From Methanoculleus taiwanensis (lineage in GTDB: Archaea > Halobacteriota > Methanomicrobia > Methanomicrobiales > Methanoculleaceae), in contig NZ_LHQS01000002.1 of NCBI RefSeq assembly GCF_004102725.1, forward strand, positions 735,984 through 799,983: a stretch of DNA of 64,000 nucleotides. The letters run 5' to 3'. Positions 1 through 64,000 of this stretch are shown here, one piece after another. How positions within the stretch are numbered: position 1 is the first letter of the stretch; each line of letters starts with the position of its first letter. Both the position numbers and the translations under genes were made by a program. The notes beneath the pieces are model-generated. The model saw only the letters and a program-made list of their open reading frames with translations. It did no database searches and had not been told where the DNA came from.

Positions 1-141
1 GCCCGCGATCCGGGATTACGTGGGTTTGCTCTAGCCCGAAGCGGTCTTCTTCAAATACCGGGCGCGTACGGAAAGCCCCTCGCAAAGGCGGTTCGACCGA
101 TCGTGCTGGTTCGCTGCTTTTGAGCGGCAGGGAAAAAGAGA
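1..141. other. Non-coding stretch at window edge
   Basis: I see no credible coding frame here on either strand. It lies downstream of the minus-strand fructose-1,6-bisphosphatase gene and probably holds its 3-prime untranslated region. Confidence 0.5.
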
Positions 142-1239
142 TTATTCGGGGAGGGGTTCCCATCTGTCTTTCAGCTGCTTCTCGACGCCGGGGAGGGTCG
201 TGTACTCCATCTCGTCGAGCGAGAGGCGGTGGGGCTCGAAGGGTCCGTGGTTCCGCATCAGATCGGATATCTCGCAGCACTTGTCGCGGACGCGGTCGAA
301 GGCGGGGTCGTCGAACATATCGGCGGGCCCGATGAGCTTGCAGTCGGAGACCTGGAATCCGAGACAGATGACCCGGGGCGGACCGTCGAACTGGGTACAG
401 TTGGCGTCACAGACACCGACCGGCATGAACGGGCCGTGGTGCGAGCCGCGCATCCAGCCTGCGACCAGGATCGGCGTCCGGAACGGGTCGATGACCTCGC
501 CGACTGACGGGAATCCGCTCTGTGCGCGGACAACCATCACGGGGTCGTCCTTGCCGACGTAGCGTCCTGCCATCATGTTGAGGCGCTGGGTGCTCGTCGA
601 TGCGGCAATCTCGCCGCTCTTCTTGGAGACGCCCTTGATCACGTACCGGGACGGTGCGCCGATGTAGGCGAGCAGGCTGTACGTGTCCTCGGGCGTGTTG
701 AAGTAGATCCTGCGCTTCGCGATGACATCGTGAACCTCGAAGACGAACCCTTCGTGCATGGACGGGTCGATGACGAGGCCGGACGTGTTGAAGGGGTCGG
801 CAAACATCTTGTAGAGGAAGAAGTTCCATGCGCCGGGTTCGGTCTTGTCCGCCATGAAGACGAGGATAGGATCGCTGCCGCGCTCTTCAAACTCCATCTC
901 AGCAACACCGGGCCCCATGCCCTTGACGTTGCCGCTGAACGCGTCGCCGAGGAGGTCCTGCCCTGCACCGTAGAGTTTCATCTCCTTTGCAATCTTGGCG
1001 CACTCCATGAAGACGTTCCAGGCGAGTTCGTGGATCTCGGCGTTGTCTTCACCCTTCGTGTGGGTCATGATAAGCTCGAGATCGTCCCCGCAGTGGGTGA
1101 CAAAAGAGTCGGTTATAACCGTGCCTTCGGCTTCTTTCAGCATCTGGGCTGCTTTTTCAAGAAGCTTCGGGTGCGTGCGGGAGTGCCCGGGGAAACTCCC
1201 GACATCTGCTTTAATTACTGAGACGGTAGTCTTTGCCAT
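142..1239 (-). CDS. fbp: Fructose-1,6-bisphosphate aldolase/phosphatase (archaeal type V)
   Basis: Bifunctional gluconeogenic enzyme that condenses triose phosphates and removes the 1-phosphate to give fructose 6-phosphate, in the cytosol. The 365-residue length is normal for the family. The N-terminal KADVGS (about 10-15) supplies metal ligands, and GRYVGKDD (about 225-232) carries the Tyr/Lys pair known in this family for Schiff-base aldolase chemistry (Lys near 230). The FMADKTEPGAWN segment near 128-140 is also typical. The ATG at 1239 is preceded by GGTGATT, an archaeal ribosome binding site, with a TATA-like ACATATAGG near 1290-1300. It is transcribed alone, away from the Hsp20 gene. 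Identification is firm. Confidence 0.95.
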   Translation of the reverse strand: MAKTTVSVIKADVGSFPGHSRTHPKLLEKAAQMLKEAEGTVITDSFVTHCGDDLELIMTHTKGEDNAEIHELAWNVFMECAKIAKEMKLYGAGQDLLGDAFSGNVKGMGPGVAEMEFEERGSDPILVFMADKTEPGAWNFFLYKMFADPFNTSGLVIDPSMHEGFVFEVHDVIAKRRIYFNTPEDTYSLLAYIGAPSRYVIKGVSKKSGEIAASTSTQRLNMMAGRYVGKDDPVMVVRAQSGFPSVGEVIDPFRTPILVAGWMRGSHHGPFMPVGVCDANCTQFDGPPRVICLGFQVSDCKLIGPADMFDDPAFDRVRDKCCEISDLMRNHGPFEPHRLSLDEMEYTTLPGVEKQLKDRWEPLPE

Positions 1240-1343
1240 AGAATCACCAATAGTACCATAGGCCTAGCCCTTATGGGTAATAGGCTTTGCCCTATATGTA
1301 CATACGCTGAAAGTGAAAAAATGTTGTTGAGTGAGTTTCCTGG

Positions 1344-1808
1344 TCACTCGATTTTGATTGCTTTGCCGCGGTTGAATTTGACTTCGAGAACACCGTTTTT
1401 ATAGGACGACTGCATCGAGTCTGCGTCCACGGAAGGAAGGTCGACGCTCGTCAGCTGGTTGCCGCCGGCGATGACCGTAAGGGTACTGCCGATGAGTGAC
1501 AGATGAATGCCATCTTTCTCTGCACCCGGCAGATCGATAGCCACCGTCACCTCATCGTCGGTCATGTAGACCTCGGCGATCGGCTCGATGGAACCCTCCG
1601 ACGAGGGCTGCTCGGTCGGGGTTGCGGCAGCGGCTGCTCCGCTCTCGACGGTCTCGGCCTCCTTTGCGGAGACGGCGTCGGATATGATGATCTTGAAGCC
1701 GTATGCGAAGGGCTTGTTCATGTCCTCCTGATCTTTCATACCCTGTTCCATGAGGCGTTTCATCAGTTCGTTGAGCTGCTGGAAGATGTCTGCTGGGCTG
1801 TCACTCAT
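1344..1808 (-). CDS. Small heat shock protein, Hsp20/alpha-crystallin family
   Basis: ATP-independent holdase-type chaperone. The first 75 residues are Met/Glu/Ala/Ser-rich and low complexity. Residues about 80-154 form an alpha-crystallin-like beta domain, with the VAIDLPGAEKDGI signature, and the chain ends in a divergent GVLEVKFNRGKAIKIE stretch. The ATG at 1808 was chosen because AGTGAT lies about 6 bases upstream; in-frame GTG (1817) and ATG (1814) alternatives exist. It sits just downstream of, and on the same strand as, the Cdc48 gene, so both belong to protein quality control. The domain is divergent and the C-terminal IXI motif is only partly matched (IKIE). Confidence 0.8.
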   Translation of the reverse strand: MSDSPADIFQQLNELMKRLMEQGMKDQEDMNKPFAYGFKIIISDAVSAKEAETVESGAAAAATPTEQPSSEGSIEPIAEVYMTDDEVTVAIDLPGAEKDGIHLSLIGSTLTVIAGGNQLTSVDLPSVDADSMQSSYKNGVLEVKFNRGKAIKIE

Positions 1809-1920
1809 GTGCATCACTGTCGTTGTCTGGTTGTCGCTGATGGTGGTGGGGCGGTATCTGCCCCTGCCGCCATGTGGAATCCGCCCTTCTCCGGCACTCC
1901 GGAGATGCGGGGTCTTTCCG

Positions 1921-4338
1921 TCAGTACGCCACTCCTGCCTGGGGCAGGGGGCGCTCGATCTTCGCTTTCAGTTCCTGGATGAGGCGCTTGATCTCGCTGA
2001 AATCCTTCTTTCTCTTGTAGACCTCGCTTCGGAGAGCCTTGTTGAGCTTCCTGATTTCAGCTTCGTCTCTGCCGCCCTCCCGCATCTCGGCACGCCTGAT
2101 CGTCGAGACAGCATCTTCGAGCGTCGCACGCTGCTCCTGGTTGTAAATGATCTCCCAGGAGTGGCGTTCGTGCTCTTCGAGCTTGTCCATGTCGAGCGTC
2201 CCTTTCACGCGGGAGAGAGCCTCTTCGAAGTCCCCGCGGGTGATCTGGATGTTGCGGGCGGCGTTGCGCCGCTCATCCTCGGTCTTCTCTGCCATCGTCA
2301 CGATGAACTTGCGCATGGCCGCGACCTTTGCCTCGCGGACTATCGCCTCGATATCGGCGCCGACGTAACCCTCGGTCCGATCCACCAGCTCATCGATGTT
2401 GATGTCCTTCGCAAGGATCTCCTGATCCCGGAGGTACACTTCGAAGATCTTCTTTCTGCCATCCCGGTCAGGCGGTGGAACGTAGATGATCCTGTCCAAT
2501 CTGCCGGGGCGCAGCAGCGCCTCGTCCAACATGTCCGGGCGGTTGGTAGCGCCGAGTACCATGACATTGTTGAGCTCCTCGAGGCCGTCGAGCTCTGTCA
2601 AGATCTGGCTTACCACACTCTCAGTTACGTGGGATGATCCTATATAAGTACCGCGTTTCGGTATGAGCGCGTCTATCTCGTCAAAGAAGATAATTGACGG
2701 CGCTGCCTGCCTCGCTTTCCGAAATACTTCGCGTACGCCTTTTTCAGATTCACCCACCCATTTTGAGAGCAATTCTGGGCCTTTTATGGAGATGAAATTG
2801 CTTTCGCTCTCGTTTGCGACCGCTTTTGCAAGCAGTGTCTTACCCGTACCGGGAGGGCCGAAGAGCAGGATCCCGCGGGGGGGCGCAGTCGAGAGCTGGG
2901 CAAATACCTCCGGATACTTGAGCGGCCACTCGACAGCCTCCGTAAGCTCGCTCTTTACCTCTTCGAGGCCGCCGACGTCCTCCCATGAGACATCGGGTAT
3001 CTCTACGAGCACCTCACGCATCGCGCTCGGCTCGACATGCTTCATCGCTTCGATGAAGTCATCGTTGTTCACCCGGAGGTCCTCGATCACCTCGGCCGGG
3101 ATCTCCTCTTCGAGATTGATCTTCGGTATGATCTCGCGGAGTGCGTGCATCGCTGCCTCCTTCGCGAGCAGCGAGATATCCGCACCGACGAACCCGTGCG
3201 TCGAGCGGGCGTACTCCTCGATGTTCACGTCCTCGCCGAGCGGCATGCCCCGGGTATGGACGTGGAAGATCTCGAGTCGTCCTTTCGTATCAGGAATCCC
3301 GACCTCGATCTCGCGGTCGAACCTGCCGCCGCGCCGGAGTGCCGGGTCGAGAACGTCGGGGATGTTCGTCGCGGCGATGACCACGACCTGGCCGCGGGCC
3401 TTAAGGCCGTCCATCAGCGAGAGGAGCTGGGCAACCACGCGCCGCTCCACCTCGCCCTTCGTCTCCTCGCGCTTCGGCGCGATCGAGTCGATCTCGTCGA
3501 TGAAGATGATCGCGGGGGCGTTCTCCTGCGCCTCCTCGAAGACCTCGCGGAGCCGCTCTTCGGACTCGCCGTAGTACTTGCTCATGATCTCAGGACCCGA
3601 GAGCGTGACGAAGTGGGCGTCGACCTCGTTTGCGACCGCTTTGGCGATCAGCGTTTTTCCGGTGCCGGGCGGGCCGTAGAGCAGCACGCCCTTCGGCGGT
3701 TCGATGCCGAGCCGCTCGAAGAGCTCGGGGTGGCGCAGCGGCAGCTCGATCATCTCGCGGACGAGTTCGAGCTCGCGCCCAAGGCCGCCGATATCCTCGT
3801 AGTGAACCCCGGTTGTTTCTTTGCCTTTCTTCGGTTCGTACGGGGTCTCTTTGAGTTCGATCTCCGTACTGTCGGTGACGATGACGATCCCCTTCGGGGC
3901 GACCTTTGCGATGACGAACGTTAAGGCGTTGCCGAGGATGTTGACCCTGATAGCCTGCCCTTCGGCAACCGGCCTCCCGCGGAGGAGCCGCCCGAGGTAC
4001 TGCTCTCCCCCGACGAGGCGGATGGCCTGGGTCGGCTGAATGGTGATCTTCTTTGCATATCCCGCTTCGGACTTCCTGATCCTGACCTTGTCGTCAATGC
4101 CCGCCTGGACATTGCCCCTGGTGCTGCCGTCTATCCGCAGGATTGCCTTGCCGGTATCCTGGGGGAATCCCGGCCAGACGAGTGTCGCCGCTTTTGCCCG
4201 ACCCTCGATCTCGATCACATCGCCGCTGACAAGATTGAGGGTCTTCATCATGTCGATACTTAAACGGGCAATACCGCGGCCGGCGTCTTCGTGAGCAGCC
4301 TCTTTTACGGTAACCTCAACATAACTGGTATCTGCCAT
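1921..4338 (-). CDS. AAA+ ATPase Cdc48/VAT (p97-like unfoldase)
   Basis: Hexameric unfoldase that extracts and unfolds substrates for proteasomal degradation. The 805 residues match the family. An N domain (about 1-175; double-psi barrel plus beta-clam) precedes two AAA modules: D1 with Walker A GPPGTGKT at 222-229 and Walker B IIFIDEID at 277-284, and D2 with Walker A at 494-501 and Walker B IIFFDEID. Arginine fingers in RRGGRFD and RPGRLD are present. The C-terminus (about 700-805) is helical and charged. The ATG at 4338 follows a strong GAGGAGGT ribosome binding site. A TATA box (4383-4390) and an inverted repeat at the likely transcription start suggest regulated expression. Confidence 0.96.
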
Positions 4339-4353
4339 ATGACTGACCTCCTC

Positions 4354-4369
4354 ATGGTATGTTTACCAT
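4354..4369. promoter_or_regulatory. Inverted repeat at the cdc48 transcription start
   Basis: ATGGTA and TACCAT flank a 4-base spacer. The site lies between the TATA box and the start codon and overlaps the position expected for transcription initiation (about 26 bases from the TATA centre). That is where an archaeal repressor would block transcription. The regulator is unknown. Confidence 0.5.
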
Positions 4370-4382
4370 AAGTAAATCGTCA

Positions 4383-4390
4383 TTATATAA
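4383..4390 (-). promoter_or_regulatory. TATA box of the cdc48-like gene
   Basis: TTATATAA is centred about 49 bases upstream of the start codon, which predicts a leader of about 20-25 bases containing the GAGGAGGT ribosome binding site. Confidence 0.6.
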
Positions 4391-4412
4391 AAATGTATCT
4401 GTAGTGTGAGTA

Positions 4413-4976
4413 TTACTGGCAGGTGATGATAGCCTTTTCCGTGACGATAAAATCCATAGCAACATCATCCGGCTCGGACGGAAGGCGTTCTACCTCCTGG
4501 CAGGAGTATGCTATCCCGATCCTGACCGGCTGGGAACAGCGTTCGAGGAACCGATCGTAGTACCCGGCACCGTACCCGAGACGGTTTCCCTGCCGGTCGA
4601 AGGCGAGCATCGGGATGACGATGACCTCGATCTCCGCCGGATCCGCGGGTATCTCGCTTCCCAGGGGCTCGGGGACGCCGAACGTGCCGGGGACGAGCAC
4701 CGAGAGGTCATCTATATATGAGAGCCGGAGACTGCAGGTCGCCCGCTCGATGATCGGAACGACGATGCGTTTTCCTCCGGCGAGGAGGCCGGCGATCAGA
4801 TCGCGGGTCTCGACCTCGGGCTCTTTTGCGGCGTAGACCATGATCGTCGTATAGCGATCGAGGAGGGGGGTCACGTTCTCCCGGATGGCGTTGCTCATCC
4901 GGGTGACGGCATCGCCTGAGAGGTCCGACCGCACGGCCTTTGCGTCTTCGCGGATCTGTTGTTTCGTCCGGTTCAT
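4413..4976 (-). CDS. 5-formyltetrahydrofolate cyclo-ligase family protein
   Basis: The family converts 5-formyl-THF to 5,10-methenyl-THF with ATP. At 187 residues the length is typical. Visible hallmarks are the N-terminal basic helix ([15 protein letters not shown]), the [10 protein letters not shown] segment, [26 protein letters not shown] (the conserved GxGxGYYDR nucleotide loop) and [14 protein letters not shown]. Methanogens use tetrahydromethanopterin, so the true substrate could be a pterin other than folate. Family assignment is firm; substrate is inference. Confidence 0.9.
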   Translation of the reverse strand: [187 protein letters not shown]

Positions 4977-5033
4977 TTCTATCAGGATCTCGACCGGAAT
5001 GCTCTTAAGGTTTGCACAGCGGCGGTGCAGGGT

Positions 5034-5441
5034 TCACCGTTCCTTCGTCCCGCAGGCTTCGCGAAATTCCCGCAGCGCCACTGCGAGGATCTTTGTTTTG
5101 CCGATGAGGCCGGCTATCTGAAGGGTGTCGAGGATCTCGTCCCGGGTGGCACCCGCACGCAGGGCTGCGCGGATATGCACGTGCAGACATTTGTCGGCGC
5201 CTGCACCGGCCGCCGCGGCGATTGCAATGAGCTCTGCGGTTCTGGCGTCCAGGCTTTCCGGGCGGGCGGTTTTGTAGTCGGCCAGGGCAGAGAGGACGAA
5301 CGTTTCGGGACGCTCCTGCAGGATAGGGAAGATAAACGGCACCGTTCCGAGCATCTCTTCGGTGTCGGCAACGAGATCGTCACCGATCTCCTCCGAGTGG
5401 CTGAGAAAGGCATCGAGTATGCGGGTATTTTCCGGTTTCAT
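5034..5441 (-). CDS. Carboxymuconolactone decarboxylase (AhpD-like) family protein
   Basis: A 135-residue all-helical protein with the conserved core LDARTAELIAIAAAAGAGADKCLHVHIRAALRAGA. In AhpD-type peroxidase relatives the motif is CxxC; here there is a single Cys near residue 85 followed by HVHI, so a thiol-disulfide AhpD reaction is unlikely. The ATG at 5441 was preferred because any longer start would overlap the end of thiC. It is probably co-transcribed with thiC upstream. Function is unknown beyond the fold. Confidence 0.85.
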   Translation of the reverse strand: MKPENTRILDAFLSHSEEIGDDLVADTEEMLGTVPFIFPILQERPETFVLSALADYKTARPESLDARTAELIAIAAAAGAGADKCLHVHIRAALRAGATRDEILDTLQIAGLIGKTKILAVALREFREACGTKER

Positions 5442-5550
5442 TCTATCGGTATGCAGTATCACGCTCTCCGGATGAAAACGTGCCGGTCTGATCGAAATGG
5501 GGCAACTGCGCCGTGTGAGCCCCTGAAAAAAGAGTATCGTTCGGTAGATC

Positions 5551-6825
5551 TCAGAAGGAGAAGTGCCGGGATACGATCTTGAGTGCGCAGTAGTCGCCGC
5601 ACATCGTGCACGCATCGGTATCGGCGGGCGAGCGCTCGTCGCGGATGGCACGGGCGCGCTCAGGGTTGATGGCGACGGCATACTGGCGTTCCCAGTCGAG
5701 GTCGCGGCGTGCGTGTCCCATCTCGAGGTCGGCGTCGCGCTTCTTGAGCTTGATCATGTCGCCGACGTGGGCGGCGATACGCGAGCTGATGACACCCTCG
5801 TAGACCTCTTCTGCGGTCGGGAGCGCGAGGTGCTCGGCGGGAGTGACATAGCAGATGAAGTCGGCGCCGTGCGACGAGGAGATCGCGGCGCCGATGGCGG
5901 CGACGCGGTCGTCGTAGCCGGGGGCGATGTCGGTGACGAGCGGGCCGAGCATGTAGAACGGTTTCCGGTTCGTGACTCTCTTCTGGAGGACGACGTTCGT
6001 CTCGATCTCGTCGAGCGGGATGTGTCCGGGCCCCTCGACGATCGTCTGCACGCCGAAGTTGTGCGCCTTGTCCGCGAGTTCCGCGTTGATGAGGAGCTCC
6101 TGAACCTGGGCGCGGTCGGTCGCGTCGTGGACGGCGCCGGCACGCATCCCGTTCCCGAAGGAGAGCGTCACCTCATGCTCTTTCAGGATCTCGAGGAGGT
6201 AGTCGAACTCGGAGTAGAGGGGGTTTTCCTTCTCGTTGTGCAGCATCCACGCGGTCATGAATGCCCCGCCCCGGGAGACGAGGCCGCCGTGGCGCCCCTG
6301 GTTCTGGAGGCGTTTCATCGTCTCATAGTTGATGCCGGTGTGGATCGCCATGAAGTTCGTGCCGAGCTTCGCCTGCTCCTCGGTCGCCTTGAAGATGGCG
6401 TCCTCCTCCATGTGGATGACAGCACCGAACTTCCGTGCGGCCTCGATGAACGCCTGGTAGAGCGGCACGGATCCGACGGAGAGGTTCGTGGCCTCGACGA
6501 CCCGGCGCCGGATCTCGAGGAAGTCGCCGCCTGTCGAGAGCTCCATTAAGGAGTCGGCACCGGCGAGCTCCGCCTGCCGCGCCTTCTCGACCTCCATATC
6601 GATATCGATGATATCCGAGGAGGTTCCGATGCTCGCGTTGACCTTGGTGCGCAGCCCCTCGCCGATACCGCAGAGCTTGACGTCGCGGTAGGGAGAGACC
6701 GGGATGACCACATGCCCTCCGGCGATAGCGCGCCTGATGTAATCTTCGGAGACGCCCTCCTGCCGGGCGACGATCTTCATCTCTTCGGTAATGATGCCCT
6801 TCTTTGCATCCTCTATGAGACCCAT
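5551..6825 (-). CDS. thiC: Phosphomethylpyrimidine synthase ThiC
   Basis: Radical SAM-type rearrangement of 5-aminoimidazole ribotide to HMP phosphate for thiamine biosynthesis. The 424-residue form is the short archaeal/bacterial type. Visible are [14 protein letters not shown], the [16 protein letters not shown] segment, [14 protein letters not shown] and the [17 protein letters not shown] active-site stretch. The C-terminal cluster motif reads CTMCGDYC. Its spacing, CX2CX3C, is one residue shorter than the CX2CX4C of long bacterial ThiC. The gene is divergent from the radical SAM activase gene; the intergenic region is short and shows no TPP riboswitch that I can recognise. Confidence 0.96.
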
Positions 6826-6903
6826 ACCAGTATCGTTGGAAGAAAGAGTAATTAAAGGCTCTTTTTTGGGAATCGGGAGGAAATTGTGCTTGTTCTCTTC
6901 GCA

Positions 6904-6917
6904 AGTAAATTTGTTTA
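6904..6917. promoter_or_regulatory. Palindrome between thiC and the radical SAM gene
   Basis: GTAAA and TTTAC flank a 4-base spacer within the AT-rich divergent promoter region. It could be an operator or part of promoter elements; no regulator is implied by the neighbours. Confidence 0.3.
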
Positions 6918-6939
6918 CCCTTAATCAGGTAAAGTTGCA

Positions 6940-7710
6940 TTGCACATATGGGAACGTATTCAAGAAAACCAAGCCAATTATGCTGTTATGAGGGAAGATG
7001 GTGTGAAGGTGAATTTCGGAGGCTTTGTCCCGATCAGCACCGTCGACTGGCGTGGAAGAGCCGTCTGCACGGTATTCTTCAGGGGGTGCCCCGCGGACTG
7101 CTACTACTGCCACAACCGCCCTATCCGGAACGGTGAGGACTGGCGGAATCTGGATGAGATCGTCGCACTGATCCGCGATTCCCGCCTCCTCATAAGCGGC
7201 GTGGTCTTCTCCGGCGGCGAGGCGACGATGCAGCGGAAGGCTCTCGTCCGTCTTGCCGAAGAGTGCCGAACGCTCGGGCTCCTCGTAGGGCTGCACACGA
7301 ACGGCGTCTACCCGAAGACGCTCGCCGAGCTCCTCGACCGGCACCTCGTGGATATGATTGCGCTCGACATCAAGACCCGCTTCGAACGCTACGACGAGCT
7401 CCTTGGCATTCCCGCCACGGAGCAGGTGAAGCAGTCGCTCGCCCTCTGCAAGGAAGCCTATCTGCGAGGTGATCTCGGATCCTTTGAGGTTGTGGTGACC
7501 CTTTTCCCCGGATGGGAGGACGATGTCCGGCATATCGCCCCGCACGCGGAGGGGCTGCCCCTCGTGCTCCAGCAGGGCGTCTTCGGCACTGCATCTCCGC
7601 TGACCCGGAGCGATCTCGCATCGATCGCAGCCCCGCTCCGCCGGCAGGTGAGGATCCGCACCCGTGAAGAGGGGGAAGTGGCGTTTGGATCCGACCCGCA
7701 GGACGGGTGA
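6940..7710 (+). CDS. Radical SAM protein, anaerobic NTP reductase activase-like (NrdG2 type)
   Basis: The 4Fe-4S/SAM motif CX3CX2C is present as CPADCYYC (about residues 49-56), followed by the GG motif in VFSGGEATMQ (about 91-100) and LALDIKTRFERYDELLG, typical of activases that put a glycyl radical on a partner. No reductase lies in the window, so the target protein is inferred only from family. The TTG start at 6940 is supported by AGGT about 9 bases upstream; an in-frame ATG at 6988 lacks a ribosome binding site. It faces away from thiC. Confidence 0.85.
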   Translation: MHIWERIQENQANYAVMREDGVKVNFGGFVPISTVDWRGRAVCTVFFRGCPADCYYCHNRPIRNGEDWRNLDEIVALIRDSRLLISGVVFSGGEATMQRKALVRLAEECRTLGLLVGLHTNGVYPKTLAELLDRHLVDMIALDIKTRFERYDELLGIPATEQVKQSLALCKEAYLRGDLGSFEVVVTLFPGWEDDVRHIAPHAEGLPLVLQQGVFGTASPLTRSDLASIAAPLRRQVRIRTREEGEVAFGSDPQDG

Positions 7711-7808
7711 GCCTGCCGTTGGGTTCTTCGTGAGCGGATGTTGCGGATCCGCTTCTCCGGTCGTTAAGCATAATATACTCCGGAACGCACCTTACTGAAC
7801 GGAACCGT

Positions 7809-7836
7809 TGAACGCCCCGCCTGCAGGCGGCGTTCA
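7809..7836. other. Strong hairpin in the 7.71-7.94 kb intergenic region
   Basis: A perfect 14-base palindrome CCGCCTGCAGGCGG (7817-7830) is nested in an outer TGAACG/CGTTCA stem. A TATA-like CATAATATAC lies about 35 bases upstream at 7769-7778. There is no T-run, so a plain terminator is not obvious; a small structured RNA is possible. The remainder of the gap shows no gene. Confidence 0.35.
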
Positions 7837-7943
7837 CGCTGCACACGAGCCGGAATTACCCCTCCGGCCGATAGCCGATACTATATGCCGGTCTTTGGGA
7901 GATGCGGAAATTTTTTGAATGGAGTAGAGGGAGACTTGCGTTA

Positions 7944-8492
7944 ATGAGGGTCATAGGTGTTGTAGGACTGCCGGGGAGCGGGAAAGGGGAGGTCTCCCGG
8001 ATCGCCCGGGAGAATGGTATTCCCGTCGTGGTGATGGGTGACGCCATACGGAGGCGCGTTACGGAGGCGGGCATGCCTCCGACCGATAAAAACCTCGGCG
8101 AGATGTCACGGCATCTCCGCGAAGAGATGGGGATGGACGCTATCGCCCGGCTCAGCATACCGGCGATCGAGAGCCAGACCTCATCCGTCGTGCTGGTGGA
8201 CGGTATCAGGGGAGACTACGAGGTCGAGACGTTCAAACGACGGTTCCCCGAGTTTCTGCTGATCGGCATCCGCGCATCCTTTGAGACACGTCTCGCCCGC
8301 CTCGCCCGGAGAGGCCGGTCGGACGATATGCCCGCCGCGGAGGATCTCCGCTGCCGGGACGAGCGGGAACTCGGGTGGGGACTCGGCCGGGCGCTCGAAC
8401 AGGCCGACACCGTCATCGAGAACGACGGAACGGTGGAGGATCTCGCGGTGCAGGTACGCGAACTCCTCAGGCAGGCAGGGGATCGGCCATGA
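7944..8492 (+). CDS. UPF0200 family P-loop kinase-like protein
   Basis: A 182-residue archaeal P-loop protein. MRVIGVVGLPGSGKGEVS has Walker A GLPGSGKG at residues 8-15, followed by VVMGDAIRRR, a nucleoside/CoA-kinase-like lid region and VLVDGIRGDYEVE. Related families are dephospho-CoA kinases and nucleotide kinases; the substrate of UPF0200 is not settled. The ATG at 7944 has GGAGA about 10 bases upstream. Its TGA overlaps the ATG of the next gene (ATGA), showing translational coupling. Confidence 0.85.
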   Translation: MRVIGVVGLPGSGKGEVSRIARENGIPVVVMGDAIRRRVTEAGMPPTDKNLGEMSRHLREEMGMDAIARLSIPAIESQTSSVVLVDGIRGDYEVETFKRRFPEFLLIGIRASFETRLARLARRGRSDDMPAAEDLRCRDERELGWGLGRALEQADTVIENDGTVEDLAVQVRELLRQAGDRP

Positions 8493-9262
8493 CCTTAAAA
8501 CCCTACTTCTCTTCGTCATCGAAGGTCTGGGAGCCCCGGAGCTGGATCTACGGGATCGAGGAGGCCGGGTATGCCGGCTGGGAGATCGTCGCGGACGGCA
8601 GGTACCGGTTCGATACTCCCGGGATGTTCCAGGAGATCCGGGAGGAACTCTCGAGCACCAACCTTGCCGCGTCGGTGCACGCACCCTACAGCGACCTGAA
8701 CCTCGCCTCGGTGAACTACCCGATCTGGCGGGAGTCGGTCCGGCAGATCTGCGCCTGTATCGAGCATGCGGCGGAACTGACCGACCGGGTGACCGTTCAC
8801 CCCGGTTTCGTCTCGCCCGTCGGAAAACTGGTGCCCGAGAAGATGTGGGAGATGCAGAAGAACGCCCTCGTCGAGATCGGGCGCTACGCCGCCGACCGGG
8901 GTGTCCTCGCGTGCCTTGAGAATATGATCAGCATCAGGGAGTTCTTCTGCCGGTACCCGGAGGAGATTCTCGGCATGACCGAAGATATAGAGGGTATCGG
9001 CGTCACCTTCGACGTGGGGCACGCGAACACGAACGGCGTCGTCGGATCGTTCCTCCCCTACCTGCACCGGATCAACCACGTCCACGTCCACGACAACCAC
9101 GGCAAACAGGACGAACACCTGGCGCTCGGCGACGGGACGGTCGACTGGGAGAGCGTCGGGAGGGCCATCGCCGCCGACTACTCAGGGATAGTCGTCGTCG
9201 AGGGGCGGAACCTCGACGAAGCGAAACGGAGTCTTGCAGCATTCGGGAAGTGGTTCGTATAG
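8489..9262 (+). CDS. Sugar phosphate isomerase/epimerase-like TIM-barrel protein
   Basis: A 257-residue protein of the AP endonuclease 2/xylose isomerase-like TIM-barrel superfamily. Metal-binding segments expected of the fold are visible: SVHAPYSDLNLAS, VTVHPGF, CLENM, GVTFDVGHANTNG, INHVHVHDNHGKQDEHLALGDG and VVVEGRN at the C-terminus. The start codon overlaps the UPF0200 stop, and the stop overlaps the GTG start of RNase Z, so the three genes form a tightly coupled operon. Substrate is unknown. Confidence 0.85.
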   Translation: MTLKPYFSSSSKVWEPRSWIYGIEEAGYAGWEIVADGRYRFDTPGMFQEIREELSSTNLAASVHAPYSDLNLASVNYPIWRESVRQICACIEHAAELTDRVTVHPGFVSPVGKLVPEKMWEMQKNALVEIGRYAADRGVLACLENMISIREFFCRYPEEILGMTEDIEGIGVTFDVGHANTNGVVGSFLPYLHRINHVHVHDNHGKQDEHLALGDGTVDWESVGRAIAADYSGIVVVEGRNLDEAKRSLAAFGKWFV

Positions 9263-10206
9263 CCGGCGAGACGCTCCACGTCCACTTCCTCGGCACCGCC
9301 GGGGCGCTCCCGGCTCCCCAGAGGAACCCCTCCTGCATCATGATCCGGCGGGGCTCGGACTCGATCCTCTTCGACTGCGGCGAGGGGGCGCAGCAGCAGA
9401 TGATGCGTGCGCGGACGGGCTTTGGCGTCGACGCGATCTTCGTCACCCACTGGCACGCCGATCACTTCCTCGGCATCTTCGGGCTCGTGGAGTCGCTCTC
9501 CTTCATGGGGAGGACGGACGAACCCCTCCACATCTACGGCCCCGACTGGGTGCACGAGTTCATCAATGTCCTCCGGACGGTCGCCCGGCACAACGTCCGG
9601 TTCCCCATCCACGGGCATACTCTCGGGCACGGAGACGTCGTCCCGTTTCCGGGGTTCACGGTTCGGGCGTTCGCGACGCGTCACGGCATCACGAGCCTCG
9701 GTTACGTCCTCGAAGAGGACGAGCGGCCCGGAAAGTTCGACCGGGAGCAGGCGATCGCGCTCGGTGTCCCGCCGGGTCCGCTCTTCGGGAGGCTGCAGCG
9801 CGGCGAGACCGTCCGGATAGTGCGGGACGGCACCGAAGTTGAGATCCTTCCGACCGACGTCATGGGCGAGCTGCGCCCCGGCCGGAAGGTCGTCTATACC
9901 GGCGACACCCGTCCGATGCAGCGGGAGAGCGGGGCAGCGGGGCTGATGGCGGATGCGGATCTCCTGATCCACGATGCGACCTTCGACGACGAGGACGCCG
10001 CCCGGGCTGCCGAGGTGCTCCACTCGACGGCAGGCGAGGCCGGGGAGGCGGCAGAAACACTCAATGCGCGGATGCTGGCGCTTGTTCACTTAAGTTCCCG
10101 CTATACGAGCACGGCAAACCATATACGCGATGCAAAGAAACGATATAAAGGAGAAATAATCGCACCGGCCGATCTCTCGGTGCTTGAAATACCCTACAGG
10201 AGCTGA
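9250..10206 (+). CDS. rnz: Ribonuclease Z (tRNA 3-prime endonuclease)
   Basis: Metallo-beta-lactamase-fold nuclease that removes the 3-prime trailer of pre-tRNAs. At 318 residues it is the short tRNase Z(S) form. The zinc motif HWHADH is at about 74-79, with ATRHGITSLGYVLEE (exosite/PxKxRN equivalent region), VYTGDTRP, LLIHDATF and a late LVHLSSRYT His. The GTG start at 9250 overlaps the preceding gene by 13 bases. tRNA-Leu in this window has no encoded CCA, consistent with a need for tRNase Z and CCA addition. Confidence 0.95.
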   Translation: MVRIAGETLHVHFLGTAGALPAPQRNPSCIMIRRGSDSILFDCGEGAQQQMMRARTGFGVDAIFVTHWHADHFLGIFGLVESLSFMGRTDEPLHIYGPDWVHEFINVLRTVARHNVRFPIHGHTLGHGDVVPFPGFTVRAFATRHGITSLGYVLEEDERPGKFDREQAIALGVPPGPLFGRLQRGETVRIVRDGTEVEILPTDVMGELRPGRKVVYTGDTRPMQRESGAAGLMADADLLIHDATFDDEDAARAAEVLHSTAGEAGEAAETLNARMLALVHLSSRYTSTANHIRDAKKRYKGEIIAPADLSVLEIPYRS

Positions 10207-10228
10207 TTGACGGTGGACGGTGATACCG

Positions 10229-11425
10229 ATGGCACAGGGCATAGCGAGTCGGTACCACCTCCTTCTGACCGGCCTTTCCGCCCTGCTCATCGCCACCGCA
10301 GCCGGGAGCATAGCAGGGATCTATCTCGGATCGGCAACCGCCGTGCTCGCACTGATACCCGGCCTGCTGGTTCTCCTGCCCGCCTCGATCGGTATGCGGG
10401 GCAACATATCCGGCGTCTTTGCATCCCGCCTCTCGAGCTCGATGCACCTCGGCGAGTTTGAAGTATCCTTCACCGAAGGCTCCGTCCTCGGCGACAATCT
10501 CCGTGCGTCCCTGATAATATCTGTCCTGACGGCATTCTTCCTCGGTCTCGCGGCGAACGTCGTCGGTCTCGTCTCCGGTATCGAAGTCATCGGCGCACTC
10601 GATCTCGTCCTGATCTCGCTTCTCTCCGGGATGCTCTCGAGCATCGTGATCCTCCTCTTTACCATTCTTCTCTCGATCGCAAGTTACCGCTACGGGCTCG
10701 ATCTCGATCTGATCGGTGCACCGGCCGTGACCACCGCCGGGGATATCGTCACCATTCCGGTACTCGTCGCGTCCGCCGTTCTGGTCATGCTGCTCCCGCC
10801 GGAGCTGAGAGACCTGCTCGCTCTCGCTGCAGTCGCGTCCGTCGCAGTAACGCTCGTCTACACCCTGCGCACGAGCGAATCCGTCCGCCGGATGGTCACG
10901 GAGAGGACAGTCCTTCTCCTCCCGCTCTCGTTTCTCGGCATCATGGCGGGGGCGACGTACGAGGCCGGCCTTGAAGAACTCGTCGCCTTCGCTGCGTTCC
11001 TGATCCTTATCCCGCCCTACATGGGGGGGCTCGGTTCCATCGGCGGGATTCTCGCTTCCCGCCTTGCAACCGGGATGCATATGGGAACGATCCCGCCTCT
11101 GCTTCTTCCCGGGCGGGAGACGGCGCATCACTTTATTATCACTTACTTCTATACGTTGATACTGCTTCCCTTGATGGCGGTAATCGCCCATGCGGCCGCG
11201 GTTCTGCTGGGGCTCGCGACCCCCGGGCTCGTGGCGATGGTGGCGATCAGTCTGCTGGCAGGGCTCCTGATCGTGACGCTCATGAACGGCATGGCGTATG
11301 TAACGGCAAGCCTCTCGTTTCGTTTCGGTCTTGACCCCGATAATTACGGCATCCCCGTCATTACCAGCTTGATAGACTTTATCGGTGCGGCCGTTCTGGT
11401 CGCGACGATCGGTATACTGCTGTAG
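10229..11425 (+). CDS. MgtE/SLC41-like divalent cation transporter, duplicated membrane domain
   Basis: A 398-residue integral membrane protein with about ten hydrophobic segments in two homologous halves. Each half has the MgtE pore-type signature: PGLLVLLPASIGMRGNISG with SRLSSSMHLG in the first, and PPYMGGLGSIGGILASRLATGMHMG in the second. No cytosolic CBS/N domain is present, unlike bacterial MgtE; this resembles SLC41. ATG at 10229 is preceded by GGTGAT, a perfect archaeal ribosome binding site; a GTG at 10220 is the alternative. The next gene encodes a PhoU/TrkA_C protein that probably gates it. Confidence 0.88.
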   Translation: MAQGIASRYHLLLTGLSALLIATAAGSIAGIYLGSATAVLALIPGLLVLLPASIGMRGNISGVFASRLSSSMHLGEFEVSFTEGSVLGDNLRASLIISVLTAFFLGLAANVVGLVSGIEVIGALDLVLISLLSGMLSSIVILLFTILLSIASYRYGLDLDLIGAPAVTTAGDIVTIPVLVASAVLVMLLPPELRDLLALAAVASVAVTLVYTLRTSESVRRMVTERTVLLLPLSFLGIMAGATYEAGLEELVAFAAFLILIPPYMGGLGSIGGILASRLATGMHMGTIPPLLLPGRETAHHFIITYFYTLILLPLMAVIAHAAAVLLGLATPGLVAMVAISLLAGLLIVTLMNGMAYVTASLSFRFGLDPDNYGIPVITSLIDFIGAAVLVATIGILL

Positions 11426-11435
11426 TGAGAGATAT

Positions 11436-12659
11436 ATGAGAAGAACACTCACCAAACCTATGATGGAACGTGAATATCAGCCGGTCAGCTTCAAGGATGT
11501 CCTGATCGAGATGAAGGACATCTCCGAGCTGATGGTTGACCTGTCCTATTCCGCCATACTCTTCGACAGTAAAGAAGTTGCGCTTGAGGTCATCAATCTC
11601 GAAGAGAGCATGAATAAACTGGTCTATCAGGCCAGAATACAGAGCATGCTCGGTGCCCGCCGTCTCGACGAGGCGGAGGCGATGAGCGGGCTGCTCCAGG
11701 TCGCCGAGGCTGCAGAGAAGATCGCAAACTCCGCTTCCGACGTCGCGAAGCTCATCTTAAAGGAGGTCAGGTTTCCGGCGGAACTCAAATGGGTTCTTCC
11801 GGAGGCCGAAGAGGTCGTGGCACGCGTCGTGGTCGACCCCGGAAGCGATCTTGACGGGCAGACGCTCGGCGGCCTGAAACTGCAGAGCACGAGCGGCATG
11901 CAGGTGATCGCCATCCGCCGGGGCAGGGGCTGGATCTATGATCCCGGTAAGGAGACCGGTATCGCGGCGGGCGATATCCTGCTCGCAAAGGGCCCTGAAG
12001 GGGGAGCCGAACTCCTCTCCCGGATGGCGGGTGCAGGGGAGTATCCCCGCCGTGAACCGCGCAGCACCGGCACCCCGGGTGATATCGGCCGGGTCGTCAA
12101 GCTGATCATCGAGATGAAGAATATCAGCGAGCTCACCGTCGGGCTTGCCTACACGTCCCTCCTCTTCAACAACAAGGAGGTCGCTCACGAAGTGGTCGCC
12201 CTCGACGCGGGGATGGACGATATGCGCTACGACCTCGATCTCTGGATCCTCGAAGCGGCGAAGAAGATCGATGATGTGAAGGAACTCCGGGGTCTCCTGT
12301 ATATGTCCTCGTTTGCCGAGGCGATCAGTAACGCAGGCCGTGCCATCGTCGATGTCCTCCTTCGCGACATCGAGGTTCCGCCGGTCTTCAAGAAGATCGT
12401 CCGCGAGTCCGATGAGATCATCACCCGCATAACCGTGGGGACGGCCTCCCCCCTCGTCGGGCGGACGCTCAAAGAGGCCACCCTCGGGACGGTTACGGGG
12501 ATGGTGGTGCTCGCGATTAAGAGCCGCGACCGGTGGATCTACCGGCCAGGGAAGAACGTTTGCTTAAGGAGCGGTGATATTATCATCGCAAAAGGCAGAA
12601 GAGATGGTGAATGCAGGCTCTACGAGCTTGCCGGGTTCACCCGTGACCAATCCGAATAA
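11436..12659 (+). CDS. Protein with two PhoU-like helical domains and two TrkA_C (RCK_C) domains
   Basis: The 407-residue chain is a tandem duplication: residues about 12-105 and 215-310 are PhoU-like helical units (both contain an IEMK-ISEL-V-L-Y start), and each is followed by a TrkA_C ligand-binding unit with the pattern IAIRRGRGWIYDPGK or LAIKSRDRWIYRPGK and a GDI(L/I)(L/I)AKG end. TrkA_C domains bind small ligands and regulate cation transport. It lies 10 bases after the MgtE-like gene, so it is most likely its regulator. ATG 11436 was chosen over 11460/11463, which lack a ribosome binding site. Confidence 0.85.
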   Translation: MRRTLTKPMMEREYQPVSFKDVLIEMKDISELMVDLSYSAILFDSKEVALEVINLEESMNKLVYQARIQSMLGARRLDEAEAMSGLLQVAEAAEKIANSASDVAKLILKEVRFPAELKWVLPEAEEVVARVVVDPGSDLDGQTLGGLKLQSTSGMQVIAIRRGRGWIYDPGKETGIAAGDILLAKGPEGGAELLSRMAGAGEYPRREPRSTGTPGDIGRVVKLIIEMKNISELTVGLAYTSLLFNNKEVAHEVVALDAGMDDMRYDLDLWILEAAKKIDDVKELRGLLYMSSFAEAISNAGRAIVDVLLRDIEVPPVFKKIVRESDEIITRITVGTASPLVGRTLKEATLGTVTGMVVLAIKSRDRWIYRPGKNVCLRSGDIIIAKGRRDGECRLYELAGFTRDQSE

Positions 12660-12674
12660 TTGTGGAGAATAACA

Positions 12675-14510
12675 ATGACAGATACAACAGATACGATCGT
12701 TTACCGGCTCAGCGCGAACTGTGACCTCGAGGAGGTCGAGGAAGGAAAGATGTACCTCGGCCGGGTTCAGGGCTTTGCCAACTTCGGTGTCTTTGTTCAG
12801 TTAAACGACCGCGTAAAAGGGCTTGTGCATAAGAGCAATATCAAAGCGGATCACTCGGAGCGCGATCCGATCATCGTCGAGGTGCTGCAGATCCGCAAAA
12901 ACGGCAACATCGACCTTGAGGAGGTAATGCCGCAGGTCTACCGGACCGAGTCCGTGACGAAGGCGATGCCGACGATCCGTCTCTCCGATCTCGGCCGCAA
13001 GATCGGCAGGACGGTTATGATCGAGGCCGAAGTGGCGCAGATCAAGCAGACCTCCGGGCCGACGATCTTCACGCTCGTGGATGAATCCGCCACCGAGAAC
13101 GCCGCTGCGTTCATCGAGGCGGGAGTCAGGGCATACCCCGAGGTGCAGCTCGGCGACATCGTCGGTGTCGTCGGCGAGGTGATGCAGCGGAATAACCAGC
13201 TCCAGATCGAGGTCTCCTCGCTCTCCGTCCTCGAGCCCGAGGATGCAGACCGGGTGCGGGCTCGGATCGATCAGGCGCTCGACGAGCGGGCGGAGCCTGA
13301 AGATATGCCGTTCCTGGTCGAGAGCGACGTCTTCGAGCGGCTTCGGCCGGCGATGCGGAACGTCGCGAAGCAGATCAGAAAAGCGGTTTTTACCGCTCAG
13401 CCGATAGTCCTCCGGCACCACGCCGATGCAGACGGGATCTGCGCCGCCGTCGCGGTCGAAACGGCCGTTACCGCGCTCATCAGGGAGAGCGGCGGGGACT
13501 TCGACGCCGAGTACTTCCTCTTCAAGAGGTCGCCGTCGAAGGCGCCGTTCTACGAGATAGAGGATATCACCCGTGATCTTGACTTCGCCCTGAAGGACAA
13601 TATCCGGTACGGCCAGAAGATGCCGATGATCCTCCTGATGGACAACGGATCGACCGAGGAGGACGTGCCGGCGATGAAGGTCACCGAGATCTACGGGTTC
13701 CCGGTCGTCGTGGTCGACCATCACCACCCGGACGAGATCGTCGATCAGTACCTCATCGGGCACGTTAACCCGTACCATGTCGGCGGCGACTTCGGGATCA
13801 CCGCAGGCATGCTCGGAACCGAGATCGCCCGGATGATCAATCCGGCGGTAGAGGAGCAGATCAAGCACCTCCCGGCGATCGCCGCCGTCGGAGACCGGAG
13901 CGAGGCTCCTGAGCGGGCACGCTACCTCGAACTCGCCGCGCCCGCCTACTCCGAGCAGCACTGCAAGGATATCGCGCTTGCCCTCGATTACGAACAGTTC
14001 TGGCTCCGGTTCAACGACGGCCGCGAGATCGTCAAGGATATCGTCAACCTGAGCGGCAACGCCGAGCGGCACATGAGGTTTGTCAACCTGCTCACGGCCG
14101 AGGCGAACTCCGCTATCGAAGAGCAGATGGAAGCGGTCATGCCGCACGTGGTATCGCGGGTGCTGCCGAACGGAGCGAACCTCTTCATGCTCGACGTCGA
14201 GATGTATGCTCACCGGTTCACGTTCCCGCCGCCCGGCAAGACCTCGGGCGAGGTTCACGACCGGCTTGTCCGGGAGCACCCCGGTGAGCCTGTGGTGACG
14301 CTCGGGTTTGGCCCCGACTTTGCCGTGCTGCGCTCGAAGGGCGTCATGATGAACATCCCCCGGATGGTCCGGGAGCTCCGCCAGGAGATCGTCGGCGGCG
14401 GTGTCAACGGCGGCGGTCACCTCGTCGTCGGGAGCATCAAGTTCGTCGAAGGGATGCGGGATGCCGTGCTCGACGGCCTTATCGAGAAGATCGGCCAGGC
14501 GCCGATCTGA
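12675..14510 (+). CDS. DHH-family phosphoesterase with S1 and OB domains (archaeal RecJ-like)
   Basis: A 611-residue soluble protein. Residues about 15-75 are an S1 RNA-binding domain (GKMYLGRVQGFANFGVFVQL); 85-200 is an OB-fold; about 235-460 is a DHH domain with motifs HHADADGICAA, LMDNGS and VVVDHHHPDE; the C-terminal DHHA1 part ends with GGGVNGGGHLVVGSIKF. The family includes single-strand-specific 5-prime exonucleases and nanoRNases associated with archaeal replication (GINS-associated nuclease, RecJ). The ATG at 12675 has GTGGAG upstream. It starts 15 bases after the PhoU/TrkA_C stop. Confidence 0.9.
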   Translation: MTDTTDTIVYRLSANCDLEEVEEGKMYLGRVQGFANFGVFVQLNDRVKGLVHKSNIKADHSERDPIIVEVLQIRKNGNIDLEEVMPQVYRTESVTKAMPTIRLSDLGRKIGRTVMIEAEVAQIKQTSGPTIFTLVDESATENAAAFIEAGVRAYPEVQLGDIVGVVGEVMQRNNQLQIEVSSLSVLEPEDADRVRARIDQALDERAEPEDMPFLVESDVFERLRPAMRNVAKQIRKAVFTAQPIVLRHHADADGICAAVAVETAVTALIRESGGDFDAEYFLFKRSPSKAPFYEIEDITRDLDFALKDNIRYGQKMPMILLMDNGSTEEDVPAMKVTEIYGFPVVVVDHHHPDEIVDQYLIGHVNPYHVGGDFGITAGMLGTEIARMINPAVEEQIKHLPAIAAVGDRSEAPERARYLELAAPAYSEQHCKDIALALDYEQFWLRFNDGREIVKDIVNLSGNAERHMRFVNLLTAEANSAIEEQMEAVMPHVVSRVLPNGANLFMLDVEMYAHRFTFPPPGKTSGEVHDRLVREHPGEPVVTLGFGPDFAVLRSKGVMMNIPRMVRELRQEIVGGGVNGGGHLVVGSIKFVEGMRDAVLDGLIEKIGQAPI

Positions 14511-14855
14511 ACCCGGGAACATCTCCCGTTACACTCTTCTTAGATGCAGGGGCGGTGCCCTGCCAGGGATCCCCTGTGTCGGGCTCCTCTGTTTTAACCC
14601 GGTGCCGTTTGCGATACCGCTCAGGCTGTCTGGCCGACCTGCCCGGAGAGGTAGGGGCAGTCGAGTGTCTCCCCTCTCTTCTCCCGGTCTCCGGGTTTTT
14701 GAATCGGCTTCATACGAAGAGGCCGCTGCTATTTTCACCCTCGCTTACGGCCGGCCGCTTCTTCATCCCCGGGAGGGGTATCCGGTCAACGTATCCGCCG
14801 GGATTGTATTTCTACCGAAATATAAATATAGGATTATTGTTCAGATGGTCACCTT
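14511..14855. other. Intergenic region, 345 bases
   Basis: No gene is visible. Its end holds the promoter of the following surface protein gene (TATAAATATA at 14821-14830). Confidence 0.5.
14821..14830 (+). promoter_or_regulatory. TATA box of surface protein gene
   Basis: TATAAATATA is centred 31 bases upstream of the ATG at 14856, so the leader is very short. Confidence 0.6.
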
Positions 14856-15758
14856 ATGTCAGTCAGTAGACGAGCGCTTACAGGCCTCCTGATGGCCGTG
14901 CTGGTGGCAGGGTGCATCATCGCCATGCCGGCAGTGGCCGAGGTCGTTAGCCCGACAGAACCGCCGACCGAGATTCCGTTTGGCGACATAACCACGAATG
15001 AAACGGTGGCGACCGAGACGGTGACCCCGATCGAGACGGAAACCGGGACTCCTGCCGCTACAGAGGCCCCCGTCGGTGAGCAGGCCGTGACCGAGACCGA
15101 GACCGAAACCCCGACAGAGATGGTGACCGAGACCGAGACGGAGGCGCCGGTCGCCGGAGCGGTGGTTGATAATGTGAGCGACGGTGCTCCGATCCAGGTT
15201 CAGCCGGGAGATACTATCACGGTAACCAGCGAAACGCAGGTCTACGACCTTACCGGGCTTCGGAACACCACGGGTGGTGAAGACCTGGCCATCACCGAAC
15301 TGCGTGCGTACGACAACAACAATCCCGAGACAGGCACTCCTGTAAATACCGTCGAGATCAGCGACGACGCGAACGTAGAGCTTGCGGCCGCTGACTTCGG
15401 GGGCACCTTCGGCATATACTATCCCTATGACGGGCAGGACGTCGTCGACAACTCCATCACCGTCAATGAGGAGGCCGGGGGCGTCGTAGATAATGGAACT
15501 ACCGCGGATAATGAGACATCCAACGAGACGATGACGACCGAGGAGACGATGACCCCGGAGATGACGGAGACACCTGCCGAGACGATGACGACCGAGGAGG
15601 TGACGACGGAGATGACGGCGCAACCGACCTTCACCACGATGCAGGAGGAGACGGCCGCACCGACACCGACGGCCACCACCCCGCTGTCGATTCCGATCGT
15701 TCTCGGGGCTCTCGGCATATTCGGTCTTTTGATCGTCATGAGGAGGAACAAGAGATAG
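14856..15758 (+). CDS. Secreted or membrane-anchored surface protein, DUF3821-like
   Basis: A 300-residue protein with an N-terminal signal peptide (hydrophobic LTGLLMAVLVAGCIIAMPAVA), a Thr/Glu-rich low-complexity linker (about 30-100), a globular region about 105-205 (YDLTGLRN, ELAAADFGGTFGIYYPY), a second Thr/Glu/Met-rich stretch (about 215-270) and a C-terminal hydrophobic anchor ending RRNKR. The globular part resembles the N-terminal domain of the 55.9 kb surface protein (GEENLDLTGLD, LLAADVGSVTGAYYVW), which I take to be DUF3821, a Methanomicrobiales cell-surface domain. The Cys in the signal could alternatively be a lipid site. Confidence 0.8.
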   Translation: MSVSRRALTGLLMAVLVAGCIIAMPAVAEVVSPTEPPTEIPFGDITTNETVATETVTPIETETGTPAATEAPVGEQAVTETETETPTEMVTETETEAPVAGAVVDNVSDGAPIQVQPGDTITVTSETQVYDLTGLRNTTGGEDLAITELRAYDNNNPETGTPVNTVEISDDANVELAAADFGGTFGIYYPYDGQDVVDNSITVNEEAGGVVDNGTTADNETSNETMTTEETMTPEMTETPAETMTTEEVTTEMTAQPTFTTMQEETAAPTPTATTPLSIPIVLGALGIFGLLIVMRRNKR

Positions 15759-15962
15759 GTCTTATCTCCATTTTTCCCGCCGGAACGACTATCATTCTTC
15801 TCAACCAACCTTAATCTTCAGCAACGCACCGGCCTCTCCTCCGTTGCGGAGAGGTGCACCCGCATCGATCCGGTTCTTAACCATGCGGAGTATTTGTCCA
15901 CCCAAAACAACCGGAATATCTATAATCCGTTAAGCTTCGGTGCCATCAGGGTTCACAAATAG

Positions 15963-15974
15963 GTAAATATATAT
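15963..15974 (+). promoter_or_regulatory. TATA box before the DUF7123-like gene
   Basis: AAATATATATAC lies four bases before an in-frame GTG at 15978, so transcription should begin near 15995. This makes the ATG at 16017, which has a GAGGGAAG ribosome binding site, the likely start. Confidence 0.5.
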
Positions 15975-16016
15975 ACTGTGCTGGATAAAATGGAGTTGCT
16001 CACGAGGGAAGAGTTA

Positions 16017-16268
16017 ATGTCTACAAAGGACCGTATTCGGGAGAAGTACAACGAAACCCAGCGTAAAATACTGTATCATCTGAAATCAGGCATAAAGACG
16101 GGTAAGTCGTACTTCAAGTCCAAATATATCGCAAAGGATCTCGGGCTCTCGCCAAAAGAGGTCGGTATCAACCTTGCGATCCTCTCGGAGATCTGCGATG
16201 AGCTCGATATCACGCGCTGGAGTTACTCAAATAGCACCACATGGCGGGTGACCTCCCGGGCATCATAA
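16017..16268 (+). CDS. Small helix-turn-helix-like protein (DUF7123-like)
   Basis: An 83-residue protein with the core KYNETQRKILYHLKSG, SYFKSKYIAKDLGLSPKEVG and NLAILSEI, i.e. a short winged-helix-like fold in which the SPKEVGINLAIL segment would be the recognition helix. Similar small archaeal proteins are annotated DUF7123; I recall the family but cannot confirm it here. The gene is monocistronic, with its own TATA box. A DNA-binding role is inference. Confidence 0.7.
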   Translation: MSTKDRIREKYNETQRKILYHLKSGIKTGKSYFKSKYIAKDLGLSPKEVGINLAILSEICDELDITRWSYSNSTTWRVTSRAS

Positions 16269-16298
16269 TATTAATGGCATAAGTCCCTATTTTTCTCT

Positions 16299-16484
16299 AT
16301 GAAAGTTGTTGACTTTGTAGCACCGGTCGAGTTCGTTGCGAACATCGACGAAGAAAAAGACTGCATCATGTCCCAGGACAAGATCAGCGGCGACCAGAAG
16401 GATCTCTGGTTCAACATCGACGTCCCGAAAGGCCACGGGGTGAAGGCGGGAGACCGCGTCCGGATCATCATCGAGAAGGTCTGA
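16299..16484 (+). CDS. Small conserved-looking protein, unknown function
   Basis: A 61-residue acidic, beta-rich chain (MKVVDFVAPVEFVANIDE, WFNIDVPKGHGVKAGDRV, RIIIEKV). The VKAGDRVRIII ending resembles small beta-barrel domains, but I do not recognise a family. An AT-rich TATA-like element (16263-16275) about 28 bases upstream suggests a nearly leaderless mRNA. Codon use matches neighbours. Confidence 0.65.
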   Translation: MKVVDFVAPVEFVANIDEEKDCIMSQDKISGDQKDLWFNIDVPKGHGVKAGDRVRIIIEKV

Positions 16485-16520
16485 TCCGGGACCTGCCGGG
16501 GCGCAGAGATCTGCTGCCCC

Positions 16521-17135
16521 TCACGCTCCGGCGGCGTCTGCGGGGAACGTCTCGAGGCTGATAACGTACCGATCGACGTAGTCGCACCCGATTATCAGGT
16601 AGTAGGTGCCGTCGCCGCTCTGGACATTTTTTATGATACTGCCCGGATAGCGAAGTTCAGCTCCTTCGACAATGCCGCCCGTCTCCGCATCGATGAGAGC
16701 CATCCGGAAGAGCGCGGCCTGTGGCCTTCTCTCGGCGGAGACGGTACAGTTCATCCGCCAGACGGGGGACGGCACCGTGAAGGTCTCCGTGACTCCTCCG
16801 TCCGATCCCTCGACGTAGGCGAACGGAACCGTGCGGTCTGTCTTCCAGGGGATATCAGACCCGCCGAAGGAACTCAGGTTCGACGGGAGGTAGTATCGGG
16901 GGTACTTGCGGTAATCGGTTTCGTACACGATCCTGTACGGCCCTGGGGAGGCGGTAGCCGCAGGTAGGGGAACGATCCCCGAATCACCGGAGGAAGGGGT
17001 GGTGGGCACCGGCGTCTCCGCCGGGGCTGCCACAGGACTCACCGGAACCGCTTCGGGTGCCGGACCGAAGACGACCGCTACGACGGCAACGATCGCCAGT
17101 GCCGCGAGAACACTACAGAGATCCCACTTATCCAC
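16521..17135 (-). CDS. Membrane-anchored extracytoplasmic protein, unknown function
   Basis: A 204-residue protein starting at GTG 17135 (longer ATG start at 17228 adds a basic, unlikely N-terminus). One transmembrane helix follows at once (CSVLAALAIVAVVAVVFG), then a Pro/Ala/Thr-rich linker and a beta-rich domain of about 130 residues with RIVYETDYRKYPRYYLPSNL and YYLIIGCDYVDRYVI. The orientation is N-in, with the domain outside the cell. No family recognised; two Cys residues could form a disulfide. Confidence 0.65.
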   Translation of the reverse strand: MDKWDLCSVLAALAIVAVVAVVFGPAPEAVPVSPVAAPAETPVPTTPSSGDSGIVPLPAATASPGPYRIVYETDYRKYPRYYLPSNLSSFGGSDIPWKTDRTVPFAYVEGSDGGVTETFTVPSPVWRMNCTVSAERRPQAALFRMALIDAETGGIVEGAELRYPGSIIKNVQSGDGTYYLIIGCDYVDRYVISLETFPADAAGA

Positions 17136-17302
17136 TAAATATGAATAATCCGGGTCTTTTGAAATAGGTTTCGTATCGTGCGCGAGAGCGGCGGCCGTCC
17201 GCCCGAAGCGCCGGTTGCACAGGCGCACAGGCTCTTTGTGGGGCTTAGCGGGCAGAAAAGAATTGTTTATATACGGCTAACCGAATACTGTCCTGATAGA
17301 CT

Positions 17303-17563
17303 ATGGAGATTCCGGAGATACGCACATGGGTCATCTTTTATCTTCTCTCATTTGTCGTACTGCTGGTGGCGCTCTTCCTCACGACCCGGGAGAGCGGGCA
17401 GCTCTGGATCAGTCTCATGCTCATCATCGTCGTCGTCGGGGTCAACTTCACGATGCTCTTCTCGGAACTGAAGCAGCAGAAGGAGAAGAGGGAACTATCA
17501 AAGAAACTCTCCGGAACCGAAGGCAGCCTCTCGTGCATCGATGCTGCCGGGCGCAGGTGGTGA
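17303..17563 (+). CDS. Small membrane protein with two predicted helices
   Basis: An 86-residue protein with hydrophobic segments at about 9-28 and 34-52, followed by a charged coiled-coil-like tail (ELKQQKEKRELSKKL). Function unknown. Its stop is 6 bases before the TTG start of the next gene, so the two are probably one transcript. Confidence 0.7.
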   Translation: MEIPEIRTWVIFYLLSFVVLLVALFLTTRESGQLWISLMLIIVVVGVNFTMLFSELKQQKEKRELSKKLSGTEGSLSCIDAAGRRW

Positions 17564-17569
17564 TCCGTT

Positions 17570-18157
17570 TTGGCCGAAACCCTCCTCCCGCCGCATGTCC
17601 GTGAACGGGAGTACTGGAAACAGTATCGGGCGATGCGCACCATGACCGCCCGTCTCGCCTCGCAACGCGACTTGGTGCGACGGATCAGGGAGGAGCCGGC
17701 GATCCCGGCACAGGCCCAGGACGCTGCGGCAAAAGCGCTCTCTGTCGATATCGAAGAGACCCGGCATCTCTTCGGCGAGGTGCTCGAGACACTCATCACC
17801 ACCGGCATGCAGACCTCGCACTCCCTCGACATCGAGACCGTGGCGGCGATACCCGCCGACTCCGACCTTATCGAGGTGCTTGAATGCCTGCTCTGGGTGG
17901 ATGGAGAAGAGGAGCGGATCGAACCCGAGATCGGCGGCGCTCTCATCCGTTATGGGATCCGGCAGGGACACGGCGCCCCCGTACGGGCGCTCCTTGCATT
18001 TTACAGAACCGAGGAGGTGCGGTACGACAGGCGGCTTGAAGGCTCTCTCGAGCGCTGCTCGCTCACGATCCTGCAGGAGGTATACCCCGCAAAGCAGTAC
18101 CACATCAGGATGAGGCTGCCGGCGGAGGCTCTGATCGGGCGCGGCATCCTCTCGTAG
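17570..18157 (+). CDS. Hypothetical protein, mostly helical
   Basis: A 195-residue soluble protein with no motif I recognise. The TTG start at 17570 is supported by a near-perfect archaeal ribosome binding site (GGTGGTGATC) located in the end of the preceding gene. The helical, charged N-terminus (REREYWKQYRAMRTMTARLASQ) and a Cys in the centre are the only visible features. It converges on the chemotaxis operon. Confidence 0.7.
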   Translation: MAETLLPPHVREREYWKQYRAMRTMTARLASQRDLVRRIREEPAIPAQAQDAAAKALSVDIEETRHLFGEVLETLITTGMQTSHSLDIETVAAIPADSDLIEVLECLLWVDGEEERIEPEIGGALIRYGIRQGHGAPVRALLAFYRTEEVRYDRRLEGSLERCSLTILQEVYPAKQYHIRMRLPAEALIGRGILS

Positions 18158-18206
18158 ATCGGAGATTTTTGCCAAAAAAAGGGTATGACGTCCTGCCCCT
18201 CTCCGG

Positions 18207-19001
18207 TCAGGACTTCTTTGTCAGGATCTTCTGCGCACTGTTGAACGGGGAGAAGAGGTGCTCGACCTCCCGCCCCAGGTACTCCGTCTTTCCCATGACG
18301 TAGTAGCCGCCCGGGAGCAGGGCGCTGTGGAACAGACGGGCGAGGTCGTTCTTCTGCTTCTCCGAGAAGTATATCGTGACGTTTCTGCAGCTGACGACGT
18401 CGACGTAGCGGGCGGCGGGGATCTCGCTCATCAGATCGTGGTGCCGGAACCGAACGAGGTCTTTGATATGGGGTTTGACCTCGAACATGCCGTCGTCGCG
18501 GGCGGTGAAGTGTTTGCGAAGCTCCCGTTCACCGACCTGCTCGACGGCCCTTCGGTCGTAGACGCCTTCCGCCGCCTTTCGCAGCACTTCGCGATCGATA
18601 TCCGTCGCGTAGATCGAAACGCTGGCGCCCGGTTTTGCTTCGAGGAGGTCGTGGGCGAGTATGGCAAACGAGTACGGCTCCTCTCCCGTCGCACACCCGG
18701 CGCACCATATCCTGACGGTGCCCCTCTTCTGAATGAGCGAGGAGAGGATCTCCTGGCGGAGAACCGTATAGACCTCCGGGTCGCGGAAGAACTTCGTGAC
18801 GTTTATGGTAAGCGCGTTCCTGAGCAGGTCGACCTCCTGCGGGGTCGCCAGGAGGTACTTGTGGTACTCTTCGTAACTTTCGTTCTTCGTCAGGCGCATC
18901 CGGGAGAGGATACGCCGTTTGATATAGTCTTCCTTGTAGCTTGAGCACCGGATCCGAACCAGTTTCTCAATACTTCGCTGCAGCGATGAAAATGCATCCA
19001 T
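18207..19001 (-). CDS. cheR: Chemotaxis protein methyltransferase CheR
   Basis: SAM-dependent methylation of receptor glutamates. The 264-residue length is normal. Visible are the N-terminal helical domain (RRILSRMRLTKNESYEEYHKYLLATPQEVDLLRNALTINVTKFFRD), the SAM-binding RIWCAGCATGEEPYS motif, SIYATDID and the conserved SCRNVTIYF (YVDVVSCRNV) element. It is the last gene of parA-mcp-cheW-cheR. CheA, CheB and CheY are not in this window. Confidence 0.96.
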   Translation of the reverse strand: MDAFSSLQRSIEKLVRIRCSSYKEDYIKRRILSRMRLTKNESYEEYHKYLLATPQEVDLLRNALTINVTKFFRDPEVYTVLRQEILSSLIQKRGTVRIWCAGCATGEEPYSFAILAHDLLEAKPGASVSIYATDIDREVLRKAAEGVYDRRAVEQVGERELRKHFTARDDGMFEVKPHIKDLVRFRHHDLMSEIPAARYVDVVSCRNVTIYFSEKQKNDLARLFHSALLPGGYYVMGKTEYLGREVEHLFSPFNSAQKILTKKS

Positions 19002-19066
19002 AGGTTCTCTGCCGCCCTCCTATCGTGGCGCACTGTTGTTTCCGAAGATCTCAGGGCAACAATGAT

Positions 19067-19543
19067 TTACGTGTCCTGGTGGCCGTCGACACTGCTGATG
19101 ACTTTGAGGATATCCACCCAGATGACGAGGCTCCTTCCCTTCTCCGCATCGTCGCCACCGCTCTTGATGATGCCCTTTACGAACGAACCGATATTCGAAC
19201 TTATCCCGTCGCTCATCTTTTCGACGTCTTTGTCCTGTATCTGGATCACGCTGTGCACGTCGTCGACGATGATCCCGACGTTCGCTCCGCCGGTCGCTTC
19301 GGGGATCAGGACGACTATCTTCTGGTTCTCGGCGATACGGCTGTCCGCAAGCCCGAGGAGATTTTTAAGGTTGATGATATTCGTGATCTCGCCCCGGAGG
19401 TTGATGATCCCTGCCAGGTAGTGAGGGGCGCGGGGGAGGGGAGTGATCGGCATCATCTCCACGATCTCCCGGGCTATCTGGATGTCGAGGGCGTAGTGTT
19501 CCGCGCCCAGTTGAAACTCTACCACATCGATGGTGTTTGCCAT
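19067..19543 (-). CDS. cheW: Chemotaxis coupling protein CheW
   Basis: A 158-residue SH3-like scaffold linking receptors to CheA. It has the CheW signatures EFQLGAEHYALDIQIAREIVEM, LPRAPHYLAGIINLRGE and IVDDVHSVIQI. The ATG at 19543 was chosen because GAGGTG sits 5 bases upstream and overlaps the receptor gene stop; a GTG at 19552 is the alternative. Confidence 0.95.
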   Translation of the reverse strand: MANTIDVVEFQLGAEHYALDIQIAREIVEMMPITPLPRAPHYLAGIINLRGEITNIINLKNLLGLADSRIAENQKIVVLIPEATGGANVGIIVDDVHSVIQIQDKDVEKMSDGISSNIGSFVKGIIKSGGDDAEKGRSLVIWVDILKVISSVDGHQDT

Positions 19544-19553
19544 GGTAGACACC

Positions 19554-22500
19554 TCAGTTCAGACGGAACCGTTCCATCATCTTCTTGAGCTGTTCCGTCA
19601 TCGCCGCGAGTTCGTGCGATGCGCTGCCGACCTCCTGCGTCGATGCACTGACCTCCTCGGCGAGAGCGGCCATATCCTCGGTTCTTCCCATATTCTCCTT
19701 GGTCATCTGGGTCGAGTCTTCCATGCTCTGCATGACGTGGTTCGTCGAGTTCGCCTGGTCTTCGGACGCCTTCGTGATCTCCGTGATACCGTGGGCGACT
19801 ACCTCCGCCTCGTCGATGATCCGGTTCAGGGCCTCGATCGCCTTGTTGACGCTCTCGATGCCTGCCTGGATCTCGTTGTGCGACGACCGCATCGACCCTG
19901 CCGTCTTGTCGCTGCTTGCCTGGATCGACCGGATCAGGTTCTCGATATCCTGACTTGCACCCTTCGATTCGCCGGCAAGGTTCCGGATCTCTCCGGCGAC
20001 GACGGCAAAGCCCCGACCGTGTTCCCCTGCCCTCGCGGCCTCGATAGCGGCGTTCAGTGCGAGCAGGTTCGTCTGGTTGGCGATATCGGTGATCATCTTG
20101 ACGATGTTGTTGATCTCCCGCATCTGTGCGTTCAGATCGGTGATCTCCTGCACGCTCTGCTCCGAGATCTCCTCCACGTACTGCATCTTCTTCGTGGCGA
20201 TCTGTCCGAGGGCGGCGGCATCGTTCCCCTCTTTGGCGGCTTTCGCTGCGTGCTCCATGACCTCCTGGGAGGTGCTTGCGATCTCCTCGATCGATGCCGA
20301 GAGATCGGTGATCTCCTGGCCTATCTCCTCGATCTTCTCGAGCTGCCGCCGGGCGTCCTCGCTCGACTGCTGCGTGGAGAGCGCCACCTGTTCGGTTGCC
20401 CGGATGATCTCGTCCGAGCTCTTGCTCACTTCTTTCGTGGTCTGCTCGACCTGCTCGGCAGCCCTGACCACTTCCTGGAGGAGTGCCCGGATGGCGGATG
20501 CGGATGCGTTGTAGTCCTCCTTCACCGTTCTGAGCGGATCGTTCGCTCCTATCGTGACGGATGCCGTCAGGTTTCCTTGAGCCATCGCACTCAGTGCTTC
20601 GCCGAGTTCCTCCGCACTCCGGGCGAGGAGTGCATTCTCCTCCTTTGCCGTCTCCATGAGGTGCTGGACCTGCTGCTCCTTCTCCCGCTGCTCGGTCATA
20701 TCGAGGTAGATGTAGAAGGCGACGTCGATCTTCCCGTGTTTATCGAAGATCGGGATTCCGTAGAGGATGAGATACTTCTTCACGCCGTCAGGCCAGGTGA
20801 CCAGCATCTCAGTTACGGAGAGTTTTCCGCTCTCATAGCAGGCGTAGAAGTCATTGCCGGAGAGCACCTTGATGTTGAAGTCGGAGAGTTTCTTGGCCAT
20901 CAACTCGTCGCGGGTGCCCCGCCAGACCTGCTCGTAGGTCTTGTTGATCTCGATCCGTTTCCTCTCGTTATTGAGGACGGCGATGGCGAGCGGATTGTCC
21001 TTGATCATCGCTTCGACACGGTGCTGTGCGGCACTGGACTCGTCCATCTTGTCGTGGAGATCCGTCCAGTCGTTCCAGACGTAGAAGGCCATCTCAATCT
21101 CGCCGTTCTTATCGAGGATCGGGATGGCGTTCAGGGTCAGGTACTTCCGCACGCCGTCGGGCCATTTGACGCGGACGTTCGTGGTCGCCCGCTTCTTCGT
21201 CTCGTAGCAGGCGTAGAAGTGGTCGCCGTCGAGGACTTCGATGTCGTAGTCGTAGAGTTTCTTCCGCATCGTCTCTTCGCGGGTTCCGCGCCACATCCGG
21301 ACATACTCGTCGTTGATATCGACCCTGCTCTTGTCCGCCCGGAGGACGGCGATGGCGAGCGGGTTCTCCTTGATCATCGTATCGACGCGGTGCTGCACGG
21401 CCGTGGTCTCCTCCATCTTGTTGTGGAGATCCGTCCAGTCGTTCCAGACGTAGAAGGCCATCTCGATCTCGCTGTTCTTATCGAGGATCGGGATGGCGTT
21501 CAGGGTGAGGTACTTCCGGACGCCGTCGGGCCACTTGACGCGGACGTTCGTGGTCGCCCGCTTCTTCGTCTCGTAGCAGGCGTAGAAGTGGTCGCCACTG
21601 AGAACCTCGATGTCGTAGTCGTAGAGTTTTTTGCGGAGCGTCTCTTCGCGGGTTCCGCGCCACATCCGGGCATACTCGTCGTTGATGTCAAGCCGGCTCT
21701 TGTCGGCTCTGAGAACCGCAATCGCGAGGGGATTGTCCTTGATCATCGTGTCGTTCCGCTGCTGTACCTTCTTGACCTCCTCCATCTTCTCGTGGAGATC
21801 CGTCGTGTCGTTCCAGACGTAGAAGGCCATCTCGATCTCGCCGTTCTTATCGAGGATGGGGATGGCGTTCAGGGTGAGGTACTTCCGCACACCGTCGGGC
21901 CACTTGACGCGGACGTTCGTGGTCGCCCGCTTCTTCGTCTCGTAGCAGGCGTAGAAGTGGTCGCCGCTGAGGACCTCGATGTCGTAGTCGTAGAGTTTCT
22001 TCCGCATCGTCTCTTCGCGGGTGCCGCGCCACATCCGGACGTACTCGTCGTTGATATCGATCCTGCTCTTGTCCGCCCGGAGGACGGCGATGGCGAGCGG
22101 GTTTTCCTTGATCATCGTATCGACGCGGTGCTGCATCCGCCTGATCTCTTCCTCTTCTTTGCGGAGGGTGGTGATGTCGTTGTAGACGTTCAGGAGCGCG
22201 GTGAGTTCACCCTTCTCGTCGAGGATGGGTATGCCGTGCTGCTCGAGGGTGTAGATTCCGGAGGGGAACTCGACGACGATCTCTGCAAGCGAACGCTGTC
22301 TCTGGACGATGGCTTTCTTGATCCCGTCGCCCGTCTTTGAGAGGATCTTGAAATCGTGAAGCGCCATCGCCATGATCCGTTCGCGCGAGATGCCGCTGAG
22401 TTTGACGAAGGCCTCGTTTGTCACGGTCACGGCGAGATCCTTGTCGACGACGAGCATCGGCATCGGGTTCTGCTCGATGAGCACCTCCGCCTGCTTCTGA

Positions 22501-23159
22501 AGACCGGTGATCTCCGCCATCTGCGCCTTCAGTTCCTCTTCCTCCTCCCGCAGTTTCGTCACGTCGTTGTAGACGATCATGATCCGGTCAAGATCGCCCT
22601 TCTCGTCGAGGATGGGGATGCCGTACTGCTCGAGGGTGAACGTGCCGGACGGGAACTCGACGATGACCTCGCCGAACGCTTTCTTCTTCTCGCCTATCAC
22701 CTTCTTGATCCCCTCGCCCTTCTGCGAGACGATAGTAAAGTCCCGGAGCGCCATCTGCATGACCCGCTCCCGCGGGATACCGGTGAGTTTGATGAAGGCG
22801 TCGTTCGTGACCGAGACACGGTACTGCTGATCGACGACGAGCATCGGCATCGGGTTCTGCCGGATGATCTCGTCCGAGTTCCTCCGGAGATTCTCGATCG
22901 TCTGCATGCCGTGCTGGATCTCTTCCTCCTCTTCCGCTACCTTCTCAAGGAGCGTGTTGACGGAGGCTGCAAACGGCTTATAATACTCCGGAATGCCCGC
23001 AAGATCGATTCGCGCGGAGAAGTCTCCGCCAATTGCCGCCTGCAGTGCCGTCTCGACCGCCGCCGGCATCTCTGCAGGCGCTCCCGCCTGCGGCACTCCG
23101 TTCGCGCCGGGAGAGATGGCTCCGGTAAACAGCGCTTTTCTTCCTGGTTTGTCAGTCAT
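19554..23159 (-). CDS. Cytoplasmic methyl-accepting chemotaxis protein with six PAS domains
   Basis: A 1201-residue receptor without transmembrane segments. After a short N-terminal HAMP-like stretch come six PAS units (starting NPMPMLVVD twice, NPLAIAVL four times). PAS 3-5 are near-identical ([18 protein letters not shown] each time) and match three tandem 369-bp DNA repeats; PAS 6 is a diverged cousin ([13 protein letters not shown]). The signalling hairpin follows, with the tip [21 protein letters not shown] and methylation helices. ATG 23159 has GGAGG 8 bases upstream; ATG 23165 is too close to it. It probably senses cytosolic redox or metabolic signals. Confidence 0.93.
21001..22107. 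repeat. Three tandem 369-bp repeats encoding PAS domains
   Basis: The marker TTGATCATCG recurs at 21001, 21370, 21739 and 22108, exactly 369 bases (123 codons) apart. Units 21001-21369, 21370-21738 and 21739-22107 are highly similar over their length, which implies recent duplication or ongoing gene conversion. Confidence 0.9.
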
Positions 23160-23192
23160 ACTCATTCCTCCTCTCTTTCCTTCTCCGGGGCA

Positions 23193-24044
23193 TCAGCCCC
23201 AGTTCTTAATGGCGGACGCAATGGTGCGGTACGTCTCCGCGGCGTCGCTATCGGGTGCGTAATGCGATATGGGAAGTCCCCGCTGCTGCGTCTCGTAGAT
23301 CCGCGGCGAGTACGGGACGGTGAAGACCTGCTTGAACTGGTTTTTGACCTCGTTTTCGAGGGCTACCAGCCGTTCCCGCTCTTTTTCGTCGTCTGGAGAC
23401 GAGCGGGGGCCGAAGAGACGCTTGATGAATACGGCAAGCCCTCCTGCGGCGGGCTCTTCCCTGTCCGCCCCTCTCCAGCGCGTCAGGATTGCAACGTCCG
23501 TCTCGATGCTGGCACCGAGGAGGTCTCCCATATCCTCGAAGATCGTCGAGAGCGTCCCTATTCCCTTGAGCGCGAATGTGCCGGGATCGAGCGTTACGAC
23601 GGTATGATCCGCAGCGACGAGCCCGTTGATGACGAACTGACCCATGCTCGGCGGCGTATCGATCAGAATGTAGTCGTATACGGGCACGATCGGAGCCAGC
23701 AGTTCCTTAAGGACACCGGCACGGTCTTCGATGTTGTAGAGATACGGTTCGACCCCGACGAGATCCAGGGTTGCAGGTGCAAGATCGATACCTGCCTCCG
23801 TCGTGACGATAATATCCGAGACGGCGACATCCGGGAACCCCTCGAAGATGCCCATGAAGGCGTCGTACATGCTCTTCTCGAGCGAGTCCGGATCGATCCC
23901 GAGGCCTACCGTGGCGTTGGCCTGCGGGTCGCAGTCGACGACGAGTACTTTCTTCCCGTCTTTCTGAAGAAATCCTGCAATGTTAATGCACGATGTCGTT
24001 TTGCCAGTCCCACCTTTGTGGTGGGCGAACGCTACAATCGTAAT
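23193..24044 (-). CDS. ParA/MinD-family ATPase with apparent AUU start codon
   Basis: A 283-residue deviant-Walker ATPase. The N-terminus reads TIVAFAHHKGGTGKTTSCINIAG, with KGGTGKTT as Walker A, then VLVVDCDPQANAT and DYILIDTPPSMGQF as A-prime/Walker B. In this frame there is no ATG, GTG or TTG upstream of the Walker A motif before an in-frame stop near 24110. An ATT codon at 24042-24044 sits 5-6 bases after AGGGGTG, a good ribosome binding site, and gives a normal ParA N-terminus. The first ATG (23870) would remove the Walker A. It is the first gene of the chemoreceptor operon, 33 bases before the receptor. Confidence 0.85.
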   Translation of the reverse strand: MTIVAFAHHKGGTGKTTSCINIAGFLQKDGKKVLVVDCDPQANATVGLGIDPDSLEKSMYDAFMGIFEGFPDVAVSDIIVTTEAGIDLAPATLDLVGVEPYLYNIEDRAGVLKELLAPIVPVYDYILIDTPPSMGQFVINGLVAADHTVVTLDPGTFALKGIGTLSTIFEDMGDLLGASIETDVAILTRWRGADREEPAAGGLAVFIKRLFGPRSSPDDEKERERLVALENEVKNQFKQVFTVPYSPRIYETQQRGLPISHYAPDSDAAETYRTIASAIKNWG

Positions 24045-24270
24045 GCTAGCACCCCTGTTACGTCTATTTGCAATATGTGTTCTTAAACCTATTTTTTTAG
24101 AACACTACCACGCGCTACCGAATTTCGGATTTCCGGGTGCAGTCTCTTCCTGATGAGCGGGCACATCCTCTGGAGGGCAGGGTGGTCCGCCGCTGCATCC
24201 ATCGTATCGATCTCCCGGCGCCGAATCTATTTAGTAAGGCATAACTTGCTCTCTGGTACACACTCACTCA

Positions 24271-24621
24271 ATGTCCCATAGCTATACGGTCTTCTGCATC
24301 CTGCTCCTTGCCGCATTCATCGGGGCCGCCGGGTGCCTCGGCATCGGTTTCGGCGACGTGACCTACGACGGCGAGGCGCTTCACGTCGAGGTCGAGAGCT
24401 CCCGGAACGTGACCGACGCCGTTCTCCAGGTCACCCTGACCGAGATCGGCGGGTTCGAACAGCGGCAGCTATTCTCGGAGGCAACCTACATCGATCTCGC
24501 GGTGGGCACGAACGAGTACACCGTCCCCGTCGAGCTTGCGCCTGGAACCTATCGGATCTACCTCTACCTCTTCATCGGTGACGAGCGTGGAGCCTCGGTG
24601 ATCCGTGACCTGGAGGTCTGA
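24271..24621 (+). CDS. Small secreted lipoprotein, unknown function
   Basis: A 116-residue protein with a signal peptide and lipobox-like FIGAAGC (Cys near residue 22). The mature part is a beta-sandwich-like domain (VTDAVLQVTLTEIG, EYTVPVELAPGTYRIYLYLF). No family is recognised. It ends 6 bases before the adenine deaminase gene on the same strand, though a functional link is not evident. Confidence 0.7.
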   Translation: MSHSYTVFCILLLAAFIGAAGCLGIGFGDVTYDGEALHVEVESSRNVTDAVLQVTLTEIGGFEQRQLFSEATYIDLAVGTNEYTVPVELAPGTYRIYLYLFIGDERGASVIRDLEV

Positions 24622-24627
24622 TCCGCG

Positions 24628-26283
24628 ATGCACCGTGACGGGTTGCTTGCGGCCAGGGGGCTTTTCCCCGCGGATACGGTCTTTACGAACTGCGAGATCT
24701 ACAATCCCTTTACGTGCGGCTTTGAGTCCACCTCGCTTGCAGTAAAAGACGGGCTCGTCGTAGGGCTCGGCGACTACGCCGGACGCGAGGAGATCGACCT
24801 TCACGGTTCACTCGTCGTCCCCGGACTGATCGACGCCCACGTGCACATCGAGAGTTCGCTCTTAACGCCGGCAGAGTTCGCCCGCCTCGTCCGCCGCCAC
24901 GGGACGACGACGGTTGTCGCCGACCCCCACGAGATCGCAAACGTCTGCGGGGCGGCGGGGATCGAGTATATCCTCCGGGAGAGCGCCGAAACGCCCCTCG
25001 ACGTCCTGGTGATGCTCCCGTCCTGCGTCCCCGCAACGCCGCTCGATATGGGCGGGGCGAGCCTCTCGGCAGACGATCTCCGCGAGTTCTGCGGGCGTGA
25101 CCGCGTCATCGGGCTTGGGGAGATGATGAACGTCCCCGGCGTCCTTGCGGCCGATCCCGGGATCGAGCAAAAACTCGATCTCTTCGGGATCGTCGACGGG
25201 CATGCCCCGCTGCTCACCGGCAAGGATCTGAACGCCTACGTCTTCGCCGGGATCACGAGCGATCACGAATGCACGCTCCTTGCAGAAGCTCAGGAGAAGC
25301 TCCGCCGGGGCATGTACATCATGCTCCGCGAAGGCTCGACGGAACGAAACCTGCAAGAGCTCCTGCCGCTCGTCACCGGCTGTACCGCATCGCGCTGCTG
25401 TTTTGCGACCGACGACCGGCATGCCGATATGCTGCTCGCCGAGGGGCATATCGACGACTGCATCAGGAAGGCCGTTACGCAGGGGTGCGAGCCCGAGCTC
25501 GCGCTCCGCATGGCGACGCTCTCCGCCGCGGAACGGTTCGGGCTCCACGACCGTGGGGCTCTTGCTCCCGGCAGGCTTGCAGACTTCTGCGTCGTCGACG
25601 ATCTCGCATCGTTCCGGGTGAGCCGGACGTTCAAGCGGGGGGTCGAGGTCGTCGACCCGGGTTACCGGGCTCCCGCCGCCATTCGGCGCCCGCTCGTCGC
25701 AGTCCCCCCCGACGCCGATGCGCTCCGCCTCCCCGGTAGCGGTACTGCACGCGTCATCGGTCTCGTCGAGGGCCAGATCATCACCGAGGATCTCCGCCTC
25801 GAGGTGGACGGCGATCGGATCCCCGATACCGACCGCGACATCTTAAAAGCCGTCGTCACCGACCGCTACCGCGGCACGGGGTCGGGCATCGGGCTCGTCC
25901 ACGGCTTTTCCCTCACCGAGGGGGCGCTCGCGAGCAGCGTTGCGCACGATTCGCACAACATCGTCGCGGTCGGTGTCGACGACGCCGATATCGCGAGAGC
26001 GGTCGCGGAGGTGATCCGGCTCGGCGGTGGGATGGCCGTCGCAAGCGGCGAGTCGGTCACGTCGCTGCCGCTCGACTGTGCAGGGCTGATCTCGACCCTC
26101 CCGTATACCGGGGTGGCGGAACGGCTCAAAGAGATCGAAGAGCACGCACGGAGCCTGAACGCAATTCAGAATCCGTTCATGTACCTCTCGTTCCTCGCGC
26201 TGACCGTGATCCCGCACCTGCGGGTGACGGAACGGGGCGTCTTCGACGTCGCGGCCTTCGCCGACGTCCCGCTCTTCGTCTGA
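24628..26283 (+). CDS. ade: Adenine deaminase
   Basis: Metal-dependent amidohydrolase that deaminates adenine to hypoxanthine in purine salvage. The 551-residue length is typical. The metal motif appears in LIDAHVHIESS, with TVVADPHEIANVCG, ITSDHECT, FATDDRHADML and the C-terminal domain stretch SHNIVAVGVDD. The ATG at 24628 directly follows the lipoprotein stop. The closing segment NPFMYLSFLALTVIPHLRVTERGVFD is characteristic of the Ade family. Confidence 0.95.
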   Translation: MHRDGLLAARGLFPADTVFTNCEIYNPFTCGFESTSLAVKDGLVVGLGDYAGREEIDLHGSLVVPGLIDAHVHIESSLLTPAEFARLVRRHGTTTVVADPHEIANVCGAAGIEYILRESAETPLDVLVMLPSCVPATPLDMGGASLSADDLREFCGRDRVIGLGEMMNVPGVLAADPGIEQKLDLFGIVDGHAPLLTGKDLNAYVFAGITSDHECTLLAEAQEKLRRGMYIMLREGSTERNLQELLPLVTGCTASRCCFATDDRHADMLLAEGHIDDCIRKAVTQGCEPELALRMATLSAAERFGLHDRGALAPGRLADFCVVDDLASFRVSRTFKRGVEVVDPGYRAPAAIRRPLVAVPPDADALRLPGSGTARVIGLVEGQIITEDLRLEVDGDRIPDTDRDILKAVVTDRYRGTGSGIGLVHGFSLTEGALASSVAHDSHNIVAVGVDDADIARAVAEVIRLGGGMAVASGESVTSLPLDCAGLISTLPYTGVAERLKEIEEHARSLNAIQNPFMYLSFLALTVIPHLRVTERGVFDVAAFADVPLFV

Positions 26284-26310
26284 TCGCCCCCTCTTCTTTT
26301 CAGGATCACC

Positions 26311-26356
26311 GTGGCCGAGGATCCGTGCGACTTTAGCCGTGGGAGGAATCGGCCAC
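26311..26356 (+). mobile_element. Left-end hairpin of the TnpB element
   Basis: GTGGCCGA (26311-26318) and TCGGCCAC (26349-26356) form a perfect 8-bp stem about 70 bases upstream of tnpB. The loop contains TTTAGCCGTGGG, echoing TTTAGTCGGGG at the right end. This is where an IS200/IS605-type left end is expected. Confidence 0.5.
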
Positions 26357-26428
26357 AGGTCAACGGGTTACAACACTTTCTCGGTGCACGGCTGTGCTTT
26401 ATGCCGATCGCAGCGAGTAGGAATCTGT

Positions 26429-27622
26429 ATGCAATCGGTGACGAAGTTGCGGCTATACGCTTCTCCTGAAGACCGGGAGAAGTTGTTTGCCACCATGGAG
26501 CGGTACAACGCTGCTTGCACCTTTGTGTCGCCGGTTGCCTTTTCTGAAAAACAGTTCTCCAACATCGGCTTGCAGAAGCAGATGTACTCCACGGTCAGAG
26601 AGCGGTTCGGGCTTTCTGCCCAGATGGCGCAGCTCGCCATCCGCAAAGTCGCCGGGAGTTACCGGAGCACCAGAGAAGCGATCAAGGCGAAGAACAAGAT
26701 CCTGAAAGCTCTTGGGGAACCCCTGCAGGTACTCTCCGAGATCTCGTTCCGCGAGCACGGAGCCGTCTGCTACGATGCCCGGGTGCTCTCCCTCGGGAAG
26801 AACCGGGCGAACATCTGGACGCTGGACGGCAGGATCAAACTCCGGTATTCCAGACCCGACTACTTCCCTCCGGTCGCGGCGGTCAAGCAGACCGATCTCG
26901 TCTACAGGGATGGGGCGTTCTGGCTTTACGCGACCGTTGAATCCCCTGATAGCGAGATCCCTGAACCGGCCGAGTATCTCGGGGTCGATCTCGGCGTGGT
27001 CACCATCGCCACGACCAGCGACGGGATAGCCTACTCCGGTGCAGCCACCGAGAAGGTGCGGAAGCGGTATGGAAACCTTCGTGCCGCCCTGCAGCAGAAG
27101 GGCACGAAGGATGCCAAGGAGAAACTGCGGAAGATCTCCGGCAGAGAACGCCGGTTTAAGACGGACGTGAACCACGTCATCAGCAAGCAGATCGTTCGTG
27201 CGGCAGAAGGCACGAAGCGAGGAGTTGCCCTGGAAGACCTGACGGGCATTCTCCAGCGGACAACGGTTACGAAGCAATACCGCGAACGACATCATAAGTG
27301 GGCGTTTCACCAACTGAGAACCTTCATCGCATACAAGGCCAGAAAGGCCGGGGTCTTGGTGAAGGTGATCGACGGGGCGTATACCAGCCAGCAGTGCAGT
27401 GTCTGCGGGTATACTGACTCGGGCAACCGGCCGGATCAGGCCACGTTCGTGTGTCTGCAGTGCAGACACGCCGGGAACGCCGATCTCAATGCCGCGAAGA
27501 ACATCGCGGCAAGGGCTCTCGTCAACGAGCCTATTGCGGTCTGCTCCCTTCCGGGGGAGAGGTTGAATCGCAAGCCTGTAAAGAGCATGAAACCAATTAA
27601 GGCACCATGCCCGCGATTTTAG
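26429..27622 (+). CDS. tnpB: RNA-guided nuclease TnpB, IS200/IS605 family (no TnpA)
   Basis: A 397-residue OrfB/TnpB. RuvC residues look intact: LGVDLGVVTIA (first Asp), GVALEDLTG (Glu) and GNADLNAAKN (last Asp). The zinc ribbon is CSVCGYTDSG followed by CLQC. TnpB is known to use an omega RNA from the element right end to cut target-adjacent-motif DNA. There is no tnpA transposase, so this is a stand-alone IS1341-type copy needing TnpA in trans. ATG 26429 has AGGA upstream; longer starts run into the left-end hairpin. Confidence 0.92.
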   Translation: MQSVTKLRLYASPEDREKLFATMERYNAACTFVSPVAFSEKQFSNIGLQKQMYSTVRERFGLSAQMAQLAIRKVAGSYRSTREAIKAKNKILKALGEPLQVLSEISFREHGAVCYDARVLSLGKNRANIWTLDGRIKLRYSRPDYFPPVAAVKQTDLVYRDGAFWLYATVESPDSEIPEPAEYLGVDLGVVTIATTSDGIAYSGAATEKVRKRYGNLRAALQQKGTKDAKEKLRKISGRERRFKTDVNHVISKQIVRAAEGTKRGVALEDLTGILQRTTVTKQYRERHHKWAFHQLRTFIAYKARKAGVLVKVIDGAYTSQQCSVCGYTDSGNRPDQATFVCLQCRHAGNADLNAAKNIAARALVNEPIAVCSLPGERLNRKPVKSMKPIKAPCPRF

Positions 27623-27635
27623 TCGGGGGTAGTTG
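27500..27635 (+). ncRNA. Probable omega RNA region / right end of the TnpB element
   Basis: In this family the guide scaffold RNA covers the 3-prime end of tnpB and the element right end. A hairpin CCCGCGA/TCGGGG (27610-27629) sits exactly at the tnpB stop. The boundaries given are approximate and inferred from the family, not measured. Confidence 0.45.
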
Positions 27636-28497
27636 ACAACAGGGCGATTATCGCCGCTCCGGTAGCCATCAGGACGGCTCCGCTTATCCGGGCGGCGGGG
27701 TCTCCCTCGCCGAGGAGGCGTCCTGCGTAGATCACCGTAATAAGAATGCTCAGCCGTTTCATCGCGATCACGTACGGTACGATCTGGACGGCGAGGGCGA
27801 GGTTGACGGCGACGGCGCTTGCGGCGAGGACGGAGCCCGTCAGGAGGGATGCGCCGAGCGGCAGGGGAGCGGCTCTGCCCGTGCGGGCATTTCGGATCCG
27901 GGTCATGCCCGCAAACAGAACTCCCATCGCAAGGAGGATGCAGCCCGTACCGAGGACGGGGTCGGAGTTCTGCAGTGCGAGTTTGTCGGCGTTCGCACCG
28001 ATGCTGAAGAGAAACGCGACGCCGAGCATCGCCACGATACCGGGATCGCTCCGGATCTTCCGGAACGGATCGAGGATGCCGGTTCCCTCTCCGGAGAGGT
28101 TCAGCACGTAGACGCCGAATGCGATGCAGGCTATCCCGGCGAGTCCGGCGGCGGTCGGGCCTTCCCGGAGCATGAGCGACGAGGTGACGACGAGGAAGAG
28201 CGGGGTGAAGGCGAGCATCGGCACCGCAAGGGAGATATCCGTCGTCCGGAACGCCCGGAGATAGAGTGCCGCCGCGACGGTGTTGACGCCGGCGGAGAGG
28301 GCGACGGCCGGGAGAAAACCCTCCCCGACCGGCGGTATTCCCCGCACCGCCGCTATCGCCAGGAGCAGCAGTCCCGCTGTCAGAAATGTCCCCGCCGCGA
28401 GACCGCCGGCATCGGTATCCCCGACGTACCGCTTCACGAGCAGGTAGTACGCCGCATCGAGCAGGGCGGCGGCGCCGGCAAAGATGATCCAGAGCAT
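27619..28497 (-). CDS. EamA/DMT-superfamily transporter
   Basis: A 292-residue membrane protein with ten hydrophobic segments in two EamA repeats; it would export or import small metabolites at the cell membrane. The second repeat closes with RLSILITVIYAGRLLGEGDPAARISGAVLMATGAAIIALL. Its last codons and stop lie inside the right-end hairpin of the neighbouring TnpB element, so the C-terminal tail has probably been replaced on insertion; all helices are nevertheless intact. Substrate unknown. Confidence 0.88.
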   Translation of the reverse strand: MLWIIFAGAAALLDAAYYLLVKRYVGDTDAGGLAAGTFLTAGLLLLAIAAVRGIPPVGEGFLPAVALSAGVNTVAAALYLRAFRTTDISLAVPMLAFTPLFLVVTSSLMLREGPTAAGLAGIACIAFGVYVLNLSGEGTGILDPFRKIRSDPGIVAMLGVAFLFSIGANADKLALQNSDPVLGTGCILLAMGVLFAGMTRIRNARTGRAAPLPLGASLLTGSVLAASAVAVNLALAVQIVPYVIAMKRLSILITVIYAGRLLGEGDPAARISGAVLMATGAAIIALLSTTPD

Positions 28498-28551
28498 CGC
28501 CGCCGCCCTGAGCGGGGATCCATATTATACTTCTTCACCGGCAGGGGTGCT

Positions 28552-29310
28552 TCATAGCTGGAGCCCGATTGCGCCCGGGGCGATCAGAAAGATGGCGAGG
28601 AGGATTATCGGCTGGTGGAGGAAGTAGATGACGAGCGAGTGGCGGCCGAGGTATGCGAGCGGGCGGGCGCCGTACGGCTCCGCCGACCATCCGCGGAATC
28701 CCCGGACGCCGCCCGGGTAGAACTTCCGCCCGAAATAGAGGCCGAAGAGGACGAGGCCGAACCAGGGGAGGAGCGGAACGTAATCGAGGCTGGTGAATGA
28801 CGCAGGGTGGATGCCGAGCCAGAGGAGCGGCCAGGGACCGGTTATGCTGTTCGTGACGTATCCCGCGAGAAGGGTGGCGACGCCGAGGATGAGGTTCGCC
28901 GTTTCGAAGCGTAGGAAGAAGGGGGCGAGCATGACGGCGATGCCGATGAAGTGGAGGATCCCAAAGACGATGTACCCCGACGGGAGGAAGAGCCAGGTTA
29001 TCGCGGTGATGACGAGGCCGTAGCCGAAGATAGTCGCCCCCCGCCTGAGGTATTTCCGGGTGAGCGCAGGTTCGTCGAGCCGCCTGCTCGCCCGGGCGTG
29101 GCTGATGGTGAGGGAGACGCCGACGAGGAAGATGAATGTCGACGCCGTGAGGTAGGCGACCATCCGCCAGAACCCGCTCGAGACGTTCACCGGTGCGACG
29201 CCGAAGTAGTTTACGTCGAAGACCGCGTGAAAGAGAATCATCGCGATGACGGCGATGCCGCGTGCTGCGTCTATCTCCCAGTAGCGTCCGGAGCCTGCTG
29301 TCCCGGCCAT
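28552..29310 (-). CDS. Membrane protein of the DUF1624 / acyltransferase-like family
   Basis: A 252-residue protein with about seven transmembrane helices. RYWEIDAARGIAVIAMILFHAVFD is the N-terminal signature of heparan-alpha-glucosaminide N-acetyltransferase-like (DUF1624) proteins, and LGRHSLVIYFLHQPIILL near the C-terminus is typical of membrane acyltransferases. The ATG at 29310 was preferred over a long upstream frame that overlaps a small zinc-binding gene. Acyl substrate unknown. Confidence 0.85.
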   Translation of the reverse strand: MAGTAGSGRYWEIDAARGIAVIAMILFHAVFDVNYFGVAPVNVSSGFWRMVAYLTASTFIFLVGVSLTISHARASRRLDEPALTRKYLRRGATIFGYGLVITAITWLFLPSGYIVFGILHFIGIAVMLAPFFLRFETANLILGVATLLAGYVTNSITGPWPLLWLGIHPASFTSLDYVPLLPWFGLVLFGLYFGRKFYPGGVRGFRGWSAEPYGARPLAYLGRHSLVIYFLHQPIILLAIFLIAPGAIGLQL

Positions 29311-29317
29311 GGTCACG

Positions 29318-29476
29318 TCAGAACGCGACCCGCCGGATAGCGGCACCGCAGCGGGGGCACGATTGGAGCTCGTCGATCTCCCGCATCTGCTCTTCAGTAG
29401 GCTGGTTGTAGATCCGGGAAAACCCGCAGGACTCGCTGCACTCGAGAACGATAAAGAGGCTGCATATTCTGCCCAT
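29318..29476 (-). CDS. 52-residue zinc-ribbon-like protein
   Basis: Begins MGRICSLFIVLECSESCGF and ends ELQSCPRCGAAIRRVAF, so it has two Cys pairs (CSESC and CPRC) suited to one zinc. GAGGAAGTG lies about 8 bases before the ATG at 29476. The stop is 7 bases before the DUF1624 gene on the same strand, so they are probably co-transcribed. Its shortness makes it easy to miss in automated annotation; the paired cysteines, ribosome binding site and spacing make it credible. Confidence 0.7.
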   Translation of the reverse strand: MGRICSLFIVLECSESCGFSRIYNQPTEEQMREIDELQSCPRCGAAIRRVAF

Positions 29477-29569
29477 GTTCCGACACTTCCTCGCCGCGAA
29501 CGCTTTTTCGAGCGTTCCGGCTGACCTATTCCGGTAGGTGCCCGGGGGTCATAAAGCATAGTCGTGCGT

Positions 29570-30304
29570 TCACGGGCGCAGCACGTCCCGGTGCGTCTGC
29601 CCGCCGGTACGATCCGGGCCGAGACCGAGGTGGTCGAGGAGCGCCGAAAAGCCGGTGAGCACAAAGTCCGCCTCGGGCTCGGTCTTCTCCCCTGAGCGCC
29701 AGTCGCCGTAACGTGCAAAGGCGGTCAGCATCCCGAGCTCCCTCCCCGGGGCGATGTCGCGGTTCGGACTGTCCCCGACCATCATCGCCTGGTGCGGCTC
29801 CGCCCCGCACCGGGCGAGGGCGCACCGGAACGAGTCGGGTGCCGGTTTTCGCTTCCCCGAGATATCGGGGGTGACGACGATCTCGAAGTGATCGAGCAGC
29901 CCCGTCCGGGTGAGCCGCCGCGTCGCCTGGCCGGACTCCGCGTCCGTGACGACGGCAAGCGTGAGATCGGCATCCCGCAGGCGGCAGAGCGTCGTCTCCA
30001 CCCCGGGATACGGCGTGATGCACGCAAGTTTCACCTCTTCGTAGATGCGGCAGCAGGTAGCGAACGTCTCCGGACAGACCAGATCGAGGGTAGCGAGGTA
30101 GTCGCGGATATTCCCGTGGTCTTCAAACCCGTGGACTCCCCGAAGGAAGTAGCCGAAGAGTTCGTCTTCGTTCCCCGCCCCGACCTGCTCGACGATACAC
30201 CGGCAGGCCTCGCGCTTTGCCGACACGAAGTCGAAGAGCGTGTTGTCCATATCGAATAAAACGGTGGTTATCTCTCGATCCCGAGCGCGGCAAGCCTTCT
30301 GCAT
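29570..30304 (-). CDS. HAD-superfamily hydrolase
   Basis: A 244-residue phosphatase-type HAD protein. Motif I is VLFDMDNTLFD (about 15-25), motif II VVTDAESG, motif III the Lys in SGKRKPAPDSF, motif IV MMVGDSPNRDI. The cap domain is helical (C1 type). The only usable start is ATG 30304, which makes it overlap the upstream PIN gene by 37 bases, implying translational coupling. It is the last gene of the CARF-PIN-HAD operon. A role in hydrolysing a phosphorylated signal or product is speculation. Confidence 0.9.
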   Translation of the reverse strand: MQKACRARDREITTVLFDMDNTLFDFVSAKREACRCIVEQVGAGNEDELFGYFLRGVHGFEDHGNIRDYLATLDLVCPETFATCCRIYEEVKLACITPYPGVETTLCRLRDADLTLAVVTDAESGQATRRLTRTGLLDHFEIVVTPDISGKRKPAPDSFRCALARCGAEPHQAMMVGDSPNRDIAPGRELGMLTAFARYGDWRSGEKTEPEADFVLTGFSALLDHLGLGPDRTGGQTHRDVLRP

Positions 30305-31278
30305 ACTGATAATTCCCTCCGAAAATCCTGGTAGAGTGCGTCGTCCGAGAAGCGGAGCTTCACCTCGTCGAGCGCGTTTCCTTTTCCCCCGTACTCCCCG
30401 AAGACGATGACGCCGCTCAAGTCGATGAACCCGAAGGAAGCGGCGAGCGTGAAGAGGAACTCGAGAAACGCTCCTGCGGTGCAGGCTGCCGCCCTGACCC
30501 GGTACGGCCGCTCGAAGAAGAAGTACTCGATCCCCTCCGCATCGCAGATATCCGCCATATAGATATCCGCCGTCAGCAGAACGGGAAGAGCGTACCGCTC
30601 CTCCTCGAACTGCCGCATCGCCTGGGCGATGTTCCGATCGTTCTCGCTGTTCCGGTGCGAATGCTGTCCGGGCGAGGCTATCTCGGTCGCCCGGTCGCGA
30701 ATGCTCCGGTACTCCCTGAGCGCCAGGTACGCGGCTTTCCGGGACTTCTTCGTCCGTTTGTTCTCGAGTTCGGCGACGAGGGATGCGTGCTTTGGTGCGT
30801 ACCCGGTGAGCTCGGCTATCCGCTCGGCACTGTACTTATGATTGATCGCGAACGTGATCTCGTCCCTGACCGTATCGACGATGAGGTACTCGCCAGGAGC
30901 GATGGCGGGAGTGACGGACGCGAAACGCTGGTAGAAGAGATTGGTGTCGAGCCCGAAGAAGACGTCCTTCTTCAGCCGACGGTAGGCGGCGAGCGTCCCG
31001 TCGAAGGTCTCCTGGTTGTCGTACCTGATGATACCGCTCGCAAGCGCGGACTCGAGGAGATCCGAGTAGGAGGGCAGCTCCTTCGCGGCGGAGCCGAACC
31101 GCTCCTGCGAAGCCCTGATGGCATCGCTGTCGGCATGGAGCGTGAGTTCGTAGCCGGTGCCGCTCGTCCGTGCCGTCAGGAGGTCGTGGTCGTAGAGGGG
31201 GTAGGAGATCCCGACCTCCCCGCCCATCAGGTTGAGGAGTATCTGCAGCTCGCCGGCGACGACGGTGATATCGTTCAT
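30268..31278 (-). CDS. PIN-domain nuclease-like protein (operon partner of CARF protein)
   Basis: A 336-residue protein. Residues 1-105 are an unrecognised N-terminal domain. From about 106 a PIN-type domain is visible: FFGLDTNLFY (Asp111), DTVRDEITFAIN (Glu140), ENDRNIAQAMRQF (Asp214) and LLTADIYMADICDAEGI (Asp238), i.e. the four acidic residues and the LLTxD pattern of PIN RNases. A basic stretch (ENKRTKKSRKAAY) lies in the middle. The ATG overlaps the CARF gene stop (ATGA). The assignment is by eye from motif order, but the match is good. Likely an RNase controlled by the CARF partner. Confidence 0.75.
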   Translation of the reverse strand: MNDITVVAGELQILLNLMGGEVGISYPLYDHDLLTARTSGTGYELTLHADSDAIRASQERFGSAAKELPSYSDLLESALASGIIRYDNQETFDGTLAAYRRLKKDVFFGLDTNLFYQRFASVTPAIAPGEYLIVDTVRDEITFAINHKYSAERIAELTGYAPKHASLVAELENKRTKKSRKAAYLALREYRSIRDRATEIASPGQHSHRNSENDRNIAQAMRQFEEERYALPVLLTADIYMADICDAEGIEYFFFERPYRVRAAACTAGAFLEFLFTLAASFGFIDLSGVIVFGEYGGKGNALDEVKLRFSDDALYQDFRRELSVCRRLAALGIER

Positions 31279-31772
31279 GGAGAGTCCCCCCGGCGGGCGT
31301 CTTGTGTAAAGTCCCGGATCTCCTGGAGGCGGAGCGGGATCATCATGTACGGTTTTGCAATATCCTCGACGCTCTTCATCGCCAGATAGTAGATGTGCCG
31401 GATCTCCGTTCCGCCCGCGGCGACGGCCGCGAGTGCCCCTGCAATCGTGGCTTTTCTCCCCGAGGTGATATCAAGCGCTATGGAGAACCCTTCGCCGGCA
31501 AGCCGCTCGACAAGAGAGCCGACCGTCCGCCCGGCGCCGACGAAGTCCGCCTCCTCCACGAGCTCGAGGAAGATCTCAGGAGCCGATCCGAAGGCCTCGG
31601 AGATGATCGAGATCGCTTCTTTTGCCGTCCCGGCGTTCTTCGCATACGGCCGTTCCACAATGATATAGACCCGTTCCGGGCGAAGGCCCCGCTCCCGGAG
31701 GACGGCGTAGTAGGTATTGACAAGAGCCCACGTCGATCGTCCGAGGGGGGTTATATACGCATCCTGTGGCAT
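31275..31772 (-). CDS. CARF-like ligand-sensing Rossmann protein
   Basis: A 165-residue protein with the layout of a CARF domain: YITPLGRSTWALVNTYYAVL at the first strand and turn, RVYIIVERPYAKNAGTAKEA, then the key signature ALDITSGRKATIAGALAAVA followed by IRHIYYL, comparable with the (N/D)xTGGTKxM motif of Csm6/Csx1-type proteins. No effector domain is fused; the PIN gene overlaps its stop. ATG 31772 was chosen: GGGAG is 6 bases upstream and the TATA box (31824-31831) places transcription start near 31801. CARF proteins bind cyclic oligoadenylates; binding here is inference. Confidence 0.7.
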   Translation of the reverse strand: MPQDAYITPLGRSTWALVNTYYAVLRERGLRPERVYIIVERPYAKNAGTAKEAISIISEAFGSAPEIFLELVEEADFVGAGRTVGSLVERLAGEGFSIALDITSGRKATIAGALAAVAAGGTEIRHIYYLAMKSVEDIAKPYMMIPLRLQEIRDFTQDARRGDSP

Positions 31773-31823
31773 CGGCATCTCCCGGAGATTCTGGTTTTCC
31801 GCCTTCAAAACTCTCTCGCCTAC

Positions 31824-31831
31824 CTATATAG
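31824..31831 (-). promoter_or_regulatory. TATA box of the CARF-PIN-HAD operon
   Basis: CTATATAG lies about 26 bases upstream of the predicted transcription start near 31801, giving a leader of roughly 30 bases with a GGGAG ribosome binding site. Confidence 0.6.
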
Positions 31832-32112
31832 TTTTTTTCCGGCGGGATCGCCGTCCTTCGCGGGGCTGTTTTCCGGCATGAAAACCGACTCTGCGGTTTC
31901 TTTCGATCCGCTTACGGCGGGGGTTTTCTGTCGCCGCTCTTCCGGTAGATCTGGGTATCCTGTTTCTGATTCTGAATCAATGGCTATAGCGTGGCTTATC
32001 TGTGAAACAGAGTTTTTAAAAAAAGAATAAAATTTGGTAAGTGTTTTATGAATGGTCTCCCCAATGGGGTACTTGAGCGCTACGGTGCAGAGATCCGCGA
32101 AGGGAACGAACG
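31832..32112. other. Divergent promoter region with a palindrome
   Basis: This gap separates the CARF operon from the HTH gene. It holds the palindrome TGATTC-T-GAATCA (31967-31979) and an A/T-rich box around 32026-32036 (AATAAAATTT) for the rightward gene. A 22-codon frame (32049-32117) overlaps the next gene start. Confidence 0.5.
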
Positions 32113-32117
32113 ATGAC
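32049..32117 (+). CDS. Possible 22-residue leader peptide
   Basis: An ATG near the expected transcription start opens a frame beginning MNGLPNGVLERYGAEI whose TGA overlaps the ATG of the following HTH gene. Such an overlap could couple translation, but a frame this short may be chance. Confidence 0.25.
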
Positions 32118-32724
32118 AAGAGATGCAGAACCAGGAACGTCTGAAGAGATCTGGGGTCTCGTCGACCCCGACCGAACGAAAAAGATGCGCCGGGATGCGA
32201 TCGAGGACGGCGAGCTGATCGAGATAACCCGGATGGGCAAAGACATCGGTATACGTTACCCCCTTGCTGTATCGGCACGGGCGGCAGAGCGTCTGGTGCC
32301 GTTTCCGAACATCCCCCAGGATACGGTCACCGAGAACCTCTGGGATACTCTCCACGCATTCAGGGAAAAAGCGCTCAGTACCGCCGCGCCCGAACTGCTC
32401 TTCTCGGTGAGCCTCTACCAGAACGGCCTCGTCCCGACGCTGACGTTCAAAGCGACGGTCTCGGCGGGGGACGAGGGCGAACCGGTCATCACGATCATGA
32501 CCCCCGAGGAGAACTGGGAAGAGATCGGCGGGAGCGTGCCGCCTTCAGCTATCCCTGCCGGACACCCGCTCCTGACCGTCGAGGAGGTTGCGCGCATGCT
32601 GAAGTTCTCCCCCCGGCGTATCCGGACGTTTATCAGGGACGAGAGGATCCCCGCCGTCAAGTGCGGAGGGTCGTGGCGTGTCAGGCGGTCGGATATCGAA
32701 CGCATCATCACCGACGGGTTCTGA
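32113..32724 (+). CDS. Excisionase-type helix-turn-helix protein
   Basis: A 203-residue protein. The first 145 residues are unrecognised; residues about 152-200 are a MerR/excisionase-like winged helix (LLTVEEVARMLKFSPRRIRTFIRDERIPAVKCGGSWRVRRSDIERII). GAAGGGA precedes the ATG. It is divergent from the CARF-PIN-HAD operon with a palindrome between them, so it may regulate that operon; this is inference from position. Confidence 0.8.
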   Translation: MTRDAEPGTSEEIWGLVDPDRTKKMRRDAIEDGELIEITRMGKDIGIRYPLAVSARAAERLVPFPNIPQDTVTENLWDTLHAFREKALSTAAPELLFSVSLYQNGLVPTLTFKATVSAGDEGEPVITIMTPEENWEEIGGSVPPSAIPAGHPLLTVEEVARMLKFSPRRIRTFIRDERIPAVKCGGSWRVRRSDIERIITDGF

Positions 32725-32821
32725 GAGGCGATCCGCTCCCGGGGGAAACATTCTGTCTTCGAATCGATCTTCTATTTTTAGTTTGCGATCTCGGATTCGC
32801 CGTATGAGGAAACGTATATAC

Positions 32822-32829
32822 TTTTTATA
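32822..32829 (+). promoter_or_regulatory. TATA box of the HEAT-repeat gene (leaderless mRNA)
   Basis: TTTTTATA is centred 27 bases upstream of the ATG at 32853, which is where transcription should begin, and no ribosome binding site is present. A leaderless transcript is likely. Confidence 0.55.
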
Positions 32830-32852
32830 CGTGTTAATGTAGATATTAGTGC

Positions 32853-35800
32853 ATGCGAACGTGTGGCATGCCCTTTTGCCGGATATGCCCCGGTACATCG
32901 GCTACCGGCTTTTCCGACGGGGTGACGGGCAAATCTGTCCGCTCCGTGAGAGGGTACCTGCCATACTGCGCCGGGTGTGTGGGCATGCTCGCGCTCGTCG
33001 CTCTGCTCTGCACCCTTGCACCCCCTGCCGGATCGCCGCTCTTCTTCGATACCGTTCAGGTTCCCTCCGATATCCCGCTCGGGGCAGTTGCCGGACTCTT
33101 CGGCGGGAAGAGCCGTAGTCTGTTCCAGAGGCTGCGGCGCACCGGAGAGCCGGAGTCTGTGGAGACGCAGGCCGATCCTGCAGACGATGCAGCGCATCCG
33201 CTCCGCACTCTCGGGGAGCAGACCGGCCTCGAACTCCCCGCCCGGCCGCCCGCCGCTTCAGGTGACGATGAACCGGGCGATTCAAGTGCGCTCCTCGAAC
33301 GGATCGACGCCATCCCGACGATCGTGGAACGGTATTCGGCGTTCGCCTCGCTCGACGACGATGCGTTCCGAAGCCGCATGAGCGACTCGGACCTCTCTTT
33401 TCTGGAAGACGACGTTCTCATCGGGAGTGTCCCGGAGCTGCACTACGCCGAAGAAGAGGAGGTCGCCAGTGGCGATACCGTACCCCTTCCGGCTTTGGAC
33501 GATCCGACCTGCACGCTGATGGAGGACGCTCTCTCCGGGCTCGACGAGCTCGACCTGCCGGAGAGCGAGCAGGAGCTATCGGACCTCACGATCGATGAGC
33601 CGCTTGAAGAGTCCGAACCGGACGGCGGCGAGCCGGTACGCCTTTCGCAGGAGGAACTCCTCGTCAACCTCCGGAGCGACGATCCGGACGAGCGGCGGCA
33701 TGCGGTGCAGGCGCTCGGGGCGACCGGTGCTGCTGCGGTCGAGCCGCTCATCGGTATGCTCGGTGATGCGGGCGATCAGGCGCGGTGGGCCGCGGCGGAT
33801 GCTCTCCGCCTCATCGGGGCTCCGGCTATTCCGCCCCTGATCCACTCTCTCAAAGATCCCGCCCTGCAGCTCGGCGCCGCGACGGCGCTCGTGAAGATAG
33901 GCGAACCCGCGGTGCCGCACCTGATCGACGCGCTCACCGACGGGGACCGGGACATCCTGATCGGAGCCGTGTACGCCCTCGAAGAGATCGGCGATGCGGC
34001 GATCCCCTACCTCGTCCCCGCGCTCACGCGCCCCGAGGGGGGGCTTTCCCGGAAGGTTGCCGAACTCCTCGGAGAACTCGGGTGGGAGCCGGAGAACGCC
34101 GCCGGGCGGATTGGCTACCTGATCGCCCGGGAAGAGTGGATCGATATCGCCGAACTCGGTGAACCGGCGGTCGAACCGCTTATCGAGCTGCTGGAATCTC
34201 CCGACCCGCAGACCCGGCGGAGCGCGGCGCGGACGCTCGGTGCGATGGGGGAGATTGCCGTAGATCGGTTGGTCGCGGTCTTCAGGGACGGCGGTTCCGA
34301 GAGACGGAAGATGGCTGCGCTCGCTCTCGCGGATATCGGCACACCCGCGGTCGGGCCGCTCGTCGGGCTGCTCCGGAACGAGGAGACCCGCACCACGGCC
34401 GCCATGGCGCTCACCCGGATCGGCGAGCCCGCGGTGCAGCCTCTGCTCTCGGCGCTGCAGGAAGAGTCTGCGGAGTTCCTCGAGAGCACCCTTGCGGGGA
34501 TCGGCGAGGCTGCGGAGACCGCACTCATCCAGGTGCTGATGACGGGCGGCACGGATGAGGGGCGGGTCGCGGTACCGGTTCTCGAGAGGATGGGCTGGGA
34601 GCCGTGGAACGAGCACGAGCGGGCTCACTATCTGCTTGCAAAGGAGCAGTGGGCCGATCTTGCCCTGCTTGGCCAGGCCGCGCTCGCTCCGCTCATCAGG
34701 GCGCTCGCGAGCACCGATCCTGCCATCCGGCGTGAGGCGGCGGATATCCTCGGCCAGCTCGGGGATGCGGAAGCCGTTCTCCCCCTGGTTCGTGCCCTCG
34801 CCGACGAGCCTATCCGTATCGAGGCGGCGGAGGCGCTCGCCGGGATCGGCACACCCGCCGTCGCCCCCCTCCTGCAGGTGCTCGAGCAGGGCGACGGCGA
34901 AGCGAAGCGGCTTGCAGCCGGGATCCTCGGGCGTATCGGTTCTGCAGAGGTGACCGAGCCCCTTGTTCAGGCTCTGTATGCCGGCGACGACCGCCTGAGA
35001 AGGGTGGTCATCGATTCCCTTGCGGCGATCGGCGCTCCGGCGGTGGCTCCGCTCATCGAGATGCTCGGCGACGCCGACGATCTGCAGATGAGCGGGATTC
35101 TCGCACTCGCCCGGATCGGGGCCGGCAGTATCGACCCGCTCCGGCTGGCTCTCTCTGCTAAAAACCCCCGCATTCGGGCAGGGGCTGCGGAGACGCTGGA
35201 GCGGCTCGGATGGTCGCCCGGAGACGACGGTGACCGGGCACGCTACCTGGTCGCACGGGAGCGGTGGGTGGACGCTGCAGCCCTTGGCGAACCTGCGGTA
35301 GCGCCGCTCATCGATGCGTTCTGCGATTTGGACGGGGCAGCCCGGGCAGGTGCCGGGGAAGCGCTCGTCCGGATCGGGGGGGATGCGGCTCCGTCGCTCA
35401 TCGCCCTCCTCGGTGACGATGCATCCGGCGCTGCGGCGGCGGCGCTGCTCGAACGGATCGGCACGCCCGCGATCGATCCGCTCATCCGGCTCCTCGGCGA
35501 TGAGGAGGCCGGCAGGATGGCGGCGGATATTCTCGTGCGGATGGGCGAGCCGGCCGGCCGGGCACTGGTGCCCCTCCTTGCAGCGCCGGACAGCCCGGCC
35601 GAGGCGCGGCGTGCTCTGATCGCTCTTGGAACGGACGGCGTCGGATCGCTCATCGCTGCGCTCCGCGATGAATCCCTCCGACGTGAGGCGGCCGATATTC
35701 TGCTCGCGATCGGGAGCGATGCCTACGCTCCGCTCATCCGTGCGCTCTCCGATCCCGATGAGGAGATCCGGCTATCGGTTGCGGCGGTGCTCACCCGTGC

Positions 35801-37073
35801 GGGAACGGCCGCGGCGGGCGATCTCGTCGACGCCCTTGGGGCCGATACCTTCCGGACGCGCCTCGGTGCGGCGGAGGTGCTCGGGCGGATCGGGTGGCGG
35901 CCGGAGAGCGAGGCGGAGCTGATCCGCTACCTGCTCGCGAAGGAGCAGTGGACGGAACTTGCGCGCCTCGGCGCTCCGGCGGTGGCTCCGCTCATCCTCG
36001 CTCTCGGCGATCCCGACGGGGATATCCAGATGGGTGCGGCCTCGGCGCTCGGCATGATCGGTGAACCGGCCGTATCGCCTCTCATCCTTGCACTCCGCGA
36101 CGAAGATGCGGCCGAGAGCGAAAAGGCGATCGAAGCGCTCCGCAAGATCGGGGAGCCGGCGGTACACGCGCTGATCCAGGCGTTCCTGGACGAGGATCGG
36201 CAGATCCGTCTCGGTGCTGCGCGGGCGCTCGTCAGGATAGGAGCCCCTGCGGTCGACCCGCTGATCCAGGCGCTGCACATGGGATCGCACTCGATCACGA
36301 TGGGTGCCGCCGCCGCGCTCGGCAAGATAGGCGATCCGCGAGCCGTCGACTCCCTGGTGCTGGTGCTCCTGCAGGAAGACTGGCATATCGGCAGGCTCGC
36401 GGTCCATGCCCTCGGGATGCTCGGCGAGCCTGCGATCGAGCCGCTGAAACGGGTGCTCAAAGACGGGAGCGAGACGGCCTGGGAGGGTGCCGTGGCTGCG
36501 ATCGTGATGATCGGTGCGCCGGCAGTTCCGCACCTCTGCGCCATGCTGACGGACGGCCACTTCCGGGTCAGGGCCGGGGCTGCGGAGGCGCTTGACCGCC
36601 TGCACCGGACGCCGGACGGTCCGTCCGCCCGTGCAGACTACCTGATAGCAAAAGAGCAGTGGGTCGACCTCGTCCACCTTGGGAAAGCCGCCGTTGAACC
36701 GCTCATCGGGGTGCTCGGCGACGGCGACGACAGCGTTAGAAGGCGGGCTGCCGGCATCCTCGGTGAGATGCGGGACGGCCGCGCCGCAGAGCCGCTCGTC
36801 CGCCTGCTTGCCGACGACTTCCACAGCATCCGCAGGGAGGCTGCCGCCGCGCTCGTCAAGATAGGAGCTCCGTCGGTCGCCCCGCTCGTCCGCGCCCTTG
36901 CGAACGGCGATGAGGATGTCAGGCGGCGGGCTGCCGCCGCGCTTGGGGATATCGGGGGCGTGGAAGCGGTGGAGCCTCTCCGTCAGGCGCTTGGCGATGC
37001 GAGCTGGCATGTCCAGCAGGCCGCCCGCGATGCGCTCTTCAAGATCCGGCAGCGGCGCGGAACGTCCCGCTGA
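32853..37073 (+). CDS. Giant HEAT-repeat (PBS-lyase type) protein
   Basis: A 1406-residue protein. The N-terminus has Cys pairs (CGMPFCRIC, YCAGC) and a hydrophobic segment near 45-60 that may be a membrane helix. Residues about 70-270 are acidic and low complexity; from about 270 to the end it is almost all 31-residue HEAT repeats of the type AVxPLIxALxDxDxxVRxxAAxALGxIG. At about residues 408, 577, 783, 1011 and 1248 the array is broken by a conserved insert of the form LGWxP then RYLxAKExWxxLAxLG. HEAT arrays bind proteins; the partner is unknown. Confidence 0.9.
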   Translation: MRTCGMPFCRICPGTSATGFSDGVTGKSVRSVRGYLPYCAGCVGMLALVALLCTLAPPAGSPLFFDTVQVPSDIPLGAVAGLFGGKSRSLFQRLRRTGEPESVETQADPADDAAHPLRTLGEQTGLELPARPPAASGDDEPGDSSALLERIDAIPTIVERYSAFASLDDDAFRSRMSDSDLSFLEDDVLIGSVPELHYAEEEEVASGDTVPLPALDDPTCTLMEDALSGLDELDLPESEQELSDLTIDEPLEESEPDGGEPVRLSQEELLVNLRSDDPDERRHAVQALGATGAAAVEPLIGMLGDAGDQARWAAADALRLIGAPAIPPLIHSLKDPALQLGAATALVKIGEPAVPHLIDALTDGDRDILIGAVYALEEIGDAAIPYLVPALTRPEGGLSRKVAELLGELGWEPENAAGRIGYLIAREEWIDIAELGEPAVEPLIELLESPDPQTRRSAARTLGAMGEIAVDRLVAVFRDGGSERRKMAALALADIGTPAVGPLVGLLRNEETRTTAAMALTRIGEPAVQPLLSALQEESAEFLESTLAGIGEAAETALIQVLMTGGTDEGRVAVPVLERMGWEPWNEHERAHYLLAKEQWADLALLGQAALAPLIRALASTDPAIRREAADILGQLGDAEAVLPLVRALADEPIRIEAAEALAGIGTPAVAPLLQVLEQGDGEAKRLAAGILGRIGSAEVTEPLVQALYAGDDRLRRVVIDSLAAIGAPAVAPLIEMLGDADDLQMSGILALARIGAGSIDPLRLALSAKNPRIRAGAAETLERLGWSPGDDGDRARYLVARERWVDAAALGEPAVAPLIDAFCDLDGAARAGAGEALVRIGGDAAPSLIALLGDDASGAAAAALLERIGTPAIDPLIRLLGDEEAGRMAADILVRMGEPAGRALVPLLAAPDSPAEARRALIALGTDGVGSLIAALRDESLRREAADILLAIGSDAYAPLIRALSDPDEEIRLSVAAVLTRAGTAAAGDLVDALGADTFRTRLGAAEVLGRIGWRPESEAELIRYLLAKEQWTELARLGAPAVAPLILALGDPDGDIQMGAASALGMIGEPAVSPLILALRDEDAAESEKAIEALRKIGEPAVHALIQAFLDEDRQIRLGAARALVRIGAPAVDPLIQALHMGSHSITMGAAAALGKIGDPRAVDSLVLVLLQEDWHIGRLAVHALGMLGEPAIEPLKRVLKDGSETAWEGAVAAIVMIGAPAVPHLCAMLTDGHFRVRAGAAEALDRLHRTPDGPSARADYLIAKEQWVDLVHLGKAAVEPLIGVLGDGDDSVRRRAAGILGEMRDGRAAEPLVRLLADDFHSIRREAAAALVKIGAPSVAPLVRALANGDEDVRRRAAAALGDIGGVEAVEPLRQALGDASWHVQQAARDALFKIRQRRGTSR

Positions 37074-37133
37074 TACTGCCTCCTCTCTTGCCTCTTCGCA
37101 GGGTGGAGACCGGGCGGCTCTTTCGCATCGCGT

Positions 37134-37505
37134 CTATTTCATAGAGCAGCCCGGCACTGCAGATGCGATCAGGCGGATCTTCGGAGCGGCGCTCTCGTTT
37201 ATTTTATAGATCTTGTGGTTCGAACGGTAGTAGGACTCGATGAGCCCGCCGTCTCTGAGTTTCTTTACGTTATAGGATATAAGGTTCTGCGGCTTTTCAA
37301 GGACGTACCAGAATTCGCAGACGCAGTGATCCCGTTTCAGCAGCATCAGGATTATCTTCAGGCGGAGCGGGTGGTCGAGCAGTTTTATCAGCCGGGATAA
37401 CTCCGTCACCGGCTCTTCCGAGAGCTTTTCTCTCTCCTTGCGGAGTTCGTCCTCCCAGTCGCTCCGCAGGGCACAATCGGCAGGACAGCAGCGGGCGGTC
37501 GCCAT
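37134..37505 (-). CDS. ArsR-family winged-helix regulator
   Basis: A 123-residue protein. KLLDHPLRLKIILMLLKRDHCVCEFWYVLEKPQNLISYNVKKLRDGGLI is an ArsR HTH, with CVC at the alpha-3 metal site position (compare the CxC of ArsR proteins). Extra cysteines at the N-terminus (RCCPADC) could complete a metal or arsenite site. It is divergent from a DGC-domain gene with a 27-bp near-perfect palindrome between them, its probable operator. Confidence 0.9.
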   Translation of the reverse strand: MATARCCPADCALRSDWEDELRKEREKLSEEPVTELSRLIKLLDHPLRLKIILMLLKRDHCVCEFWYVLEKPQNLISYNVKKLRDGGLIESYYRSNHKIYKINESAAPKIRLIASAVPGCSMK

Positions 37506-37575
37506 GGTACAAGGTTGACGGGCGAACCGAAAATGCTCTCGCCTGCAGGCGCCGGGGAATATAAAATCGTATCTT

Positions 37576-37602
37576 CCGGATTCGAAATAATTTGAAATCC
37601 GG
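37576..37602. promoter_or_regulatory. 27-bp palindrome, probable ArsR operator
   Basis: CCGGATTCGAAAT (37576-37588) and ATTTGAAATCCGG (37590-37602) are inverted around a single A, with 11 of 13 positions matching. It lies between the two divergent starts, just upstream of the rightward TATA box. Confidence 0.7.
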
Positions 37603-37606
37603 TTCC

Positions 37607-37620
37607 GGGATATATATCCC
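37607..37620 (+). promoter_or_regulatory. TATA element of the DGC-domain gene
   Basis: GGGATATATATCCC is a perfect 14-bp palindrome and contains the TATA box. Transcription would start near 37638, directly before the candidate start codons. Confidence 0.6.
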
Positions 37621-37655
37621 CTCCCGCCTCACGCAACGTGCAGATGGTGCAAAAC

Positions 37656-38198
37656 ATGGAGTACGAAACTGCGACGATAGCAAAAGTGGCCGGAAAATGC
37701 CAGGCCTGCGAAGAGTACGCCCTGAAGAATTCGACCAACCCGCCGAAGGTAGCGGTGATGGCCTGCGAGGGAGCGTGTGCCCGGGGCGAGGTAGCCCGCC
37801 GTGCGGCAAACATGGTCGCCCACCGGCTTGCCCGGGACGAAACGGTGCGCATATGTCTCGGCGGCGCGTTCACGAAAGATACCGGTCAGCGGAACCTGGT
37901 GCGGCGGGCGGAGAAGGTAATTGCGATCGAGGGCTGTTTCATCAACTGTGCATCACGGATGATGGCGGGGGTCGTCCCCGGCCTTGAGCCGGAGATCGTG
38001 CGGGCGGATCTGATCCACGGCCTCGACCTTCCGTTCGGGATCGACGAGGTTGCGGACGAGATGTTCACCGTGTACGCATATACGGTCGCGGAGCGGGTGA
38101 TCCGTGACCACGTGCGCGATGCTCCGGCAGCCGGGACATGCACCCCTCCCCCGGCGTGCTGCAACGCGGATGCTCCCTCTCCGGTAGAGGAGCCGTAG
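37656..38198 (+). CDS. Putative zinc-binding protein, DGC-domain-like
   Basis: A 180-residue Cys-rich protein: GKCQACEEYAL, VMACEGACARGEVARRAANMVAHRLA, VIAIEGCFINCASRMMAG. This matches the DGC (putative zinc-binding) family, which in other prokaryotes often neighbours metal or arsenic regulators. The tail has more cysteines (CTPPPACC). ATG 37656 has GGTG about 5 bases upstream; GTG 37638 and ATG 37644 are near the transcription start and remain possible. Probably controlled by the divergent ArsR protein; function is not established. Confidence 0.8.
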   Translation: MEYETATIAKVAGKCQACEEYALKNSTNPPKVAVMACEGACARGEVARRAANMVAHRLARDETVRICLGGAFTKDTGQRNLVRRAEKVIAIEGCFINCASRMMAGVVPGLEPEIVRADLIHGLDLPFGIDEVADEMFTVYAYTVAERVIRDHVRDAPAAGTCTPPPACCNADAPSPVEEP

Positions 38199-38393
38199 TG
38201 CCCTGCCCGTATCCCCTCTCTTCTTTCTCCCGGCACCGCTCGCCAGAACCGGACGGCGCGATGGCCGTGAGAGTATCTCTCCTCATCCGACCGGGATGCG
38301 CATTTTTCGGGGATAAAACGGGAGGACGCGGCACTATCATGTCGCATACGCTCGATAGGCGTAACAATACAAAAATCGGAACAGAACTGTGAA

Positions 38394-38478
38394 TGCGAGG
38401 GGAGCGATTTGAACGCTCGGACCCCTACGAGACTAGGCCCTCAACCTAGCGCCTTTGACCTGGCTCGGCAACCCTCGC
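38394..38478 (-). tRNA. tRNA-Leu (anticodon GAG)
   Basis: An 85-base cloverleaf with acceptor GCGAGGG/CCCTCGC and discriminator A, anticodon stem CTAGG/CCTAG, loop TTGAGGG (anticodon GAG), a long variable arm as expected for class II Leu tRNA, and T-arm GTTCAAAT. No intron is seen and CCA is not encoded. A promoter box (CTAAAATAG on the plus strand, 38512-38520) lies at a workable distance upstream. Confidence 0.93.
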
Positions 38479-38695
38479 ACTTGTCCTCTATATAGAATGC
38501 TGTACCCCCTAAAATAGATTGCCCTTTGTTCTCCGCTGACGGCCTTCCGGGAGTGCATAATCCTCCCGTTCTTCGCCGGTATGCATCCCGCCTTCCGCAT
38601 GGAGTACTGCGGTGCCCGGGTGTAACCCCCGGAGCACGAACGGCCATGAGCCGGCATCGGTGTATATTTATCTGCATCTCTCAAACCTCTGGGCC

Positions 38696-39196
38696 ATGTG
38701 GGCTGAAATCCTGCGGGAGTTCTCCGACTCGCCGTCCCAGTGCAGAGTGGTGCGTTTTCTGCTGGAGAACGGTTTCGGCGTCAACGAAGACGGCAGAATC
38801 GTATGCAACGATGTTGAGATTCCGGCGACGCATATCGGAAAAGCGATCGAGACCGACCGGCGCGTCGTGGACGCCACCGCCCGCCGCATCCTCGCCGTCC
38901 CCGCTCTCCGGAAGGTCTTCACGCATATGCGGGCGTCTCCGGATCTCTCCCAGGTCGCCGGGGCGCTCGATCTTTCGGTGATCACGCTCATCCCGAAGGA
39001 CGCACAGCAGAAAGGGATCGTCGGCGCGGCGGTCGCGGTGCTCGTGAACCGCGAGCTCGCGATCAGGCAGATCTTCGTGACCGACCCGTACTATGCGGAA
39101 GAGCCGAAGCTCGTCATGATCCTCGACGAAAAAGTGCCGCCCGTGGTCTTCGAGGAGCTCCGTGCGCTTCCCCAGGTAAAACAGCTGATTATCTGA
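38696..39196 (+). CDS. ACT-domain regulator of amino acid metabolism (COG2150-like)
   Basis: A 166-residue archaeal protein. The N-terminal part is an HTH-like unit (SQCRVVRFLLENGFGVNEDGRI) and ATHIGKAIETDRRVVDATARRIL; the C-terminal ACT-type half ends DLSVITLIPKDAQQKGIVGAAVAVLV. This layout matches the archaeal family predicted to regulate amino acid metabolism. The ATG at 38696 follows a TATA-like TATATTTATC (38662-38671) by about 27 bases, suggesting a leaderless message. Confidence 0.82.
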   Translation: MWAEILREFSDSPSQCRVVRFLLENGFGVNEDGRIVCNDVEIPATHIGKAIETDRRVVDATARRILAVPALRKVFTHMRASPDLSQVAGALDLSVITLIPKDAQQKGIVGAAVAVLVNRELAIRQIFVTDPYYAEEPKLVMILDEKVPPVVFEELRALPQVKQLII

Positions 39197-39662
39197 AGAG
39201 TTCCATCTCGAGATGCAGCCGGTACATCCGTTTTCTCATCTTTCTCGGGAGATCGATCGAGCGGAGGAGACGCTCTTCGATCGTGATCACCCGCGTCCCC
39301 TTCACCAGATTATCTGCGTGGGCGACGATCTTCTCTTCGATGGTGCGCGGCAGCGCATCGCGGGGCAGAAGCCCGAGCAGGGACGCCTCGTCCGCCGTCA
39401 GCCCGGCGCCGATATGCCGCTCGACGATCGCGGTGACCGGCGCAGGAAGACCGAACGAACGGCAGCACTCCCCTCCGGCCTCCGCGTGATCGAGCCCGTG
39501 CGTCCGTCCCCGTCCGATATCGTGGAGGAGTGCGCCCGCCGCCACGAGGTCTGCCCGCACCACCGGATCGGCGGCGAATGTCAGCGCAAGGTCGCGCACC
39601 GCCCGCGAGTGCGCGATGACGCCTTTGCTGCACCCTGCGCGCTTCAGGTACTCTTCAATCAC
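39189..39662 (-). CDS. HD-domain phosphohydrolase-like protein (TIGR00295-type)
   Basis: A 157-residue protein. [13 protein letters not shown] and [20 protein letters not shown] give the HD metal ligands, and ERHIGAGL with [14 protein letters not shown] completes the fold. The GTG start at 39662 overlaps the TFE stop by 8 bases. It is the last gene of a conserved archaeal operon. Substrate unknown; a nucleotide phosphohydrolase role is a family-level guess. Confidence 0.88.
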
Positions 39663-40176
39663 TGCCGAGACTCTCTTTGATCTTCTGGACGCGCTTGTTC
39701 AGTGCGCTGACGAGGAGCTCGTTGTCGAAGTGGTCGAGCATCGTCTCGCAGTTCGGGCATTCGAAGTTCCAGTTCGCGGCGTCGGTGAAAGTATAGATGA
39801 CGCCGCAGTCCTTGCACATGTAAAAGTCGTTGCGCTCCTCGAAGCTGAGCCGGGCGTCCAGGTGCTCGATGACGTTTCTGATATCCTCCTCGATGACGTC
39901 GTGGACGCGGTCGATCCGGAGGTGCCAGAGGTAGGTCAGCCAGCCCGTCTCGTTGTTCTTCAGCCTGCGGTACTCGGCGAGGCGCTTTTCGTAAAGCGTA
40001 TACAGTGTGTGTCGGACAGTGTTGAGGTTGATGCCGGTCTTCTCGGCGAGATCCTCGTCGCTGTACTCTCCCTCTTCCGGAAAACGCTTGATGAGTTCTA
40101 TCCCGTCGTCACCGATCATGCGGTGAATATATGCAGTGACGGCGGGTTCGCTCAGCAGATCAGCAACGCTAGCCAT
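39655..40176 (-). CDS. tfe: Transcription initiation factor E, alpha subunit (TFE)
   Basis: A 173-residue homologue of TFIIE-alpha, which assists open complex formation at archaeal promoters. The extended winged helix is about 1-95 ([29 protein letters not shown]), followed by a coiled linker and the zinc ribbon with [11 protein letters not shown] and ECPNCETML. The length is standard. It overlaps both neighbours (40169-40176 and 39655-39662). Confidence 0.96.
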
Positions 40177-41254
40177 GCTCCATATATCTGCGGACGGTTG
40201 TAATATGTGTATCTAGCATCCGAAGAGCCTCCTCGCGGCTGCTCCCCCATCCGTAGACGCTCACGATCGCCTGCCCTTCCTCCACCTCCGTCCCCGGCCA
40301 GGGGATATCGGCGACGGCGGGGGCGAGGCTCGCAAGATCGGCGCGGATCACGCAGTCACGTTCGGCGAAGAGGATGCGCCGGACAGCGACGCATTTTTGC
40401 TCCGGCAGCCGTTCGGGAAGCCGTCCGCGGCAGGCGTCGACGTGCAGCTGAAAGACGCTTCTGCCGGTCGCCATCTCGACGGTGTCGAGCGTCGCCTGGA
40501 ACCGGGGATTGATCTCGATCGCCCACGCGTCGCTCCCGAGCATGAAGTCGACGCCGACCGATCCGACGCAGCCGCTCGCACCGACGATCGCTTCGGCAAT
40601 GCTCGCCATCCTGGCTGCGAACGGGTGGCCGGCCGGCGTGATCGAACCCGCAAAACCGTGCGCGGATGCGTTTGTGCCGCGGAGGAGCTGCTCGTTCGTC
40701 GCGACCGCGAGAGCCCTCGTCCCGTCGGCGATGCAGGAGACGCTCGCCGGCATGCCGTCGACGAGCTGCTGGGTTATATAGGGTGTATCCGGGAAGATCT
40801 CCTCCCAGTTTCGGCGTTCTTCGTCGGAGCGGACGACGGCGTTCCGCCAGCCTCCCGAGCCGCGGCGGGGTTTGAGCATGGCGGGATACGCGCCCTCGGC
40901 GGCAAGCGGCGGCACCGGGACACCCAGCCCCTCGAAAAACCGCTGGATCTCCATCTTATCGAGGTAGCGCTCGACCTTCGCCGGCGGCGTGCCGCAGAGG
41001 GGGATCGTCGTGCCGATCGCCTCGGCGCCGCTCGTCACTACCAGCATATCTATCGAGTGGCGGCGGGCCATCTCGATCACCCGGTCGTAGAGCTCGGCGA
41101 GCTCGTCGAATGTGCAGCAGTCCTTCGTATACCCCCGGAGATCCTGGTCGCAGAAGTGATCGACCGCACAGACCTCGTATCCGGCACGGTATGCGGACTG
41201 TGCCACGTGGCGCGTGGCAAACCCGGCAACGAGCACCCGTTCCTTCACGGCCAC
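40169..41254 (-). CDS. ATP-grasp protein (COG2232-like carboligase)
   Basis: A 361-residue protein starting at GTG 41254, which begins [22 protein letters not shown]; longer starts overlap trm56. The ATP-grasp parts are visible: [37 protein letters not shown] and [28 protein letters not shown]. It ligates an unknown acid and amine with ATP. It is in the trm56-TFE operon, an arrangement that I recall in other Methanomicrobiales. Confidence 0.85.
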
Positions 41255-41258
41255 CCAC

Positions 41259-41783
41259 TCACTTCTCGACCGTCTTCTTCCCGAGCCCGGACGGTTCGAT
41301 CCTGATGGCGGCATCGGGGTACTCGCGGTTCAGCTCCGATCCCTCGAAGAGGTGGTCGAGGAAGAGGGCGAGGCTTGAGATCTCCGAGTGCGGTTGCGTG
41401 GTGACCGAGACGTTGTAGTCGGCCATCCCGTAGATGTCGCCCGGGACTTTCTCGGCCCCGACGACGACGAGCACTTTCTCGGCTTTCCGGACCTCGCCGA
41501 TCACGTCGGTCATCCGGAGGCCGTACATGGTGAGGTGCACGACGATGCCGCCGCCCGCCTTCCAGTCCTCGATGCACCGCCGCCACGCGACTTTGTCTTC
41601 CGCAAAAAAGTCCCCGCCCCAGCGGTCGGCGACGTCGCGAATGCTCTTGACGACGCCGGAATCGTTCGCCGCAAGGTACATCCCGCGTGCCCCGAGGGCA
41701 CGGGCCGCAAGTCCGACATGGGTCGTGACGCGCTGGTCGCGTTCCGGGCGGTGGCCGACGCGGAGAATAGCAACATCCGGCAT
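41259..41783 (-). CDS. trm56: tRNA (cytidine(56)-2-prime-O)-methyltransferase Trm56
   Basis: SPOUT-class enzyme that methylates C56 in the T-loop of archaeal tRNA. The 174-residue chain opens with [26 protein letters not shown], the Trm56 signature, and carries [45 protein letters not shown] and the knot region. The ATG at 41783 overlaps the stop of the upstream winged-helix gene (TAATG). Confidence 0.95.
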
Positions 41784-42061
41784 TATCGATCGTTCCTGGC
41801 TTTGATAACCCCGTTCTCGATGACGAACGGCAGGTCTTCCATGGCATGCTTCAGCTTGCACGACATCAGGGAGTCCTGAATGGAGAGCACCCGCAGGAGT
41901 TCCCCGCTCTTCCCGATGAGATGATACCGTTCGAGCCGCTCGACCGAGGATGAAACGATTGAGGGGTCATACCCGGTGCCGGCGGCAAGGTCGTCGACGG
42001 TGATGCCGTCCTGCCCGGCGATCCGGTGATAGAGTAACCAGTCCAGGTCTTCTTCGCGCAC
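41783..42061 (-). CDS. Small winged-helix DNA-binding protein
   Basis: A 92-residue protein starting at [47 protein letters not shown] is a clear winged-helix unit. It opens the trm56-ATP-grasp-TFE-HD operon and may regulate it. A TATA-like AACTATATCG lies about 30 bases upstream (42086-42095). Confidence 0.82.
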
Positions 42062-42167
42062 ATATAGTCTTTCTTTTACGAGTGCGATATAGTTTGTTCA
42101 TAGGGGTCTCCGGAAGGCTTTTTCCGGCCGGAGTTCGTATGAGAAAGAGTATGCACCGGGGATTGAG

Positions 42168-42563
42168 ATGACGACGGATTACTATGACCTTGCGGCTCTT
42201 GCCGACAATCTCTTCGCAGTCAGCGACGACGACGAAGAGAAACTGGCCGGACTGCTCGACGAGCTCGACGCCGGCGTGCGCCGGGAACTGCTCTCCTCCG
42301 ACCTCCTGAACGCGTACCAGGTCTTTTACTACTACTTCCGCGAGACGCCGGACGAGCTCGTGCAGGACCGGCTGCTGCTGCACGCCGCGTCCGACCTCCG
42401 GCGCGGCCTCCTCATCGAGGAGTACGATATCTACGAGGTCATCCTCGCCGTGGAGGACGACCGGCCGGTGATCGTCGTCACCGACGGCGACGAGGAGACG
42501 GCACGGTTCTCCGGCCGCTCCGCATACCGCGACGTGATGGCGTATCTGGGCACGGAGGCGTGA
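42168..42563 (+). CDS. Hypothetical acidic protein
   Basis: A 131-residue, strongly acidic protein: an all-helical N-terminal part (DYYDLAALADNLFAVSDDDEEKLAGLLDEL) and a beta C-terminal half (YEVILAVEDDRPVIVVTDGDE). No family recognised. Acidic residues near 100-115 (EDDRPVIVVTDGDEE) could bind a metal. It converges with the UPF0280 gene. Confidence 0.7.
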   Translation: MTTDYYDLAALADNLFAVSDDDEEKLAGLLDELDAGVRRELLSSDLLNAYQVFYYYFRETPDELVQDRLLLHAASDLRRGLLIEEYDIYEVILAVEDDRPVIVVTDGDEETARFSGRSAYRDVMAYLGTEA

Positions 42564-42566
42564 CGG

Positions 42567-43283
42567 CTACAGAACCCCCTGCCCCGCGGTGATCAGGCGT
42601 TCGCTGACGTCCGCCCGGACGATCCCGGGGAGGGCGCCCCACCGCAGGACCTGCTCGCCGAGGATCGCGAGCACACCGGTTACTGCCGACCCGGCGAGCG
42701 CGTCGAAGGGCCGGTCGTCGTCGGCACCCAGCCGGTTGCAGAGCCCGGTCGCCCAGGCGTCCGCCGCCGAGACGTCGGGTGAGAAGACGATGACGGCGTC
42801 GGCGACCCCGAAACTGACGGACGGCCCGACGGTCGCGGACGAGGTGCAGATCCCGAGGATCCCGTCCGGGGGCGGGACGACGAAGGCGAAACGGCTCGAG
42901 AGCGGCGAATCCCCGGCGTAGATCCCGACCCGCACCGGGCGGTCGGCCATGAGCGCGATATCGCCGCCGTTATCGACGACGCCGAACGCCGCCCCCGCCT
43001 TCTGCATGGCTTCAACACCCGCCCACGCTATCGTCCCGGCGACCGCGGCCATCGGGCCGACGCCGGCGGCATACCCGGCACGTGCCATCCGGGTAACGAC
43101 CCGGGAATCGGAGGACGGCAGGTACGGCTCGAAAGTGGCGGCAAAAAAAGGATCGGAGGCGATATGCCGCTCGAGCTCCTGCCGTGCGGCGAGCATTCCC
43201 TCCTGTGCGGCCTCGATGTGAGACGGCTCTTTTGCGAGGATGGTCGCTATCGTCTCCCGGAACTGGAAATGTTCACGGATCAT
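42567..43283 (-). CDS. UPF0280 / ApbE-like protein (MA1715-type)
   Basis: A 238-residue member of the UPF0280 family, related in fold to ApbE flavin transferases. Marks are GPMAAVAGTIAWAGVEAM, VVDNGGDIAL and GICTSSATVGPSVSFGVADAVIV. It ends the homocysteine operon; the ATG overlaps the ferredoxin stop (ATGA). In Methanosarcina the orthologous trio is required for homocysteine from aspartate semialdehyde and sulfide; a role in sulfur handling is inferred. Confidence 0.9.
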   Translation of the reverse strand: MIREHFQFRETIATILAKEPSHIEAAQEGMLAARQELERHIASDPFFAATFEPYLPSSDSRVVTRMARAGYAAGVGPMAAVAGTIAWAGVEAMQKAGAAFGVVDNGGDIALMADRPVRVGIYAGDSPLSSRFAFVVPPPDGILGICTSSATVGPSVSFGVADAVIVFSPDVSAADAWATGLCNRLGADDDRPFDALAGSAVTGVLAILGEQVLRWGALPGIVRADVSERLITAGQGVL

Positions 43284-43678
43284 TGCTGCTGGGAGAGCGC
43301 CTGGTGGGGGCATGCCCGGATGCACTTTCCGCAGAGGACGCAGAGCCCTTCCCGGAGGTGTATCTTCCAGTCCTCATCGAAGTAGAAGACCTTCTGGGGG
43401 CAGACGCCGATACAGACGCCGCAGTCGATGCACTCCGTCTCGTCCCTGACGATGGCGTCCTCAAGCAGGCGGACGGTGATTCCCATCTCTTCCATGCGCC
43501 GCCGGATGAGGTCTGCGTCGGCGTCCGGCACGTCGATCAAGACCTCGCCTGCCGTCGAGTTGATGTTCGCCTTCTCGACGTTGATCAGAACGCCGGTCTC
43601 CTTGACGAGCCTCGCGATCACCGGCTGCCGGCCGGGGTCTTTCTCGCTCTTCCGCGAAAACGTCAGCAGGAGTTTCAT
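43280..43678 (-). CDS. NIL-domain ferredoxin (MA1822-type, homocysteine biosynthesis)
   Basis: A 132-residue protein: an N-terminal NIL domain (LLLTFSRKSEKDPGRQPVIARLVKETGVLINVEKANI) and two 4Fe-4S binding motifs (CIDCGVCIGVCPQK and CVLCGKCIRACPHQ). It would pass electrons or sulfur to the DUF39 partner. Start and stop codons overlap both neighbours, so the three genes are translationally coupled. Confidence 0.93.
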   Translation of the reverse strand: MKLLLTFSRKSEKDPGRQPVIARLVKETGVLINVEKANINSTAGEVLIDVPDADADLIRRRMEEMGITVRLLEDAIVRDETECIDCGVCIGVCPQKVFYFDEDWKIHLREGLCVLCGKCIRACPHQALSQQQ

Positions 43679-45183
43679 CGCTGCCACCTCCCGCCGAAGA
43701 GCTTCCCGAGATCGATCGCCGAGAGGATGCCGACGACCCGGTTCTCCGTATCCACAACCGGAAGTGCGCTGATATTATTCCTCTCGAGTTTCTGTGCTGC
43801 GATATCGACGGGCTCCTCGGGGGTTGCCTTGAAGACCCTCTTCGTCATGATCTCCCGCACCAGGCGGTGCTTCCCGTCGCCGACGACGGCTTTTGAGATG
43901 TCGTAGGTCGTCACGATCCCGACCAGCACGCCGTTTTTGTCGAGAACCGGCAGATGATTCGTCTCGCCTTTGAGCAGTTTCTTCGCGGCCGTCCGTATCT
44001 CCTCGTCCTCGGTGATGCTGACGACCTTCTTGTTCATGATCTCCCGGACGCGGGGTGCCCGTGCGGTCTCCCGCATCGGGTTGGCTTTTCTGGTCGGGCT
44101 GATCCGCCGCGTGGGGAGTGCGAGTTCCATGCTTCCCGCCTCGATCCAGCGTTTTAGTTCGGCCGCGACCTCCCTGGCCTTCCGGTAGCTCGAGAGGGAC
44201 GAGGTCTGCACCGTCTCGCCTCCTATCTCGACGCTGCCGCTCTTCAGATCCGCGTAGCTGACCTTCTTTACGGACGGGCGGTCGCGCCGCGGCACGCCGT
44301 AGTCGATGACGTCGGTCAGGATATCCTCGTCCCGGACCGCCGTGCTCCTGACGGTTTCGATGTCGATGACCGGAATTGGAACGCCGACGCCGATATAGAG
44401 GGTCACGCCGTAGCCGGTCATCACCGCACCGCGGAGGAACTCCTGGCGCATCTGTTTCATATCGCCCGTCACCATCAGGGTTCCAAACCCGCTTCCCGCA
44501 GAGTGCTGCGTGCCTTCGCCGATGACCATCCCCTGCGCCCCGCCGAGGAAGATCGGCACGCCGCTGCCGATGAGGCGGAACGCCGGGTCGTTCGGGAGTG
44601 GGGAGAGGGCTCCTGCGCCCGAGTAGGTGATATTGCCGCACTTCGGGAGCAGCGTTCCCATGTAGGTCGAGAGCGTCCGGTCGGTTGAGTTTATAGCGGC
44701 GTTGTAGCGCTGGTAGGAGTTCCTGGGGTTGACCATGATCGCCTGGTTCAGCTCTTCGAGAAGGAGCTCCGTCGTGATCGTACGCCGCGGGTAGCAGTCG
44801 GTTCCGTGAGACGTCGCCTTGAGCTCGACGGTGTTTCCGGCGACCAGATCCTCGAGGACGTGGGCGCCGCCGTACGCATCGCCGAGGCTCGCCGAACCCT
44901 GCGTTGCGCCGAGGTACGCGTCGACCGCGGCGATCCCGCCGTAGGCCTCCACGTCGTTGAGCCAGACCCGCTGCATCCGTATCGGGGGATCGGCATGTCC
45001 GAAGTTGAAGAACGCACCCGACGAGCACATTGCCCCGAATGTTCCTGTCGTGACGACATCGACCTCGTTAAGCGCTCCCTCCTCCCCGAGTTCGTCGACG
45101 ATGGCGGGCATCTCTTCGGCCGTGACGACCCGTGCGCTGCCATCGCGGATTCGGGAATTAATGATCGCGAGGGATTTTTCCAT
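43675..45183 (-). CDS. Homocysteine biosynthesis protein, DUF39 plus two CBS domains (MA1821-type)
   Basis: A 502-residue protein. Residues 1-360 are the DUF39 domain with the conserved Cys-containing stretch DVVTTGTFGAMCSSGAFFNFGHADPP and KATSHGTDCYPRR. Residues about 385-502 are a CBS pair (REIMNKKVVSITEDE, REIMTKRVFKATPEEP). This is the methanogen protein that with its NIL-ferredoxin converts aspartate semialdehyde to homocysteine. A TATA box (CCTATAAATATTC on the minus strand, 45205-45217) and GAGG precede the start. CBS pairs suggest adenosyl-ligand control. Confidence 0.94.
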   Translation of the reverse strand: MEKSLAIINSRIRDGSARVVTAEEMPAIVDELGEEGALNEVDVVTTGTFGAMCSSGAFFNFGHADPPIRMQRVWLNDVEAYGGIAAVDAYLGATQGSASLGDAYGGAHVLEDLVAGNTVELKATSHGTDCYPRRTITTELLLEELNQAIMVNPRNSYQRYNAAINSTDRTLSTYMGTLLPKCGNITYSGAGALSPLPNDPAFRLIGSGVPIFLGGAQGMVIGEGTQHSAGSGFGTLMVTGDMKQMRQEFLRGAVMTGYGVTLYIGVGVPIPVIDIETVRSTAVRDEDILTDVIDYGVPRRDRPSVKKVSYADLKSGSVEIGGETVQTSSLSSYRKAREVAAELKRWIEAGSMELALPTRRISPTRKANPMRETARAPRVREIMNKKVVSITEDEEIRTAAKKLLKGETNHLPVLDKNGVLVGIVTTYDISKAVVGDGKHRLVREIMTKRVFKATPEEPVDIAAQKLERNNISALPVVDTENRVVGILSAIDLGKLFGGRWQR

Positions 45184-45204
45184 GAGTATATGTCCTCATG
45201 AGAA

Positions 45205-45217
45205 TATTTATAGGTGT
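45205..45217 (-). promoter_or_regulatory. TATA box of the homocysteine operon
   Basis: CCTATAAATATTC (minus strand) is centred about 27 bases before the ATG at 45183, so the leader is nearly absent even though a GAGG lies within it. The same 90-base gap also carries the rightward promoter of the Nif3-like gene. Confidence 0.55.
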
Positions 45218-45274
45218 TGGCTATTACTTTGAGTAATATGACGTATTTTATCCGATGGTTGCACAGGAATACGT

Positions 45275-45982
45275 ATGGATATTGGCAGGTTTATCCAGGA
45301 GATGGAACGGGTTGCTCCCCCGTGCCTCGCTGAAGAGTTCGATACCGGGCGTATCGGGCTTATCGTCGAGGGGAGGACGGAGATCGGGACGGTCGCTGCC
45401 GCTCTCGACGCCACACCGGCCGTCGTCGACAGAGCCATCGCTCTCAGGGCGGATATGCTGGTCGTGCACCACACGCCGCTCTGGCAGCCGGTCAGCGCTG
45501 TCCGGGGCGGAACGATGCACCTCCTCCGCCGGATCCTCGGTGCGGAGCTGAACCTCTACGTCATGCACACGAACTTCGACCGTGCCCCGGGCGGGGTCAA
45601 CGACACCCTCGCCTCGATCCTCGGCCTTACGAATACCGCCCCCCTCTCGCTTGGCGTCGTGGGGGACTGCCGCCTCTCCCTTGAGGAGATCCGAGGGCTC
45701 CTCCCGCCGGGGGGGCTACGCATCTTCGGCGAGATCGATACCCTTCACCGGCTCGCCGTCGTCGGCGGGAGCGGGTTTGACCCGGCGATCATCGGTGAAG
45801 CGGCAGTCCTCGGAGCGGATGCATTCCTCTCCGCCGAGCTGAAACACAGCGTCGGGCGGGCAGCTCCCATTCCCTGCATCGAGGCGACGCACTACGCTCT
45901 CGAGGCACCGGCGATGGAAGCACTTGCGGCCCGCATGAGCTGGCATTTTATCCCCGATCCACCATACGTGGTACTGCTGTGA
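45275..45982 (+). CDS. Nif3-like dinuclear metal centre protein
   Basis: A 235-residue protein of the Nif3/YbgI family, which forms toroidal hexamers with a two-metal site. Conserved segments: MLVVHHTPLW, LYVMHTNFDRAPGGVND and ATHYALEAPAMEALA. AGGAAT precedes the ATG. GTP cyclohydrolase-like roles have been suggested for the family but are not established. Its stop overlaps the start of the SWIM protein. Confidence 0.92.
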   Translation: MDIGRFIQEMERVAPPCLAEEFDTGRIGLIVEGRTEIGTVAAALDATPAVVDRAIALRADMLVVHHTPLWQPVSAVRGGTMHLLRRILGAELNLYVMHTNFDRAPGGVNDTLASILGLTNTAPLSLGVVGDCRLSLEEIRGLLPPGGLRIFGEIDTLHRLAVVGGSGFDPAIIGEAAVLGADAFLSAELKHSVGRAAPIPCIEATHYALEAPAMEALAARMSWHFIPDPPYVVLL

Positions 45983-46299
45983 TGAACGAACTGTGGCCGG
46001 GTGCCGACCGGGAGTGCATTCTCGATGCGGAGTACCGCGACCGTATCGTCCGGGCGCACAGAGAGCGGGGGCGCAAAGCCCTCCGGGCGGTGGAAGAGGG
46101 ACGGGTGAAACGCTACCTCGACTTCTTCGTCGTCGTCGGGCGGAGCGACGAGTACGTCGTGGAAGCGGACTTCTGCACCTGCAGCGATTTCGTCTTTCGC
46201 GGCTGCGAGTGCTGGCACATTCTCGCCGTCCGGATAGCGGAGGAGACGGGGCTTTTTGAGCCGTTCGATATCTGGTATCAGGACACCTGGAAGCCGTAA
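45982..46299 (+). CDS. SWIM zinc finger protein
   Basis: A 105-residue protein with CTCSDFVFRGCECWHILA, the CXCXnCXH SWIM motif, in a small alpha/beta domain. The ATG overlaps the Nif3 stop (TGATG), so they are coupled. In archaea small SWIM proteins are poorly characterised and some act in recombination; no function is assigned. Confidence 0.88.
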   Translation: MNELWPGADRECILDAEYRDRIVRAHRERGRKALRAVEEGRVKRYLDFFVVVGRSDEYVVEADFCTCSDFVFRGCECWHILAVRIAEETGLFEPFDIWYQDTWKP

Positions 46300-46361
46300 T
46301 CGGTCGAGTCCAAACACATTTATCGTTCGCAGAAGAATAGATTATTAATACGTGATTCTCA

Positions 46362-49103
46362 ATGCTCGAAGAAGAATATACGCTTGACTATTTTAAATCC
46401 CAGGGCCTTGAGCGGAAGGTATGCAAAAAGTGCGGGGCGGCATTCTGGACACGGGATCCGGAACGGGAGTTCTGCGGAGACGCTCCCTGCGTGCACTACG
46501 ACTTCATCGGTAATCCGGTCTTCACCCCCCACACCGTCGATGAGATGCGCGAAGCATTTCTCTCCTTCTTTGAACGCCACGGGCATACACGGCTCGAACG
46601 CTATCCGGTGGCCGCCCGGTGGAGAGACGATATCTATCTGACGATCGCATCCATCGCAGACTTCCAGCCCTATGTGACGAGCGGCGTCGTGCCGCCCCCG
46701 GCAAACCCGCTGACCATATCCCAGCCCTGCATCCGGCTTAATGATCTCGATTCGGTTGGCCGGTCAGGCCGCCACCTGACGCAGTTTGAGATGATGGCGC
46801 ACCACGCCTTCAACACCCCGCACGAGGATATCTACTGGAAGGACGAGACGGTCGCTCTCTGCGAGGAGTTCATCGCCTCTATCGGGGGCAATCTCGATGC
46901 CGTCACCTATAAGGAACACCCGTGGATCGGCGGCGGCAATGCCGGGCCTTCCGTTGAGGTGCTGATCGGCGGACTCGAGGTCGCGACGCTCGTCTTCATG
47001 AACCTCGGGCGGCAGAAGACTGCCCGCCCGCCTATCGAACTCGAAGGTACTCCCTACTACCCGATGGATCTCCGGATCGTCGATACCGGGTACGGCCTTG
47101 AACGGTTCGTCTGGGCGTCCCGGGGTTCGCCGACGATATACGATGCGGTCTTCCCCGAGATGGTGAGCCGCCTGATGCACTCGGCAAACCTCGAGTATCT
47201 CCTCGACAACGACGAGTTCACGACGATCCTCGGGATGAACGCCCGGTTTGCCGGCGTCATGGATATCTCGGGAACGAACCTCATCAACCTCCGGAGGAGG
47301 GTGGCGGAGGCGATCGACGTCCCGATCGAGAAGCTCGAGCGGATGATCGGCCCCATCGAGAAGGTCTACGCCGTCGCCGACCATACCCGGTGCCTCGCCT
47401 ACATGCTCGGCGACTGCATCGTCCCGTCGAACGTCCGCGAGGGATACCTCGCCCGCCTGGTGCTCCGCCGGACGCTCCGGATGATGAACGATCTTGCGAT
47501 GGACGAGGATATCGCCGACCTGATCGAGCAGCAGATGCGGATCGTGGGCCTGGACTCCTTCGACCAGGATCTCGACGTCGTCCGGGAGATCGTCGGAAAC
47601 GAGGTCGGCAAGTACGCGACCACGCTCGAGCGCGGAACCCGCACCGTCCAGAAGCTCGCGAAGACCTACACGCAGAAGCAGGAGCCCATCCCCCTCGCCG
47701 AGGTGATCACGCTCTACGACTCGCACGGCATTCCGCCCGAACTGGTCAGAGAGGTTGCCGGAGCCGAGGGAGCCACCGTCGAGGTGCCCGACAACTTCTA
47801 CTCCCTGATCGCCGATCTCCACTCCGAGTCGCAGAAGGATGAGGGAACCGACCCGCTTGCCGCATACCGCGAGCGGGCGGACGCGCTCCCGCCGACGAAG
47901 AAGCTCTACTACGAGCAGACAGCGGAGATCGAGTTCGAGGCGATGGTGCTCGACCAGTTCGACGGCTATGTCGTCCTCGACCAGACGCTCTTCTATCCGG
48001 AAGGCGGCGGCCAGCCGTCCGATACCGGAACCCTCGTCACCTCGGACAGCATGGTCAGGGTCGACGAAGCCGTCAAGCTCGGCGAGGTCATCCTGCACCA
48101 CACCAGGGGCGGGAGCCTGAAACGGGGCGAGCGGGTCAAGGGCATGGTCGACGAGGAGCGGCGCCGGTCGCTGATGCGGCACCACACGGCGACGCACGTC
48201 CTGCTTCACGCCGCAAAGGAGGTGCTCGGAGCGCACATCCACCAGGCCGGCGCCCAGAAGGGAAGCGAGACCTCGCGGCTCGATATCAGGCACTACCGCC
48301 ACATCACGCCCGATGAACTGAAACGGATCGAGGTGGCCGCGAACCGGATGGTGATGGCCGATCTTCCGATCGCCATCCGGATCGAGGAGCGCACCAAAGC
48401 CGAGCAGAAGTACGGGTTCACCCTCTACCAGGGAGGCGTGCCTCCCGGACGGGATATCCGGACGGTGCAGGTCGGCGGCGACGTCCAGGCGTGTGCGGGA
48501 ACGCACTGCCGCACGACCGGCGAGATAGGGCCGATCGCGATCGTCACCGTCGAGCATATCCAGGACGGCGTCGAGCGGATCGTCTTTGCCGCGGGTGTGG
48601 CGGCGGTCCACTACATGCAGCACGTCGGCGATCTCCTGAATAGTGCCGCCGACGTGGTGAGCGTCCAGCCCGAGTACCTCCCGGCAACGGTGACCCGGTT
48701 CTTCTCGGAGTGGAAGGAGCAGAAGAAGGAGATCGAGCGGCTGGCGCAGAAGGTCGTCGAGCTCGAGAAGAAGGACCTCGAAGGAGAGGTCGTCGGCGGC
48801 GTGCAGGTCGTCGTAAAAAGGATCGATGCGGCCGCAAAAGAGCTCGTCGCCCTTGCGGGCAGCATCGCGGAGGCGGGCGGTGTCGCCCTCCTCGTCGGCG
48901 TAAACGAGAAAGCGACCGTCGTTGCGACGAGCGGTAATCCGGCCGTCAATGCGGCGGATATCGTGAAGGAAGTCACCGGCATCCTCGGCGGCCGTGGCGG
49001 CGGGAAACCGAACCTCGCCCAGGGCGCCGGGCCCGATACGTCCCGGGTCGAGCAGGCGCTCGAGACAGGGCGACAGCAGATCATCGAAGCACTCCATGGC
49101 TGA
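46362..49103 (+). CDS. alaS: Alanyl-tRNA synthetase
   Basis: A 913-residue class II synthetase with an archaeal N-terminal zinc-finger-like start (KVCKKCGAAFWT, EFCGD). Catalytic motifs, the tRNA-recognition domain, the editing site (HHTATHVLLHAA and CAGTHC) and the C-Ala oligomerisation domain (VALVAS-like, AGGVALLVGVNEKATVVATSG; GGGKPNLAQGAG) are all present. A TATA-like element (46334-46345) gives a very short leader. The start of the next gene overlaps its end by 8 bases. Confidence 0.97.
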   Translation: MLEEEYTLDYFKSQGLERKVCKKCGAAFWTRDPEREFCGDAPCVHYDFIGNPVFTPHTVDEMREAFLSFFERHGHTRLERYPVAARWRDDIYLTIASIADFQPYVTSGVVPPPANPLTISQPCIRLNDLDSVGRSGRHLTQFEMMAHHAFNTPHEDIYWKDETVALCEEFIASIGGNLDAVTYKEHPWIGGGNAGPSVEVLIGGLEVATLVFMNLGRQKTARPPIELEGTPYYPMDLRIVDTGYGLERFVWASRGSPTIYDAVFPEMVSRLMHSANLEYLLDNDEFTTILGMNARFAGVMDISGTNLINLRRRVAEAIDVPIEKLERMIGPIEKVYAVADHTRCLAYMLGDCIVPSNVREGYLARLVLRRTLRMMNDLAMDEDIADLIEQQMRIVGLDSFDQDLDVVREIVGNEVGKYATTLERGTRTVQKLAKTYTQKQEPIPLAEVITLYDSHGIPPELVREVAGAEGATVEVPDNFYSLIADLHSESQKDEGTDPLAAYRERADALPPTKKLYYEQTAEIEFEAMVLDQFDGYVVLDQTLFYPEGGGQPSDTGTLVTSDSMVRVDEAVKLGEVILHHTRGGSLKRGERVKGMVDEERRRSLMRHHTATHVLLHAAKEVLGAHIHQAGAQKGSETSRLDIRHYRHITPDELKRIEVAANRMVMADLPIAIRIEERTKAEQKYGFTLYQGGVPPGRDIRTVQVGGDVQACAGTHCRTTGEIGPIAIVTVEHIQDGVERIVFAAGVAAVHYMQHVGDLLNSAADVVSVQPEYLPATVTRFFSEWKEQKKEIERLAQKVVELEKKDLEGEVVGGVQVVVKRIDAAAKELVALAGSIAEAGGVALLVGVNEKATVVATSGNPAVNAADIVKEVTGILGGRGGGKPNLAQGAGPDTSRVEQALETGRQQIIEALHG

Positions 49104-49737
49104 AGACGTTGTTGTACTTCAATCCGGCGACGAGCGGGCGCAGAGGATCGCCAAAGCCATGGCGAGCCAGACCGCCAACGATATGATCCAGGCGTTCGGC
49201 GCACGGTCGATGTCCTCGACGGAGGTTGCCGGGCACCTCAAGATCCCGGTGACGACGGCGACCTACCATATCGAGAACCTGCTCGACGCCGGGATCCTCG
49301 AGGTGACCGATACCCGCTGGAGCAAGAAAGGGCGCGAGGTCAAGGTCTACGGTCTCACGAACCAGGTGCTGATCATCGCGCCGCCGGTGAGCGATCTCCG
49401 GTCGGTCTTACAGAAGTATACGGCGCTCTTTGCGATCGTCGCACTCGCGAGCCTCGCCCTCCTCGGTATCCTGCCGGTGCTCCTCCCCGGGAGCGACGGT
49501 GCCATGCCGGCGCCGACGGCGGCACCGCTTATGGGGGCCGGGGAAAAGGCGGCCGATCAGTTCGGGATCACCGAGTCGAGAGTTGCTAACGTTCCCTTCG
49601 CTTCCATCTCCATCCACGATCTCGTGATGGCGTTCTTCTTCGGCGGATGCCTCGTGGTCTTTGCGCTGATGATCTACGAGATCCACTACTGGTGGCGGTC
49701 GTCGCCCGGCTATGCCGCCCGAAGAAAGAATAACTGA
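49096..49737 (+). CDS. Membrane-anchored winged-helix protein
   Basis: A 213-residue protein. The N-terminal ArsR-like winged helix is SGDERAQRIAKAMASQTANDMIQAFGARSMSSTEVAGHLKIPVTTATYHIENLLDAGIL; two transmembrane helices follow (ALFAIVALASLALLGILPVLLP and LVMAFFFGGCLVVFALMIY). The start overlaps alaS by 8 bases. This type of HTH-plus-membrane protein is frequent in Methanomicrobiales and haloarchaea; the signal sensed is unknown. Confidence 0.85.
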   Translation: MAEDVVVLQSGDERAQRIAKAMASQTANDMIQAFGARSMSSTEVAGHLKIPVTTATYHIENLLDAGILEVTDTRWSKKGREVKVYGLTNQVLIIAPPVSDLRSVLQKYTALFAIVALASLALLGILPVLLPGSDGAMPAPTAAPLMGAGEKAADQFGITESRVANVPFASISIHDLVMAFFFGGCLVVFALMIYEIHYWWRSSPGYAARRKNN

Positions 49738-50038
49738 TACTCTTTTTTGCCCCTCTGTTCGTTTCCGGAGGTGCGGTTCATCCTCCCCATATGGTAGGAA
49801 CCATCCGCGGAGAGATCTGCTGCACTGCACGGATCAGGGCTATCGCACCGGGCGGGTGAGCAGCCCCAGTCCTGCCGGCGTGTTCCGGGATACATCCGCC
49901 TGAGCATGGCCAAACCTCGGGCTACCGGATCACTGTTTCTGCGCTGCCCACCAGCGAGGAGGGGGCACAGGGCTTCATGAACACCGGGTGAAAGGCCGTC
50001 TGCCGCTTCCGGCATGACGTGAAAAAAGAGAGTGTTTT
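49738..50038. other. Intergenic region, 301 bases
   Basis: I see no gene or clear structure. T-rich stretches at both ends (49741-49747 and 50032-50038) are probable transcription stop signals for the convergent genes. Confidence 0.4.
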
Positions 50039-51343
50039 TTACATCCGTTTCCGGACGACGAAGATCATGCCGAGGACTGCAAGAGCGCCGAGCGCCGCGA
50101 AGGGCAGTGCACCGGACTGGGTCGGGGTTGTGACCGGGTTTAAGGATGCCGAGACGTAGCTCGTGCTGTCGGCGTTCACCTGCACGCTGTCGGACCAGTC
50201 CTGGTAGCCGGAGACCTGCACCTTCACGACGTGCGACCCTGTGGAGACGCCCGTCAGGGTCAGGGGGGAGACGCCCTTATAGGCGTTGTCGAGGTAGACG
50301 TTCGCACCTGCAGGCGAGGACGAGACTGAGATCGAACCGGCCGGGCCCGGCGGGAGCGGGGTCATCGCAGCGTTGATGGGTGTGGTCGTGCCGGACTGGA
50401 CGGTCACGGAGGTCGAGTACTCCTGGTAGCCGGAGAGCGACAGGGTCACCGTGTGGCTTCCCGCGGTGACGCCGCTGACGACGAGCGCCTGGGTGGCGGA
50501 GGTCTGTCCCTGGTAGACACCGTCAACGGAGACGCTTGCACCGGTGGGCGACGAGCTGACGGAGATGTATCCGGGGTTCTGCGCCGGGATCGGGTTCATC
50601 TGAGCGTTCACGTACGAGGTGACGCCGGGGGAGACCGTCACGGTCGTCTTCCAGTCGTAAAAGCCGTTCATGTCGAGCTCGATGACGTGGCTCTTTGCAG
50701 AGACGCTCGAGAGGGTCAGGGGCGTCTTGCCCTTGTAGGAGGCGTCCATGTAGACGTAGGCGCCCGACGGGTTCGAGGAGATGACGATCGATCCCGGCTG
50801 CGCGATGGCCTGCAGCGGGAAGAGGACGTTCGTCGTCTGGCCTGCACTCACCGAGACGGTCGTCGGGTAGGGCTGGTAGCCGCTCATGTCCGCTTCAATC
50901 TGGTAGCTGCCCGGGGTGACGCTGCTGATCGTCAGCGGGGTGACGCCGCGGTAGTTGCCGTTTAAGTAGATGGCAGCTCCCGAGGGGGTCGAGGTCGCAT
51001 AGATCGAACCGCTCGTTGCCAGAGGGTTCAGCGTGACGTAGACGTCGACGGTCTCTCCTGCGGCAGGTTCGCCCGGAAGGCCTCCGGCCGCCGACTGGTA
51101 GCCCGGCATCTCGAGCCGGTAGGCCTGGTACGGAGTTCCTGTCGTGTAGACCGGTACCGAGAGGACACCCTGGGCGATCTCGCCCTTGTATCCGCCGTCG
51201 ATATAGACTGATGCACCGTTGACGTTGCAGTGGAAGGTGTACCAGCCTTCGCTCCCCCCGATGCTCGCTGCCGAAGCTGTGGAGGCACCGGCACAGAGGA
51301 CGAGCAGGGCCAGTCCGATAATTGCTGTTCGGTTTGTTATCAT
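50039..51343 (-). CDS. Surface protein with five PEGA repeats
   Basis: A 434-residue exported protein with an N-terminal signal peptide (IIGLALLVLCAGASTASAA), one diverged and four clear PEGA domains (pattern SVSSSPxGAxVYxDxxYKGxTPLTLxxVxxG, each about 75 residues) and a C-terminal hydrophobic anchor FAALGALAVLGMIFVVRKRM preceded by a short Thr/Pro spacer. This tripartite end is like archaeal sorting/anchor signals. It is a cell-envelope protein of unknown partner. Confidence 0.88.
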   Translation of the reverse strand: MITNRTAIIGLALLVLCAGASTASAASIGGSEGWYTFHCNVNGASVYIDGGYKGEIAQGVLSVPVYTTGTPYQAYRLEMPGYQSAAGGLPGEPAAGETVDVYVTLNPLATSGSIYATSTPSGAAIYLNGNYRGVTPLTISSVTPGSYQIEADMSGYQPYPTTVSVSAGQTTNVLFPLQAIAQPGSIVISSNPSGAYVYMDASYKGKTPLTLSSVSAKSHVIELDMNGFYDWKTTVTVSPGVTSYVNAQMNPIPAQNPGYISVSSSPTGASVSVDGVYQGQTSATQALVVSGVTAGSHTVTLSLSGYQEYSTSVTVQSGTTTPINAAMTPLPPGPAGSISVSSSPAGANVYLDNAYKGVSPLTLTGVSTGSHVVKVQVSGYQDWSDSVQVNADSTSYVSASLNPVTTPTQSGALPFAALGALAVLGMIFVVRKRM

Positions 51344-51581
51344 TCTTCTCTCTCCGAAAAATACAATTATGAGGTATTGTTTTTGCTCTATTATTCCTTT
51401 CTATAACTTTTCTTGAAAATCTATTCGTTATACGGGATATCGGGTGATTTAATCCCTTATCCGGGACGCGCCTCCCCGGAGACGCAGAAGGGCCCTACCT
51501 GCTGGTATGCATCTGCCCGGGGGGCATGTGGTGCAGGAACAAATGAAAACAGTAATTATCTGCACCACCGACCTGTTCTGC

Positions 51582-53432
51582 ATGGTGCGATATTCGGTCA
51601 CTATGCACGATGCCCTTGCCGGGAGGATCGACGAGGCGCGTGAAACCCGCGGTCTCTCCCGCTCGGAATGGATCAACGAGGTCTGCAGATCCTTCCTCGA
51701 CGGTGCACCCACCTTCGGCGACCAGAGAGCGATCGCGGCCTCGCCCGGCAACGGGGGTGCGGTCTCCGGGAAGAAGCATGCTATGGACGATTATGACGAG
51801 ACGTGCGCGGACTTCTCGATCCACGTTCCGAAGTACTTCAACTTCGGCTACGACGTCATCGACCGGTGGGCGGAGACCGACCGGAACAAGCTCGCGATGA
51901 TCTGGGTGAACCAGGAAGGGGAGGAGAAGAAGTACTCCTTCCGGGACTTGAAGAACCTCTCGAACGGGGCGGCGAACATTCTGCTGAAGTACGGGATCAT
52001 GAAGGGCGACCGCGTCATGCTCATGCTCCCCCGGGTGCCGGAGTGGTGGATCTTCGTCCTCGCCCTCACGAAGCTCGGTGCGGTCTTCTGCCCCTGCCCG
52101 ACGATGCTGACGCCGAAAGACATCAAGTACCGGGTCAATGCCGGGAAGTTCAAGATGGTCATCACGAACAGCGAGAACGCGGAGAAGGTCGACGCGATCT
52201 GCGACGAGTGCCCGACCCTGACGAAGCGGTTCCTGGTGGACGGCGAACGGCCGGGGTGGGCGAGCTACCCGCACGAGATCGACTATCCCGCACGGGTATC
52301 GCACCACTCGGTGAGTATGCCCGTCGAGAGGAAGACCAAGGCCACCGATCCGATGCTGATCTACTTCACCTCGGGGACGACCGGGCAGGCGAAGATGGTG
52401 CTGCACGATCAGAGCTACCCGCTCGGCCATATCGTGACCGCCGGGCTCTGGCAGGACGTCAACGAACACGACCTCCACTTCACCTTCTCGGATACCGGGT
52501 GGGCGAAGTGCGCCTGGGGCAAGATCTTCGGGCAGTGGATCCAGGGTGCCTGCCTCTTCATCTACGATATCAAAGGCCGGTTCGAGGCGACGGAACTCCT
52601 CCCCCTCATCGAGAAGTACGAGGTCACCACCCTCTGCTGCCCCCCGACGGTCTACCGGATGCTGATCCTCGCCGACCTCGACAAGTTCGATTTCCGCGAC
52701 CTGCGCCACTGCTGCAGTGCGGGCGAGCCGCTCAACCCCGAGGTTATCCGGGTCTGGAAGGAAGGGACCGGGCTTACCATCTACGAGGGCTATGGCCAGA
52801 CCGAGACGGCCTGCTGTATCGCGACGTTCCCGTGCATGAAGAATAAACCGGGCTCGATGGGAAAACCGTCCCCGGGATGGCATATCGAACTCCACGACGA
52901 CGACGGCACTCCGGTCGGCGTGCGCAAGGAAGGAAGGATCGCGATCAAGCTCGACCCCCGGCCGCCGGGGCTCTTCGTCGAGTACCTCGACAACCCGGAC
53001 GCGAACCGGGAGTCGTTCGTGAACGGCTACTACTACACCGGCGATAAAGCCTACATGGACGAGGACGGCTACTTCTGGTTCGTCGGCCGCGACGACGACG
53101 TCATCAAGAGCTCCGGGTATCGTATCGGCCCCTTCGAGGTCGAGAGCGCGCTCCTCGAGCACCCGGCGGTGCAGGAGTCCGCCGTCGTCGGGTCGCCCGA
53201 TCTCCTCCGCGGGATGATCGTCAAGGCGTTCGTCGTCTTGAACCCGGGGTTCGAGCCCTCCGAGTCGCTGGTGAGGGATCTGCAGGGATACGTGCGCCGC
53301 ACGACCGCCCCCTACAAGTACCCCCGGTCGATCGAGTTCGTGAAGGAACTCCCGAAAACCCTCTCCGGCAAGATCCAGCGGAACATTCTCCGGGAGCAGG
53401 AACTGAAGCGCAGCGCGAATAACCAGGAATAA
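51582..53432 (+). CDS. Ribbon-helix-helix / acyl-CoA synthetase fusion
   Basis: A 616-residue protein. Residues 1-45 (MVRYSVTMHDALAGRIDEAR, ETRGLSRSEWINEVCRSFL) form a typical RHH DNA-binding unit; about 20 linker residues lead to an AMP-forming acyl-CoA synthetase with IYFTSGTTGQAKMV, SAGEPLNPEV, YEGYGQTE, FVGRDDDVIKSSGYRIGP and the catalytic Lys in LPKTLSGKIQRN. The frame is open throughout. ATG 51582 is 26 bases after an AT-rich box (51550-51560); ATG 51543, with AGGA, is the alternative. A separate start for the enzyme at ATG 51783 is possible. Acid substrate unknown. Confidence 0.85.
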   Translation: MVRYSVTMHDALAGRIDEARETRGLSRSEWINEVCRSFLDGAPTFGDQRAIAASPGNGGAVSGKKHAMDDYDETCADFSIHVPKYFNFGYDVIDRWAETDRNKLAMIWVNQEGEEKKYSFRDLKNLSNGAANILLKYGIMKGDRVMLMLPRVPEWWIFVLALTKLGAVFCPCPTMLTPKDIKYRVNAGKFKMVITNSENAEKVDAICDECPTLTKRFLVDGERPGWASYPHEIDYPARVSHHSVSMPVERKTKATDPMLIYFTSGTTGQAKMVLHDQSYPLGHIVTAGLWQDVNEHDLHFTFSDTGWAKCAWGKIFGQWIQGACLFIYDIKGRFEATELLPLIEKYEVTTLCCPPTVYRMLILADLDKFDFRDLRHCCSAGEPLNPEVIRVWKEGTGLTIYEGYGQTETACCIATFPCMKNKPGSMGKPSPGWHIELHDDDGTPVGVRKEGRIAIKLDPRPPGLFVEYLDNPDANRESFVNGYYYTGDKAYMDEDGYFWFVGRDDDVIKSSGYRIGPFEVESALLEHPAVQESAVVGSPDLLRGMIVKAFVVLNPGFEPSESLVRDLQGYVRRTTAPYKYPRSIEFVKELPKTLSGKIQRNILREQELKRSANNQE

Positions 53433-53464
53433 CTTTTTTCCGAAAAGAATGGATCTGCTGCTCT

Positions 53465-54070
53465 TCAGCAGATGAGATCGATAAAGTTTTCAAGAAGCCG
53501 AAGCCCCACGGCCCCGCTCTTTTCAGGGTGGAACTGCACGCCGTAGGTGGTGGCGTTCCGGATGGACGAGGCGAACGGGCAGATGTACTCGGTCGACGTC
53601 AGCGTATGTTCGGGCGTGGTCGAGGCGTAGAAGGAGTGGACGAAGTAGACGTAACTCTCGGGCGGGAACCCGTCGAAGAGCGGATCGGCCGCTTCGATCC
53701 GGATGGTGTTCCAGCCCATGTGCGGCACTTTCATGCCGGGGACGGCCGGAAACCGTTTCACTTCGCCCGGCACCAGCGCCAGGCCCCGGTGGTTCCCGTG
53801 CTCCTCGCTCGAGTCCATGAGCATCTGCATCCCGAGGCAGATCCCGAGCAGCGGCACCTCTCTGCTCGAGGCGAGCACCGTGGCTTTGAGGTCGCCGAGC
53901 ATCTCCATGCCTTCGCGGAAGGCGCCGACACCGGGGAGGACGATGCCGTCCGCGGATGCTATGACCTCCGGATCGGCGGTGATCGTCGCGTCCGCTCCTG
54001 CCCGCTCAAGCCCCCGGTAAACGCTCCGGAGGTTCCCGACACCGTAATCAATTATAGCTATCTTCTTCAT
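53465..54070 (-). CDS. hisH: Imidazole glycerol phosphate synthase subunit HisH
   Basis: Glutaminase subunit that supplies ammonia to HisF for histidine biosynthesis. The 201-residue length is standard; IIDYGVGNLRSVYRGLERAG starts it, LLGICLGMQMLM holds the nucleophilic Cys and YGVQFHPEKSG the His/Glu of the triad. hisF and other his genes are not nearby. The start overlaps the PAPS-reductase-like gene by 23 bases. Confidence 0.96.
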   Translation of the reverse strand: MKKIAIIDYGVGNLRSVYRGLERAGADATITADPEVIASADGIVLPGVGAFREGMEMLGDLKATVLASSREVPLLGICLGMQMLMDSSEEHGNHRGLALVPGEVKRFPAVPGMKVPHMGWNTIRIEAADPLFDGFPPESYVYFVHSFYASTTPEHTLTSTEYICPFASSIRNATTYGVQFHPEKSGAVGLRLLENFIDLIC

Positions 54071-55457
54071 CCTGACCGCCTCTCCTGCGCCAGAGCCCGT
54101 CGTCCACCCATGCAGAGGGGAGTTCCTGGCGTTCCTGCCATCCTCGCAGGCGTTCCGTCCAGTCCGCCCAGAGATCCGGGCAGGTCTCCTCGATCATCTG
54201 CAGTGTTGCCATGTCGCTCGAGGGGCACATAAAGCAGCCGATTCTGTCAAGCCCCTGCTCATAGAGCCGGTTGTAGGGCGCCTGTTTCTGGAAGATGTAG
54301 AGCCAGACGTGCATCGCTGTCCACGTCTGGATCGGCGCTGCGGAGAGCTGGTTCCTGACGTGGCTGTTCCTCCAGACCCGCCGGCTCTGCATCCTCTTGA
54401 CCGACTCGTACTTCCGCTGGCCGATGAACGAGAGGCATTCGCCCCAGTGCTCGTCGATGAGGTGGGCGACGGGGTGGAGTTTGCAGACCTTGCAGCACCA
54501 CCGGAAGTCGACGGCAGGCGGCCCCTGCTCGTCGAAGGTCTTCCAGAAGTTTGCGGACTCGTTGATCCGGATGACCGGGAGGTCGTAGCACTCCGCGACG
54601 TCGTCGATGTTCTCGTAGGTCTCGGGGAACTCGAGCCCCGTGTCGGCGAAGATAAGGGGCACCTTCCCGATCGCCTCGAGGACGACGAGCAGCGTTGCGA
54701 GACTGTCTTTCCCGCCCGAATACGAGACGGTCGGCTGGATGGCGGGATTCTTATCGATGACGTCCCGCACGAACTCGACGGCCGATCGCTCGAACTTCTC
54801 GAGGATATCGGCGTTGGCGGCGACGGCCGTATCCCAGGTTGCCTCTCCCGGGACACAGGTCGCCGGGAAGTTCTTGCGTGTCCGGATGACCGTTCCGCGC
54901 TCCATTCCTTCGGTATCGGCAGCGCTCGCCTTCGCCCGCCCGACACCGATGCACTCGCCGCCCCGCGTGAGGATGAAGACCTCGTCGCCGACCGCGACCG
55001 CCGGGTCGATGGCGACGAGACCGGGGGCGAGGAGGCTTGCTCCTTCGTCACGGATCGAGGGGACGGCGCCGTCGTCGACGACGACGTAGCGTTTCGCCGG
55101 CGTCATGTAGGCGGCGGCATGCGGCCGGGGCAGCGGTTCCCAGCGGTCCTCGGCCGGGAGATAGCGCACGGCGCCGACGACCGCACCGCCCATGACGATC
55201 TCGTCCATCCGGTCGTCCGAGGGCACCTTGTTCAGCAGCGCCAGGTGGCCGTCGGGGATGAGGGGGGCGCCGAAGTACTCCTGGTAGATCCGGTTGATCC
55301 GGTCGATATCGTCCGGGAAGGCCGGGCGTGCATCCCCGGGCGGCGTTACGGAGACCGGCCGTGTCGCGGCGCCGCAGGCGCAGGTCTCCGCCATCACCGG
55401 TGCGTGGCAGGCGTCGCACCAGCGGAGCAGGATCTTTCCTAAATAAATGCGGGGCAT
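54048..55457 (-). CDS. PAPS reductase-like protein with zinc ribbon and PUA domain
   Basis: A 469-residue archaeal protein. The N-terminal zinc ribbon (WCDACHAPVMAETCACG) is followed by a PUA-like RNA-binding domain (RYVVVDDGAVPSIRDEGASL, GDEVFILTRGGECIGVGRA) and a PP-loop domain, YSGGKDSLATLLVVLEAIG, with LIFADTGLEFPET and two Cys clusters (CCKVC and CFMC). The PUA suggests an RNA substrate rather than free PAPS. ATG 55457 follows CAGAGGAT. It overlaps hisH by 23 bases. Confidence 0.9.
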   Translation of the reverse strand: MPRIYLGKILLRWCDACHAPVMAETCACGAATRPVSVTPPGDARPAFPDDIDRINRIYQEYFGAPLIPDGHLALLNKVPSDDRMDEIVMGGAVVGAVRYLPAEDRWEPLPRPHAAAYMTPAKRYVVVDDGAVPSIRDEGASLLAPGLVAIDPAVAVGDEVFILTRGGECIGVGRAKASAADTEGMERGTVIRTRKNFPATCVPGEATWDTAVAANADILEKFERSAVEFVRDVIDKNPAIQPTVSYSGGKDSLATLLVVLEAIGKVPLIFADTGLEFPETYENIDDVAECYDLPVIRINESANFWKTFDEQGPPAVDFRWCCKVCKLHPVAHLIDEHWGECLSFIGQRKYESVKRMQSRRVWRNSHVRNQLSAAPIQTWTAMHVWLYIFQKQAPYNRLYEQGLDRIGCFMCPSSDMATLQMIEETCPDLWADWTERLRGWQERQELPSAWVDDGLWRRRGGQDEEDSYN

Positions 55458-55922
55458 ATATCCTCTGATCTTTGGTTTCGGCGAAGATAAGTATTGGTGG
55501 CTGCGTGTATTCCTGCAGACCGGTGCCGGGGTCGGCAGGCGAATGTCCTCTCCGCCCCGATCGCCGGGATGCCCTCCCCTGTCTCCTACCGGGAGCACCC
55601 GATCTCCGGCGGTGCGGGAAAGAGTGCATCCACGCTTCCGCACCGAAAGCACGGATCCGTATTTTTCCCGGTGCGAATGCTCCGTAACCGTTCTTCACGA
55701 CGTATAAAACTTCGGAAGGGATTAATACCCCCTTCTCTAACAACAGGTTGTCGGACGAGTGCATCGCGATCTCCCGGAAACGATCGAGGGCAGACCCTCT
55801 TCGGGACGGTGTGTGGGCGATCCGACCTCAGCGGGAATGGTTTCACTGTTCTTACCACGGCCTTCAGTTCTTTCTCTCCCGCCTCTCCCCGGTAGTATCC
55901 GCTCTGGACTGGTGGATTATTC
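55458..55922. other. Intergenic region, 465 bases
   Basis: No coding frame is convincing. A TATA-like TATAAAAC near 55703-55712 lies about 215 bases before the surface protein gene, so either that mRNA has a long leader or a short RNA is made here. Confidence 0.4.
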
Positions 55923-57365
55923 ATGAATTCGTACCGAACCTCAATTATCATCGGCTGTAGTATCCTGGTAGTGATGGGTCTTCTCTGCGCTCCCTCTGCA
56001 GCGCAGACCGTTGCCTCTGGCGGCACCGTCTACGTCGGCGAAGAGAACCTCGACCTGACCGGGCTCGACCCGATGATTGTCCAGCTTGTACACTACAGCG
56101 ACTTTGCGGCGGGTGCTGTCGATAACAGCATCGATGTGGCGACTCCCTCCGATTTTGATCTCCTTGCGGCGGATGTCGGCAGCGTCACCGGCGCCTACTA
56201 CGTATGGAATGCAACCGGCCCGGTCAAACCGGACATCTATGTTGACGTTCAGGTGCCCCTCGACTCCGACCCGGTCTCTCTTGCGGCTCCTCTGCCCCCC
56301 CTTCCCATCCTTCCCTGCAGTTTCTTCGGCAGGGTTACGGTGAACGGCGACCCGGCCGCTCCGGGAACCGTCATCACCGCGTGGATCAACGGCAGTGAGC
56401 GGGGATCCCTGACCACGACCGAATCCGGGATATACGGCGGGAGCGAGGGGCCTGACCCGAAGCTGCTCGTCCAGGGTCCCGGAACTGATGTAGGGCAGAC
56501 GATAACATTCCGGGTGGACGGCATTGAAGCAGATGAAAGAAGCACCTATATCGAAGGAGACGTTCGGGAGCTGGATCTCTCTGTTGAGTTCGTCGAATCG
56601 AATTTCACCGCGAACGCCACCGCCGGCCCCGTACCGCTTGCCGTGCAGTTCACCGACACCTCTATCGGCGACCCGACGGTGTGGAACTGGTCGTTCGGCG
56701 ACGGTGCCACCTCGGCCGAGCAGCACCCGGTGCACACCTATACGGCAGCGGGCACCTACACGGTGAACCTGACGGTGACCGCTGCCCTCGAGAGCAACGC
56801 TGTGACGAAGGCGGGCTATATCACCGTCTATGCTGCCGCACCGCTCGTTACCGATCCCGCGGCGGCGCCTGCCATTATCCCGACCGACACCGACGGCATC
56901 CCCGGCACGGGTGAGAGAACTATGCTCTCCGTGGCGGTGACCGGCGCAGGCATCGCCTCGGTGACGGTGAACCTCTCGGCGATCGGCGGGTCGTCCGTAG
57001 CACCAATGATCGACGCCGGAAACGGCACCTGGACGATGAGCACTGCAGCAACGGTGCCGTCACCGTTTGTGGATGGCGCCTATCAGCCGGTGCTCCTCCC
57101 CATGAACGCGACCGACCAAAACGGCATCAGCAACACCTCGGTCTCGATCCCGCTCATGGTCGTGCGGAACGGGGATGCGAACCAGGATAACCGGGTCACG
57201 CTCTACGACGCCGTCTACATTGCCCGGCACACGCTCGAGATGGAAGGGTACCCGATGACCGGGAGCGTCGGGATGGTCTCGGGCGGCGAAGCACTCTCGC
57301 TGCCTGACGCAATGTACCTCGCAAAGCACCTCCTCGGGATACTTGGGTACGGGACGCTCCACTGA
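55923..57365 (+). CDS. Secreted surface protein: DUF3821-like, PKD and dockerin-like domains
   Basis: A 480-residue exported protein with a signal peptide (SIIIGCSILVVMGLLCAPSAAQ). The N-terminal domain (GGTVYVGEENLDLTGLD through DIYVDVQVP) is DUF3821-like; about 225-302 is a PKD domain (VWNWSFGDGATSAEQHPVHTYTAAGTYTVNLTV); the C-terminus (GDANQDNRVTLYDAVYIARH and LSLPDAMYLAKHLLGI) has two calcium-loop units as in dockerins. There is no membrane anchor. GGTGGATT precedes the ATG. A terminator follows. Confidence 0.87.
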   Translation: MNSYRTSIIIGCSILVVMGLLCAPSAAQTVASGGTVYVGEENLDLTGLDPMIVQLVHYSDFAAGAVDNSIDVATPSDFDLLAADVGSVTGAYYVWNATGPVKPDIYVDVQVPLDSDPVSLAAPLPPLPILPCSFFGRVTVNGDPAAPGTVITAWINGSERGSLTTTESGIYGGSEGPDPKLLVQGPGTDVGQTITFRVDGIEADERSTYIEGDVRELDLSVEFVESNFTANATAGPVPLAVQFTDTSIGDPTVWNWSFGDGATSAEQHPVHTYTAAGTYTVNLTVTAALESNAVTKAGYITVYAAAPLVTDPAAAPAIIPTDTDGIPGTGERTMLSVAVTGAGIASVTVNLSAIGGSSVAPMIDAGNGTWTMSTAATVPSPFVDGAYQPVLLPMNATDQNGISNTSVSIPLMVVRNGDANQDNRVTLYDAVYIARHTLEMEGYPMTGSVGMVSGGEALSLPDAMYLAKHLLGILGYGTLH

Positions 57366-57373
57366 TACGGGCC

Positions 57374-57395
57374 TGCGGCCACCCGCACCCTTTTT
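57374..57395 (+). terminator. Terminator after the DUF3821/PKD/dockerin gene
   Basis: TGCGG and CCGCA pair across a 4-base loop, followed by CCC and TTTTT, eight bases after the stop codon. A second stem, CGCACCC/GGGTGCG, lies about 40 bases further on. Confidence 0.55.
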
Positions 57396-57549
57396 CTGAA
57401 ACCGGTTTCCTCCTGCGTCGCACCCCCGGTTCCGGGTGCGCTGTTTCTCCGATCGGGGTCAGTTTCTCTCCTCTCCGGCTGATAGGGATCGGCGGCCGGG
57501 ACGGCTGTGCATCGACTGGTTCAAGACCTTTGCCCTCTGAAACCTGTGT

Positions 57550-58005
57550 ATGGATCCGGGCTTCTGTCGCCACTACCGTGGAGACGGTATGCCGCCGTCG
57601 AACCGCTACTGCAGGTCATGCCCCCATGCGGCGATCGCCTGCGATCGGCTGTGGCAGCGCGTCGTCGACCTGGCGGGATCGGCGGGCGGCCTCCCTGTGC
57701 CGCTGCCCGGGACACGTGCGGTACTCTTCCCGAACCCAGGCAAGGCAGACTTCGTCCGCCTGCAGGTCAACGTCCGGTGGAACCTCACGAAAGAGGATTT
57801 CCTGCACTTCATAGCCACCGGGCATGCGAGGATGGGCAGAAAAGAGCAGCGGCACGATCCGTTCGTATCTCCGAGCCTCACGCGCCAGGAACCGTACGTA
57901 GGAGCCATTATCGGGCTGCTCGGCGGGCAGGATACCCCGGAGATTGCCGCGGTGCGGGCGGTGCAGAAGGGTTGCAGGGATAGAAACCCGTATATGGCCG
58001 GATAG
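57550..58005 (+). CDS. Hypothetical protein with N-terminal Cys cluster
   Basis: A 151-residue protein. The first 35 residues contain CRHYRGDGMPPSNRYCRSC and ACDRLW, consistent with a metal site; the middle resembles no family I know (VRLQVNVRWNLTKEDFLHFI). The ABC exporter genes follow 15 bases later on the same strand, so co-transcription is likely. No clear ribosome binding site; start uncertain. Confidence 0.65.
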   Translation: MDPGFCRHYRGDGMPPSNRYCRSCPHAAIACDRLWQRVVDLAGSAGGLPVPLPGTRAVLFPNPGKADFVRLQVNVRWNLTKEDFLHFIATGHARMGRKEQRHDPFVSPSLTRQEPYVGAIIGLLGGQDTPEIAAVRAVQKGCRDRNPYMAG

Positions 58006-58019
58006 AGTACGGTGTACCG

Positions 58020-58970
58020 TTGCCGTCTGCCATGAATCCCAATCTGTCGAAAGCCATCGAAGTGCGTGACCTCCGCAAGGTCTACAACGGCCGCATCGCC
58101 GTCGACGGGATATCGTTCGACGTTCATACCGGCGAGGTCTTCGGATTTTTGGGGCCGAACGGCGCAGGCAAGACCACTACCGTCCGGATGCTCACGGGTA
58201 TCATCGTCCCCGACGGAGGGAGTGCAACGATTCTGGGTCACGATGTCGTCAGGGAACCGGTGCGGAGCAAACAGGTGATCGGCGTCGTCCCGGAGACGGC
58301 TAACGCCTACGACGATCTGACGGCGTGGCAGAACCTGATGCTGATGGCGGATCTCTACGGCCTTTGGCGCTCCGCCGCCCGGCGACCCGCGACCGATCTC
58401 CTGGAAGAGCTCGGGCTCTTCGACCGGCGGGATCAGAAAGTCGCGGGGTTCTCCAAGGGCATGCGGCAGCGGCTGATCCTCGCGATGGCGCTCCTGCACG
58501 ACCCGCCGCTACTCTTCCTCGACGAACCGACGAGCGGCCTTGACGTCCAGAGCACGCACCTGATGCTCGCGATCCTCAGCGAGAGGAACCGGGCGGGCAC
58601 GACGATCTTTCTGACCACCCACAATATGGATGAGGCCAACCGGCTCTGCGACCGGGTGGGGATCATCAGAGCGGGGCGGATTGCGGCGATCGATTCGCCG
58701 AAACGGCTGAAGCAGACGATCAACCGGATGCACGCGATCGAGGTCGGGTTCGACCGCCCGGTGGAGGCGCCCGTCCTCGTTGGGCTTCCCGGGATCGACG
58801 GCGTTTCGCAGCACGGCGATACCTGGCGCCTCGAGACCGCGGATACCGATGCCGCGATCGCCTCGGTGGTTGCGGCCGCCCGGTCGTCGGGCGCCCGGAT
58901 CCTGTCGCTCTCGACGCTCTCGCCGACGCTCGACGAGGTCTACCTCAGGCTCACCGGAGGAGACGAATGA
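58020..58970 (+). CDS. ABC transporter ATP-binding protein
   Basis: A 316-residue ABC-2 type ATPase: Walker A GPNGAGKTT, signature FSKGMRQRLILA, Walker B LLFLDEPTSGLDVQ and the switch TTHNMDEANRLCDRVGII, followed by an accessory C-terminal domain of about 100 residues. The TTG start has GGTG 5 bases upstream; ATG 58032 is the alternative. The stop overlaps the permease start (ATGA), so the two make one exporter. Confidence 0.93.
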   Translation: MPSAMNPNLSKAIEVRDLRKVYNGRIAVDGISFDVHTGEVFGFLGPNGAGKTTTVRMLTGIIVPDGGSATILGHDVVREPVRSKQVIGVVPETANAYDDLTAWQNLMLMADLYGLWRSAARRPATDLLEELGLFDRRDQKVAGFSKGMRQRLILAMALLHDPPLLFLDEPTSGLDVQSTHLMLAILSERNRAGTTIFLTTHNMDEANRLCDRVGIIRAGRIAAIDSPKRLKQTINRMHAIEVGFDRPVEAPVLVGLPGIDGVSQHGDTWRLETADTDAAIASVVAAARSSGARILSLSTLSPTLDEVYLRLTGGDE

Positions 58971-59716
58971 CCCTACCCGGCGAGCAGCTGCGGCGATCGC
59001 TCGCCGTCGCCCGGAAGGATATCAGGATCTACTACATCAAGGGGCCGGTCGTCATCTTCGGCCTCCTGATACCGCTCTTCCTCTTCCTGGCCTTCTCGCT
59101 TGGCAACCGGTTCGCATCGATCCCATTCCTCATCTCCGGGCTGCTCGCGATGACCGTCTTCTTCACCGCAACGGCGGTCTCGCCGGTGATATTTCCCTGG
59201 GAGACCCAGGCGCGGACGCTCGAACGGCTCGCCGCTGCCCCGATCACGGTTCCGGCGCTGGTCTTCGGGGATATGCTGGCGTCGTTCCTCTTCGGGGCGC
59301 TGATAGCCCTCGTCCCGGTCGGCATCGGGGTGGCGCTCGGCGTAACGATCACCTCTCCGGCGGTGCTGCTCGCCGGCATCCTGCTCGGCGCAGTCTGCTT
59401 CGCCTCGCTCGGCGTCCTCCTTGCCGTCCCGCCTGCACGAGCGCCGCAGAACATCATGATGCTCTCGTCGCTCATCAAGTTCCCCCTGATCTTCATCTCC
59501 GGTATCTTCATCCCGGTCGAGTCCCTGCCGGTCTGGGGGCGGGTGCTCGCCGCGGTCTCGCCGCTGACCTACTTCACCGACATCGCCCGCTTCGCGATGG
59601 GGGAGGTGAACTTCTACCCGATCGCCCTCGATCTTGTCGTCCTCGCCGGTTTCTCCCTCCTCTTCCTCGGGGCGGCGATGTTCCTGCACGGACGGACGCT
59701 TCCAAAGAGGCTCTGA
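58967..59716 (+). CDS. ABC-2 type transporter permease
   Basis: A 249-residue membrane protein with six hydrophobic segments and the ABC-2 motif region ISGIFIPVESLPVWGRVLAAVSPLTYFTDIARFAMG. It partners the preceding ATPase and could export a drug, lipid or polysaccharide; no substrate clue is present. Confidence 0.92.
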   Translation: MTLPGEQLRRSLAVARKDIRIYYIKGPVVIFGLLIPLFLFLAFSLGNRFASIPFLISGLLAMTVFFTATAVSPVIFPWETQARTLERLAAAPITVPALVFGDMLASFLFGALIALVPVGIGVALGVTITSPAVLLAGILLGAVCFASLGVLLAVPPARAPQNIMMLSSLIKFPLIFISGIFIPVESLPVWGRVLAAVSPLTYFTDIARFAMGEVNFYPIALDLVVLAGFSLLFLGAAMFLHGRTLPKRL

Positions 59717-60130
59717 CGGCTCGCCGCCAGATGGTGCTACGCCTGAAGAAATCAGTAGCACTTAGTAATTGTTATATGTGTTGGAGTTTTACTGTATGTG
59801 TGGCTCCGGTTGCCGCCACCCTCCAGTGACCCGGAAGATGCACGTCCCGTCACCTCCCTTTTTCCGGGAGCGTATTGCCGTCGCTCCCGGCAGAATACCG
59901 GCCGTTCATGCCGTCCGTTCCGTTTCCCTGACGGTGTCCGGCCGGCCGCCGGGTAAGATTTAACACGAGCGGGATTGATACCATGAATAGTGCAGCGGCA
60001 TCGGCCTGCCGGAGATCCCGGATGCAGGTGGCCGTGACGTCCCGAAAAACCTGTTCCTTCGTAGCCTCTCTTTCGCCGTGCATGGTGACCGCGCTGCCGA
60101 CACGACTGATAGCTACTACCGGAGAGAGCC
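59717..60130. other. Intergenic region, 414 bases
   Basis: No gene is convincing. A stem GTGCTAC (59734-59740) / GTAGCAC (59755-59761) follows the permease and may be a transcription stop signal. Confidence 0.45.
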
Positions 60131-62743
60131 ATGCGACGACTCCAGCCGCACGAGATTGAGTACCTGTCGAATCCGGATCAATTCACCTTTGCGTTCTTCC
60201 GCGCCCGCGTCCTCGACCCGCTCCCCGCCGCCGCCGCGCTCGGCATAGCGGACGAAGAACTGCTGAACTACTACGAAAACGCCCTCCGGCGGGACGGCCG
60301 TTTTCTGCTCAGGCTCGACCCGAACGGCGATCACTACGAGCGCCTCGAGCGGTACGTCGCCAAGACCGCCCACCTGCTCTTCTCCGGCCGGGACGCCGAC
60401 GAAGATCTCTCTGCTTTTACCCGGTTCCGCCACCAGTGCTACCGGGCGCTCCACCCGTTCACGGAGAGCCAGAAGATCGCCATCCTCAAGAAGATCTGCC
60501 TCGGGACCGGGTGCCCGCCGGAGCTCGTGGACGAGACGGCGACGCTCTTTGCGGTCGGAAGCGGCCTCTTTGCGATGGAACTCTATACCCGGCTCCGGGA
60601 TGCGGGGAGTGCCGATGCGTTCGCCGCACGGCTCGGGGAGATCGAGCTCCTTGCCGACCTCGCCGCACGGCCGACGCTCCTCTACCCCCTCTGGCCGCAC
60701 CAGCAGCAGGCGCTCGAGGCCTGGCTCCGTGCCGGCGGCAGGGGCATCCTCGAGATGGCGACGGCGACCGGGAAGACGCTCGTCGGCCTCGCCGCCGCCC
60801 TGAAACTCTACGAGGTGCACGGGCGCCTCGAGGTGCTGGTGCTCGCCCATTCCCGCGCTCTGCTGAACCAGTGGCGGCGGGAAGCCGTCCTGAAACTCGG
60901 GTTATCGGAGAGTGCCGGCGCCGACTATACGGTGCCGCTCTCCTACGCCGATCGGTTCACGATCCGGTTCGAGACGCTCCAGAAGGTCTACCGCGCCCCG
61001 CACCGCTACCCGGCCGATCTCCTGATCGTCGACGAGGTGCACCACGGTGCAGGACTTTCGTTCCGAAAAGCGCTCTCCGTCCCCGTGAGGTGGAAGATGG
61101 GTCTCTCGGCAACGGTCGAGGGGGCGGAACGCCGCCAGCCGCTCGACCGGGCTCTCGGCCCGACCGTCTATACCTTCACCCTCAAAGACGCCCGCGACCG
61201 TGCGGTTATTCCGTCGTTTTCGCTCCACCTCCATACAACCTACCTGGACGTCCGGGAGGACGAGGAGTTCCGCGAGATCTCCGAACAGATCGTCCAGGGC
61301 CTTGCCGTCATCAACGGCCGCCACCGCGAGATCGTCCGGCGGCTCTCGAACGGCCGGTTCGACCGGTTCGAGAGTCTCGCAGACTTCGTCGGCCTGATGC
61401 GGCAGCTCCGCTATCGGACCGCCGAGGTGCCGGAGGCGTGGTACCGGCTCGTCGGCCTCGTCTACCGGCGGCGCATGATCGTCCACCGGTCGGCTCCGAA
61501 GACGAGCCGGGCGATCGCCCTCGCCCGCCGCCTCGGGGCGGCGAAGAAGTGTATCGTCTTTTCGATGGATATCGCGACCTGCGACGCCATCTACACCGCT
61601 CTCAAAGATACGGTGGATGCCTACCGTGTCCACTCCGGGATGCCGCGAAACGAGGTGCAGCGCTCTCTCGACCGGTTCCGGTCGGCGCAGACCGGCATCC
61701 TGATCGCGCCGAAGATGCTTGACGAGGGTATCGACGTTCCGGATGCGGAGATCGGGATCAACGTCGCATCCTCAAAGACCCGGCTGCAGCTCGTGCAGCG
61801 CATGGGCAGAATCCTCCGGAAACGGCCGGGAAAAGAACCGATATTTCACCATTTCGTCGCCCTGCCGCAGGCCTACGTCGACGCGGAAGACGCGTTCGCC
61901 TACCAGAGCGATCTCGCCTGGATCCGGGATACCGCTCTCCTGCTGGATGTCCCGGTGCTGCAGGCGCCGTCGGTGGAGGAGGGCATCACCGACTTCTGCC
62001 GGAGAAGCGAAGCAACCGTCCGTGACTACCTCAAAAACCGGCGGTATGTTGCGACGGACGATTTCGGCACGGTGCGGGTCGATGCTATCCTCGATGCGAT
62101 CCCGGAGCGTCTCCGGCGGGAGCTCGCCGGTTCGCTCGCATCGTGCCCGGGAGACCTCACCGACGAAGCCTGGCTGGCGATGGCGAAGAGCGCCTGCCGC
62201 GCCGGCGAGGTCCCGGGTCTCTCCGGCATGCACTGGCTCCTCATCCTTGCCGGGCGCGAACCGCGGGCGCTCCGCGAGTTACTCCTGACGGGCCTCGACC
62301 CTGCTGCTCCTCAAAGACCGGTTCCGGCCGAACTCCCGGCTCCTCCCGCCCGGAGAGACGGCGGGTTGCGGCCTGTGGAGGATGCTGTCCGGGCGCTGGA
62401 ACGGGCGGCGAATCCGGAGCAGGAGTGGGCTGCCCGCCGCCGGCTCACGGAGATCGGTGCACCGGCCGTCCCCCTGCTGCTCCCTCTGCTCAGATCGCCC
62501 CGGGATGCGACGGCCGCCCGTGCCGTCGGGGTGCTGGGAGCGATCGGCGATTCGCGTGCGGTCGATCCGCTGCTCTGCAGTCTCGCCGACAGACGCCCGG
62601 ATATCCGTGCCGGGGCAGCTCTCGCGCTCGGACGGCTCGGCGATCCGCGTGCCCGGCTCTCCCTGATGCGGGCTCTGAAAGACCGCGAACCTGCCGTGCG
62701 GAAGGCCGCCCGAAAGGCGCTCGACGCGATGAAGGGCAGGTGA
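60131..62743 (+). CDS. SF2 helicase (XPB-like) fused to C-terminal HEAT repeats
   Basis: An 870-residue protein. Residues 1-185 are an unrecognised N-terminal domain (helical, charged). The helicase core has Walker A MATATGKT (209-216), Walker B VDEVHH (300-305), motif III SAT (326-328), motif V KMLDEGIDVPDAEIGI and motif VI QRMGRILRKRPG. Residues about 760-870 form at least three HEAT repeats of PBS-lyase type (APAVPLLLPLLRS, DSRAVDPLLCSLAD, DPRARLSLMRALKD). GAGAGAG precedes the ATG. It could be a DNA translocase; the HEAT end probably binds a partner. Confidence 0.9.
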   Translation: MRRLQPHEIEYLSNPDQFTFAFFRARVLDPLPAAAALGIADEELLNYYENALRRDGRFLLRLDPNGDHYERLERYVAKTAHLLFSGRDADEDLSAFTRFRHQCYRALHPFTESQKIAILKKICLGTGCPPELVDETATLFAVGSGLFAMELYTRLRDAGSADAFAARLGEIELLADLAARPTLLYPLWPHQQQALEAWLRAGGRGILEMATATGKTLVGLAAALKLYEVHGRLEVLVLAHSRALLNQWRREAVLKLGLSESAGADYTVPLSYADRFTIRFETLQKVYRAPHRYPADLLIVDEVHHGAGLSFRKALSVPVRWKMGLSATVEGAERRQPLDRALGPTVYTFTLKDARDRAVIPSFSLHLHTTYLDVREDEEFREISEQIVQGLAVINGRHREIVRRLSNGRFDRFESLADFVGLMRQLRYRTAEVPEAWYRLVGLVYRRRMIVHRSAPKTSRAIALARRLGAAKKCIVFSMDIATCDAIYTALKDTVDAYRVHSGMPRNEVQRSLDRFRSAQTGILIAPKMLDEGIDVPDAEIGINVASSKTRLQLVQRMGRILRKRPGKEPIFHHFVALPQAYVDAEDAFAYQSDLAWIRDTALLLDVPVLQAPSVEEGITDFCRRSEATVRDYLKNRRYVATDDFGTVRVDAILDAIPERLRRELAGSLASCPGDLTDEAWLAMAKSACRAGEVPGLSGMHWLLILAGREPRALRELLLTGLDPAAPQRPVPAELPAPPARRDGGLRPVEDAVRALERAANPEQEWAARRRLTEIGAPAVPLLLPLLRSPRDATAARAVGVLGAIGDSRAVDPLLCSLADRRPDIRAGAALALGRLGDPRARLSLMRALKDREPAVRKAARKALDAMKGR

Positions 62744-62949
62744 GGTGCGAAGAACTTTTTCCAGGCGTCTTGCGGTGCGTGCCTCTTCGGGCTGCACGCC
62801 GGAGCGACCCGGCCAGGCGTGGTGCATCTCTCTCCGATACCTGCTCTCGCGGTCTCCGGTAAGGAACGGCTGGCCGTCCTCGCGTATGCCGGGCCGGTTG
62901 CCGGCAACCTCCTGCAGGGTTTCGACGAGAGCAGCTTACCCGGCGGCAT

Positions 62950-63081
62950 CCTCCTTCCGCAGCCCGGACATCGGTTCTTCTCCCGCAGGTAGCCGATGCA
63001 GAGCCCGCAGTTCATGCTGCAGGGGGCGATCAGGGCGGGGGAGAGGGGGGTCACCCTCCTCGTATGATCGCCGGCGGGCAA
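62950..63081 (-). pseudogene. Remnant of a DUF3795-like zinc-binding gene
   Basis: The minus strand reads ALIAPCSMNCGLCIGYLREK then NRCPGCG, the characteristic N-terminus of DUF3795 proteins. The downstream frame then becomes Arg/Ser/Pro-rich, as out-of-frame GC-rich DNA does, so a frameshift or truncation is likely. Boundaries are approximate. Confidence 0.45.
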
Positions 63082-63113
63082 AAACGCTTCTCTCTCCGGT
63101 GCCCGGCCGCCAA

Positions 63114-63149
63114 CTACTAATTTAGTAGATATTAGTAGTTCGTTAGTAG
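63114..63149. repeat. Phased TTAGTAG iterons with a palindrome
   Basis: TTAGTAG occurs at 63122, 63132 and 63143 (spacing 10 and 11 bases, one helical turn). The first copy is half of the perfect palindrome CTACTAA-T-TTAGTAG (63114-63128). This looks like a protein-binding array. Confidence 0.55.
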
Positions 63150-63162
63150 TTCGATCCGGCTA

Positions 63163-63288
63163 GCCTATCCGGGAGAGCATCTCCTCCAGTCGCTCGAGCC
63201 TTTCACCGGCGGCGTCGAGGGTTTTCGCGCCGGTTATCGAGAAGATGAGGAAGGAAACGCCCCGGTCTATACAGAAGGGGAGCTAGCC
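63163..63288 (-). pseudogene. 3-prime fragment of an unidentified gene
   Basis: An open minus-strand frame of 41 codons ends TLDAAGERLERLEEMLSRIG then stop, with the GC-rich third positions of real genes here, but the frame is preceded at once by a stop codon and has no start. It looks like the tail of a lost coding sequence. Confidence 0.3.
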
Positions 63289-63358
63289 ATACCTTTCCGC
63301 GGCTGCCTGCCATCACCGGTGGGGATCGGTGTAGGGAGTCCGATGCCGGCAGACCGGC

Positions 63359-63510
63359 TTTGTGTATATCGAAACCCCGATCCGCTGTACGCAACGCACC
63401 TTGTGTGTACCAGAATATACACAAACTCTATATGCCGGGAAGCGGTTGTGCGACATCTGTGACCTACAACAGATTTTGTGCGACATGAAACGCGTTTTGT
63501 GTCGCACAAA
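63359..63510. repeat. Cluster of TTTGTG-type palindromes and direct repeats
   Basis: TTTGTGTATAT (63359-63369) is the exact inverse of ATATACACAAA (63415-63425). TTGTGTGTA/TATACACAA (63401-63424) is a near palindrome. TTGTGCGACAT is repeated directly at 63446 and 63476, and TTTGTG-TCG-CACAAA (63496-63510) is a perfect palindrome. All share a TTGTG core. Confidence 0.7.
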
Positions 63511-63556
63511 GAAAGTCACCGGAGATCGGCACGGCGCGTCTGCGTACGCTACAGCG

Positions 63557-64000
63557 CTATGCCTGCCCGGTTCGTGCCACTGCCTTCGTTTCGTAGAACG
63601 GCGACGGGAGCATGGGATAAACGCGATATACGTGACGATACACATCATCTGCTCTGGACTGCACGTCGTCTTCAGTATAGTGATCCACCGGTAGGCCGGT
63701 TGATTCGCTCCAGAGGAAATCGCGGATAGTAAGTCGGACTGCATCGCGGGTGGCTTCCTTGTCACGCCAGTGATCGATGCGAAGTCTCTCCGCCTTGAGG
63801 GTTTCAAGGAGTTCGACGGCCACTTTCTTGATGCGCCGGACTTCGCCGGGCGAGAGATCAGGCCTCTTCAGAAGATCGAAAACAGCCAGCGATTCCTCAT
63901 CAAGCCCTTCACGTATAGCCCGGCTTTCTTCCCCTTCAATCGCATTCATGAATCGCAGCAAGGCCTCGAACGTATTTTCAATGGTTACTCGATCCTTCTC
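63557..64000 (-). CDS. Type I restriction enzyme subunit R (HsdR), C-terminal fragment, runs off window
   Basis: The frame is open from the window edge; the visible 147 residues begin EKDRVTIENTFEALLRFMNA and include REGLDEESLAVFDLLKRPDL, the helical C-terminal region typical of HsdR/DUF3387-type restriction subunits. The motor and nuclease domains would lie beyond 64000. An apparent start at 63961 is internal and should not be used. Its base composition is lower in GC than the core genes, which fits horizontal transfer. Whether the system is complete cannot be seen. Confidence 0.85.
   Translation of the reverse strand, partial: EKDRVTIENTFEALLRFMNAIEGEESRAIREGLDEESLAVFDLLKRPDLSPGEVRRIKKVAVELLETLKAERLRIDHWRDKEATRDAVRLTIRDFLWSESTGLPVDHYTEDDVQSRADDVYRHVYRVYPMLPSPFYETKAVARTGQA

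What the first reader, a model, noticed from the sequence alone, without database searches (positions are those of the whole stretch)
60131..62743. SF2 helicase with an unknown N-terminal domain and HEAT-repeat tail
Seen: helicase motifs I-VI are intact and followed by HEAT repeats closely resembling those of the 1406-residue HEAT protein in the same window. The gene borders an accessory region with a type I restriction gene. Inference: possible genome-defence or repair translocase whose HEAT tail docks a partner.
Basis: partly seen in the sequence, partly recalled or inferred. Interest (0 to 1): 0.55.

Follow-up and report, generated by a model that had tools for sequence, protein, structure and literature searches.

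The report
Defence-island helicase with swappable tail
This is a DNA-motor gene of an unnamed archaeal family that often turns up beside different antiviral systems, and whose repeat-built tail has been exchanged in some relatives while the motor stayed the same, which suggests the tail chooses a target or a partner.

Summary
In detail: an intact 870-codon gene with SF2 motifs, a conserved all-helical N-terminal domain and four C-terminal HEAT repeats. Its motor is nearest to archaeal XPB and to PbeA (Dnd/Pbe), but it falls far below both family cut-offs, lacks PbeA's HKD motif, and its family forms a separate clade. It is patchy (11 of 41 near genomes; 32 of 392 in the phylum). Nine of 13 HEAT-type loci, the window's included, lie near antiviral genes of largely different kinds (type I RM, viperin-like, Dnd, type III RM, DruE-like, BREX plus Wadjet, DpdA, DrmD-like, type 4 BREX); in four none was recognised. 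BrxC lies within 15 kb in 5 of 13 cases (0.18 expected), mostly in HEAT-less branches. Some relatives are operonic with UvrD or UvrD-PD-(D/E)XK proteins (four loci) or fused to UvrD (one). In one genus the HEAT tail was exchanged while the motor was kept (3 of 12 pairs; L030/L031 core dS 0.21, tail 1.77). Best reading: a mobile antiviral DNA translocase with an exchangeable recognition or docking tail and a nuclease in trans. Untested by experiment. Likeness to the window's 1406-residue HEAT protein is real but unremarkable.

The parts
60131..62743 (+). whole gene, 870 aa, SF2 helicase with HEAT tail
60131..60688 (+). N-terminal all-helical domain (residues 1-186), no family or fold assigned
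   Evidence: AlphaFold2 alone: mean pLDDT 88.8, 11 helices; no Foldseek PDB match better than E 2.4
60689..61225 (+). RecA1 motor domain (residues 187-365)
   Evidence: ResIII 187-330; XPB-like by sequence and fold
60755..60778 (+). helicase motif I / Walker A (MATATGKT, residues 209-216)
   Evidence: invariant in 13 family sequences except T213
61031..61045 (+). helicase motif II (DEVHH, residues 301-305)
   Evidence: invariant in 13 family sequences
61226..61510 (+). mainly helical segment between the two motor domains (residues 366-460)
61511..61876 (+). RecA2 motor domain (residues 461-582)
   Evidence: Helicase_C 469-564
61796..61819 (+). helicase motif VI (QRMGRILR, residues 556-563)
   Evidence: six of eight residues invariant; pattern
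61877..62302 (+). post-helicase domain (residues 583-724), unassigned; tandemly duplicated in relative L030
62303..62365 (+). low-confidence linker (residues 725-745); identity breaks down near the corresponding place in relatives with exchanged tails
   Evidence: pLDDT below 50 at 725-744
62366..62740 (+). HEAT tail, four repeats (residues 746-870)
   Evidence: HEAT_2; model; exchange in relatives
63557..64000 (-). C-terminal part of a type I restriction HsdR gene, convergent neighbour that runs off the window
   Evidence: HSDR_N, SWI2_SNF2, T1RH-like_C on L023:13540-16806

Best explanation
It is an ATP-driven, XPB-like double-stranded-DNA translocase or helicase of a distinct archaeal family that serves antiviral defence and moves between defence islands. 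Inferred mechanism: the helical N-terminal domain and the two RecA domains load on and move along DNA; the post-helicase domain and HEAT tail read out a foreign feature or hold a protein partner; DNA destruction is supplied in trans, in some relatives by a UvrD-family helicase with a PD-(D/E)XK nuclease encoded in the same operon. Shown: intact motor motifs, separate clade, patchy distribution, proximity to many different defence systems, UvrD linkage in some relatives, tail exchange in one genus. Inferred: translocation, the role of the tail, antiviral activity, and that the window's own protein has a nuclease partner at all (none is linked to it except the type I RM locus).
For: Motor motifs intact and XPB-like by sequence and fold. 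Patchy: 11 of 41, 32 of 392, 10 of 40 and 4 of 12 genomes. Defence context: PADLOC 142 families in 84 neighbour proteins against 28 in 121 control proteins; members named: type I RM (L023), viperin-like (L025), DndB and DndD (L028), type III and type I RM (L029), DruE (L030), BrxC plus JetABC (L031), DpdA plus UvrD plus PDDEXK (L032), DrmD-like plus TmtA (L076), BrxP plus BrxC (L077). BrxC within 15 kb in 5 of 13 (expected 0.18, P 1e-6); N6-MTases 5 of 82 (expected 1.12, P 0.006). UvrD-PDDEXK or UvrD in one operon in L043, L046, L080 and L082, UvrD fused in L034. Tail exchange: L030/L031 core dS 0.21, tail dS 1.77, with an abrupt fall in identity past about residue 740, not explained by a register shift. 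Other modules are attached in other branches: TPR at the N-terminus (L050, L082), HNH_repeat (L060) and DUF5797 (L066) at the C-terminus.
Against: In four of 13 HEAT-type loci (L024, L026, L027, L033) I recognised no defence neighbour. Clear tail exchange is confined to one genus and 3 of 12 pairs compared, at least two events; the window gene's own branch shows none. No UvrD partner lies beside the window gene. Tail and neighbour do not change together (L023/L024, L040/L041). Four of the five close BrxC cases are in branches without a HEAT tail. The viperin search (2 of 11 matches within 15 kb) used a query chosen because it lay beside the gene. No infection or biochemical data; proximity in a defence island does not prove function.
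Confidence: 0.55

Rival explanations
1. It is a subunit of whichever modification-restriction system it lies beside (like PbeA in Dnd/Pbe or the BrxH helicases in BREX), with the HEAT tail as the docking arm.
For: In L046 it stands on the same strand between a UvrD-nuclease gene and a small AAA gene, BrxC and PglXI; in L049 it follows, by 21 bases, a gene of the same cluster as the Eco57I-type MTase of L031; it is divergent from dnd genes in L028 and L041.
Against: Neighbouring systems differ in nearly every HEAT-type locus; loci without any recognised system keep an intact gene; L082 lies beside a BREX locus with its own PglZ and, by reading of the sequence, BrxL (L080 likewise by reading); tail likeness does not follow the neighbour (L023/L024, L040/L041).
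Confidence: 0.2
2. It is a DNA-repair helicase of the XPB kind that happens to lie in variable regions.
For: Nearest solved motors are archaeal XPB; four HEAT-type loci showed no defence neighbour that I recognised and lie, by reading, mostly among housekeeping genes.
Against: XPB model 64.6 bits against a cut-off of 610; XPB-like proteins of the same phylum form another group in the tree; found in only 32 of 392 genomes; defence enrichment.
Confidence: 0.12
3. It is a mobile passenger of islands, or serves plasmid exclusion, without any functional link to its neighbours.
For: Four haloarchaeal plasmids carry the non-HEAT branch; neighbours are very varied.
Against: Not found in phage records at E 1e-15; the 77 viral-contig loci had best segments of 35% identity or less, as any SF2 helicase would give; operonic UvrD-nuclease linkage and UvrD fusion point to a definite partner in some relatives.
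Confidence: 0.13

Closest known systems
PbeA of the Dnd-PbeABCD antiviral system (TIGR04095; PADLOC PbeA)
   Same: Best PADLOC match (192 bits): same SF2 motor type; lies in archaeal defence loci.
   Different: 141 bits against a cut-off of 600; no HKD pattern; different all-helical N-terminal domain; HEAT tail; separate group in the tree; no pbe genes recognised beside the window gene.
Archaeal XPB / Rad25 (XPB-Bax1)
   Same: Nearest solved structures for the motor by sequence (2e-17) and fold (6p4w, E 6.7e-16); a motor that is solved in complex with a nuclease (Bax1).
   Different: 64.6 bits against 610; separate group in the tree; HEAT tail and a different N-terminal region.
BREX helicases BrxHI / BrxHII
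   Same: SF2 motors inside BREX loci, as some relatives here.
   Different: BrxHII is described as Swi2/Snf2 with N-terminal TUDOR and an inactive REase, BrxHI as Ski2-like (PMC12839542, passages); PADLOC BrxHI/HII model only 36 bits.
ARMADA, Druantia and DISARM YprA-type helicases; Gabija GajB
   Same: Defence helicases of systems that recur near each other; ARMADA type II pairs SF2 helicases with a GajB-like UvrD (PMC12458937, passages).
   Different: YprA helicases carry DUF1998 (the same paper; MZB in Pfam); the window protein has no such match.

Membership tests
PbeA (dnd_restrict_1) | score over the NCBIfam cut-off of TIGR04095 | tested here: not met
   141.1 bits against 600; the PbeA-like genes of three relatives score 338-417, also below it
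PbeA (dnd_restrict_1) | HKD (PLD) nuclease domain (PMC10853773, PMC6459918, passages) | tested here: not met
   no PLD family in Pfam, no HxKxxxxD pattern
PbeA (dnd_restrict_1) | gene beside pbeBCD or the CxC ATPase and DndE | tested here: not met
   window neighbours are, by reading, ABC transporter genes and type I RM; dnd genes lie beside relatives L028 and L041
XPB DNA-repair helicase | score over the NCBIfam cut-off of NF045503 | tested here: not met
   64.6 bits against 610
XPB DNA-repair helicase | groups with XPB in a tree of the motor | tested here: not met
   50 rows of this family are one side of a 100/99 branch; 5 XPB-like rows are another group. Two of these matched the XPB model at about 399 bits, below its cut-off; three were labelled by size and reading.
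BREX BrxHII | Swi2/Snf2 motor with TUDOR and inactive REase | tested here: not met
   no SNF2 family among 11 Pfam matches; PADLOC BrxHI/HII 36 bits; TUDOR not tested by itself
SF2 helicase | two RecA domains with motifs I, II, III, VI | tested here: met
HEAT-repeat protein (PBS-lyase type) | HEAT_2 over the Pfam cut-off and helix pairs in the model | tested here: met
   55.5 bits against 27.7; model
Antiviral defence gene | lowers virus infection when expressed | not testable with these tools
   only genomic context was examined
Known fold for the N-terminal domain | significant match to a solved structure | tested here: inconclusive
   best Foldseek E 2.4; best VIA-align Z 5.3, within the range of common helical arrangements

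The most novel reading that the evidence does not exclude
An unnamed archaeal antiviral helicase family in which one conserved motor carries interchangeable recognition cassettes (HEAT in Methanomicrobiales, TPR or other modules elsewhere). The cassettes are exchanged by recombination at the linker, as specificity parts are exchanged in restriction systems, and the motor works with a UvrD-PD-(D/E)XK partner.
Probability: 0.3. Interest if true: 0.75.

Novelty: new variant of a known kind. Interest (0 to 1): 0.52.

Why it matters
Defence genes of methanogens are poorly known. If right, this names a recurring motor that libraries now file as a distant PbeA or a plain 'DEAD/DEAH box helicase', and points to a repeat tail that can be exchanged, which makes a specificity module directly testable.

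Tried and rejected
Special kinship of the tail with the 1406-residue HEAT protein: rejected, eight other places in the genome are closer. Simple register shift as the cause of tail divergence: rejected, no ungapped offset gives high identity between the L030 and L031 tails, and the one strong DNA match is 34 bases at the tail start, before the repeats. Counting L030/L032 as an exchange: dropped on recount, its tail dS is only about twice the core's and some DNA likeness remains. Tail taken from another HEAT gene of the genome: not supported, the best match of the L031 tail is still the tail of its relative in G027 (45% over 105 residues); other HEAT places match 31-46% over about 64-99 residues. 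Tail matched to the neighbouring system: not supported by L023/L024 and L040/L041. Known fold for the N-terminal domain: Foldseek and VIA-align gave nothing to lean on; a weak likeness of 92-176 to the ASC pyrin domain (Z 4.4) is within what helical bundles give by chance. Viral origin: 77 viral-contig loci, all with best segments of 35% identity or less; phage records none at E 1e-15. Papers on a HEAT-tailed or XPB-like defence helicase: the listings showed none; most subscription journals are not held.

Read: PMC10853773, PMC6459918, PMC12458937 and PMC10609329, passages only; PMC12839542, passages and section 19. Other papers in listings only. Recalled, from no call: that prokaryotic viperins and TmtA, Wadjet, Druantia, DISARM and BREX are antiviral or anti-plasmid systems beyond what PADLOC's names say, and how Bax1 works.

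Full report
What is there. Window 60131-62743 (+) holds one intact gene of 870 codons, also intact in the own genome at G000:C2:796114-798723. The genome is a methanogen close to Methanoculleus: its nearest relative G001 has a contig of the same length, with the same gene, as the titled record NZ_VCYH01000003.1, Methanoculleus sp. FWC-SCC1. Pfam finds ResIII at 187-330, Helicase_C at 469-564 and HEAT_2 in the tail. The AlphaFold2 model (33 sequences, mean pLDDT 82.8, pTM 0.67) shows a helical N-terminal domain, two RecA domains with a mainly helical insert, a post-helicase domain of lower confidence, a disordered linker at 725-744, and four HEAT helix pairs. The N-terminal domain folded alone gives 11 helices at pLDDT 88.8, without a significant match in the PDB.

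What it is related to. By sequence and by fold the motor is nearest to archaeal XPB; among defence models it is nearest to PbeA (192 bits). It belongs to neither: 141 of 600 bits for TIGR04095 and 64.6 of 610 bits for the XPB equivalog, and no HKD pattern. In a tree of 59 motor domains, 50 members of this family are one side of a branch with 100/99 support; 4 PbeA-like and 5 XPB-like rows form groups of their own. The tool warns that the joins of long branches are unsure. The labels rest on model matches below the curated cut-offs (TIGR04095 338-417 bits for three PbeA-like rows; XPB model about 399 bits for two rows) and on size and context for the other four. Profile scores show the same gap: complete members 360 bits or more, the next proteins 135 or less, fragments L071 and L073 at 252 and 124. 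Three of four plasmid records call the gene 'DEAD/DEAH box helicase family protein', the fourth 'hypothetical protein'.

Distribution. 11 of 41 near genomes, 32 of 392 genomes of the phylum at E 1e-40 (30 matches in 28 genomes exceed 430 bits, the other six are weak or partial), 10 of 40 in the family, 4 of 12 in the family of G032. The scan of genome contigs gave 39 loci; all but four bear euryarchaeal titles, and one of the four (L074) is PbeA-like rather than a member. G032 and G030 carry two copies. The gene is thus not needed by most relatives and is probably mobile; four haloarchaeal plasmids carry it, phage records do not at E 1e-15.

Neighbours. I fetched 20 kb around 13 HEAT-type genes (12 genomes, the window's included) and scanned the 84 proteins of at least 180 aa within 5 kb of the gene against PADLOC, with 121 proteins of 13 windows of the same 12 genomes as control. 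At E 1e-20 the first set hit 142 families, the control 28; 25 of each were shown. None of the 25 control families shown is a restriction endonuclease, BrxC, Dnd, Jet or Dru model, though methyltransferase, Cas12f-like, Csx1, mad3, DpdF, HerA and candidate PDC models occur; mad3 is as common there (5 of 121) as beside the helicase (3 of 84). Named members: HsdR (L023, the window), viperin-like (L025; PDB viperin E 1.2e-33), DndB and DndD (L028), type III and type I restriction enzymes (L029), DruE (L030) with a viperin-like gene 6.6 kb off, BrxC and JetA/B/C (L031), DpdA with a GajB-like UvrD and a PD-(D/E)XK protein (L032), DrmD-like and TmtA (L076), BrxP and BrxC (L077). DpdA, TmtA, the L077 BrxC and the L030 viperin-like gene lie outside the 5-kb rule and were looked at on their own. 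So 9 of 13 loci. In L024, L026, L027 and L033 I recognised none; L026 and L027 share the location of L025 but lack the viperin-like pair. Over 32 genomes, BrxC genes lie within 15 kb of the helicase in 5 of 13 cases (0.18 expected, Poisson P 1e-6) and N6-methyltransferases in 5 of 82 (1.12 expected, P 0.006). Four of the five BrxC cases are in branches without a HEAT tail. The test treats genes as independent, which defence islands are not. Viperin-like genes lie within 15 kb in 2 of 11 cases, with a query chosen because it lay there.

A recurring partner in some relatives. In L046, L080 and L082 a 1019-1022 aa UvrD protein with PDDEXK_1 nuclease precedes the helicase on the same strand (gaps of 86 and 87 bases, and a 4-base overlap); the first two are checked by Pfam, the third by its 1548 bits to the L080 protein. 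In L043, a HEAT-type relative, a UvrD protein, cut by the contig end, follows after 31 bases. In L034 the helicase is fused to a UvrD helicase. L040 has a UvrD-PDDEXK plus PDDEXK pair 2.7 kb away, and L032 a split pair 1.4 kb away on the other strand, which the nuclease gene brings closer. The scan covered 62 loci with the helicase (some places are held twice) and 14 control windows; the controls gave no hit. The window gene itself has no such neighbour.

The tail. Among 12 gene pairs, dN is higher in the HEAT tail than in the motor in all 12; the pairs share genes. In nine pairs tail dS is 0.7 to 2.6 times core dS. In three (L030/L031, L031/L032, L076/L077), all from one genus, it is about 5 to 10 times: L030/L031 have core dS 0.21 and dN 0.027, tail dS 1.77 and dN 0.565 (dS above 1 is near saturation). 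DNA identity of L030/L031 runs at 77-100% per 20 codons through the motor and falls to 42-65% past residue 744. No register shift restores it. L030 also has a tandem duplicate of the post-helicase domain. The tail was thus replaced, or the core was exchanged under it, by recombination near the linker, at least twice. The window gene and its near relatives show no such exchange. In other branches other modules sit at the ends: TPR at the N-terminus (L050, L082), HNH_repeat (L060) and DUF5797 (L066) at the C-terminus, and CxxC starts that look like zinc ribbons (L034, L049, L052, L054; read). In the tree, HEAT-bearing L033 lies outside the two main HEAT groups, near HEAT-less rows, so one gain with losses and several gains are both possible.

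Mechanism proposed. Shown: intact motor, clade, context, partner in some relatives, tail exchange in one genus. Inferred: an ATP-driven dsDNA translocase that recognises foreign DNA or a virus-made structure through, or with the help of, its tail, and hands DNA to a nuclease. The tail as an arm for the neighbouring system is less likely, since L023/L024 and L040/L041 keep similar tails (70-87% and 67-80% per 40-residue block from about residue 720 on) beside different neighbours; of L040 only 2.7 kb upstream is held. Why the family sits beside so many systems remains open: it may be a stand-alone defence gene collected in islands, or a helper used by several systems.

Comparison with print. 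PbeA is described as an HKD DNase fused to an SF2 helicase (PMC10853773, PMC6459918, passages). The BREX survey says that BrxL is often replaced by distinct helicases in types 5 and 6 and describes BrxHII as Swi2/Snf2 (PMC12839542, passages and section 19); its text does not contain 'XPB' or 'PbeA'. The haloarchaeal BREX-linked members here may be among those helicases; I could not check, as supplementary files were not open to me. No listing of my searches named a HEAT-tailed helicase of this kind.

Verdict. It is a new variant of a known kind, a defence-associated SF2 helicase, with an unusual exchangeable tail; its function remains to be tested.

Noticed in passing
own genome, L023:16803-20000 (window 66820 onward, beyond the window end): The type I RM locus next door carries a nested ABC-three-component set: DUF2326/CTD10 ATPase, Middle Component 6 and a weak HNH_2 protein, between HsdR and a Methylase_S gene.
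   Followed up: partly
L025:5623-8269, L044:4838-7511 (and L048, the same place as L025): A viperin-like radical SAM gene with a divergent 555-566 aa partner of unknown kind lies beside the helicase, 33 bases from its end in L025 and 2.4 kb from it in L044; a viperin-like gene also lies 6.6 kb off in L030.
   Followed up: partly
L028:10001-19000 and L041:1-9850: dnd genes divergent from the helicase: DndB and DndD checked in L028, DndC and a cysteine desulfurase by reading; L041 shares the clusters. A PbeA-like gene (417 bits) and, by reading, a PbeC-like gene follow in L036.
   Followed up: partly
L061, L062, L064, L065, L075: A 477-aa calcineurin-like phosphoesterase and a 215-aa protein of no Pfam family (both checked in L061) recur between the BREX genes and the haloarchaeal helicase.
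   Followed up: no
L205 and L206 (haloarchaeal plasmids): Helicases of about 1600 aa (the like-sized relative L060 has an HNH_repeat tail) stand near ADP-ribosylglycohydrolase genes, in L205 also near VWA and HEAT-repeat genes.
   Followed up: no
window 54048-55652 (-): PAPS-reductase-like gene that matches part of the BrxP model (E 9.8e-49); by reading perhaps a general methanogen gene, not a BREX part.
   Followed up: no
L030:7706-10720 (-): The 1004-aa relative holds a tandem duplication of the post-helicase domain before its HEAT tail.
   Followed up: partly
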